A DNA stretch of 32,575 nt from a virus. Of the stretch, positions 1 through 32,575 are shown piece by piece. The stretch spans positions 1 to 32,575 of the IMG/VR virus record IMGVR_UViG_3300021959_000209, one strand, 5' to 3'. The position numbers and the translations under genes are program-made. The notes under the pieces are model-generated. The model saw nothing but the letters and a program-made list of their open reading frames with translations. It had not been told where the DNA came from and ran no database searches. The first letter of the stretch is position 1, and every line of letters starts with the position of its first letter.

Positions 1-203
1 TTTCTGGAGACTGGACAGCGCGAGTAATTGGTATTACGAGCTTACTTGGATTCCTCGGCTACATATTCCTTGTGACTATTCAGCCTCCAGATTCAAATAG
101 CGACACGATTGTTTCATTGGTACTTGGTTATCTTGGCGGCACTGTATCTGCTGTAATTAGTTTTTATTTCGGTGCTAGTCAGAGTCAATCAAAAGACAAT
201 TAA
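1..203 (+). CDS. C-terminal fragment of a holin-like small membrane protein
   Basis: The open frame enters from the left edge (first whole codon at base 3) and stops at TAA 201-203, so only about 66 C-terminal residues are present. Two hydrophobic segments are visible, roughly ITSLLGFLGYIFLVTI and VSLVLGYLGGTVSAVISFYF, separated by a short polar turn (PPDSNSD), and the end is polar (GASQSQSKDN). Two membrane segments followed by a short polar tail ending in an FYFGAS-type motif are common in small phage holins, which form lesions in the inner membrane for lysis. The assignment rests on this shape and not on a diagnostic motif. The next gene starts 3 bases later. Confidence 0.55.
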   Translation, partial: SGDWTARVIGITSLLGFLGYIFLVTIQPPDSNSDTIVSLVLGYLGGTVSAVISFYFGASQSQSKDN

Positions 204-205
204 TT

Positions 206-1423
206 ATGGCGTTTCAAAATTCTGATAACAGAAGAAAGCCTAGTGCTGATCTATTAAAGTATTGCACTACAGAAAGACAAAGAAACATCCTTGAGCTGTG
301 GATAGAACTAGGAACAAGTAAGGCTGTTGCCAATCACTTAGATATAAGTGAAACATCAGTAAGAAGAATAAAGTCTACAATCTTAGGTGTAGCTGCTAGG
401 CAAGGCTATACAGAAACATTTGACGCAACAAGGTTTGTAGACCCAGGACAGGTCGTTGTTGGCAAGTCTACATATACAAAAGATGACGAAGGCAATCCTG
501 TCTGGATTAAAACAAAGGCAGAGATTGAAGATCAAAGAAGGGCTTTTTTTGATTTTATTGAAGGTCTATTACCACAGGTAGATCCAGTAAAGCCAAAAAA
601 GGCAGAGAACAAGAAACTTAATAAAGACATCATGCCAGCCATCTTTATCGGAGATGCTCATATAGGCATGAGGGCAGATGGATCTGAGACTAGGGATAGG
701 TCTTTTGATTCGCGAATAGCAAAGGAAGAAATCTGTGTAGCCATATCAGACCTAGTTTCTGTGGCTCCAGAAGCCGATACAGGGCTTTTAGTGAATGTTG
801 GTGACTTTGTTCATGCCAATAATTCAAATGCCACTACGGGCAAGGGAACGCCTCTGGATGTGGATACAAGATACGAGAAGTTCATGCGTATCGCGGCTGA
901 GACATTGGTCTACTCTATAGACACAATGCTGACAAAGTTCAAGAACGTACAGGTTGTCATTGCTAGAGGAAACCATGATCCTGATGCAGCCATAGCCCTA
1001 CAGATGATCTTAGAGTTTTATTACTCTAAAGAGCCGAGGGTTAATGTATTAAGGTCAAAGGGCTTCTTCCACTACTTAAGGTTTGGTAAGTGGTTAATCG
1101 GAGTCCATCACGGTGACAAGGTTAAGGCACAGAAACTGGCATCTATCATGCCAAGAGATATGCCGGATGCCTGGGCAGAGACAACACATAGAATGTGGGC
1201 TGTAGGACATTTCCATCATGCCCACGAACTTGAATGTGATAACTCAGTTATCGTTAAGAAGTTTGGCACTTTAGCCCCGCCAGATGCGTGGCACTCCAGT
1301 CAGGGATATGGTTCTTCTCACGTCATGGAGATGATTGTGTTTAAACGGGATGGTGGAAAGATGCTTTCTTACACCTATGAAATTCCTAAAGAGCATAAAG
1401 GCGTGGATGTTGAAATACTATGA
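206..1423 (+). CDS. Metallophosphoesterase with N-terminal helix-turn-helix
   Basis: A 405-residue protein with two parts. Residues about 22-60 look like a helix-turn-helix (TERQRNILELWIELGTSKAV followed by ANHLDISETSVRRIKS), so the protein probably contacts DNA. From about residue 145 it carries the calcineurin-like metallophosphoesterase motifs in order: GDAHIG (149-154), GDFVHA (199-204), RGNHD (254-258), GVHHGD (299-304) and GHFHHAH (334-340). These residues bind the two catalytic metals in SbcD/Mre11-type nucleases and related phosphatases. Phages often carry this architecture among late or lysis genes. The substrate is unknown, and a DNA end-processing or repair nuclease is an inference. 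It overlaps the next gene by 4 bases (ATGA), so translation is probably coupled. Confidence 0.85.
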   Translation: MAFQNSDNRRKPSADLLKYCTTERQRNILELWIELGTSKAVANHLDISETSVRRIKSTILGVAARQGYTETFDATRFVDPGQVVVGKSTYTKDDEGNPVWIKTKAEIEDQRRAFFDFIEGLLPQVDPVKPKKAENKKLNKDIMPAIFIGDAHIGMRADGSETRDRSFDSRIAKEEICVAISDLVSVAPEADTGLLVNVGDFVHANNSNATTGKGTPLDVDTRYEKFMRIAAETLVYSIDTMLTKFKNVQVVIARGNHDPDAAIALQMILEFYYSKEPRVNVLRSKGFFHYLRFGKWLIGVHHGDKVKAQKLASIMPRDMPDAWAETTHRMWAVGHFHHAHELECDNSVIVKKFGTLAPPDAWHSSQGYGSSHVMEMIVFKRDGGKMLSYTYEIPKEHKGVDVEIL

Positions 1424-1668
1424 GCGAAGACAGGCTGAACAGAATAGAAGGGAAGCTGGATGATCTGCAAAAAGCCATCATTAGCTTGGCTCGCGTAGAG
1501 GAAAGACTGGTTACAGTGTTTAACCGTCAAAGCAACATAGAGCAGAAGGTTAATTCAATGAACGATGACCTTCAAACGCTTACAGCAAAGATTGGAAGTA
1601 TGTATGCAGAGAGGATATTCTGGATCATATTAGCCGCTGGCATTGCTGTTATTGGTCGTTATATATGA
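1420..1668 (+). CDS. Coiled-coil protein with C-terminal membrane anchor
   Basis: An 82-residue protein. Residues 1-60 are heptad-like and charged (RLNRIEGKLDDLQKAI, ERLVTVFNRQSNIEQKV), predicting a coiled coil. Residues about 66-82 ([17 protein letters not shown]) form one C-terminal membrane segment. The shape resembles the XhlA-type hemolysin/holin accessory proteins of phages, and its position next to a holin-like fragment fits a lysis role, but no diagnostic residue proves it. It starts inside the ATGA overlap with the metallophosphoesterase gene and ends in another ATGA overlap. Confidence 0.6.
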   Translation: MSEDRLNRIEGKLDDLQKAIISLARVEERLVTVFNRQSNIEQKVNSMNDDLQTLTAKIGSMYAERIFWIILAAGIAVIGRYI

Positions 1669-1853
1669 CTGACAAGATAATAGATTTCCCAAAGAAGGTT
1701 GATGTTGAAGAGCTTGGTCAACAAGCAGACGAAGAATTGACAAACTGGTGTTGTCAAAAGATAGAAGAAGGAATACCAGTAGCTTATTTGGTTGGAATCT
1801 TGTTCTTTAATGCACAGTTTTTTCTAACATCAGAGATTGTTGAAGAAGAATAG
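1665..1853 (+). CDS. Small protein of unknown function
   Basis: A 62-residue acidic protein not recognised as a family. It has a CC pair (WCCQKIEEG) and a moderately hydrophobic stretch ([16 protein letters not shown]) that could be a weak membrane or amphipathic segment. The start overlaps the preceding stop as ATGA, and the next gene begins 11 bases after its end, so it belongs to the same late transcript. The tight coupling on both sides supports it as a real gene. Confidence 0.6.
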
Positions 1854-1864
1854 AGAGTATTGCG

Positions 1865-3442
1865 ATGGCTATTTCTAGTTCTAGATTTATTGAAGACAAT
1901 AATGTATCAGATATAAATGCCTTTGCTAATTACATTTTAAGCAATTCTGGTGTTCCTGTTGGACAAAATTATACTCAAGAAAACATTAATACTATTGCCG
2001 GATTGATAGGTAGTGGTGCTGTAACTATTCCTCAAGTTTCACAATTCTATGGAATTCCTGAAGAAACAATTGCATCAATTTATGAATCTTACGCACCAGT
2101 TGAAAACATTACTGACAATGTATTGAAGTTTACACCAGATACTGTTGTAGAAAGCACAGTACAACCTAGCCTTGATGCAAGTTCAGCAGCTTTATCTATA
2201 GCTCCTGCTGTAATAAACCAAGCGGCTTCTTCATTGATTTCTCCAGAGAATGTTGTAGGCGTTATTAATCCAGCCAAGTTCTTTTTTGATTTTGTAAAAG
2301 ACTTTAAGTTATTTCATAGCAAAAAAGATTATCCAAAGTTTGATGAGCTTCCTCCAGAGCAACAGGCACAAATAATCTATAACGATTTCTTGTCCAAAGT
2401 AGGGCAAAGTGGAGCAGGTGTAGAAGATACAGAAGGTGCTGCTGCGTTTAATCCTGAAATGGCTCAGGCTGTTTATGACGCAATTAAAAACATGAGCCTG
2501 GCTGATACGCAAGCAATGCTCACAGATATTATAAATACTCAGGCTCCAGATACCATTAAGACTGATGGTAATGGAGATATGCAAGCACAGTTTGAAGATT
2601 TGATTGCCAGAGCTAGAAATCTTGGCTTAGATGATTGGGCAGACAAGATTATTAAAGAATCAGGCGGCTATTGGGATTCAGAAATGGGGCCGCTTCCTGA
2701 GCTTCCTTCTGTCACTGCTGCCGATACTACTGCTGCTCAACAAGCAATAGAGATTACAGGCGCTGCTCCCTCTACTACGGCTTCTACTAGTCCTACAGAC
2801 GTTCAGCAAGAGGCTTCAAGTTATTCATGGATATATGAAGATGGAAAGTTTGTCTATGCTCCCTATGATGCAGCAGGGAAGAGATTGCCTGGTGGTGAAA
2901 GTATAAATGTATCTGACGTTGCTGGAACTGAAGGGAAGACTTTTGAAGAAGGTCAGAACATTGGTCTTTATACAGACGTTAATACTGGCAAGTTTGTGTT
3001 AGAACAAGTAGGAACTACTGATACTGGCGGCACAGGAATAGTTCCACAAATCACTATAGTAGGCCCAGCAGGAGAAATAGGCCCAATGGGGCCAATGGGG
3101 CCAACAGGAGCCACTGGTGCTACGGGTGCTACAGGAGCCACTGGCCCACAAGGCGAACAAGGTATACAGGGTATACAGGGCGAAACCGGAGCTACAGGCC
3201 CAATCGGGCCACAAGGAATACAAGGTGAGACAGGAGCAACCGGAGCTACAGGAGCAACCGGAGCTACTGGCGCTCAAGGCCCACAGGGTGAGCAAGGCAT
3301 ACAAGGTGAGCCTGGCAAGAGCGGATTACTAATGTCTTTTATTCAGTCAACTCCGATTACAAACAGTATTTTGTATGAGCCAATGAAGTTTGATTTATCC
3401 AAGATTGATGCAGGTCTGTTTCAGAGGATTCTTAACGTATGA
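1865..3442 (+). CDS. Virion structural protein with collagen-like Gly-X-Y repeats
   Basis: A 525-residue protein. The N-terminal part (about 1-300) is a mixed helical region without a motif I recognise. Residues about 400-485 are an uninterrupted collagen-like run of Gly-X-Y triplets ([35 protein letters not shown], ending GEPGKS). A short 40-residue C-terminal segment follows. Phage collagen-like segments form trimeric triple helices in tail fibres and other virion appendages, so a trimeric surface or tail-associated protein is likely. The gene sits directly before the tail adaptor gene and overlaps it by 4 bases. The DNA of the repeat is itself repetitive and prone to length change. Confidence 0.75.
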
Positions 3443-4086
3443 CATATTTAAATCTTATTAATAATGTCCTCCGCAGACTACGAGAGGATGAAGTAAGCAC
3501 TGTTAATGAAACAACGTATTCCACGTTGATTGGCGATTTGGTTAATGACGCAAAGAAGATTGTTGAAAATTCTTTTGATTGGACTGCTCTTCGAGACACT
3601 ATTACGGTTGCTACATCAAACGGAACCAGTGAGTATTCCATTACTGGCAGTGGTGATTTAGCTGTAATCAAAGACGTAATCAATACCACTTCAAAGAAGT
3701 TTATATATCAAAGAAGCAAGTCTTACTTTAATAACGTCTATTACAATCAAGCTACATTGTCTGGTTCTCCAGACTATTACACTTTCATTGGTACTGATGC
3801 AAGCGGTGACCTGAAGGTTAAACTGTATCCCCAACCGGATGCTGTGTATTCCTTACGGTTTGACGTTGTAGTCCCACAGGCAGACCTGTCTGGTGATGCT
3901 GATGTTTTGTCAGTACCGACTAATCCTGTCCTTCAGTTGGCCTATGCAATGGCTTTGAGGGAGCGAGGTGAGACTGGTGGTCAGAGTGCTGTAGAACAGT
4001 TTGCCGTGGCATCTACTGCTTTGTCAGATGCTATTGCTTTTGATGCTAACCGTTATCCGACAGAAATGACCTTTGTGGTGGTGTAA
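3439..4086 (+). CDS. Head-to-tail adaptor (tail tubular protein A-like)
   Basis: A 215-residue protein starting [20 protein letters not shown], then [20 protein letters not shown]. This opening is characteristic of podovirus tail tubular A/adaptor proteins, which bind the portal from below and form the top of the tail. The middle has the usual beta-rich part ([36 protein letters not shown]) and the C-terminus the helix [16 protein letters not shown]. Assignment is by family resemblance recalled from reading, not by a search. It overlaps the collagen-repeat gene (ATGA) and shares one base with the next gene (TAATG), consistent with a tail-assembly operon. Confidence 0.75.
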
Positions 4087-5612
4087 TGGCCCAACAAATC
4101 CAACAAATAACAATTACTGCACCAGGCTTTGCTGGGGTTAATACTCAGGATGCGCCTTTGTCTCAGGAGCCTAGCTTTGCTTCTGTAGCAGATAACTGTG
4201 TTATCGACAAAGAAGGTCGTATTGCAGCAAGGAAAGGCTATACCGTTATTACAACGGATGCTACTCCACTTGGTTCATCTATAGGGATTACTGCTATTAA
4301 GCAGTTCCGTGATGATGCAGGTAATACAAAGATATTCTCTACTGGGAACAGTAAGATATTCTCAGGAACAACTACATTAACTGATGAGACTCCTGGCTCT
4401 TATACAGTTTCTGCTAATAATTGGAAGATTGTTAATTTCAATGGAAAAGCATACTTTTTTCAAATCTCACAGGAGCCTTTGGTTTATTCAAATGCTGCGG
4501 CTGCTGTACAAAAAATGTCTTCTCACGCTGGTGCTACTGGTACTCCGCCTCAAGGCAATGAAGTCTTGGCAGCGTTTGGTCGTCTATGGGTGGCTGATTT
4601 TGCTGCTGACAAGTCTACTATCTACTGGTCTGATCTTCTTGATGGGACAGCGTGGACAGGGGGTACTTCTGGCTCTATAGATATTTCTAAGGTCTGGCCT
4701 AATGGCTATGACGAGATTGTTGCTCTGGCTGCACATAACGGATTCTTAATCATCTTTGGTAAAGATTCTATCCTTGTGTACGGTGGAGCAGATTCTCCAG
4801 CCACTATGGAACTGACGGATACTATTTCCAACATTGGTTGTGTTAATAGAGATTGTGTTGTATCAACTGGTAAAGACCTGATCTTCCTTGATAGGTCTGG
4901 TGTCAGAAGTCTGGCAAGAACCATTCAGGAGAAATCTTCACCCATTGGTGATATTTCAAGGAACGTCAATAACGACATTAAGACTGCTATCCTTAACGAG
5001 AGTAGTGATATTCGGATGTTTTATTCTCCTCAAGAGGCGTTTATTCTTCTGATATTCCGATCACAGTTCTTTGTGTACGTCTTTGATACAAGAACCCCGT
5101 TACAGGATGGGTCATATCGCGTAACCACATGGTCTTCCATGAACCCTGTATGCTTTGAAAACCTGGTTGACGATACTATTTATCTGGGTGTTGCAGAGGG
5201 AATAGCACAATATACGTCATACACTGACGGTACAGACCCTTATGTTTTGTCTTACTTTAGCCATCCTTTGTCCTTTGGCAATCCATCGACATTAAAGTTT
5301 CTAAAGAAGATAAACCTGACCACGTTTGATGGAGCCGAATCCACTGTTACATTGAATTGGGCCTATGACTATAAGACTGGATTTTCAAAACAGGCTTATG
5401 TTCTTCCTGCTTCAAACATAGCGCAGTACAACATATCTGAGTTTAATACTGACGCAGAGTATTCTTCTTATATCTCTTTGGTGAATAGAAAGAAGATCAA
5501 TACCACTGGATCAGGGACTATAGTTTCAATAGGTGTAGAGAATACAATTAACGGTAATTCTATTGCTTTACAGGAGATTAACATTCATGCCTTGCTTGGG
5601 CGCATGGTGTAG
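4086..5612 (+). CDS. Tail nozzle/stabilization-type structural protein
   Basis: A 508-residue beta-rich protein beginning [20 protein letters not shown] followed by a QDAPLSQEPSFASVADNC motif and EGRIAARKGY. Podovirus tail tubular B or nozzle proteins, and P22-type stabilization proteins, open in this way: the N-terminus describes which samples are present at the tail, and repeated beta blades follow (WVADFAADKSTIYWSDLLDG, FGKDSILVYGG, VFDTRTPLQDGSYRVTTWS). Its position right after the adaptor gene fits a distal tail-tube component. The exact counterpart (T7 gp12-like or P22 gp10-like) cannot be settled by eye. Confidence 0.7.
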   Translation: MAQQIQQITITAPGFAGVNTQDAPLSQEPSFASVADNCVIDKEGRIAARKGYTVITTDATPLGSSIGITAIKQFRDDAGNTKIFSTGNSKIFSGTTTLTDETPGSYTVSANNWKIVNFNGKAYFFQISQEPLVYSNAAAAVQKMSSHAGATGTPPQGNEVLAAFGRLWVADFAADKSTIYWSDLLDGTAWTGGTSGSIDISKVWPNGYDEIVALAAHNGFLIIFGKDSILVYGGADSPATMELTDTISNIGCVNRDCVVSTGKDLIFLDRSGVRSLARTIQEKSSPIGDISRNVNNDIKTAILNESSDIRMFYSPQEAFILLIFRSQFFVYVFDTRTPLQDGSYRVTTWSSMNPVCFENLVDDTIYLGVAEGIAQYTSYTDGTDPYVLSYFSHPLSFGNPSTLKFLKKINLTTFDGAESTVTLNWAYDYKTGFSKQAYVLPASNIAQYNISEFNTDAEYSSYISLVNRKKINTTGSGTIVSIGVENTINGNSIALQEINIHALLGRMV

Positions 5613-5621
5613 GAGATAACA

Positions 5622-6668
5622 ATGCCAACTTTAGAAGAAATAAACAAATTACTTGGTGGAGTCTTTGGTTCCAAACTAGGTGGATTGCTTGGAGGAATAG
5701 GGCAATATGCTCTAGGTCAATCAGGCCAACAAGACGTTGCCGAGGCCCAGAAACAGGCTATGCAAGCCTTAACTGGTCAGACCACTTTCCCGCAAATGGA
5801 AGGTGGATTGCTTGGTCAGGCTCTTGCACAGACCCAGTTTAAACCCTTTACGGTCACTTCTGGGACTGGTGGAACGGCTCAGGTAGGGCCGACTGGCGGT
5901 CTTACATTAGGGCTATCTGCACAGGAACAAGCAGCCCAACAGGGGCTTCTGGGCATGATACCTACCCTTCTGGGACAGGTTGGCAGACAAGATGATGTTG
6001 GCCTCATTAATATGCTTACGCAGTCTCCTGAGCAGCGACAGGCCCGTGAACAGCAAATCTTTAGTCGTCTCCAGGCTGCACAGTTACCTGAGCAGGAACG
6101 TGCCAGATTGGGCCTTGAGGAGCGTCTAGCGTCACAAGGCAGACTGGGTGTTCGTACCTCAATGTTTGGGGGAACTCCTGAGCAACTGGCTCTGGAAAAG
6201 GCTATTCAAGAGCAACAGGCACAGACCTCAGTAAGTGCTATGGAGCAAGCAAGGGCAGAACAAGCTCTACAGTCTCAGCAGACTCTGGCTGGTCTACAGC
6301 AGATGTTGGGTGAGCAGCAGCTTCTTACTCAAACAATTCCAAGTTTCCTCCAAGCAGCGTATGTTCCTCAAGCTGGATTGTTGTCAGCATTGGCTCCTTC
6401 TACCGATCTATCAAGGGTATTGGCATCCCTTCAAGCTGGTGGTGCAGAGCTGTACTCTGGTCTTGGTCAGACTGCTATCGAGTCTCAGTTGGGCTTTGAA
6501 AACCTTAGAAACGCCCTGAGACAACAACAATATGCAGGTTTGTTTGACTTGTTGAAGGGAAAACAACAGACAGGACAGTCAGGAACTTCATCTGAACTTA
6601 TTCCATTTGGAAATACCGGAGTGATGATTAATCCGACTACTGGTGAAGTTACTTACAACCCCAATTAA
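5622..6668 (+). CDS. Putative ejection (internal virion) protein, Gln/Gly/Leu-rich
   Basis: A 348-residue protein. The N-terminus is Gly/Leu-rich and amphipathic (LLGGVFGSKLGGLLGGIGQY), followed by long Gln/Ala-rich helical stretches (EKAIQEQQAQTSVSAMEQAR, EQALQSQQTLAGLQQMLGEQ). No catalytic motif is seen. Podoviruses place two or three such low-complexity, helical, membrane-active proteins directly after tail genes, and they are expelled into the cell envelope to help DNA entry. This gene is the first of three with that character (5622-10787). The role is inferred from composition and position. Confidence 0.6.
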   Translation: MPTLEEINKLLGGVFGSKLGGLLGGIGQYALGQSGQQDVAEAQKQAMQALTGQTTFPQMEGGLLGQALAQTQFKPFTVTSGTGGTAQVGPTGGLTLGLSAQEQAAQQGLLGMIPTLLGQVGRQDDVGLINMLTQSPEQRQAREQQIFSRLQAAQLPEQERARLGLEERLASQGRLGVRTSMFGGTPEQLALEKAIQEQQAQTSVSAMEQARAEQALQSQQTLAGLQQMLGEQQLLTQTIPSFLQAAYVPQAGLLSALAPSTDLSRVLASLQAGGAELYSGLGQTAIESQLGFENLRNALRQQQYAGLFDLLKGKQQTGQSGTSSELIPFGNTGVMINPTTGEVTYNPN

Positions 6669-6682
6669 TTGAGTAATAAACA

Positions 6683-8278
6683 ATGGCTATCAATATCCAA
6701 TCTTTGTTTCAAGACATCATTGAGACTCCTGCTCAACGGCAGCAGCGTATGCTTCAAGAGGGCATACTGAAGGGCCGTGAATTAACCGCTGGCCTTACTG
6801 GTCTAGCCAGGACTCAAGCTCCTTTGGTTTCTGCCTTGATGATGAATATGCCTCAACAACAAGAAGCATTGCGCCGTGGTGTTGGTGGTATGCTTGGCCT
6901 TGATGTAAGGTCTGAGTCTGAGAAGGTACAGGACGCATTGAAGAATGTTGATCCGAATAATCCTCAGAGCTTGTTGCAAGCTGCTCAGATGATTCAAGGT
7001 CTTGGTCTTGGCTCTCAAGCAGCACAGATGCGTCAAATGGCTGCTGATGTCACAAGACAAAAAGAAGCTGATCTTTTGGCAAGACAACAAACATCTGCTC
7101 AAATTGCTCGCGATGTTGAAGCAACTGCTGCAAGCGTACAAAGCAGAGAACAGGAAAAGCAATTATTTGATATTAAGCTTCAAGCAGCATCAAATGATCT
7201 TGAAAGACAACAAGTTATTAATGCCAGAGATGATTATCTCTATACTATATCAACCGCAGAAGCATTAAGCAGGGTTTCAAAAATTGAAGATGAAGAAACA
7301 GCAAGAAGAAATATTCCTGCATTTGTTTCTGATTTAAGAACTGCTGGATATAAAAGTATAGCAAATCAACTTGAAAAACGAATTATAACTCCAAGAGAAG
7401 CTGCTGAACTTATTAATAAGCAAGGTCAACTGAGCGAAGACTCATGGGCAAGATTAAGCAACTCTACAATCTTTAATAGAAATACCGGAGAAACAAAAAC
7501 ATTTGAAGAAACAGGCGTTGAGACAACTATTGAAATAAATAAAAATGGCGTGCCTTACATTGTCGGAATAGGCAAAGATGGAAATATAGTATACGAATTA
7601 AATACTGCAACATTACAAAGAACTGTTCCTGGTCAAACAATAGACGGCACTCCAAGCCAATCAACTACAAATTCTTTTAATGCGGCAAATAATGGTCAAA
7701 ATCAGGAATGGAACAACAATAAAATACTTGCACTGCAAAAGAACGCACAAATATTGAATTCTATTGATGCTGCTCGTCTTCATGCAGAAAGTTATCGTAC
7801 TGCAACTGGCGTTATTGGAAGAACGGCTGAACAAATCTCTGGAATTCCTGGACTTGGCTCTTTTGCCACACAACGTAAAGTTGAATTATCAAAATTGCTT
7901 GAAGACGTAAAGGGAAATATTGCCTTTGATAGGCTTCAAAAAATGAGAGATGAAAGCAAAACTGGTGGTGCGCTAGGCAATGTTTCAAATATTGAACTTG
8001 AATTACTGCAAGGCACTCTTGGCTCATTAAGCGCAGATGTTTCATTAGAATATTTCTTACAACAACTAGATAAAGTTGAACGTCATTATAATAATTTTAT
8101 GGCTATTGAACTTGGTCTTGCTGGAGATATTGATTTATCTGGAACAGAATACGATGAAAAAGTTGCTGTTTTACAAAATACAGATGGTTCTCGTGATATT
8201 TTTATTTTAAATGATGATGGAGATTGGGAGAGAATGTCTGGCCCAATAGCATCACAAATCACAATTAAAAAACTTTGA
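6683..8278 (+). CDS. Putative ejection (internal virion) protein
   Basis: A 531-residue protein, mostly helical. The first 170 residues are Gln/Met-rich (RTQAPLVSALMMNMPQQQEA, QAAQMIQGLGLGSQAAQMRQ) and continue in a charged coiled-coil-like part. The C-terminal third contains RLHAESYRTATGVIGRTAEQ and a moderately conserved-looking helical domain. It sits between two other ejection-type proteins, and a P22 gp20/gp16-like delivery role is inferred from composition and position. The 14-base gaps on either side (around TTGAGTAAtA before both this gene and the next) are similar, suggesting duplicated translation start regions. Confidence 0.6.
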   Translation: MAINIQSLFQDIIETPAQRQQRMLQEGILKGRELTAGLTGLARTQAPLVSALMMNMPQQQEALRRGVGGMLGLDVRSESEKVQDALKNVDPNNPQSLLQAAQMIQGLGLGSQAAQMRQMAADVTRQKEADLLARQQTSAQIARDVEATAASVQSREQEKQLFDIKLQAASNDLERQQVINARDDYLYTISTAEALSRVSKIEDEETARRNIPAFVSDLRTAGYKSIANQLEKRIITPREAAELINKQGQLSEDSWARLSNSTIFNRNTGETKTFEETGVETTIEINKNGVPYIVGIGKDGNIVYELNTATLQRTVPGQTIDGTPSQSTTNSFNAANNGQNQEWNNNKILALQKNAQILNSIDAARLHAESYRTATGVIGRTAEQISGIPGLGSFATQRKVELSKLLEDVKGNIAFDRLQKMRDESKTGGALGNVSNIELELLQGTLGSLSADVSLEYFLQQLDKVERHYNNFMAIELGLAGDIDLSGTEYDEKVAVLQNTDGSRDIFILNDDGDWERMSGPIASQITIKKL

Positions 8279-8291
8279 TTGAGTAACAGTT

Positions 8292-10787
8292 ATGGCAGAG
8301 CAAACAATTAAAGCTACAGAAGACGAACTTCGTAGGATTCAAGAACAACTTCGCAAAAACAAAGAATTGTCTGATTCTGAAACTCAGGCTCAACAAATTC
8401 CTATTAATCAGAGCATTCCTGCTAGTGTTTTTGAAGAAAATATAATTGAGCAGACTCCAATTACACAAGATAACTGGTGGCAAGAGGACTCAAGCAATTT
8501 ATATAGAAATGTATTTCAGGACATTATAACAGACACAATTACTTTTGGCTTATCAGAAGAAGCATCCTCTGGAATGTTGTCTTTTATTGATAAGATTAAA
8601 GATATTGCAAATGGCGGTAATACTCCTTATTCCGATTTTTATAGACAAAATGTAAGCAATCTTGAAAATCAAAGATTGGCTTGGCAGCAAGAAAACCCAC
8701 TTGCTACTACTGCTGCAACAATTATTGGAATCGGAGGGTCATTGGGGCAAGCTCCAAAAACAGCTCAATCAGTGTTATCGCGCATACCTGGTGCGTCTAA
8801 TGTTATTTCTAAAATATCGCCAAGAATTGCACAAGTTACAGAGATGGCTGCCCCTGTGACACAAAAAATATCTGCAATTACACCACAAGCTGTAAAAACA
8901 CTTGTTTCTGGCGCTCCACAGGCTGCTGCTTATGGTGGATTGGCTGGTCTTGGATATTCATTACAAGGAGAGGATGCAGAACAGGCCGCTTTTGATGGAG
9001 CAAAAACAGCTATTTTGCTAAACACAGCATTCAGGGGTCTTGGTACTAGCATTTCTGCATTGTCAAAAAGAAGAGTTGAAAGAGAGCTTGGAAAAGGAAA
9101 AGATTTTGTCCCTCTTATAGCTGCTGGTGATTCCGGTTTAGCAAAAATATATAACTCTATTACTAAAAATCTTCCTATAGCTGGAGGAAGAATTCAGTCT
9201 CAATTAGAAAATTTTAAAAAGCCGTTAATTACTGAAAAAGATAAATTGTTTGCAGAAATACAAGAAAGAACCGGAATTAGTCAATTAAAAAGCATAAACA
9301 ATTACGTTGAAAAGATTAACACAAGACTTAAAGGAACTTCTGAATCAATAAAAAACAAGACTACAAAGGGCATAAAACTAGACCCAGAAAAAGAACTTGA
9401 AATACAAAGAAGGTATCAAACAGTAGAATCTGCCAGGTCAAATGTTGTTCAGGCAATACTTAATACCAAAGAAAAACTATTTAGGACAAATATAGTAAAA
9501 TCATCTGCGACAAAAAATCTTAATTCTGACGATCTAGATACTTTTGATAAAATTATTGGGGAAGGCAAAATACAAAAAGCAATATCTTTTCTTGAAAATA
9601 CATGGGCAGAAAAAGGTTTTGGAGTAATTAAAAATAGAAATTTTACTATTGATATTGACGAATTCATTAACTCAATAAACAGAAGAATTGGAGATTCTGC
9701 TGAAAGTTTTGCCCTGTTATATGGCGATAGAAAAATTAATTTTGGTTCAACAATAGAGTCTTTCTTGGAAGGAAAATTGGTAGGAAATACAATTACTGGA
9801 AAAGCAATATCTGACTTAAGAACAAAATATTCAAGAGAAGTGCGAAATCTTATTAATCAAGGTGGCGAGTCCGCACAAAGAGGATTTGTTCTTAAAAATG
9901 TTCTTGATGAAATTACTGATTCTATTGAAAAACAACTGCCACAAGCAGAAAAAAAACTATTTGAAGAAGAAAGGAAAGCATGGAGAGTTTATGTAAATCT
10001 TCTTGATGCTACTGCTTCAGCTAGCACTAAAGGCGGGGCAAGAGGCGCTTTCACTGAAGATCAATGGCTTCAAGCATTAAAAAGAAACCAGCCAAAATAT
10101 CATGTTAAGGGGCAGGGCGATTTTCAGGGTGCAGCAGACAGTTTGTCTGATGTAAGAGATAGAGTTGGCAATATTAGTAACAAAATAGCGCAGAACACAA
10201 AACAAAGAATGAGTATTGCCTTAAATCTTGAAAAGCAAAAGGTTAAGGAATCTCTTGCTAATGCTATAACAAATCCTACTGGAACAGAGATAGAAAATGC
10301 CAGATTAATGGAATCCTATACGGATACATTAAGAAAAATTGATGAAATTGATGTTCTGTTAAAATCTGGAAATCCAACAGTTTCTAATTGGGTTGGAAGT
10401 ATGTTAGCTACTACTGGTATACTTTTTGGCGGCTCAGGAAGTATCATCAGCGGAGGCTTGATTGCTGGCATGATTGGCTCACAGGGATTTCAAAGATTTT
10501 TGGCTGGTCAAACTGCTGCACAAAAAGCCGTATCTGATATAGCATCTAAAGCATCTACTGCTTTGGGAAAAGGCGCTGCTGTTGTTTCAGGGCAAGCGCA
10601 AGCTGGTGGTTTAGAAAAAACAACTCCACTAGAGTATAGAGCCATAGCAAATAGTAAAAATAATCAGGCAAAGGCTTTGGCATTTAAAAGAGTGCTTGAG
10701 TTAGGGCAAGAAGATAAGTTAAAAAGAACAAACAGAGATGCTTATACGAAATTAAAATCAGCATACGAATCTGTTTATTCACGATAA
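8292..10787 (+). CDS. Large putative ejection/internal virion protein with hydrophobic C-terminal segment
   Basis: An 831-residue protein and the last gene of the rightward block. A hydrophobic stretch is visible near residues 185-245 (TTAATIIGIGGSLGQAPKT onward), charged helical coiled-coil regions fill residues 250-670, and a glycine-rich hydrophobic segment near the C-terminus (SMLATTGILFGGSGSIISGG, then LIAGMIGSQ) could cross or insert into a membrane. No lysozyme or transglycosylase motif is seen. In podoviruses the largest ejection protein sits at this place and forms part of a channel across the envelope. The gene is clearly richer in AT-ending codons than the tail genes before it. Confidence 0.6.
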   Translation: MAEQTIKATEDELRRIQEQLRKNKELSDSETQAQQIPINQSIPASVFEENIIEQTPITQDNWWQEDSSNLYRNVFQDIITDTITFGLSEEASSGMLSFIDKIKDIANGGNTPYSDFYRQNVSNLENQRLAWQQENPLATTAATIIGIGGSLGQAPKTAQSVLSRIPGASNVISKISPRIAQVTEMAAPVTQKISAITPQAVKTLVSGAPQAAAYGGLAGLGYSLQGEDAEQAAFDGAKTAILLNTAFRGLGTSISALSKRRVERELGKGKDFVPLIAAGDSGLAKIYNSITKNLPIAGGRIQSQLENFKKPLITEKDKLFAEIQERTGISQLKSINNYVEKINTRLKGTSESIKNKTTKGIKLDPEKELEIQRRYQTVESARSNVVQAILNTKEKLFRTNIVKSSATKNLNSDDLDTFDKIIGEGKIQKAISFLENTWAEKGFGVIKNRNFTIDIDEFINSINRRIGDSAESFALLYGDRKINFGSTIESFLEGKLVGNTITGKAISDLRTKYSREVRNLINQGGESAQRGFVLKNVLDEITDSIEKQLPQAEKKLFEEERKAWRVYVNLLDATASASTKGGARGAFTEDQWLQALKRNQPKYHVKGQGDFQGAADSLSDVRDRVGNISNKIAQNTKQRMSIALNLEKQKVKESLANAITNPTGTEIENARLMESYTDTLRKIDEIDVLLKSGNPTVSNWVGSMLATTGILFGGSGSIISGGLIAGMIGSQGFQRFLAGQTAAQKAVSDIASKASTALGKGAAVVSGQAQAGGLEKTTPLEYRAIANSKNNQAKALAFKRVLELGQEDKLKRTNRDAYTKLKSAYESVYSR

Positions 10788-10802
10788 ACAATCGAGGCAG
10801 TG

Positions 10803-10837
10803 CAGCACTCCATGTTTTCCTCCTTGAGGGGGTGCTG
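10803..10837. terminator. Hairpin between converging gene blocks, possible bidirectional terminator
   Basis: The 58-base gap between the end of the rightward block (10787) and the end of the leftward operon (10846) contains arms CAGCACTCC (10803-10811) and GGGGTGCTG (10829-10837). They pair over 9 positions, one of them a wobble, around a 17-nt loop. No strong T-tract follows on either strand, so classic rho-independent termination is uncertain, but the location is right for stopping both transcripts. Confidence 0.45.
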
Positions 10838-10845
10838 TGCTGACC

Positions 10846-11091
10846 TCACCCCATCTCCTTATGGGTTTCATCCTCAATAAGCATATCAATATAGTGCTTG
10901 GCCTTACGGAGATCGTCTATACCACCCTTGTTTTTCCATCTCGATATATACTTAACCACGTTGGCTTCACAGTAACCCAGCTTGTTAGCCAGGATATAAT
11001 CAACAGGCTGTATCGCCATGTTCTTGTAGTGATTACCGCCAACCTGCATATCTTTGACTGATCTTTCCTTAGTGGAGGCTGTGTTCTTCAC
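10846..11091 (-). CDS. DUF3310 (T7 gp1.7-like) protein
   Basis: The core VGGNHYKNMAIQPVDYILAN, then GYCEANVVKYISRWKNKGG and DDLRKAKHYIDML, is the DUF3310 signature, a family that includes the T7 gp1.7 nucleotide kinase. The activity here is not proven. I chose the GTG at 11091 because AAGGAG lies 6 bases before it. A longer frame reaches 11145 but overlaps the upstream gene by 77 bases and lacks this site. The gene is the last of the leftward operon, overlaps its upstream neighbour by 23 bases and ends just before the convergent hairpin. About 81 residues. Confidence 0.8.
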   Translation of the reverse strand: MKNTASTKERSVKDMQVGGNHYKNMAIQPVDYILANKLGYCEANVVKYISRWKNKGGIDDLRKAKHYIDMLIEDETHKEMG

Positions 11092-11293
11092 CTGTTTCTC
11101 CTTGCGTATACGCAACAAACTTATCCAGCTCATCTTCGTGGTCATTAAAGAAAGCTCCTACCATATGGACAAAGTGCATTAGACTGAACACGGCTCTCTT
11201 GGTTTCATCATCCAGCTTAGATGCGTTCTCAAACAGCCATTCATCTACCTCGTCAGGGTGCATCAGGCTCAGGTATTCGTATTTGATTTTCAT
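11069..11293 (-). CDS. Small acidic protein of unknown function
   Basis: A 74-residue acidic, helical protein (MHPDEVDEWLFENASKLDDE, AFFNDHEDELDKFV) with no family I recognise. It starts inside an ATGA overlap with ninG and overlaps the DUF3310 gene downstream, so it is translated as part of the coupled leftward operon. Its high content of Asp and Glu (over a quarter of residues) is the only distinctive character. Confidence 0.6.
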   Translation of the reverse strand: MKIKYEYLSLMHPDEVDEWLFENASKLDDETKRAVFSLMHFVHMVGAFFNDHEDELDKFVAYTQGETGEEHSLH

Positions 11294-11712
11294 AGCTGCG
11301 ATTCCATTTCTTTGTTTTGTTTCTTTAAATCCTTGAGAGTGTGTTCAAGGTCAGCACGATAGAACTTCACAGGCTTCTTGGATTGAATCAGAAGATCATC
11401 ACAGAACTCAGAGCCATACATTTCTCTCATGTACTTACTGTACTTCTCCCTGACCTCTGTCCTGTGCTTCATACCGTACTGGTTACATCCTTTGCACTGA
11501 GGATGAATGTTCTCTTCCAGGATCTTCGTGGCTTGTCTGCCACGTTCTATCCAGTGTCCACCCTGCATATCCTTCCAGTGGAACCATTTATTACAGGATA
11601 CGCACTCAATGAATCCTCGTTTATCCGCAGCAATAGCAGCCTTTAGCCTGACGTGCTTCTGTAGAGCTGTGGCTATCTCGTCAATCAATCTCTTCATTGA
11701 TTTAATTTTCAT
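11290..11712 (-). CDS. ninG: NinG-like (Rap) recombination nuclease
   Basis: A 140-residue protein with the NinG pattern: a basic helical start, CVSC (37-40), GGHWIERG (51-58), a NIHPQCKGCN block (69-77) and then KYSKYMREMYG. The four cysteines form the zinc site and the HW...H region lies in the nuclease-like core. In lambda the NinG/Rap protein resolves Holliday junctions and branched DNA during Red recombination. Its presence downstream of an exonuclease and an annealing-protein candidate makes a functional recombination set. It is coupled to both neighbours by ATGA overlaps. Confidence 0.85.
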   Translation of the reverse strand: MKIKSMKRLIDEIATALQKHVRLKAAIAADKRGFIECVSCNKWFHWKDMQGGHWIERGRQATKILEENIHPQCKGCNQYGMKHRTEVREKYSKYMREMYGSEFCDDLLIQSKKPVKFYRADLEHTLKDLKKQNKEMESQL

Positions 11713-11987
11713 GGTATAAGGTCTGCTTTCTTCATAATCCCGTTACGGGCCAAAACAGTCTTGTCTATATCCTCTGCCGCAGTCAGTAGTGCAACAAGCT
11801 CCTGCGCCGTTGTACAGTCTTTGGCTAGGCGATCTCGGATGTATTGCAAACATTGTCCTAATCTTGAGAAATATGCTTTTTTGTATTGTGTTTTTTGCTC
11901 CCCAGTTTTTCTGTCCTGGCTTATGTAGGGATACTTGATTACCCATCCCTCGCGGTATGGCTCTAAAATAATTCCATTGATGTCCAT
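11709..11987 (-). CDS. Small phage protein of unknown function
   Basis: About 92 residues. The layout, a short beta-rich start (GIILEPYREGWVIKYPYISQ), a charged loop, an aromatic strand KKAYFSRLGQCLQYIRDRLA and a helical end, is common in small phage early proteins, but no function is known to me. ATG at 11987 is chosen over GTG at 11990 because GGAG lies 7 bases before the ATG. It overlaps ninG by 4 bases. Confidence 0.6.
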   Translation of the reverse strand: MDINGIILEPYREGWVIKYPYISQDRKTGEQKTQYKKAYFSRLGQCLQYIRDRLAKDCTTAQELVALLTAAEDIDKTVLARNGIMKKADLIP

Positions 11988-12017
11988 CACGCCTCTCCAT
12001 AATGATGACTCGCCACG

Positions 12018-12395
12018 TTAATCATCTGACTCATCCTTGTCACCAACCTTCATTACTTTAATCTTCTGACCATCAGCCATGTATCTTTTCTCGTTAAAGA
12101 CTATTTCTTTTATAGTCCCGACATGACGATATTTAACAATATCAGAACTCTTTATATCAGGACATTCCCTTCTTACAAAGCTGGCAAGAAGACTGAACTG
12201 GTGGAGTTTCTTATTCCCATCAAGGAAGAACTCTTGGAACTGAACCTTCTTATATGTCTTTTTGTTTAGCATTACCCATCTGTTATGTGCTTCAGAGGTG
12301 TCATGTCTAGGGACAACACTACCAAAGTCAATGCCAAAGAAGGTTCTGCCTCCATCAGCTCCTGTCCTGGCTCTAACCTTGTAGTCTGCCATCAT
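12018..12395 (-). CDS. Protein of unknown function
   Basis: A 125-residue protein, beta-rich, with the stretch GGRTFFGIDFGSVVPRHDTS and an acidic C-terminus (KVGDKDESDD). It is not a family I recognise. Two adjacent ATG codons (12395 and 12392) are possible starts. GGAG is 4 bases before the first and 7 before the second, so the second may be the real one. The gene overlaps the preceding gene by about 20 bases. The 30-base gap after it is the only real break between coding regions in this part of the operon. Confidence 0.6.
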   Translation of the reverse strand: MMADYKVRARTGADGGRTFFGIDFGSVVPRHDTSEAHNRWVMLNKKTYKKVQFQEFFLDGNKKLHQFSLLASFVRRECPDIKSSDIVKYRHVGTIKEIVFNEKRYMADGQKIKVMKVGDKDESDD

Positions 12396-12579
12396 CGTTC
12401 TCCGACTCCTCAGAAAGGTATTTCACATAAGGCTTAACGAACTCGTGATAGAACTCCACCTGTAAAGCAACAAGCCTTGTGTAGGTTTCCTTTGCTTCTT
12501 CTTTACTGATATGTTCGAGACCAATCTCAATCTGGTCTTTAGCAATATGTGTAATCTCTACCAGCTCTTTTGTAATCAT
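12373..12579 (-). CDS. Small helical protein of unknown function
   Basis: About 68 residues, helical (ITHIAKDQIEIGLEHISKEE, ARLVALQ-type helix, FYHEFVKPYVKYL), acidic at the end. It is unrecognised. I chose ATG 12579 because it forms an ATGA overlap with the upstream stop and has GGAGAAGG just before it. The frame could start six codons earlier, but that would give a longer overlap. Confidence 0.6.
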   Translation of the reverse strand: MITKELVEITHIAKDQIEIGLEHISKEEAKETYTRLVALQVEFYHEFVKPYVKYLSEESENDDGRLQG

Positions 12580-12755
12580 ACCTTCTCCAGAGGACATATC
12601 ACTGGGAAGTCATGGATGACGGAGATTTCTTTCGGCTCCCCGTGAGTCTCAATGAATTTCCCACAATACTTCCGATAAGGATTATGCTCATCCTTGAGCT
12701 GATGGATACATTCATGGCAGTTATTCAGATATGTTAGATCGTTTAGTTTTCTCAT
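12576..12755 (-). CDS. Small cysteine-containing (putative zinc-binding) protein
   Basis: About 59 residues with four cysteines in the arrangement CHEC, then KYCGKF, then VICPLEKV. The spacing suggests a small zinc-binding knuckle rather than secretion, as there is no signal peptide. Function unknown. Two ATG codons follow the Shine-Dalgarno GGAGG; only the second (12755) has usable spacing (4 bases), so I start there. It lies between two ATGA/near-overlap junctions of the leftward operon. Confidence 0.6.
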   Translation of the reverse strand: MRKLNDLTYLNNCHECIHQLKDEHNPYRKYCGKFIETHGEPKEISVIHDFPVICPLEKV

Positions 12756-13234
12756 CATGCCTCCAGATACTTGCTCAGTTCTGCATATTCTCCTTTGGCC
12801 TCAAGTATCAGACCACGTTCTGCCCAGTACATCTGCATCCAATCAAGGAAGAATGTCATCTCTCCCTTGTCCCACCTAGAGGAACTGGTTACTTCCACCT
12901 TCACCTCGTGAGTCTCAGGATGCTCTATGTGCCTTAACAGATACTTCTGTTTGGTTGATTGATAGCACAACAGCTTCATATATCTGTTCATGCCTTCAAT
13001 GTGTTGATCTGCCAGGCTCTTCTCATCCTTTTCATAAGCATGGGAAGCAGCCTTTCTGATCCAGATAGCTTTCAAGGCTTTCTGTGGCAGTGAAGACAGG
13101 GTAAAGTCTTCTACCTGCATGGAGTAGGGAGAAAAGGCTACCGAGAGGTAGCCATGCTTTTCCAGTTCTCCTTTAGCTTCTACGAAGATTTCTCTTAACT
13201 CTTCGATGTTTCTAGCTGTTCTAGTTTTCGGCAT
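12755..13234 (-). CDS. Early protein of unknown function, possibly replication or recombination related
   Basis: About 159 residues. The sequence (VAFSPYSMQVEDFTLSSLPQ, KALKAIWIRKAASHAYEKDE, FFLDWMQMYWAERGLIL) has a helical core with several conserved-looking Trp residues and lies among recombination genes. It vaguely recalls NinB-type proteins, but I see no proof. ATG 13234 is chosen because AGGTGA lies 7 bases before it. The frame continues upstream to 13267 without such a site. The start overlaps the end of the XRE-type gene by about 40 bases. Confidence 0.6.
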   Translation of the reverse strand: MPKTRTARNIEELREIFVEAKGELEKHGYLSVAFSPYSMQVEDFTLSSLPQKALKAIWIRKAASHAYEKDEKSLADQHIEGMNRYMKLLCYQSTKQKYLLRHIEHPETHEVKVEVTSSSRWDKGEMTFFLDWMQMYWAERGLILEAKGEYAELSKYLEA

Positions 13235-13413
13235 ACCGAACTCACCTTTAGTCCAAACGCAGCACACAGGTCTTCAAAGGTTGCACACTCCATGTTGGAA
13301 CGCTTCAACAGCTTGCCATAATTACTGCAATCCATATCGGCACGGTGTGCAATCTCTGCTTTCGAGATGCCAGTCTCCTCGTGTAACTTTTGAAATACGC
13401 TGCCGTAGTGCAT
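13195..13413 (-). CDS. XRE-type helix-turn-helix regulator
   Basis: A 72-residue protein that is essentially one Cro/CI-type helix-turn-helix domain: FQKLHEETGISKAEIAHRAD, then MDCSNYGKLLKRSNMECATF and EDLCAAFGLKVSSV. Such proteins bind palindromic operators as dimers. Its target is not visible directly. Candidates in this window are the GTTAGT palindromes (21249-21264, 21722-21737) and the TGGC-N6-GCCA sites (20985-21051). It sits mid-operon, so it is expressed with early genes and could shut down or switch on a later promoter. Its start shares one base with the preceding stop (TAATG). Confidence 0.8.
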   Translation of the reverse strand: MHYGSVFQKLHEETGISKAEIAHRADMDCSNYGKLLKRSNMECATFEDLCAAFGLKVSSVCRKLEQLETSKS

Positions 13414-13670
13414 TAGAATGGAATCTCATCGTCAAAGAATTTGTCTTTTTTTGGTTCGAACTTTTCCTTTCCAGCAGAAAAGGATTGGCCCTTTTCCTTC
13501 CCGATAGAAAGAGAGAAGAACTTCCCGCCCTTTCCTTCTTTAATCCAGGCATTAAGATAATGCTCTTTGCCATTGATGTTGATGGTTCCGTTATAGTCGG
13601 AGTGAGTTTCCTCCTTCTTGTTATTGTTCTTAAACAGAATTCCACGGTTTGTATTGTCGTAAGTTGTCAT
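13413..13670 (-). CDS. Mini single-stranded-DNA-binding-like protein with SSB-type acidic tail
   Basis: An 85-residue protein. The core DYNGTININGKEHYLNAWIK then GGKFFSLSIGKEKG is a short beta-rich block resembling part of an OB-fold. The protein ends DDEIPF after a Lys-rich linker, which matches the terminal motif of bacterial SSB proteins (DDDIPF in E. coli) that recruits repair and replication enzymes. It lies between a YqaJ/lambda-type exonuclease and an XRE regulator, and it overlaps the exonuclease gene by 4 bases. A ssDNA-binding role is inferred from the tail and the neighbours. Confidence 0.7.
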   Translation of the reverse strand: MTTYDNTNRGILFKNNNKKEETHSDYNGTININGKEHYLNAWIKEGKGGKFFSLSIGKEKGQSFSAGKEKFEPKKDKFFDDEIPF

Positions 13671-14272
13671 GCTTCCTCCTTAAATTTATCGACCAAATAA
13701 TTAATACGTTCTACAGCTTTTCTAACATTCTCTTCAAGAGACTCGATAAACTCCTCGTCACGTTCAACCCTTACGATCAGAGGCTTCATCTGGGGATGAT
13801 AGGACATGAAGTCCCACCATGATCTTCCAGTTATCCAGAGGCATCCCTGAACCTGCTGGAAGTATTTGCTGGGAAGTTTGCCCTCCCTGAGATATTCGAC
13901 ATGGGTATGTGGCATGGGACATTTGATCTCCAGTCCACCATCGTCTTCAACAAGACCATCGGGTGATGCTCCTGCTGTTATCTCATCATGGATACAGAAC
14001 CCTACTTGAGTGACAAGATTCAGGGTGATGTCCTGATACTTGTCCCTGGCGTAAGGCTCCAGATCAGTGCCACGTTGCATGGCATCTGTTGTTTGAACGA
14101 AGGTACTCTGACCAGTCAGTCTTTCAGCTACTAGAGCATTGATGTAGCCGTCAGTCTGAGTAGATGGCTTACCGTTCATCATGACTAGCTTGGAGAAGTT
14201 TGACGCGCTCGGAACTCCAAGACGCGCCTGGAACCACTCCTCTGTACCTTGTTGGCACTCTATGATTTTCAT
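13667..14272 (-). CDS. YqaJ/lambda-type 5'-3' exonuclease
   Basis: A 201-residue protein with the YqaJ/Red-alpha nuclease pattern: RGTDLEPYARD (67-77, Glu72), GASPDGLVEDDGG (101-113, catalytic Asp105), LEIKCP (114-119, Glu115 and Lys117) and FQQVQG (138-143). It degrades one strand of double-stranded DNA ends to make 3' single strands for annealing. It sits in the same operon as a candidate annealing protein (14676-15281), a mini SSB and NinG, so together they make a Red-like recombination module. It is coupled to both neighbours by ATGA overlaps. Confidence 0.9.
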   Translation of the reverse strand: MKIIECQQGTEEWFQARLGVPSASNFSKLVMMNGKPSTQTDGYINALVAERLTGQSTFVQTTDAMQRGTDLEPYARDKYQDITLNLVTQVGFCIHDEITAGASPDGLVEDDGGLEIKCPMPHTHVEYLREGKLPSKYFQQVQGCLWITGRSWWDFMSYHPQMKPLIVRVERDEEFIESLEENVRKAVERINYLVDKFKEEA

Positions 14273-14604
14273 CGGTTAGAGTACAAAGTAGCCTGATTGA
14301 AAGGCTGTTTAAACTTCTTCAAAAGGTTTCTGCTTGCAGCACGATCAATCGCGTTCTTCACCTGACTCATCTTTGTCGGGGGAGCCTTTATGACATCAGC
14401 AATCTGTTTTGCGGTGAACTGTTGTTCAGGATGGCGCATAGCCGCCTTGATGACTTTAGTCGCGAAACTCTTAGACTGCGACTTGATTGAACCGACAACT
14501 GGCTCTGAAGGTTCCAGAGACAACAGGGTTTCAATAGCAGACAACTTCTTTTGCTCTCTTGAAATGTTTTTCAAGGTTTCTTCTTTCATTTGCATCAGGT
14601 TCAT
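14269..14604 (-). CDS. Putative winged-helix DNA-binding protein
   Basis: A 111-residue protein. Residues about 48-105 (ATKVIKAAMRHPEQQFTAKQ, IADVIKAPPTKMSQVKNAID, RAASRNLLKKF) follow a winged-helix pattern, with a helix, a short gap, a recognition helix and a basic wing. The first 45 residues look coiled-coil-like. It has a strong AGGAGG before the ATG at 14604, unlike most genes of the operon, so it probably has a separate efficient start. Target unknown. Confidence 0.65.
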   Translation of the reverse strand: MNLMQMKEETLKNISREQKKLSAIETLLSLEPSEPVVGSIKSQSKSFATKVIKAAMRHPEQQFTAKQIADVIKAPPTKMSQVKNAIDRAASRNLLKKFKQPFNQATLYSNR

Positions 14605-14675
14605 GGTTTTCCTCCTTAGTTACCCTTTGCGTTTAAACTCTACGGATATGTGAAGGCAGACTTTCTTTGAATGCT

Positions 14676-15281
14676 TCACCGCTTTCCAAAGTATGATTCA
14701 CGAAATTCTTTTCTCTTCATTGCATTGCGCTCTGCGGTGGTAAATACGCCGCCATCAGCTTGGTCAAGCCAGAGGTATTTCTTCACATCATCATCAAGCT
14801 GGAACCACTTCTCGGCCCCAGATGAAAACTCGCCTGTTGCGATGCTCTCCTTGATCGCCATTATCGAAGAATGGAATTTCATCACGGCCTTGACGCAAGC
14901 CTTGAGGGCTTCTATGCCTTCATTGAGTGGCTTTGTGGCTTCCTGCACAGCCTGATTGATAACAGCCGTGGTCAATTCATCAGCAGAGGCGTATTCAGTT
15001 CCAGCGTAGCCAAAGGCGGCTAGGGCGCGACCTATTGCCGAGGTTTCGCAGTTCTCTACATGGGATGTCTTGTTGACGTTGGTAGACCCCTTGACCTCGT
15101 GCGCTGTACCTGTAGCAATTACACGATCACCGTCCATGATAGAGGCTTGAATAATGCAATCATTACCCTCCATGAAAACAATCTTGGTCACTATCGACAT
15201 AGCTTGCTTGTGTTCGCAACGAAACTCGTTTACACGCTCTGCAACTGTCTTGTAAGACTTTCCATGAAAATCTACAGGCAT
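14676..15281 (-). CDS. Candidate single-strand annealing protein (ERF/SAK-like)
   Basis: A 201-residue protein with the motif ENCETSAIGRALAAFGYAG (residues about 76-94), typical of phage ERF/Sak3-type annealing or recombination-mediator proteins. A preceding beta-rich segment (VTKIVFMEGNDCIIQASIMD, GDRVIATGTAHEVKG) fits that fold. Such proteins pair complementary single strands and act with an exonuclease, and the YqaJ-type exonuclease here is two genes downstream. GGAGG lies 5 bases before ATG 15281, which overlaps the preceding gene by 10 bases. Which annealing family it belongs to cannot be decided by eye. Confidence 0.75.
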   Translation of the reverse strand: MPVDFHGKSYKTVAERVNEFRCEHKQAMSIVTKIVFMEGNDCIIQASIMDGDRVIATGTAHEVKGSTNVNKTSHVENCETSAIGRALAAFGYAGTEYASADELTTAVINQAVQEATKPLNEGIEALKACVKAVMKFHSSIMAIKESIATGEFSSGAEKWFQLDDDVKKYLWLDQADGGVFTTAERNAMKRKEFRESYFGKR

Positions 15282-15664
15282 ATTCCCTCCTGCAACTCTG
15301 ACAGATACTCTGCTCGTGCCATCTCGGCATAGTCCTTGCCGTACTGCTTCTGCTCCTGAGCAATAAACTCGCGCTCCTGATCCAGGACGTGTTTAGCAGC
15401 CTCGATCATCATTGCCTTCGTGTATTTTGCCAATGCCCTGCAATTCCTGATTGTTGGCTGTAACGCAAAGTCGATCAAAAGGTCTTCAAACAAACTGAAG
15501 TCACCGACTTTATTAAGAACATCTGAATACATGAAGTCGATGTCTGAATCTTTTAGCAGTAAGGCCACTTCAATAGCCTGATTGTCGGACAGGACAGGAT
15601 AGCCCATGCCATCCGTCTCTATGTCCTGGATATTGCGGGTAATCCAGCTTTCTAGCTTTGTCAT
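15272..15664 (-). CDS. Replication-region protein of unknown function
   Basis: A 130-residue, mostly helical and acidic protein (IEVALLLKDSDIDFMYSDVL, ALAKYTKAMMIEAAKHVLDQ) that I do not recognise. Its place, directly after the helicase gene (ATGA overlap) and before the annealing-protein gene (10-base overlap), suggests a replication or recombination accessory factor, for instance a helicase partner, but that is position-based only. Confidence 0.6.
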   Translation of the reverse strand: MTKLESWITRNIQDIETDGMGYPVLSDNQAIEVALLLKDSDIDFMYSDVLNKVGDFSLFEDLLIDFALQPTIRNCRALAKYTKAMMIEAAKHVLDQEREFIAQEQKQYGKDYAEMARAEYLSELQEGICL

Positions 15665-16662
15665 ACTTTTTCCTCCTTTGGAAACTGTTGGTTATTGTGA
15701 ACCACCTTTGAGGTGTCTGTCAACCATTTATCTTCTAATGGATAGCGAAAAGATTGATTTTCTCGTGATGTGAACTGAAGGGAATAATGGGAATACAGGC
15801 CGATAGTCCCTTCCCAAGCTCCGTGGCGCTGTTTGGCAACGATTAATCGCTGGTCGTAGGATTTATCCATGTACTCCTGCTGTTTCTCGTCCCTTTCAAT
15901 GAGCTTTAGCCCTTCACGCTTCTTGTCTGACCAGCAGATGATGAGGTTATCAGCAAGGTCAACGATGGCACTGTTACCCTTGACATCAAACTTCGTGGGG
16001 ATGTACTCCTCACCTGCACTGTGTGGCTTTCGGACGTGAGAGACAAGGTAGATATGACAGCCTAAGTGCTTTGCGGAATAGGCCAGGTTATTGATGAAAT
16101 CAGCCTCACCTTCCCTGTTTTCTACACCGATCCCACACTTCGCAAGTGAGTCGATGAAGATATGCTGAACCCCTAGCTCGCTGGAAACGTAGTTCACAAA
16201 GCCCAAAACTTTCTCGGTCTTTACAGAGTCGAGTTGGTCATAAATCAGGACGTGAGAGTCAGCAAAGTCCGTGAAGCGATTAATGAACTCTTTAGATGGT
16301 CTGCCGCTGGAGATCCCGCTGGACTGAAGGCACATCCTCCACAGAGTCTCCACAGGCTTCATCTCGAGGGACGCGATGGCTATCTTTTGTCCCTGATGGG
16401 CCAGTGCTAGGGCCATCTGAGTCGTCACCATCGACTTGCGGTGACCGTTCATACCACCTAGTACAGTTATCTCGGACGGTCTAAGCCGGAACTGTCCGAA
16501 AGTCTTGCCCCAAGGCAGGGTACAGCCCGTAAGGTCATCGTCACCATCTGCTTTCTTGAGCAAAGGCTCACGCCATGCTCCTGCTGAGTAGATTTCCTGA
16601 GCCTCAAGCTCTCCCACAATCCTGATGTAGTCTCTCAGGTCAACGCCTTCGGGGATGTTCAT
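15661..16662 (-). CDS. RecA-fold replicative DNA helicase (DnaB/Twinkle-type)
   Basis: A 333-residue protein. The Walker A motif is GMNGHRKS (residues 70-77), where the usual glycine before lysine is arginine. Other features are IAIASLEMKPVETLWRM (87-103, motif H1a with the acidic residue of DnaB-type enzymes), HIFIDSLAKCG (Walker B, near residue 165-175) and YLVSHVRKPHS (the H3-like region). These are the marks of hexameric phage replicative helicases. No primase or zinc domain is fused; a separate CHC2 zinc protein lies at 17459-17827. It is coupled to the DUF1376 protein gene by ATGA. Confidence 0.85.
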   Translation of the reverse strand: MNIPEGVDLRDYIRIVGELEAQEIYSAGAWREPLLKKADGDDDLTGCTLPWGKTFGQFRLRPSEITVLGGMNGHRKSMVTTQMALALAHQGQKIAIASLEMKPVETLWRMCLQSSGISSGRPSKEFINRFTDFADSHVLIYDQLDSVKTEKVLGFVNYVSSELGVQHIFIDSLAKCGIGVENREGEADFINNLAYSAKHLGCHIYLVSHVRKPHSAGEEYIPTKFDVKGNSAIVDLADNLIICWSDKKREGLKLIERDEKQQEYMDKSYDQRLIVAKQRHGAWEGTIGLYSHYSLQFTSRENQSFRYPLEDKWLTDTSKVVHNNQQFPKEEKV

Positions 16663-17261
16663 ATAATCACCTCAGGAACCGTGACATCGGATGAACTTGT
16701 TTTTTGATTTCGCTTCCATGTTCTGAGACAAGCCTTCCAGTCCTTTACTGGTTGGTTTCCAGACATCTTCCAGCCACGAGCTTCATAGTAATCAATAAAG
16801 TGATCTGGATTTACATAGAATCCAATCTCCTTTGCATACTCCCTCACGTCATCAACTGATGGCTTAATAAATTTGGTAATGGTTTTGGTATTGGTATTGG
16901 TATTGGTAGCATTGCCTTCGCTATGCGTTCGCATTGCGTTCGCATTGCCTTCGCTATGCCATCGCATCTTTGCAGACTCGCTTGCCTTCTTTGACTTCAT
17001 TAAATACGCCTCGAGCTCACGGTCTGCTCGCTTGTTCACCCAGCAGCCGTCCTGGAGAGTAAAGAATTTGTTCAAGACATACTGTAAGGCAGCGGCATCG
17101 TTTAAACGCAGCATCCTCAGTAGCTCGTCAATGTCGTCAGGGAGTGGGGATTCGTGCAGATAATAGTGGTCAAGGCATCGGCGGTAGCTGATGTCCTCGA
17201 TGGGGGTTAAAAAAGAGGTGTGGGACTGGTAGTCCCCTATATGGAAGGGATAGAAATTCAC
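16659..17261 (-). CDS. DUF1376 replication protein (replisome organizer-like)
   Basis: About 200 residues. It begins MNFYPFHIGDYQSHTSFLTP, the DUF1376 opening seen in phage replication proteins, and continues with DISYRRCLDHYYLHESPLPD. A repetitive linker (HSEGNANAMRTHSEGNATNT, then NTNT) leads to a basic C-terminal domain (DVREYAKEIGFYVNPDHFID, WKACLRTWKRNQ). I start at GTG 17261 because AGGAG lies 7 bases before it and the family starts there; an ATG 66 bases upstream lacks support. Proteins of this type bind the origin and recruit a helicase; the helicase gene follows at once. The linker is encoded by microsatellite-like DNA (16873-16967). Confidence 0.8.
   Translation of the reverse strand: MNFYPFHIGDYQSHTSFLTPIEDISYRRCLDHYYLHESPLPDDIDELLRMLRLNDAAALQYVLNKFFTLQDGCWVNKRADRELEAYLMKSKKASESAKMRWHSEGNANAMRTHSEGNATNTNTNTKTITKFIKPSVDDVREYAKEIGFYVNPDHFIDYYEARGWKMSGNQPVKDWKACLRTWKRNQKTSSSDVTVPEVII
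16873..16967. repeat. Microsatellite-like repeats inside the DUF1376 gene linker
   Basis: Four perfect tandem copies of TTGGTA (16885-16908, with further degenerate copies from 16873) are followed by about six imperfect 9-base units of the type TTCGCATGC up to 16967. On the coding strand they encode the Asn/Thr-rich and HSEGNA-type linker. All units are multiples of three, so slippage would change linker length without a frameshift. Confidence 0.75.
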
Positions 17262-17368
17262 GTTTCTGCTCCTGTTTTGTGCCCTGTTCGAGTGAAAAGC
17301 GGCGACGGAGAACAGGATGAACCGCATTCATCGGGTGGATCAGACCCGACTAGCCGCACTTAAAGTAT

Positions 17369-17452
17369 ACACAATAACTACCTGTGGTGATATTTTTATC
17401 ACCATAACTACCTATTGTGTTTTTTTTATCACCATAAGTACCTGTGGTGATT
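17369..17452. repeat. Three iterons at 30-bp spacing, probable replication origin or operator
   Basis: Three copies of a partly palindromic unit lie in the 197-base gap between the DUF1376 and CHC2 genes. Cores TAACTACCT, TAACTACCT and TAAGTACCT start at 17375, 17405 and 17435, an exact 30-bp period. Arms are ATCACC/GTGGTGAT or ACACAA/TTGTGT type, mixed between copies; copy 3 has perfect 7-base arms ATCACCA and TGGTGAT. AT-rich runs separate them. Iterons beside a replication-protein gene suggest an origin bound by that protein, but they also overlap a possible leftward -10 (TATACT on the minus strand near 17364-17369), so an operator is possible. Confidence 0.75.
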
Positions 17453-17458
17453 ATTTAA

Positions 17459-17827
17459 TCAATACTTGCCAAGTCTGGCCCTCAAGACCACGGATTTGTC
17501 TGACTCCGATAGTTTAACGCCTGATTTAAGACTTGCTTCAGCGATCTCTAGTATCGCGTCCCGTAGATACTGCCTCTCGTTACGGCGCATGACTTGATAG
17601 TTTCCGTCATCATCGGGGTAAAGTGCGTCCCAGGACAGCCCGACAGCCGACAGGACATCAATCGCACCACATCCGGCGAAACAATGGATCAAGACTCGAT
17701 CACCTTTCACCGTGATCCTTAAACTAGGTGACTTGTCTGCATGGTGTGGACAGCGCGACATCCACGACACTTTGCTAGTCTGCCTAACACCGTCCAATCG
17801 TGACAATAGCTCATCAATTTTACTCAT
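17459..17827 (-). CDS. CHC2-type primase zinc-finger protein without catalytic domain
   Basis: A 122-residue protein. Residues 1-65 are a CHC2 primase zinc domain: SKIDELLSRLDGVRQTSK, then CPHHADKSPSLRI with the first ligands and HCFAGCGAIDVL with the last two cysteines. The TOPRIM catalytic domain of a primase is absent. The rest is a helical stretch (ILEIAEASLKSGVKLSESDK). Such stand-alone zinc domains may recognise the priming site and work with another protein or the host primase. It lies just upstream of the iterons and the DUF1376/helicase genes, so a priming or origin role is likely. Confidence 0.75.
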   Translation of the reverse strand: MSKIDELLSRLDGVRQTSKVSWMSRCPHHADKSPSLRITVKGDRVLIHCFAGCGAIDVLSAVGLSWDALYPDDDGNYQVMRRNERQYLRDAILEIAEASLKSGVKLSESDKSVVLRARLGKY

Positions 17828-17857
17828 AACCCCCCTCTGGCGATCGCCAACCCCCTA

Positions 17858-18034
17858 TTAGATTAGGAAAAATCCAACCGTTAGTATCCAGAACACCGCA
17901 ACAAGTCCAACGGCCCCAAGTATCGCCCCTGCAATCTTTAAGACTGACTTCCAAGTTGGTTCAGGCCATGTCGCAGAGCTGTAGCGGTCATGCTCTCTGG
18001 CGTATCTGTAGTGTCTCATGTGATCGTGATTCAT
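17858..18034 (-). CDS. Small single-pass membrane protein
   Basis: A 58-residue protein starting MNHDHMRHYRYAREHDRYSS, with a His/Arg/Tyr-rich soluble head, followed by SVLKIAGAILGAVGLVAVFW and ILTVGFFLI, one long membrane helix to the C-terminus. No family recognised. GAGG lies 7 bases before the ATG at 18034, inside the end of the methyltransferase gene, which it overlaps by 47 bases. Function unknown; small early membrane peptides in phages may block superinfection or change the host envelope. Confidence 0.65.
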   Translation of the reverse strand: MNHDHMRHYRYAREHDRYSSATWPEPTWKSVLKIAGAILGAVGLVAVFWILTVGFFLI

Positions 18035-18638
18035 ATTTTATCCTCGCTTGATTAAATATCTGCACCCCAAGATCAGGGTGTACGCAATTCCTGAGTATCT
18101 GTAGCGGGCAATGATTGTTACCGTAGTAAATGTTCTCGTCATAATAAATGCCGAGCCAATCCATCAGCCCCTGCTTTTGCGACAGTGTATTGGTATTAAT
18201 AAAGTCTTTCGGTCTCGGCACGTCCTCTGCCTGAAATTCAAAGTTAGTCCAGAATAAATGCCGCCCGATTTTAGTTGCCGGGATTAATTCCCCGTAGTAT
18301 GGAACCACATTTTCTACAACATAAAGCCCCTTGAAGTAGGTTTTTAGTAAGATTATTTCCTCATACAATGCCATATTGGCATATCTAGGGGCGTTCCTGT
18401 AGTTGGCCCTATCCATCCTGCTATGAGACTGACAAGGCGGGCTGCTCCAGATGAAGTCGTATTCATTAAAGTGTTTTTCCAAATAGTCGTGTGCGTCCCC
18501 TATTATTAACTCATCATCGGGGAAATTTTCCTGGTAAATTTTCCCGATTTTGGGGTCAAGCTCAACTGCCGTAACGTCACAGTCTCCCCAGTGTTTCCTA
18601 TTACCGCCTAGTCCGGCGTATAGATTTAATACTCTCAT
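17988..18638 (-). CDS. Compact C5-cytosine DNA methyltransferase
   Basis: A 216-residue enzyme with the C5-methyltransferase motifs in order: I LNLYAGLGGNRKHW (4-17, cofactor loop), II TAVELDPKI (23-31), IV SSPPCQSHS (65-73, catalytic Cys69), VI VVENV (107-111), VIII-like IGRHLFWTNF (124-133) and X-like RNCVHPDLGVQIFNQA (183-198). The target-recognition part between VIII and X is only about 50 residues, which is short. It transfers a methyl group from S-adenosylmethionine to cytosine and probably protects phage DNA from host restriction. No cognate endonuclease is seen. The last residues overlap the next gene. It begins in an ATGA overlap. Confidence 0.9.
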   Translation of the reverse strand: MRVLNLYAGLGGNRKHWGDCDVTAVELDPKIGKIYQENFPDDELIIGDAHDYLEKHFNEYDFIWSSPPCQSHSRMDRANYRNAPRYANMALYEEIILLKTYFKGLYVVENVVPYYGELIPATKIGRHLFWTNFEFQAEDVPRPKDFINTNTLSQKQGLMDWLGIYYDENIYYGNNHCPLQILRNCVHPDLGVQIFNQARIKYESRSHETLQIRQRA

Positions 18639-18964
18639 GCCCTCACCGTCATATTGTGTTCACCGAGATCAATCTCTAGCGGTCGATTGCCGTTGATGAT
18701 GCGGTCTAGCTGACTAATAGTTAGCGGAATGAACTCCGCGAAGTCATCGCCAAATATGCCTTCTTTTCTGAATCCTTGTGCATAGGCGATATGCTCCGGC
18801 TTTCCCTTGCTATTGGCTGGCATGACATAAACTCCGGCATCATTCACGAGCCATATTCCCCGGTCATTCGCTGGTCCTTGTCCATACGGCAATTTCAAGC
18901 CATTCTGGAAGGCAGTCATACAGACCTGCCTCAGTGCTTTACTTGTTCTGAATTTGATTTTCAT
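18635..18964 (-). CDS. DUF3085-like protein
   Basis: A 109-residue protein. The stretch GLKLPYGQGPANDRGIWLVN then DAGVYVMPANSKGKPEHIAYA is typical of the DUF3085 family of phage and plasmid proteins of unknown function. The rest is a charged C-terminal part. The start codon shares one base with the upstream stop (TAATG) and has GGAGG just before it, and the stop overlaps the methyltransferase start (ATGA), so it is tightly coupled to its neighbours. Confidence 0.7.
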   Translation of the reverse strand: MKIKFRTSKALRQVCMTAFQNGLKLPYGQGPANDRGIWLVNDAGVYVMPANSKGKPEHIAYAQGFRKEGIFGDDFAEFIPLTISQLDRIINGNRPLEIDLGEHNMTVRA

Positions 18965-19143
18965 TATTCCTCCCCCATGAAGTTGTCATACATATCCCGC
19001 GCACATTCCTGCGCCTCTGTGACTTCTAGCGGCGTGCAGAATGCCGCAAGCCCCTCTGCAAGATCAATCGCCTCGTGCAGCCTGCCCTCTGGCGCTGTAA
19101 GAGCCAGGAACAGCGCCTCTGTAAGCGCTTCTGTGTGATTCAT
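18964..19143 (-). CDS. Small acidic helical protein
   Basis: A 59-residue protein, read directly from the sequence: MNHTEALTEALFLALTAPEG, RLHEAIDLAEGLAAFCTPLE, VTEAQECARDMYDNFMGEE. It is helical and acidic with two cysteines, and no family is recognised. GAGG is 7 bases before ATG 19143, the start forms an ATGA overlap with the preceding stop, and its own stop shares a base with the next start (TAATG). The tight coupling supports a real gene. Confidence 0.65.
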   Translation of the reverse strand: MNHTEALTEALFLALTAPEGRLHEAIDLAEGLAAFCTPLEVTEAQECARDMYDNFMGEE

Positions 19144-19403
19144 AGTTTATCCTCAGCTTTAATCTCAACAGCTTTGCTTATCAGCTTTATAGTACCTGTT
19201 TCACGTTTCGCCACGCCGCCCACATTGTATTGCTGTCGATTTGCACCGGTGCGCGACGCATATCCCTTGTTGCCGTTGCCGCCGACATCAATGACCTCGA
19301 TGACACGAGCGCGAGCGGGTGTAATTTGTTCGACGCGAGCGGTAACTAGCTCGTTGCGCCACCCAGCAGGCGTGAATACAGATGCGTTGTATTTAATAAT
19401 CAT
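19140..19403 (-). CDS. Small protein of unknown function
   Basis: About 87 residues. Starting at MIIKYNASVFTPAGWRNELV it has a beta-rich part (TARVEQITPARARVIEVIDV) and a Gly/Asn-rich loop (GGNGNKGYASRTGANRQQYN). I reject the longer frame that begins at 19544 because it runs through the preceding gene. ATG 19403 shares a base with the preceding stop (TAATG) and has GGAGG 7 bases upstream. Function unknown. Confidence 0.65.
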   Translation of the reverse strand: MIIKYNASVFTPAGWRNELVTARVEQITPARARVIEVIDVGGNGNKGYASRTGANRQQYNVGGVAKRETGTIKLISKAVEIKAEDKL

Positions 19404-19717
19404 TATGCCGCCTCCCGTTGTGTCAAGGCATCTTGACAGGCGCAGACCAGCGTCCAGTAAGCAACGACTACGGCGTGTTCCCTGATGTTGTAAAAGGTTC
19501 GGCCCATGTCTTCGAGCATAGCCTCGCCACCTGATGTATCGCACTCGGCGCAGAGTTTCAGCGCCTTATAGGTGTAGATTACCCACTCGTGACCATCGCA
19601 GGATTGATGTATAAGGTCTTGAATGTCGTCTCCTTCTTGCGCGTTTGTAAGAATGTCTGCAACGATGCTCGCGGCCTCTTGACGCAACAGGTAATCGTTA
19701 ATAATAAACTCGCTCAT
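19403..19717 (-). CDS. Conserved-looking phage protein behind hammerhead ribozyme C
   Basis: About 104 residues. Motifs such as HEWVIYTYKALKLCAECDTS and GGEAMLEDMGRTFYNIREHA occur in a family of small phage proteins of unknown function. ATG 19717 is chosen because GAGG lies 8 bases before it and because it is exactly 28 nt downstream of the predicted cleavage site of ribozyme C (19745/19746). The frame runs upstream to 19744, inside the ribozyme 3' part, which is not plausible as coding. Its stop shares a base with the next start (TAATG). Confidence 0.7.
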   Translation of the reverse strand: MSEFIINDYLLRQEAASIVADILTNAQEGDDIQDLIHQSCDGHEWVIYTYKALKLCAECDTSGGEAMLEDMGRTFYNIREHAVVVAYWTLVCACQDALTQREAA

Positions 19718-19735
19718 TGTGTTTTCCTCTTTTTT

Positions 19736-19798
19736 GGTTATCACAGACTCCCGAAAGGGAGTTTCGACGGGTTACCACCCCGCTCTCTTCAGTGTGAG
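19736..19798 (-). ncRNA. Type I hammerhead self-cleaving ribozyme, copy C
   Basis: Read on the minus strand. Stem I arms are TCACA (5') and TGTGA (3'). The core is CTGAAGA, then stem II (GA, bulged G, CGGG pairing with CCCGTC, loop GTGGTAA), GAAA, stem III (CTCCC/GGGAG, loop TTTC), and the cleavage triplet GTC. Cleavage is predicted after 19746, leaving 19745 as the new 5' end, 28 nt before ATG 19717. The stop codon TGA of the upstream gene (19789-19791) is inside the CTGA of the core. All conserved hammerhead core nucleotides are present. Confidence 0.93.
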
Positions 19799-20004
19799 AA
19801 TTTGTTAGTATCTGCCGCCCAGTCCTGAACATAAAAACAGGTCTTTGAGCTTGCCTCGATTGCTGCTGCTGCCTTTACCAGCTCCGACTGGCTCTTAATT
19901 TCTCCGGCAATAATCCAGCAATGCAAAGTTGCCATTTTGTATTGCTGCGAATTGAATAGAGCAGCGTCAAAGCCCTGTAATGCTTGCGGGTCAAAGTCTT
20001 GCAT
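19789..20004 (-). CDS. Small protein between hammerhead ribozymes B and C
   Basis: A 71-residue protein: MQDFDPQALQGFDAALFNSQ, QYKMATLHCWIIAGEIKSQS, ELVKAAAAIEASSKTCFYVQ, then DWAADTNKFSH. It is unrecognised, helical, with two cysteines. ATG 20004 has AGAGGG at a fixed place in the 28-nt leader left by ribozyme B. A nine-codon extension upstream would enter the ribozyme. The last two residues (SH) and the stop TGA are encoded by the 5' arm and catalytic core of ribozyme C, so ribosomes finishing this gene run over that ribozyme. Confidence 0.7.
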   Translation of the reverse strand: MQDFDPQALQGFDAALFNSQQYKMATLHCWIIAGEIKSQSELVKAAAAIEASSKTCFYVQDWAADTNKFSH

Positions 20005-20022
20005 GGTGTTTCCCTCTGTTTT

Positions 20023-20084
20023 GGTTATCACAGACTCCCCGCAGGGAGTTTCGGCTAGTTACCGGCTAGCCTCGTCAGTGTGAG
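20023..20084 (-). ncRNA. Type I hammerhead self-cleaving ribozyme, copy B
   Basis: Read on the minus strand. Stem I is TCACA/TGTGA. The core is CTGACGA, then stem II (GGCTAG/CTAGCC, six pairs, loop CCGGTAA), GAAA, stem III (CTCCC/GGGAG, loop TGCG) and GTC. Cleavage is predicted after 20033, so the downstream RNA begins at 20032, exactly 28 nt before ATG 20004. The upstream gene's stop TGA (20075-20077) is within the CTGA of the core. Compared with copy C, stem II is entirely different in sequence but still pairs. Confidence 0.95.
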
Positions 20085-20233
20085 TTATTAATTGTCGCCT
20101 GCTCAATTATTTCAATTTGCACGTCGTCATATCCTTCTGCGATGAAGTCTCCCGCGCAACTCTCAGCGAGTGCCTGATCTTCGAAGTAATCAGCGACTCC
20201 GCCTACCCAAACTGCATATAATGTATTTTGCAT
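20075..20233 (-). CDS. Small acidic protein ending inside ribozyme B
   Basis: A 52-residue protein: MQNTLYAVWVGGVADYFEDQ, ALAESCAGDFIAEGYDDVQI, EIIEQATINNSH. The WVGG...YF...GYDDVQIE pattern is common in small phage proteins of unknown function. The leader contains AGAGGG before the A-rich stretch and ATG 20233. Its last codons and stop are part of ribozyme B, as in the next gene downstream. Its leader has no full hammerhead, only a short hairpin (GCGCC/GGCGC) in the 41-base gap after the preceding gene. Confidence 0.7.
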   Translation of the reverse strand: MQNTLYAVWVGGVADYFEDQALAESCAGDFIAEGYDDVQIEIIEQATINNSH

Positions 20234-20274
20234 TTTTTTATCCCTCTATTGTGCGCCGTCAGTGGCGCGAATTG

Positions 20275-20376
20275 TCACAGGCCTAGTAGTGCTATTGCGC
20301 CAAGTAGCACGGCTGAAAGCGCCATTATCATTAGTGTTGCTATTGCTGCTTGCGTGCTATTGTCAAGGTACTTCAT
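20275..20376 (-). CDS. 33-residue membrane peptide behind ribozyme A
   Basis: Read directly: MKYLDNSTQAAIATLMIMAL then SAVLLGAIALLGL. It is a polar N-terminus followed by one membrane helix to the C-terminus. ATG 20376 has the strong site AGGAGG and lies exactly 28 nt after the predicted ribozyme A cleavage. No family recognised. Tiny single-pass peptides of this kind in phage early regions often act on host membrane enzymes, but the target cannot be named. Confidence 0.65.
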   Translation of the reverse strand: MKYLDNSTQAAIATLMIMALSAVLLGAIALLGL

Positions 20377-20394
20377 GCCGTCAACCTCCTATTT

Positions 20395-20454
20395 GGTTTT
20401 CACAGACCCCTTGCGGGGTTTCGGCTAGTCACCAACCAGCCTCGTCAGTGTGAG
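20395..20454 (-). ncRNA. Type I hammerhead self-cleaving ribozyme, copy A
   Basis: Read on the minus strand. Stem I is TCACA/TGTGA. The core is CTGACGA, then stem II (GGCTGG/CTAGCC with one G-U pair, loop TTGGTGA), GAAA, stem III (CCCC/GGGG with the GNRA loop GCAA) and GTC. Cleavage is predicted after 20405, so the downstream RNA begins at 20404, 28 nt before ATG 20376. The upstream gene stops with TAA (20455-20457) just before the ribozyme, not within it. The G-U pair shows that the minus strand is the RNA sense. Confidence 0.95.
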
Positions 20455-20772
20455 TTACGCGACTAATAATTGATGGATATCTAAACCGTCCCAAATCAAG
20501 CCGTCTTCTTTCAGACTTTCTATAGCTTCTTTTTTAGTTTGAAATCCCATGCAATCGCCGCCGTCAAACTCAACCGCATCACCTTCCGGCGTATGTATAA
20601 TTTTCGGCAAACAAATCCTCCACTGGCAACGAACTGGCGTGCTGCCAGAATAAGCAGCGTTATAGTTTTGAATCTCGCACTGCATAACCGGCTTTATATT
20701 CTCACGATCAATAACAGTACAATGATAAGCACCAAAACCTGCTTTTTTTACGCTAACCTCATATCTGCTCAT
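20455..20772 (-). CDS. First gene of the leftward operon, function unknown
   Basis: About 105 residues: MSRYEVSVKKAGFGAYHCTV, QCEIQNYNAAYSGSTPVRCQ, WRICLPKIIHTPEGDAVEFD, GGDCMGFQTKKEAIESLKED. Beta-rich with several cysteines. I do not recognise it. I choose ATG 20772, which lies about 28 nt after the predicted transcription start; the longer frame to 20862 reaches past the promoter. Its Shine-Dalgarno (AGAGAG) is weak. It ends just before ribozyme A. Confidence 0.65.
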   Translation of the reverse strand: MSRYEVSVKKAGFGAYHCTVIDRENIKPVMQCEIQNYNAAYSGSTPVRCQWRICLPKIIHTPEGDAVEFDGGDCMGFQTKKEAIESLKEDGLIWDGLDIHQLLVA

Positions 20773-20807
20773 TATGCTTATGCTCTCTGTGTGTTGTTGA
20801 TGGTGTG

Positions 20808-20835
20808 ATAGTACCACTATTAGATGGTTCGTCAA
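20808..20835 (-). promoter_or_regulatory. Leftward early promoter (sigma70 type)
   Basis: On the minus strand TTGACG (20835-20830) and TACTAT (20813-20808) are separated by 16 bases. Transcription would start near 20801, about 28 nt before ATG 20772, and would drive the whole leftward operon, including the three ribozymes. AT-rich, repetitive DNA (CAATTG and ATCAATT copies) lies directly upstream. Confidence 0.6.
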
Positions 20836-20902
20836 TACCAGACAGCAATTGTTTTGTATCAATTAGAATCAATTGGATTGTATATGTATGGTGTAGATGT
20901 TT

Positions 20903-20964
20903 GCTCAATGGTGATCATGTGATAATGGTTCCTATTTGATAATGGTTATCATGTGATAATGGTT
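20903..20964. repeat. Iterons TGATAATGGTT at exact 17-bp spacing
   Basis: Three perfect copies of TGATAATGGTT start at 20920, 20937 and 20954, exactly 17 bp apart. A degenerate fourth copy (AATGGT core) lies in phase at 20903. The array is just upstream of the leftward promoter and inside the divergent control region. Such phased repeats usually bind a cooperative regulator or an initiator protein. Confidence 0.75.
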
Positions 20965-20984
20965 CCCATTCAGATTCACGCACA

Positions 20985-21051
20985 CGGCATTCTAGCCACA
21001 CGCCATTCCGGACAATATGGCATTTCAGCCAGGGATATGGCATTTCGGCCA
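20985..21051. repeat. Four palindromic sites of type TGGC-N6-GCCA
   Basis: Sites start at 20985 (CGGCATTCTAGCCA), 21001 (CGCCATTCCGGACA, degenerate), 21018 (TGGCATTTCAGCCA) and 21038 (TGGCATTTCGGCCA). Spacings are 16, 17 and 20 bp. They continue the nearly 17-bp rhythm of the array at 20903-20964 but with a different sequence, so two proteins could bind side by side. Candidate binders are the XRE regulator (13195-13413) or host factors. Confidence 0.65.
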
Positions 21052-21075
21052 GGATCGAGCGAGCGTTCGGTAGGT

Positions 21076-21136
21076 GGGGCGTGAAAAGGGGGCGGGGAGG
21101 GGGGATTGCGCGCGGTAATTATTATAGTAGCCCCCC
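21076..21136 (+). other. G-rich tracts with downstream C-tract, possible quadruplex or packaging-site structure
   Basis: Runs of 4, 5, 4 and 6 G lie at 21076-21079, 21088-21092, 21094-21097 and 21099-21104, meeting the usual pattern for an intramolecular G-quadruplex. CCCCCC at 21131-21136 can pair with the last G-run around an AT-rich stretch (TAATTATTATAGTAG). The block lies in the large non-coding region upstream of the terminase genes, where cos or pac sites are often found, so a packaging role is possible but unproven. Confidence 0.55.
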
Positions 21137-21248
21137 AATCTTGCAAAAGAGCAATTCAGAAAACCCCCTTTAACTATCTGATTTTCCTAAATAAAAAAGA
21201 AGGCAATTTTATGGGTAAAAAATACACACTTTAATGGTATTAATGTAC

Positions 21249-21298
21249 GTTAGTGACTACTAACATAATCTGACAAGATTAGGTTTCACTAACATAAT
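21249..21298. promoter_or_regulatory. GTTAGT palindrome and repeated half-site, putative operator
   Basis: A perfect palindrome GTTAGT-GACT-ACTAAC lies at 21249-21264. The half-site ACTAACATAAT occurs twice (21259-21269, 21288-21298), 29 bp apart. The second lies 23 bp before the -35 of the rightward promoter. A similar, slightly imperfect palindrome (GTTAGT-GACC-ACTTAC, 21722-21737) ends at the ATG at 21738 of the small terminase gene. A dimeric regulator could control the late block from these sites. Confidence 0.6.
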
Positions 21299-21320
21299 TT
21301 GAGAATGTAGAAATAAAGTA

Positions 21321-21348
21321 TTGACAGAGTAAAGATATTGACTAGAAT
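21321..21348 (+). promoter_or_regulatory. Rightward promoter (sigma70 type) for the terminase/late block
   Basis: TTGACA (21321-21326), 16-base spacer, TAGAAT (21343-21348). Transcription would start near 21355 and make a leader of about 365 nt before the small terminase gene. The perfect -35 hexamer makes it the best promoter-like site in the window. Confidence 0.65.
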
Positions 21349-21354
21349 CCCGAT

Positions 21355-21719
21355 AGATATACTAGGATTAGTGTATTTGTTTGGTGTTATCAGGCTTGAC
21401 CAAACCCTAAGTCCCAGAATGGGACAGAAGAAAACAACTCAAGGCTATGTCGAGCGCAGACTTTAAATGCAGCAGCAGAAATGTGATAAGCGACCACCAA
21501 TAGTCCTGCTCTGTCTATCGGGCGACAACAGGCAACTGGATACCGAGAGGTTTAGGTGCAAGCTATAGCCTTTAATCTGGTGTAAACCAGCAGGGGTCAG
21601 AATTCCCAGGGGTTCTGGAAAACGAGTACCACACCGTAAGGTGTTTGCAAAAGCAAATAGATGTATTCAATTTGGCTAGATTGAGTATATCCAGGGGAAA
21701 GTCCCGAAATTTAACCTGA
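21355..21719 (+). ncRNA. Long structured leader, candidate unrecognised RNA element
   Basis: No open reading frame of note. Hairpins on the plus strand: GTTTGGT/ACCAAAC (21379-21405), GTCCC/GGGAC (21411-21425), CTGGT-GTAA-ACCAG (21577-21590), a nine-pair stem 21597-21618 around CCAG, ACACC-GTAA-GGTGT (21631-21644), TTGC/GCAA (21645-21656) and AATTT/AAATT enclosing GGG/CCC (21669-21711). Two perfect stems have the same GTAA tetraloop of the GNRA class, typical of packed RNA folds. It is upstream of the small terminase gene, which lacks a clear Shine-Dalgarno, so the RNA may control its translation or have its own function. I cannot match it to a named class. Confidence 0.5.
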
Positions 21720-22115
21720 ATGTTAGTGACCACTTACATGGTAGAAAACAAAAGACCACGAGGCAGACCTAAGAAAGAGAAAAGGTTATTGACTCGTGAA
21801 CAGTGGCAAGAAGACCAGAAACTTGCCAAAGGTCGTCCTAAAGGCTTAAGGACTGCCGTCAAGAAATTAGAAGAAAGGTTACTTGAAGCCAATAGAATAG
21901 AACTTGTAATAGATTCTATTGTTAGAGCTGCTTTAAACGATGAGCATAAGAATCAAGCCGCTGCTTGGAAGATGCTCATGGATAGGATGGCTCCACTAAG
22001 CCATTACGACAAAGCTAGGGGTGGTGAAAAGCCCATAGTACAGATTAACGTAACCTCTATGGATTCGATCCAGACGATTGAGCCGATTGACGGTGAACTA
22101 GATGAATCTGATTGA
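21720..22115 (+). CDS. terS: Terminase small subunit
   Basis: A 131-residue protein (125 if it begins at the ATG at 21738, which looks equally natural: MVENKRPRGRPKKEKR). The RPRGRPKK stretch is an AT-hook-like DNA-contact motif. The helical body (LIEANRIELVIDSIVRAALN-type region then DEHKNQAAAWKMLMDRMAPL) resembles small DNA-packaging subunits that recognise phage DNA and feed it to the large terminase. Neither start has a good Shine-Dalgarno, and the palindrome GTTAGT-N4-ACTTAC separates them, suggesting special translation control. It lies just ahead of lysozyme and the large terminase. Confidence 0.7.
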   Translation: MLVTTYMVENKRPRGRPKKEKRLLTREQWQEDQKLAKGRPKGLRTAVKKLEERLLEANRIELVIDSIVRAALNDEHKNQAAAWKMLMDRMAPLSHYDKARGGEKPIVQINVTSMDSIQTIEPIDGELDESD

Positions 22116-22515
22116 CCAGCTTGTCCTCCATGAAGGCGTAAGGCATAAGGTATATACCTGCCCCGCCGGAAAGCTCACGATAGGCGTGGGAAGAAACATA
22201 GAGGATTTGGGTCTTAGTGATGATGAAATCTACTATCTTCTGAAGAATGATATTCGTAGATGTGATGAAGAATTAACCAATGCCTTCAGGTTCTACAAAG
22301 ACCTAGACCCTGTAAGGAAGGATGCCATGATAAACATGGCCTTTAACATTGGTATACCTCGTCTCAGAGGCTTTAAGATGGCCTTGAAGCTCATGGAGAC
22401 AAAAGAGTTCTCAGAAGCCTCTATGGAGTTCCTGGACTCTCTATGGGCCTCACAGGTCGGTCAAAGGGCATTAGATATAGCCCACATGATTAAATACGGG
22501 GAATACCCGAAATGA
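22102..22515 (+). CDS. T4-type lysozyme (glycoside hydrolase 24) endolysin with Glu-Cys-Thr catalytic set
   Basis: A 137-residue protein. It starts MNLIDQLVLHEGVRHKVYTC, then PAGKLTIGVGRNIEDLGLS, matching T4 lysozyme around its catalytic residues: Glu11, position 20 and Thr26. Here position 20 is Cys and not Asp, giving the E-C-T variant known from other phage endolysins. The remaining part (MINMAFNIGIPRLRGFKMAL) is the helical body. It cuts peptidoglycan glycan strands. No signal peptide is visible, so it needs a holin for release. It lies between the two terminase genes, away from the other lysis candidates, and overlaps terS by 14 bases. Confidence 0.9.
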   Translation: MNLIDQLVLHEGVRHKVYTCPAGKLTIGVGRNIEDLGLSDDEIYYLLKNDIRRCDEELTNAFRFYKDLDPVRKDAMINMAFNIGIPRLRGFKMALKLMETKEFSEASMEFLDSLWASQVGQRALDIAHMIKYGEYPK

Positions 22516-22685
22516 AAGGCGTAAACCACTATCTTAAGGACGGGACTGTCCATAAAGGCAAATCCCACAAACATCCTGATGGCATGATAATGACGGGAGC
22601 CAAGATGTCTAAAGGCTCGAAACAGTTATATCACTTTGGCGAATTGTCTAAAAACGCACAAAAGAAAGCCAGGAGTCAATGGTAA
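22512..22685 (+). CDS. Small basic protein near the terminase genes
   Basis: A 57-residue basic protein: MKGVNHYLKDGTVHKGKSHK, HPDGMIMTGAKMSKGSKQLY, HFGELSKNAQKKARSQW. This pattern, YLKDGT.. HKG.. HPDG...TG and Ser/Lys-rich end, is frequent in small proteins of marine and freshwater podoviruses. Function unknown; the charge suggests DNA or capsid interaction. The start is in an ATGA overlap with the lysozyme gene, and its stop shares a base with the next tiny frame (TAATG). Confidence 0.7.
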   Translation: MKGVNHYLKDGTVHKGKSHKHPDGMIMTGAKMSKGSKQLYHFGELSKNAQKKARSQW

Positions 22686-22714
22686 TGTATCATAAAGGTA
22701 AGAAGAAAAAGTAA
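22685..22714 (+). CDS. Nine-residue Lys-rich frame linking two genes
   Basis: The frame MYHKGKKKK (stop TAA 22712-22714) shares one base with the preceding stop and one with the next ATG (TAATG on both sides), and it contains the AAGGTAAGAAG stretch that may serve as ribosome site for the next gene. It may be a real tiny peptide or only a coupling device that keeps ribosomes moving between genes. Confidence 0.35.
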   Translation: MYHKGKKKK

Positions 22715-23073
22715 TGTATCCTGAGGCTGATTATTCAGTTGGCAAGAACCTGACAGCGGGAGTAGCAAATACCCTGTTCACGGTTCCTACTGGGTATGAG
22801 GCTAAGGTAACGATGTTATTTGTAGCCAATAGAACTGGCTCTACGTCCAGTTATTCGGCCTCATGGGTCAATGGTTCAACCATTACCTTTCAGGGAAACA
22901 AGTCCTTGAATGATGGGGATTATGACCAGTTTGGCGGTAACTATGGGCTTTTCTTATTGATGCGCGAAGGGGATAGTCTAAGGATTACTCCAGCAGCAGG
23001 CTCTAGCTTTACGGCGATTGCCTCTTTCACATTGAAAAAAGCCGATAGTATCAAGTACGACTTAACTGCATGA
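22714..23073 (+). CDS. Putative small virion protein, beta-rich
   Basis: A 119-residue protein, beta-rich (LTAGVANTLFTVPTGYEAKV, TMLFVANRTGSTSSYSASWV, FQGNKSLNDGDYDQFGGNYG). The pattern of a jelly-roll-like small protein with a GYEAKV.. start is common in phage minor structural or decoration proteins. No enzyme motif. It overlaps the large terminase gene by 4 bases (ATGA). Role inferred from position and composition. Confidence 0.6.
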   Translation: MYPEADYSVGKNLTAGVANTLFTVPTGYEAKVTMLFVANRTGSTSSYSASWVNGSTITFQGNKSLNDGDYDQFGGNYGLFLLMREGDSLRITPAAGSSFTAIASFTLKKADSIKYDLTA

Positions 23074-24314
23074 ATCTAGATATTTCTCTGCTTTCTTGGC
23101 AACAAGAAGTATGGAATGACCCAGTAAGATTTAAAGTTGTCGCTGCGGGAAGACGGACAGGAAAGTCCAGACTTGCAGCGTATTTACTCTTGGTCAATGC
23201 CTTACAAACAGATCGCGGTCATGTTTTCTATGTGGCTCCGACTCAAGGCCAAGCAAGAGACATCATGTGGAATCTTTTACTAGAGATTGGACATGATGTG
23301 ATTGAAGGTTCTCATGTCAATAATATGCAGATTAAGCTGATTAACGGGATTACGATCTCGTTAAAAGGCGCAGACAGACCAGAGACTATGCGGGGAGTCT
23401 CCTTAAAGTACCTGGTTCTTGACGAATATGCAGACATGAAGCCGGACGTATGGGAGTTGATCTTACGTCCAGCACTAGCGGATTTAAAGGGCGGTGCTTT
23501 GTTTATCGGTACACCAATGGGTAGAAATCATTTTTATGACCTCTACAAACAAGCCGACTTAAACGGCGATTCCGATTTCAAGGCATGGCACTTTACTAGC
23601 TACGACAATAATCTGTTGGATAAGCAGGAGATTGATCGGGCAAAGAAATCCATGAGTTCTTACGCCTTCAGGCAGGAGTTCATGGCATCGTTTGAAGCAA
23701 GAGGTTCCGAGATGTTCAAGGAATCTTGGCTTCATTTTGATGAAGAAGAACCTAATGGTGATTACTACGTTGCAATAGACCTTGCTGGCTTTGAAGAAGT
23801 CGGGAAGAAAAACAAGACTAAGAATCTTGATAATACGTCTATAGCAATAGTTAAGGTTCATCCTAACGGTTGGTGGGTAAAGGATATTATTGTAGGGCGG
23901 TGGTCATTAGACGAAACCGCCCGAAAGATATTTCAAGTCGTCAGGGACTACGAACCAGTCTCTGTAGGAATAGAAAAGGGCATAGCAAGACAGGCTGTCA
24001 TGTCTCCCCTTACTGACTTGATGAAGAAGTATTCTCGTTTCTTTAGAGTCGAAGAGTTGACTCACGGGAACAAAAAGAAAACAGACAGGGTTATGTGGGC
24101 ATTACAGGGACGTTTTGAAAACGGACTGATAAGCCTGAACAAAGGGGAATGGAATGTACAGTTCATGGATGAGCTATTCCAGTTTCCAGACGCATTAACG
24201 CATGACGACATGATTGATGCCTTAGCGTATATAGATCAACTTGCAAAGGTAGCGTATTCATACGACTTTGAAGAAGATACTTTTGAAGTCTTTGATAACT
24301 TAGCTGGATATTAA
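23070..24314 (+). CDS. terL: Terminase large subunit (packaging ATPase and nuclease)
   Basis: A 414-residue protein. Walker A is AAGRRTGKS (25-33), a coupling region lies around VFYVAPTQGQARDI, Walker B plus catalytic Glu is KYLVLDEYADM (113-123, Asp118, Glu119), and LFIGTPMGRNHFYDLY (144-159) is motif III. The C-terminal nuclease shows VAIDLAG (234-240, Asp237), VGIEKG and FPDALTHDDMIDALAYID. It cuts concatemers and drives DNA into the capsid through the portal, encoded next. The start overlaps the preceding gene (ATGA). Confidence 0.93.
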   Translation: MNLDISLLSWQQEVWNDPVRFKVVAAGRRTGKSRLAAYLLLVNALQTDRGHVFYVAPTQGQARDIMWNLLLEIGHDVIEGSHVNNMQIKLINGITISLKGADRPETMRGVSLKYLVLDEYADMKPDVWELILRPALADLKGGALFIGTPMGRNHFYDLYKQADLNGDSDFKAWHFTSYDNNLLDKQEIDRAKKSMSSYAFRQEFMASFEARGSEMFKESWLHFDEEEPNGDYYVAIDLAGFEEVGKKNKTKNLDNTSIAIVKVHPNGWWVKDIIVGRWSLDETARKIFQVVRDYEPVSVGIEKGIARQAVMSPLTDLMKKYSRFFRVEELTHGNKKKTDRVMWALQGRFENGLISLNKGEWNVQFMDELFQFPDALTHDDMIDALAYIDQLAKVAYSYDFEEDTFEVFDNLAGY

Positions 24315-24315
24315 T

Positions 24316-26226
24316 ATGCTAGACAAAGAAGAATTTAACATCGAAGAAAGCGTTGAAGACTGGGTAATGGACAAGTGCCATTCCTGGCGCAATCATTTTG
24401 AAAATAATTACGAACAAAAGTTTGATGAATACTATCGTCTTTGGCGCGGCATCTATTCAGAGGAAGATAGAACACGAGACTCTGAGCGTTCAAAGATTAT
24501 TTCTCCGGCTTTACAACAAGCCGTTGAGTCTTCTGTTGCAGAGATAGAAGAAGCCACCTTTGGTCGCGGTCGTTTCTTTGATATTAAAGATGACTTGCGA
24601 GATCAAGAGACTCAGGATATTGTTTATCTCAGGGAACAACTGTACCGTGATTTCAAAAGAAACAAAATCCGCAAAGGTGTTGCTGAGTGTCTTATCAACG
24701 CTGCCGTTTTTGGAAATGGCATTGCAGAAATCGTACTAGAAGAAGAAAAAGAAATGAAGCCAGCAACCCAACCAGTCATGGATGGGCAGCTTCAAGCAGT
24801 AGGCGTGACCATTGCAGACAGGACAGTGTGCAAATTACGTCCGATTCTTCCTCAAAACTTCCTTATTGACCCTGTAGCAACCTCTATTGAAGAGGCTATT
24901 GGTGTCGCCATTGATGAATATGTCCCCTACCATCAGGTAGAAATGCTTCAGGAAAGCGGTGTTTACAAGGACGTAGACATCACTATGGCCCCACAAGACA
25001 CAGACCTAGATCCAGACCACGAATTAACCGATCAACCTGACGATAAAGTCCGTATTACTAAGTATTACGGCCTTGTTCCTGCTTACTTAATGAAAGCACA
25101 AGAAGGTTTTGAGTCAGAGGATGACGATGGCATCTATATTGAAGCCATTATTGTCGTTGCAAACGGTGGAACTCTTCTGAAAGCAGAGCGAAATCCCTAC
25201 ATGATGGGTGATCGTCCTGTTGTTTCTTTCCCGTGGGACATTGTTCCTGGTCGTTTCTGGGGAAGAGGCGTTTGTGAAAAGGGTTATAACTCGCAAAAAG
25301 CACTAGATGCTGAACTCCGAGCCAGAATTGATGCCCTTGCCCTCACGGTTCATCCGATGATGGCAATGGACGCTACTCGTTTACCCCGTGGCGCTAGACC
25401 TGAAGTTCGCCCAGGAAAAATCCTGCTAACAAATGGCGATCCAAGAGAAGTATTGCAGCCTTTTAACTTTGGGCAAGTGTCCCAAATTACCTTTGCACAA
25501 GCAGATGCCCTCCAGAAGATGGTACAGACTGCTACTGGCGCAATAGATTCTGCTGGAATACCAGGCTCAATTAATGGCGAGGCTACCGCTGCGGGGATTT
25601 CTATGTCGCTTGGCGCAATTATTAAGCGCCACAAGAGGACTTTGATTAATTTCCAAGAGTCTTTCTTGATACCTTTCGTAACAAAGGTTGCACACAGATA
25701 TATGCAGTTTGAGCCGGAGATTTATCCGGTTAGTGATTACAAGTTTGACGTTACTTCTTCTCTGGGAATCATAGCCAGAGAGTACGAAGTGACTCAACTG
25801 GTTCAATTACTACAGACAATGGGCGCGGATTCTCCGCTTTACCCTGTGTTGATTCAGTCAATCATTGACAACATGAACCTCTCTAACCGAGAGCAACTGA
25901 TTCAGATTATTCAACAAGCCTCTCAGCCGAGTCCTGAACAACAACAGGCTGCACAGGCTCAACAGCAAGCTGCTATTGCCTTCCAGCAATCTCAAACTAA
26001 CGCTCTTAACGGTCAGGCTCAAGAGTCTCAGGCCAGAGCGCAGAAGATTGTTGCTGAGACTAAAGCAATTCCTGTTGAACTTGAAACTAATCAGATCAAA
26101 GCGATTACCACTAACCTCAAGGCTGGCACTCAAGACGATAGAGAGTTTGAGCGCCGCATGAAGGTTGCTGACAGTATGTTGAAAGAAAAGAAACTTAACC
26201 TGGAAATTGCGAACTCACTACGATGA
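24316..26226 (+). CDS. Portal protein
   Basis: A 636-residue protein directly after terL. It opens with an acidic helical part (VEDWVMDKCHSWRNHFENNY, EYYRLWRGIYSEEDRTRDSE, RSKIISPALQQAVESSVAEI), has the central block DRPVVSFPWDIVPGRFWGRG and RPGKILLTNGDPREVLQPFN, and a long Gln/Ala-rich helical C-terminus (SPEQQQAAQAQQQAAIAFQQ). This is the usual build of podovirus portals. Twelve copies form the ring where the tail docks and DNA passes. The C-terminal helices would form the barrel reaching into the capsid. Confidence 0.85.
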   Translation: MLDKEEFNIEESVEDWVMDKCHSWRNHFENNYEQKFDEYYRLWRGIYSEEDRTRDSERSKIISPALQQAVESSVAEIEEATFGRGRFFDIKDDLRDQETQDIVYLREQLYRDFKRNKIRKGVAECLINAAVFGNGIAEIVLEEEKEMKPATQPVMDGQLQAVGVTIADRTVCKLRPILPQNFLIDPVATSIEEAIGVAIDEYVPYHQVEMLQESGVYKDVDITMAPQDTDLDPDHELTDQPDDKVRITKYYGLVPAYLMKAQEGFESEDDDGIYIEAIIVVANGGTLLKAERNPYMMGDRPVVSFPWDIVPGRFWGRGVCEKGYNSQKALDAELRARIDALALTVHPMMAMDATRLPRGARPEVRPGKILLTNGDPREVLQPFNFGQVSQITFAQADALQKMVQTATGAIDSAGIPGSINGEATAAGISMSLGAIIKRHKRTLINFQESFLIPFVTKVAHRYMQFEPEIYPVSDYKFDVTSSLGIIAREYEVTQLVQLLQTMGADSPLYPVLIQSIIDNMNLSNREQLIQIIQQASQPSPEQQQAAQAQQQAAIAFQQSQTNALNGQAQESQARAQKIVAETKAIPVELETNQIKAITTNLKAGTQDDREFERRMKVADSMLKEKKLNLEIANSLR

Positions 26227-26384
26227 TTACAAGTCGAGAAATGCAAAACATATTAGATCAGGTGAACAACATCATTGCGCGTCTTGAAAAGCGCATTGAA
26301 GCATTAGAAAACAAATCTGAACCCACTAAAAGGAGGAAATCTAGTGGAGAAGGAGACGGAGAAACATTACGAAGCTCTAGTTGA
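26223..26384 (+). CDS. Small coiled-coil protein
   Basis: A 53-residue protein read directly: MITSREMQNILDQVNNIIAR, LEKRIEALENKSEPTKRRKS, SGEGDGETLRSSS. The first 33 residues have a clear heptad pattern for a coiled coil, followed by a basic and then acidic, unstructured tail. The start is in an ATGA overlap with the portal gene. Its end contains the ribosome site AGGAGG (26331-26336) of the next gene, which overlaps it by 41 bases in another frame. Confidence 0.6.
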   Translation: MITSREMQNILDQVNNIIARLEKRIEALENKSEPTKRRKSSGEGDGETLRSSS

Positions 26385-26583
26385 TATGTTTGCAACTGAG
26401 GGCTGGAAGATGTTTACGGACGAGCTAAAGAACAATGCCGTCCAAATAAATTCTGTTGAAGCAACAAAAGATAAGAACGATTTATATTTCCGTAAAGGAC
26501 AATTAAACGTCATATCTTTTATGCTTAACATGGAATCTACTGTAGAGCATTTAATGAACGAGGATAGCAATGATTCTTTTTGA
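26344..26583 (+). CDS. Small head-region protein
   Basis: A 79-residue protein starting at GTG, 7 bases after AGGAGG. Helical, acidic (EKHYEALVDMFATEGWKMFT, DLYFRKGQLNVISFMLNMES). Similar small proteins between portal and scaffold genes occur in many podoviruses; their role is unknown. It overlaps the previous gene by 41 and the next by 14 bases. Confidence 0.65.
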   Translation: MEKETEKHYEALVDMFATEGWKMFTDELKNNAVQINSVEATKDKNDLYFRKGQLNVISFMLNMESTVEHLMNEDSNDSF

Positions 26584-26797
26584 TTTTATATGTAATAAGG
26601 GCCATCAGTTCGAGGCGCTTGTTCCACGCGAAACAAAAAAGAAAAATTGTCCTCAATGCAAATCAGTAGCAAGGCGCATCATCTCTCCCATTAGATGCAG
26701 TCTTGACCCTACTTCTGGTCATTTCCCAGGTGCTACAGACAAGTGGGTCAAATCAAGGGAGCAGAAGATGCAATTAGAACGTAAGGCAGCCGAATAA
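26570..26797 (+). CDS. FmdB-like zinc-ribbon protein
   Basis: A 75-residue protein: MILFDFICNKGHQFEALVPR, then NCPQCKSVARRIISPIRCSL. The pattern C..GH.FE...CP.C.S.A.R.I is the FmdB-type zinc ribbon that phages often carry next to head genes; here one of the usual cysteines of the first pair is replaced by His12. The C-terminus is basic (KWVKSREQKMQLERKAAE). Function unknown. Confidence 0.75.
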   Translation: MILFDFICNKGHQFEALVPRETKKKNCPQCKSVARRIISPIRCSLDPTSGHFPGATDKWVKSREQKMQLERKAAE

Positions 26798-26857
26798 TAG
26801 TCCTAAAGTTCAAAGGAACGTAAGGGTAGCTGATGTCGGTCTTAACGAGGTTTAATA

Positions 26858-27625
26858 ATGGCAAAACTAATTGACGAAATAGAGGTAGATGCTAACGAAG
26901 TTGACAGTCTGGTAGAGGAAAATGTCTCTGAGCCTGTACAAGCAGCGCCAGAGGTAGCAGATTTACCACCAGAATATCGTAACAAAACAATAGATGAAAT
27001 TATCAAGATGCACCAAGAAGCGGTAAGCAAGATTGGTGAGCAGGGTAACGAAGTCGGTCAGTTACGAAAAGTCGTTGACGAGTACATTCTCTCACAGTCA
27101 AAGAATAAAGCACCGGAGCCTGCTGAAGAAGTAGATTTCTTTGCAGACCCTGACAAGGCTGTAGATAGTCGAATTGCTAACCATCCTGCTATCAAGGAAG
27201 CGCAACAGACTAACTTACGGCTAAAGCAGGAACAAGCACGAAGTGCATTACTTAATAAGCATCCTGATTCAGCGGAGATTCTTACTAATAAAGAATTTGC
27301 TGACTGGATTCAGGCTAGAAAGTATAGGCGTGAGTTGTTTATCAAAGCCAATGAACAGTATGACTATGAAGCCGCTGATGAACTCTTTTCAGATTGGAAA
27401 GAACTCAAAGGTGCATCAAGTTCTGCTATTGAGGCTGAGAAGACAGCTCGTAAGGATACTATTAAGAAAGCATCGACTGGTGGAGCAAGGGCTAGTTCCG
27501 AAAGTCCATCAAAGAAAATCTACCGAAGGGCAGATATTATTGAACTTATGAAGACTGACTATAATCGCTATTTAAGCATGGAGCCGGAAATTCGTCTTGC
27601 TTATGCTGAAAAGCGAGTACGTTAA
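26858..27625 (+). CDS. Scaffolding protein
   Basis: A 255-residue acidic and helical protein directly before the major capsid gene, the usual place of the scaffold. The N-terminus is strongly acidic (LIDEIEVDANEVDSLVEENV), the middle is coiled-coil-like (MHQEAVSKIGEQGNEVGQLR, QTNLRLKQEQARSALLNKHP) and the C-terminus basic (YLSMEPEIRLAYAEKRVR), as in P22/phi29-type scaffolds, where the basic end binds coat protein. No enzymatic motif. Confidence 0.8.
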   Translation: MAKLIDEIEVDANEVDSLVEENVSEPVQAAPEVADLPPEYRNKTIDEIIKMHQEAVSKIGEQGNEVGQLRKVVDEYILSQSKNKAPEPAEEVDFFADPDKAVDSRIANHPAIKEAQQTNLRLKQEQARSALLNKHPDSAEILTNKEFADWIQARKYRRELFIKANEQYDYEAADELFSDWKELKGASSSAIEAEKTARKDTIKKASTGGARASSESPSKKIYRRADIIELMKTDYNRYLSMEPEIRLAYAEKRVR

Positions 27626-27648
27626 TTTAACTTATTTTGGAGTAAATT

Positions 27649-28653
27649 ATGGCTGGCGAAACAAGTGGTGCGTTTTTTACAGCAAACGCAACCGTAGACA
27701 AAACTGCTGCTGACAAGTTTGTACCAGAAATCTGGTCTGACGAAGTTATTGCTGCTTATCAAAAATCCCTGAAGATGGCTCCTCTGGTCAAGAAAATGAC
27801 CATGAGTGGTAAGAAGGGTGATGTTATTCACATCCCGAAACCTGTCCGTGGCTCTGCTAATGCGAAAGCAGAAGCAACTGCTGTCACTATGCAGGCTAAT
27901 CTGGAAAGTGAAACCACTATCACTATCAACCGTCACTATGAGTATTCTCGTCTGATTGAAGACATCGTAGAGGTTCAAGCCCTGGCTTCTCTGCGTCAGT
28001 TCTACACTGAAGACGCTGGTTATGCTCTGGCAAAACAGGTTGATGACGATCTGTTCCGTGCTGGTACTGGCTTTGGCGCAGGTACTTTTGACCTGACTGT
28101 TCCTGTATCTGGCACTTGTACTGGTACTGCATGGGAAGGTGCTAACACCTACTTTGTAGATTCCTCTACTGGTCTGACTGCTTACGCTGATGACACCGTT
28201 GTAGCTGCTGACGTATTCACTGATGCTGGCTTCCGCGCTCTCATCAAGCGGATGGATGACAACAATGTTCCGATGTCTGATCGTGCATTTGTTATTCCTC
28301 CGGCTCTGCGTTCTGCAATCATGGGCGTAGATCGCTATGTTTCCTCTGACTTCCGTGATGGCAAGACTGTACAGTCTGGCCTGATTGGTTCTGTCTACGG
28401 AATCGACATCTACGTTTCTTCTAACTGCCCGTTGATCGAAGATGCAACTAGCAATGCTACAGGTACTGTAGACCTGCGTGGTGCGTTCTTGATCCATAAA
28501 GATGCCCTTGTTCTTGCCGAGCAACTGCGAGTTCGCTCTCAGACTCAGTACAAGCAAGAGTATCTGTCAACTCTGTACACAGCAGACACTCTGTATGGCG
28601 TACAGGCACATCGTCCAGAAGCAGGATTCATCCTGGTTGTTCCAGACGCTTAA
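27649..28653 (+). CDS. Major capsid protein
   Basis: A 334-residue protein. Features include FFTANATVDKTAADKFVPEIW, VIHIPKPVRGSANAKAEATA, the long helix region SLRQFYTEDAGYALAKQVDD, and LIDVSS-like C-terminal strands (IYVSSNCPLIEDATSNATGT). This matches phage coat proteins of the HK97-type fold. The codon choice differs from its neighbours, with more GC-rich third positions (CTG, GCT, ACT), typical of a highly expressed gene. It has GGAG shortly before the ATG and is followed by a strong terminator at 28670. Confidence 0.85.
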   Translation: MAGETSGAFFTANATVDKTAADKFVPEIWSDEVIAAYQKSLKMAPLVKKMTMSGKKGDVIHIPKPVRGSANAKAEATAVTMQANLESETTITINRHYEYSRLIEDIVEVQALASLRQFYTEDAGYALAKQVDDDLFRAGTGFGAGTFDLTVPVSGTCTGTAWEGANTYFVDSSTGLTAYADDTVVAADVFTDAGFRALIKRMDDNNVPMSDRAFVIPPALRSAIMGVDRYVSSDFRDGKTVQSGLIGSVYGIDIYVSSNCPLIEDATSNATGTVDLRGAFLIHKDALVLAEQLRVRSQTQYKQEYLSTLYTADTLYGVQAHRPEAGFILVVPDA

Positions 28654-28669
28654 TGTGCAATAACGGGAT

Positions 28670-28698
28670 GGGGGAGTTATGCTCCCCCCTCTCTTTTG
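28670..28698 (+). terminator. Rho-independent terminator after the major capsid gene
   Basis: A seven-pair G/C stem, GGGGGAG (28670-28676) with CTCCCCC (28682-28688), loop TTATG, followed by CTCTCTTTT. It would end most head transcripts while letting some read through to the tail genes downstream. Confidence 0.85.
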
Positions 28699-28707
28699 AG
28701 GTGAGCC

Positions 28708-28845
28708 ATGCCACTAAAGAAAGGTAAGTCCAAGAAGACAGTAAGTCAGAATATCAAGACCATGATGAAAGAAGGTCGCCCACAGAAACAAGCTGTGGCT
28801 ATCGCATTATCTAAAGCTGGCAAATCAAAGAAGAAAAAGCGATGA
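28708..28845 (+). CDS. Small basic Lys-rich protein
   Basis: A 45-residue protein read directly: [45 protein letters not shown]. This pattern ([11 protein letters not shown].. then [12 protein letters not shown] and a poly-Lys end) is common in phage small proteins of unknown function close to the capsid gene. It overlaps the next gene by 4 bases (ATGA) and has GAGG before the start. Confidence 0.75.
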
Positions 28846-29237
28846 AGAAGAAAGATTCTCGATTAGAACGTGCTGGTGTAAGTGGCTACAATAAGCCTAA
28901 GAAAACACCCAATCACCCAACCAAGAGCCATGTTGTTGTGGCTAAACAAGGTGACCAGATCAAGACAATACGCTTTGGTCAACAGGGCGTATCAGGCTCT
29001 CCAAAGAAAGACAATGAGTCTGAATCTTACAGGAAAAGACGCGAATCCTTTAAAGCGCGTCATGCAAAAAACATTAAGAAAGGCAAGATGTCAGCCGCAT
29101 ACTGGTCTAATAAAACGAAATGGATTATACTGGCAGCCGTGTTAAGTGGTATTGGAGCCATGTATGAGACCGATAGAGGATTGCAGAATACAGAAATTGC
29201 CCAATGGGTTCAAAGCGACCTGCGTATGTGGGGCTGA
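28842..29237 (+). CDS. Basic phage protein (DUF6321-like) with a hydrophobic C-terminal extension
   Basis: A 131-residue protein. The first 90 residues, ending [20 protein letters not shown] then KTKW, look like the basic phage family that normally ends at the final Trp. Here the frame goes on for about 39 more residues ([20 protein letters not shown], then [17 protein letters not shown]), with a hydrophobic stretch, and overlaps the start of the HNH gene by 74 bases. The extension may come from insertion of that gene at the old 3' end. Confidence 0.65.
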
Positions 29238-29802
29238 AGTTTTATTTGCGGTTAAGAGCGGTGCGCTAAAAATGCTAGCGCGCGGTAACTGCCGTAATTG
29301 CGCTAGGCATTACACAGAAGTACGTGGAGAAGTACTAGGTTTATATAAAAGAGAAGATGGTAAATGGTGTAGCACGTGTAGTGGCTGTGGAGCAGAACAG
29401 GCTTACACTAGAAAAGATCACGCCAAACAAAGCACTTTAGCTGACTGGCAATGTAAACCTTGTGTAAGCGCAGCAAAAAAGTTTAGTAATAATCAAGCAG
29501 TTGGCTCAAAAACTAGATTATTTAGAAAGTTTAAATACGGAGCTAAAAATAGAGGCTTAGATTTTACACTCACAGAAGAAGAAATGTTTTCTGTTTTTAC
29601 TGGAAAGTGCGCGTTAAGTGGAATAGACCTAGTTTTAGATTATGGTGGAAATGCTAGTTTAGACAGAATAGATAGTAGTTTAGGCTATGTACTTGGAAAC
29701 ATTCAATGGGTAGACGGAAAAGTAAACTTAGCTAAACGCAATATGTCAGATAAAGAATTTATTATTATGTGTAAACAAGTGGCCGATAAAGTAAAGTGGT
29801 GA
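29164..29802 (+). CDS. Free-standing HNH-type homing endonuclease
   Basis: About 212 residues starting at ATG 29164, which has GGAG 6 bases before it; a GTG 18 bases upstream is less likely. The N-terminal half has two zinc-ribbon-like sets (CVCG...NCRNC; CSTCSGCG...CKPC). The C-terminal half has the phage HNH pattern CALSGIDLVLDYGGNASLDR, then IDSSLGYVLGNIQWVDGKVN. Such enzymes cut neighbouring phage genomes that lack them and spread by repair. Codons are AT-rich (TTA, AGT). It interrupts the gene order capsid-basic proteins-tail fibre. Confidence 0.85.
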   Translation: MRPIEDCRIQKLPNGFKATCVCGAEVLFAVKSGALKMLARGNCRNCARHYTEVRGEVLGLYKREDGKWCSTCSGCGAEQAYTRKDHAKQSTLADWQCKPCVSAAKKFSNNQAVGSKTRLFRKFKYGAKNRGLDFTLTEEEMFSVFTGKCALSGIDLVLDYGGNASLDRIDSSLGYVLGNIQWVDGKVNLAKRNMSDKEFIIMCKQVADKVKW

Positions 29803-29823
29803 CAATTAACAAAGCCTTACAAC

Positions 29824-29849
29824 GAAGGGATATGTAGAAGGGATATGTA
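29824..29849. repeat. 13-bp tandem duplication before the tail-fibre gene
   Basis: GAAGGGATATGTA occurs twice in tandem (29824-29836, 29837-29849), so the ribosome site AAGGGA is duplicated directly before ATG 29851. It lies just after the HNH gene and may mark the edge of the insertion or repair event. Confidence 0.85.
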
Positions 29850-29850
29850 A

Positions 29851-32575
29851 ATGACCGATTATACAAAGACTACGAATTTTGCCGCCAAAGACAACCTGGT
29901 ATCAGGCAATCCCGCAAAGGTTGTTAAAGGCTCTGAGATTGACACAGAATACAATAACATTGCTGTTGCTATAGCAACCAAGTCAAACATTGCCAGTCCT
30001 ACATTCACAGGGACTGTCACTATTCCTACTGTTGATATTAACGCTGGTAACATTGACGGCACTATTATTGGTGCGTCTTCTGCTGCTGCGGGTACTTTTA
30101 CCTCTGTAACCACATCAGGCAATGTCACTGTTGGCGGTAACTTAACTGTTACTGGCAATGCCGTTATTTCTGGCAACCTGACCTTTGGTGATGCTGATAC
30201 AGATAACATTTCATTTGCTGCTGATGTTAATTCTAATATCCTGCCAAACATTGATGACACCTATGATCTTGGTTCAAGCACAAAAGAATGGCGCAATCTC
30301 TACATTGATGGTACTGCCAACATTGACTCTTTGGTGGCTGATACTGCTGATATTAACGGTGGTACTCTTGATGGGGTGGTCATTGGAGGTTCTAGTGCGG
30401 CTGCTGGTACGTTTACTACAGCGACTGCAACCACAGGTAACATCACTACTGTAAATGCTACAACTGTTGATTCTACCAATGTAGAGGTTACCAACCTTAA
30501 GGCTAAGGATGGTACAGCTTCTGCGACTATTGCAGATGTAACGGGTGTAATGACTGTAGCTAGTGCTGTATTGACCACTGCGGATATTAATGGCGGTACT
30601 GCTGATGCTGTAGTTATTGGTGGAGCTACTCCTGCTGCTGGTACATTTACTTCTTTGAACGCTACAGGTGGCGGTGCTTTAACCGGAACCTGGTCTAATC
30701 TTGGCTCTGTTACCACTATAGACATTAACGGTGGCACGATTGATGGAGCCGTAATAGGTGGTTCATCTGCTGCTGCTGGTTCTTTTACAACCATTAGTGC
30801 TAGTGGGACTATAACTGGCCCGTCTGGTACTTGGGATGCTGGTGGCGTAGACATTGCTACTGGTGATACCTACGCTATTAACTCTGTAGATGTTCTTAGT
30901 GCGACTACTCTGGGTAGTTCTGTTGTCAATTCCAGTCTTACCAGTTTGGGGACTATTACTTCTCTTGTAGCTACTACCGCTGATATTAACGGTGGAACCA
31001 TTGACGGTGCTGTTATTGGTGGGGCCAGTGCTGCGGCTATAACCGGTACAACAGGCCAGTTTAATACTTCATTAAATGTAGATGGCACAATCACGGCTGA
31101 TGGGCTGACTGTTGATGGAAGTGCGAATGTTACTGGCAATGTTTTTGTTGGAAATTCAACAGCCGCCGCACCATTTGCGGCAACCTACGCGACATTATCT
31201 TCTTCAACTGGTTCTGAGTTGGTTCTTCGTAACTCGTCCGGAATAGTTACTGGAGAGATAGTTGGTGGAGTGGCATTTGGTCACGATGACACTACAACTG
31301 GTGGAGCGCCTCATTACGCTGGTATTCAAGCAAGGTCAGTAGATTCTTCTGGAACAATGACTCTTAATTTTTATACTGGATTAGGCAATTATGAGGCATT
31401 AACTCCGCAAGTTTTGATTGATGCATCAGGAAACGTAGGTATTGGTACTACTACTCCTGCTGCAAAATTAGATATTTATACAGGGACAACAACAGCATGG
31501 ACAGGTTCTATTACTGGCGCAGCTATTTATACTCCACAGTCTTATGATGGAGCCGCTATTAGTGCTGGAACAGATGGCTTTGCTTCATTGTATTTTGAAT
31601 CAGCAGGTTTGACTAGCTATCTTGGCGAAAGGTCTGCTCGAATTGTTACATATCCTACTCCAGCATCAAGTTATGGCACAAACATTGGTTTTGCGCAAAG
31701 AAAAATTGATGGCACATTTGTCGAGAGTGTAACAATTAACGGCTCCGGCAATGTAGGTATTGGTACAACCACTGTTACAGAATCCCTTGATGCAAATGGA
31801 AACATAAAGCTCAGGGCTTCTGCTGCTGCTCGTTATGTTTATTCTGCTGTTGGTGATAGCACAACAGTTGATGCTGGTCATAAGTACGACCCTGTTTCTG
31901 ATTATGTGGCTACTCTTACTGCTGGCTCTGAAAGAATGCGGGTTGATTCCTCTGGTAATGTAGGCATTGGTACTAGTAGTCCTGCTTCCCAAATGCATCT
32001 TATCTCAGCCAATCCAGAAATAAGATTACAAAGCAGTGGAGCTAGCACTACAGGCGAATATTCCATATTGTCTCGTGATGGATCTAATGTTGCACACAAA
32101 ACAAATATTAAAAACGATACAAGTTCTTTAACATTTGGAACGGGTGGAAATTCTGGAAATAGTTATGTTCCTATAGAAAGAATGCGCATTGACTCCTCCG
32201 GCAACGTAGGTATTGGTACTACTAGTCCTTCAACATATACCAATGCCTCTGAGTTAGTCGTAGATACTGGCACTTTGGGCGGTATGACTATTAAGTCAGG
32301 CACTACTGGTTACGGTGCTATTTTCTTTGCTGATGGAACCACAGGCAACGAACAGTATAGAGGCTTTATTCAGTACAATCATGGTTATTTAGGAGACACG
32401 GATCAGTTATTGATTGGGACTGCTGCCACAACTCGTATGGTCATTGACTCCTCCGGCAATGTAGGTATTGGGGTTACGCCTAGTGCTTGGTACAGCGGCA
32501 ATAAAGTAATTGATATTGGTACACGCAGTGCTTTATGGTCTGGTGGTGCTGGTCAGCCAAACCTCGGACACAACT
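29851..32575 (+). CDS. Tail fibre protein, cut by the window end
   Basis: An open frame of at least 908 codons with no stop before the edge. The start MTDYTKTTNFAAKDNLVSGN is the opening seen in many phage tail fibres. Two repeat series follow: five copies of a DINGGTIDGAVIGGSSAAAG type (30037, 30349, 30583, 30721, 30979) and at least five of an SSGNVGIGTTSP type (31429 to 32460), as found in trimeric beta-fibre shafts that usually end with an S74 self-cleaving chaperone. That end would lie beyond the window. It recognises the host surface. The last codons (SGGAGQPNLGHN) are typical of the stretch before the chaperone. Confidence 0.8.
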   Translation, partial: MTDYTKTTNFAAKDNLVSGNPAKVVKGSEIDTEYNNIAVAIATKSNIASPTFTGTVTIPTVDINAGNIDGTIIGASSAAAGTFTSVTTSGNVTVGGNLTVTGNAVISGNLTFGDADTDNISFAADVNSNILPNIDDTYDLGSSTKEWRNLYIDGTANIDSLVADTADINGGTLDGVVIGGSSAAAGTFTTATATTGNITTVNATTVDSTNVEVTNLKAKDGTASATIADVTGVMTVASAVLTTADINGGTADAVVIGGATPAAGTFTSLNATGGGALTGTWSNLGSVTTIDINGGTIDGAVIGGSSAAAGSFTTISASGTITGPSGTWDAGGVDIATGDTYAINSVDVLSATTLGSSVVNSSLTSLGTITSLVATTADINGGTIDGAVIGGASAAAITGTTGQFNTSLNVDGTITADGLTVDGSANVTGNVFVGNSTAAAPFAATYATLSSSTGSELVLRNSSGIVTGEIVGGVAFGHDDTTTGGAPHYAGIQARSVDSSGTMTLNFYTGLGNYEALTPQVLIDASGNVGIGTTTPAAKLDIYTGTTTAWTGSITGAAIYTPQSYDGAAISAGTDGFASLYFESAGLTSYLGERSARIVTYPTPASSYGTNIGFAQRKIDGTFVESVTINGSGNVGIGTTTVTESLDANGNIKLRASAAARYVYSAVGDSTTVDAGHKYDPVSDYVATLTAGSERMRVDSSGNVGIGTSSPASQMHLISANPEIRLQSSGASTTGEYSILSRDGSNVAHKTNIKNDTSSLTFGTGGNSGNSYVPIERMRIDSSGNVGIGTTSPSTYTNASELVVDTGTLGGMTIKSGTTGYGAIFFADGTTGNEQYRGFIQYNHGYLGDTDQLLIGTAATTRMVIDSSGNVGIGVTPSAWYSGNKVIDIGTRSALWSGGAGQPNLGHN

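Follow-up and report, generated by a model that had tools for sequence, protein, structure and literature searches.

The window, by which we mean the whole stretch of DNA analysed, is a virus record of 32,575 bases whose genes include those for a large terminase subunit, a portal, a major head protein, a RecE-like exonuclease, a primosomal protein and a primase/helicase. The structural genes run rightward from 21,720, and a leftward operon, which starts near 20,800, extends through the replication genes. The first gene of this operon, with a promoter-like site ahead of it, codes for a protein without Pfam or PHROG match. No terminator-like sites were found on the minus strand between 19300 and 21720, hence none between the ribozymes described below. 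On the minus strand, 20970-21060 is occupied by short, imperfect direct repeats (TGGCCGAAATGCCATAT-like) that lie immediately ahead of the leftward operon. Direct repeats of this sort also occur in contigs L113 (260-335) and L130 (80-135), with another repeat sequence in L130; they are possibly operator or origin iterons.

Three type I hammerhead motifs, hereafter called A, B and C, are located between small genes on the minus strand of this operon (Table 1), as the earlier note had proposed; its coordinates and predicted RNA 5' ends (19745, 20032 and 20404) match our predicted cut sites exactly. Each motif harbours, in order, stem I (TCACA/TGTGA), CTGANGA, a capped stem II, GAA with A15.1...U16.1, a capped stem III and C17. 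The complete core, i.e. C3U4G5A6N7G8A9, G12A13A14, the A15.1-U16.1 pair and H17, is present in the three copies and in the 15 homologues presented below. Stems II and III are capped and stem I is open, which is the type I layout. The bulged A in stem II of copy C recurs in the homologues from L069, L169 and L171. A core-plus-TCTGTGA pattern was found three times in the window and never in 100 shuffles, and a structural scanner gave five hits in 600 shuffled windows (0.008 per window), none of them with compact stems. A chance origin of the three motifs is excluded. We found neither a fourth type I copy nor any type II or type III copy in the window. A GC-rich hairpin (GCGCC...GGCGC) at 20240-20275 on the minus strand precedes the 52-aa gene, at a junction without ribozyme; it is repeat-like but devoid of the core, and was not counted.

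Table 1. Features of the leftward operon in the window and hammerheads of other contigs.
Feature	Position	Strand	Remarks
Promoter-like site	20835-20808		Leftward operon start; 9/12 matches, TG before second hexamer
First gene of leftward operon, 105 aa (MSRYEVSV...)	20455..20772	-	TAA stop just ahead of stem I of A
Hammerhead A, type I	20400..20453	-	Complete core; stems I/II/III 5/8/5 bp; homologues and covariation
Predicted cut A	20405 (C17) / 20404	-	
Leader ACCA after A	20394..20397	-	Predicted pseudoknot with loop II UGGU (UUGGU/ACCAA, 5 bp)
33-aa putative membrane peptide gene	20275..20376	-	ATG 28 nt past cut A
52-aa gene	20075..20233	-	Stop is UGA in core of B
Hammerhead B, type I	20028..20083	-	Complete core; stems I/II/III 5/6/7 bp; RAGATH-1-hammerhead E 5e-5, below gathering score
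Predicted cut B	20033 (C17) / 20032	-	
Leader ACCA after B	20022..20025	-	Predicted pseudoknot GGU/ACC, 3 bp, weakest in family
71-aa gene	19789..20004	-	ATG 28 nt past cut B; stop is core UGA of C
Hammerhead C, type I	19741..19797	-	Complete core; one bulged A in stem II
Predicted cut C	19746 (C17) / 19745	-	
Leader ACCA after C	19735..19738	-	Predicted pseudoknot UGGU/ACCA, 4 bp
104-aa gene (MSEFIINDY...)	19403..19717	-	ATG 28 nt past cut C
L213 type II hammerhead	9306-9361	-	Rfam RF02276; precedes homologue of 104-aa gene
L213 type I hammerhead	8879-8934	-	Next junction of same operon
L174 (also L217) mixed array of type III, type I and type I	2073-2127, 1789-1841, 1004-1056	-	33.5-kb contig
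L005 array, six type I	8690-13234	-	66.6-kb viral contig unrelated to window
L220 (Roseobacter phage CRP-7, MK613349.1) type II hammerhead	570-633		Before gp02

At its gathering thresholds, Rfam reported no hammerhead in the window. The earlier note had called for an Infernal comparison with the Rfam hammerhead models. In E-value mode, the RAGATH-1-hammerhead model (RF03152) gave B a significant score of 39.9 bits (E 5e-5), with C at 22.8 bits (E 0.31) and A at 17.2 bits (E 5.4), but none of the three reaches the gathering score of 56.3 bits. The lack of a significant hit in any copy, which the note had named as grounds for giving up the assignment, is not what we observed, since B has one. 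A and C are candidate ribozymes on the strength of their core, their homologues and the covariation. JPX_2 and the other non-hammerhead Rfam matches obtained in E-value mode are at chance level.

The window copies share with RAGATH-1-hammerhead the type I layout, a GAAACUCCC...GGGAGUC stem III and a U-rich/A-rich neighbourhood, and they differ from it by a longer stem II, the UGGU loop and the leader ACCA. Their catalytic core and three-way junction are the same as those of Hammerhead_1, Hammerhead_II and Hammerhead_3 (RF00163, RF02276 and RF00008), and the Hammerhead_1 model lists no window copy. Types II and III, which are circular permutations, accompany type I copies in L213 (type II) and L174 (type III).

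To collect homologues, we scanned IMG/VR twice, using patterns derived from the window copies, and then applied a structural filter. Because a wide core pattern yielded mostly chance matches in viral contigs, only hits with all three stems paired were kept. In this way, 14 contigs were found to contain a total of 15 additional type I hammerheads built like those of the window. In genome contigs, three matches included one full hammerhead (L179) and no array, and the many loose matches there were regarded as background. All 18 family members are missed by Rfam at the curated cut-offs, RAGATH-1-hammerhead being the nearest model; across 17 loci, the Rfam gathering thresholds recovered a single type II hammerhead and no type I copy. 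The members form a well-defined type I subfamily missed by Rfam cut-offs. It follows that hammerhead arrays in phage genomes are probably undercounted.

The core is invariant in the alignment of all 18 members (A1). In the three stems and the pseudoknot, 96.8% of the cells are standard pairs, a percentage inflated for the members that were found by the second pattern, which required TGTGNWAACCA, and by a scanner that required paired stems. Sliding the partner by one to three columns lowers pairing to 30-40%. Both sides have changed in 10 of the 19 pairs (33 cells, against a shuffle mean of 7.5), so that covariation supports the three helices, even though pairing as such was partly helped by the selection of hits with paired stems. 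Loop II UGGU together with ACCA directly after stem I is found in 16 of the 18 members, and a loop II/leader pseudoknot of at least 4 bp is predicted in 17. One L174 copy has both sides of the pseudoknot changed together, with UGGAU facing AUCCA (5 bp). The compensatory changes are free of the bias due to the ACCA requirement, as are the sets found without it, namely the window copies and the first-scan homologues. Pseudoknots that align stems I and II are described in about 40% of natural hammerheads, with faster cleavage at low magnesium, by Perreault et al. (PMC3088659).

Every window ribozyme fills a gene junction, with the upstream stop codon at or inside the ribozyme, and the distance between cut and ATG is the same in all three cases. 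Within the family, an ORF starts 23-36 nt past the cut in 18 of 18 members, with a purine-rich ribosome-binding site in between, and in nearly all of them the upstream gene ends on the core or at most 24 nt before it (-24 to +1); no such gene end was found near the core in L113. The core UGA doubles as the upstream stop in B, C, L069, one L174 copy, one L077 copy and two L175 copies. This junction placement is the same in unrelated viral contigs. From stem I to the ATG, the window cassettes are 72-82% alike, and in the 60-base flanks to either side the likeness falls to a background of ~50%; the copied unit is the cassette and not the genes. With at least two hammerheads on the same strand flanking genes of one transcription unit, the locus belongs to the phage hammerhead clusters.

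Such clusters have precedents. Perreault et al. (2011) describe same-strand clusters in prophages, where hammerheads of types I, II and III surround phage genes, and propose that they process long transcripts into operon- or gene-length units (PMC3088659). The view in the earlier note that no operon was known to be cut by several hammerheads therefore does not hold: phage arrays of this sort have been on record since 2011 (PMC3088659), we found further ones of two to six copies, and the window array is of a known kind. As in those clusters, several same-strand hammerheads flank single genes or short blocks in a phage. Compared with the text consulted in that paper (PMC3088659), the window differs by three near-identical type I copies in an early operon, the fixed 28-nt leader and the core UGA used as a stop. 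A 2023 paper states that self-cleaving ribozymes are enriched in the vicinity of other such ribozymes and that they also lie close to Mu-like phage genes, and calls the reason for these associations unknown (PMC10085705). A search of open-access papers returned no later work on phage hammerhead arrays.

We consider it likely that A, B and C are functional type I hammerheads that cut the leftward early transcript at three consecutive junctions. By comparison, a similar triple array, that of Agrobacterium tumefaciens, cleaves in vitro and in vivo according to Perreault et al. (PMC3088659). We count against this reading the three pairs of the B pseudoknot, the Rfam scores below cut-offs and the 5-bp stem I left open in B and C by MFE folding, which ignores hammerhead tertiary contacts. 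The simplest reading of the array is probably that the early leftward mRNA processes itself, giving rise to separate messages. The RNAs released would carry the first gene, the 33-aa and 52-aa genes, the 71-aa gene, and the 104-aa gene with the replication genes, respectively. In each ribozyme, the end of the upstream gene would supply the 5' strand of stem I, and the leader of the next gene its 3' strand together with ACCA, whose pairing with loop II would align stems I and II. Each ribozyme would fold during transcription once the ACCA strand has emerged, and then cut. The upstream message would end with stems II and III as two 3' hairpins and a 2',3'-cyclic phosphate, and the downstream message would start with a 5' hydroxyl and a 28-nt leader containing the ribosome-binding site. 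These ends, i.e. the 5' hydroxyl, the cyclic phosphate and the hairpins, might have a stabilising role.

RNase III cuts the early polycistronic mRNA of phage T7 at gene junctions, with hairpins remaining at the 3' ends. The benefit of self-processing might be similar, with the stability and dosage of the cistrons uncoupled from each other. In T7 a host protein makes the cut, whereas in the window the RNA itself would make it, producing 5' hydroxyl and 2',3'-cyclic phosphate ends. The predicted accessibility of the ribosome-binding site is about equal in cut and uncut RNA, which argues for the cutting as such; as accessibility hardly changes, we set aside as unlikely the idea that cleavage unmasks this site.

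The search for homologous arrays suggested in the earlier note was fruitful. Six type I copies are present in L005 and in L056, two contigs of nearly identical DNA; L175/L218 have four and L077 has two. In the stretches compared, none of these contigs has translated-level similarity to the window. L174/L217 combine a type III and two type I hammerheads at nearby junctions. BLAST analysis of 1.2 kb around the window array gave nothing among named phages. An 80-base search pointed to the cultured Roseobacter phage CRP-7, which we rejected as an array because the matching stretch corresponds to the stem III portion of just one type II hammerhead. In that phage, the annotated start of gp02 (619) falls within the core of the ribozyme, and downstream of the ribozyme there is a more convincing ATG with a ribosome-binding site.

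Among relatives, a given gene may or may not be accompanied by a ribozyme. One precedes the 104-aa gene downstream of C in the window and in L069, but the homologues in L113, L126 and L127 do without. Likewise, L211, L128 and L124 lack a ribozyme ahead of the gene that follows one in L169 and L209, and the gene behind the L216 ribozyme has none in L127, L128, L169, L171 and L209; its L128 and L209 homologues keep the same ribosome-binding site sequence, gagggtaagcaaatg, without the ribozyme. Since most junctions in relatives lack a ribozyme, processing there is not essential. In L213, a type II hammerhead stands ahead of a homologue of the 104-aa gene (34% identity over 64 residues, E 2e-8). 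That another type is used there, when the window and L069 have type I before this gene, suggests that a cut is being selected for. What the hammerhead types have in common is the cut, and which product keeps which hairpins differs between them. Their gain, loss and swap among relatives suggest that the 3' hairpins matter less than the act of cutting. The protection of 3' ends by two hairpins put forward in the earlier note is thus possible for the upstream products of type I copies, but it is weakened as a general purpose because the type II and type III ribozymes at comparable junctions of relatives leave different 3' ends. A more tentative reading, to which we give perhaps one chance in a few, is that of an interchangeable 'cut here' cassette, whose types would be added, lost and swapped at the same junctions under selection for the cut (a 5' hydroxyl leader and separated cistrons) and for no particular hairpin, with ribosomes at the core UGA possibly tuning it. 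The family provides a clean set for the question of what hammerheads do in phages, with genes that occur in related phages both behind a ribozyme and on their own, exact stop-to-ribosome-binding-site placement and one homologue served by another hammerhead type.

The same variation, with presence or absence at one gene and the ribosome-binding site kept, would also be expected of a neutral or selfish intergenic hitch-hiker, a cassette that copies itself between junctions and persists since cutting does little harm. The likeness of the cassettes between flanks at background level is in its favour. We nevertheless regard it as unlikely, given that core and pseudoknot are kept in 18 of 18 members, that the stems show compensatory changes and that the type II ribozyme of L213 argues for selection of the cut. 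Slightly less likely again is a switch gated by ribosomes, in which those finishing the upstream gene would cover the core, so that heavy translation would keep the cistrons joined and idle mRNA would be cut. The seven copies in which the core UGA is the upstream stop would suit such a switch, as would most of the others, with a stop directly before stem I. However, a stop within the core may merely reuse CUGA in a compact genome, a ribozyme can in principle fold ahead of the trailing ribosome, and the stop position varies from -39 to +1. Lastly, hammerheads can ligate and neighbouring same-strand copies would give compatible ends, but spliced or circular RNAs made from the segments between them are highly improbable, as these segments are ordinary coding genes and such products were sought and not detected by Perreault et al. 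(PMC3088659).

In L113 (640-741), a short leader ORF begins with the ATG at 640 and keeps its frame across the ribozyme and on into the gene downstream. A cut there would part the leader start codon from the gene, and the arrangement may be due to chance. The genes behind the ribozymes in L113 (741-1019) and L176 (763-1041) match Pfam PF24229, the Staphylococcus phage terminal repeat-encoded protein TreK, and may therefore act in the early takeover of the host.
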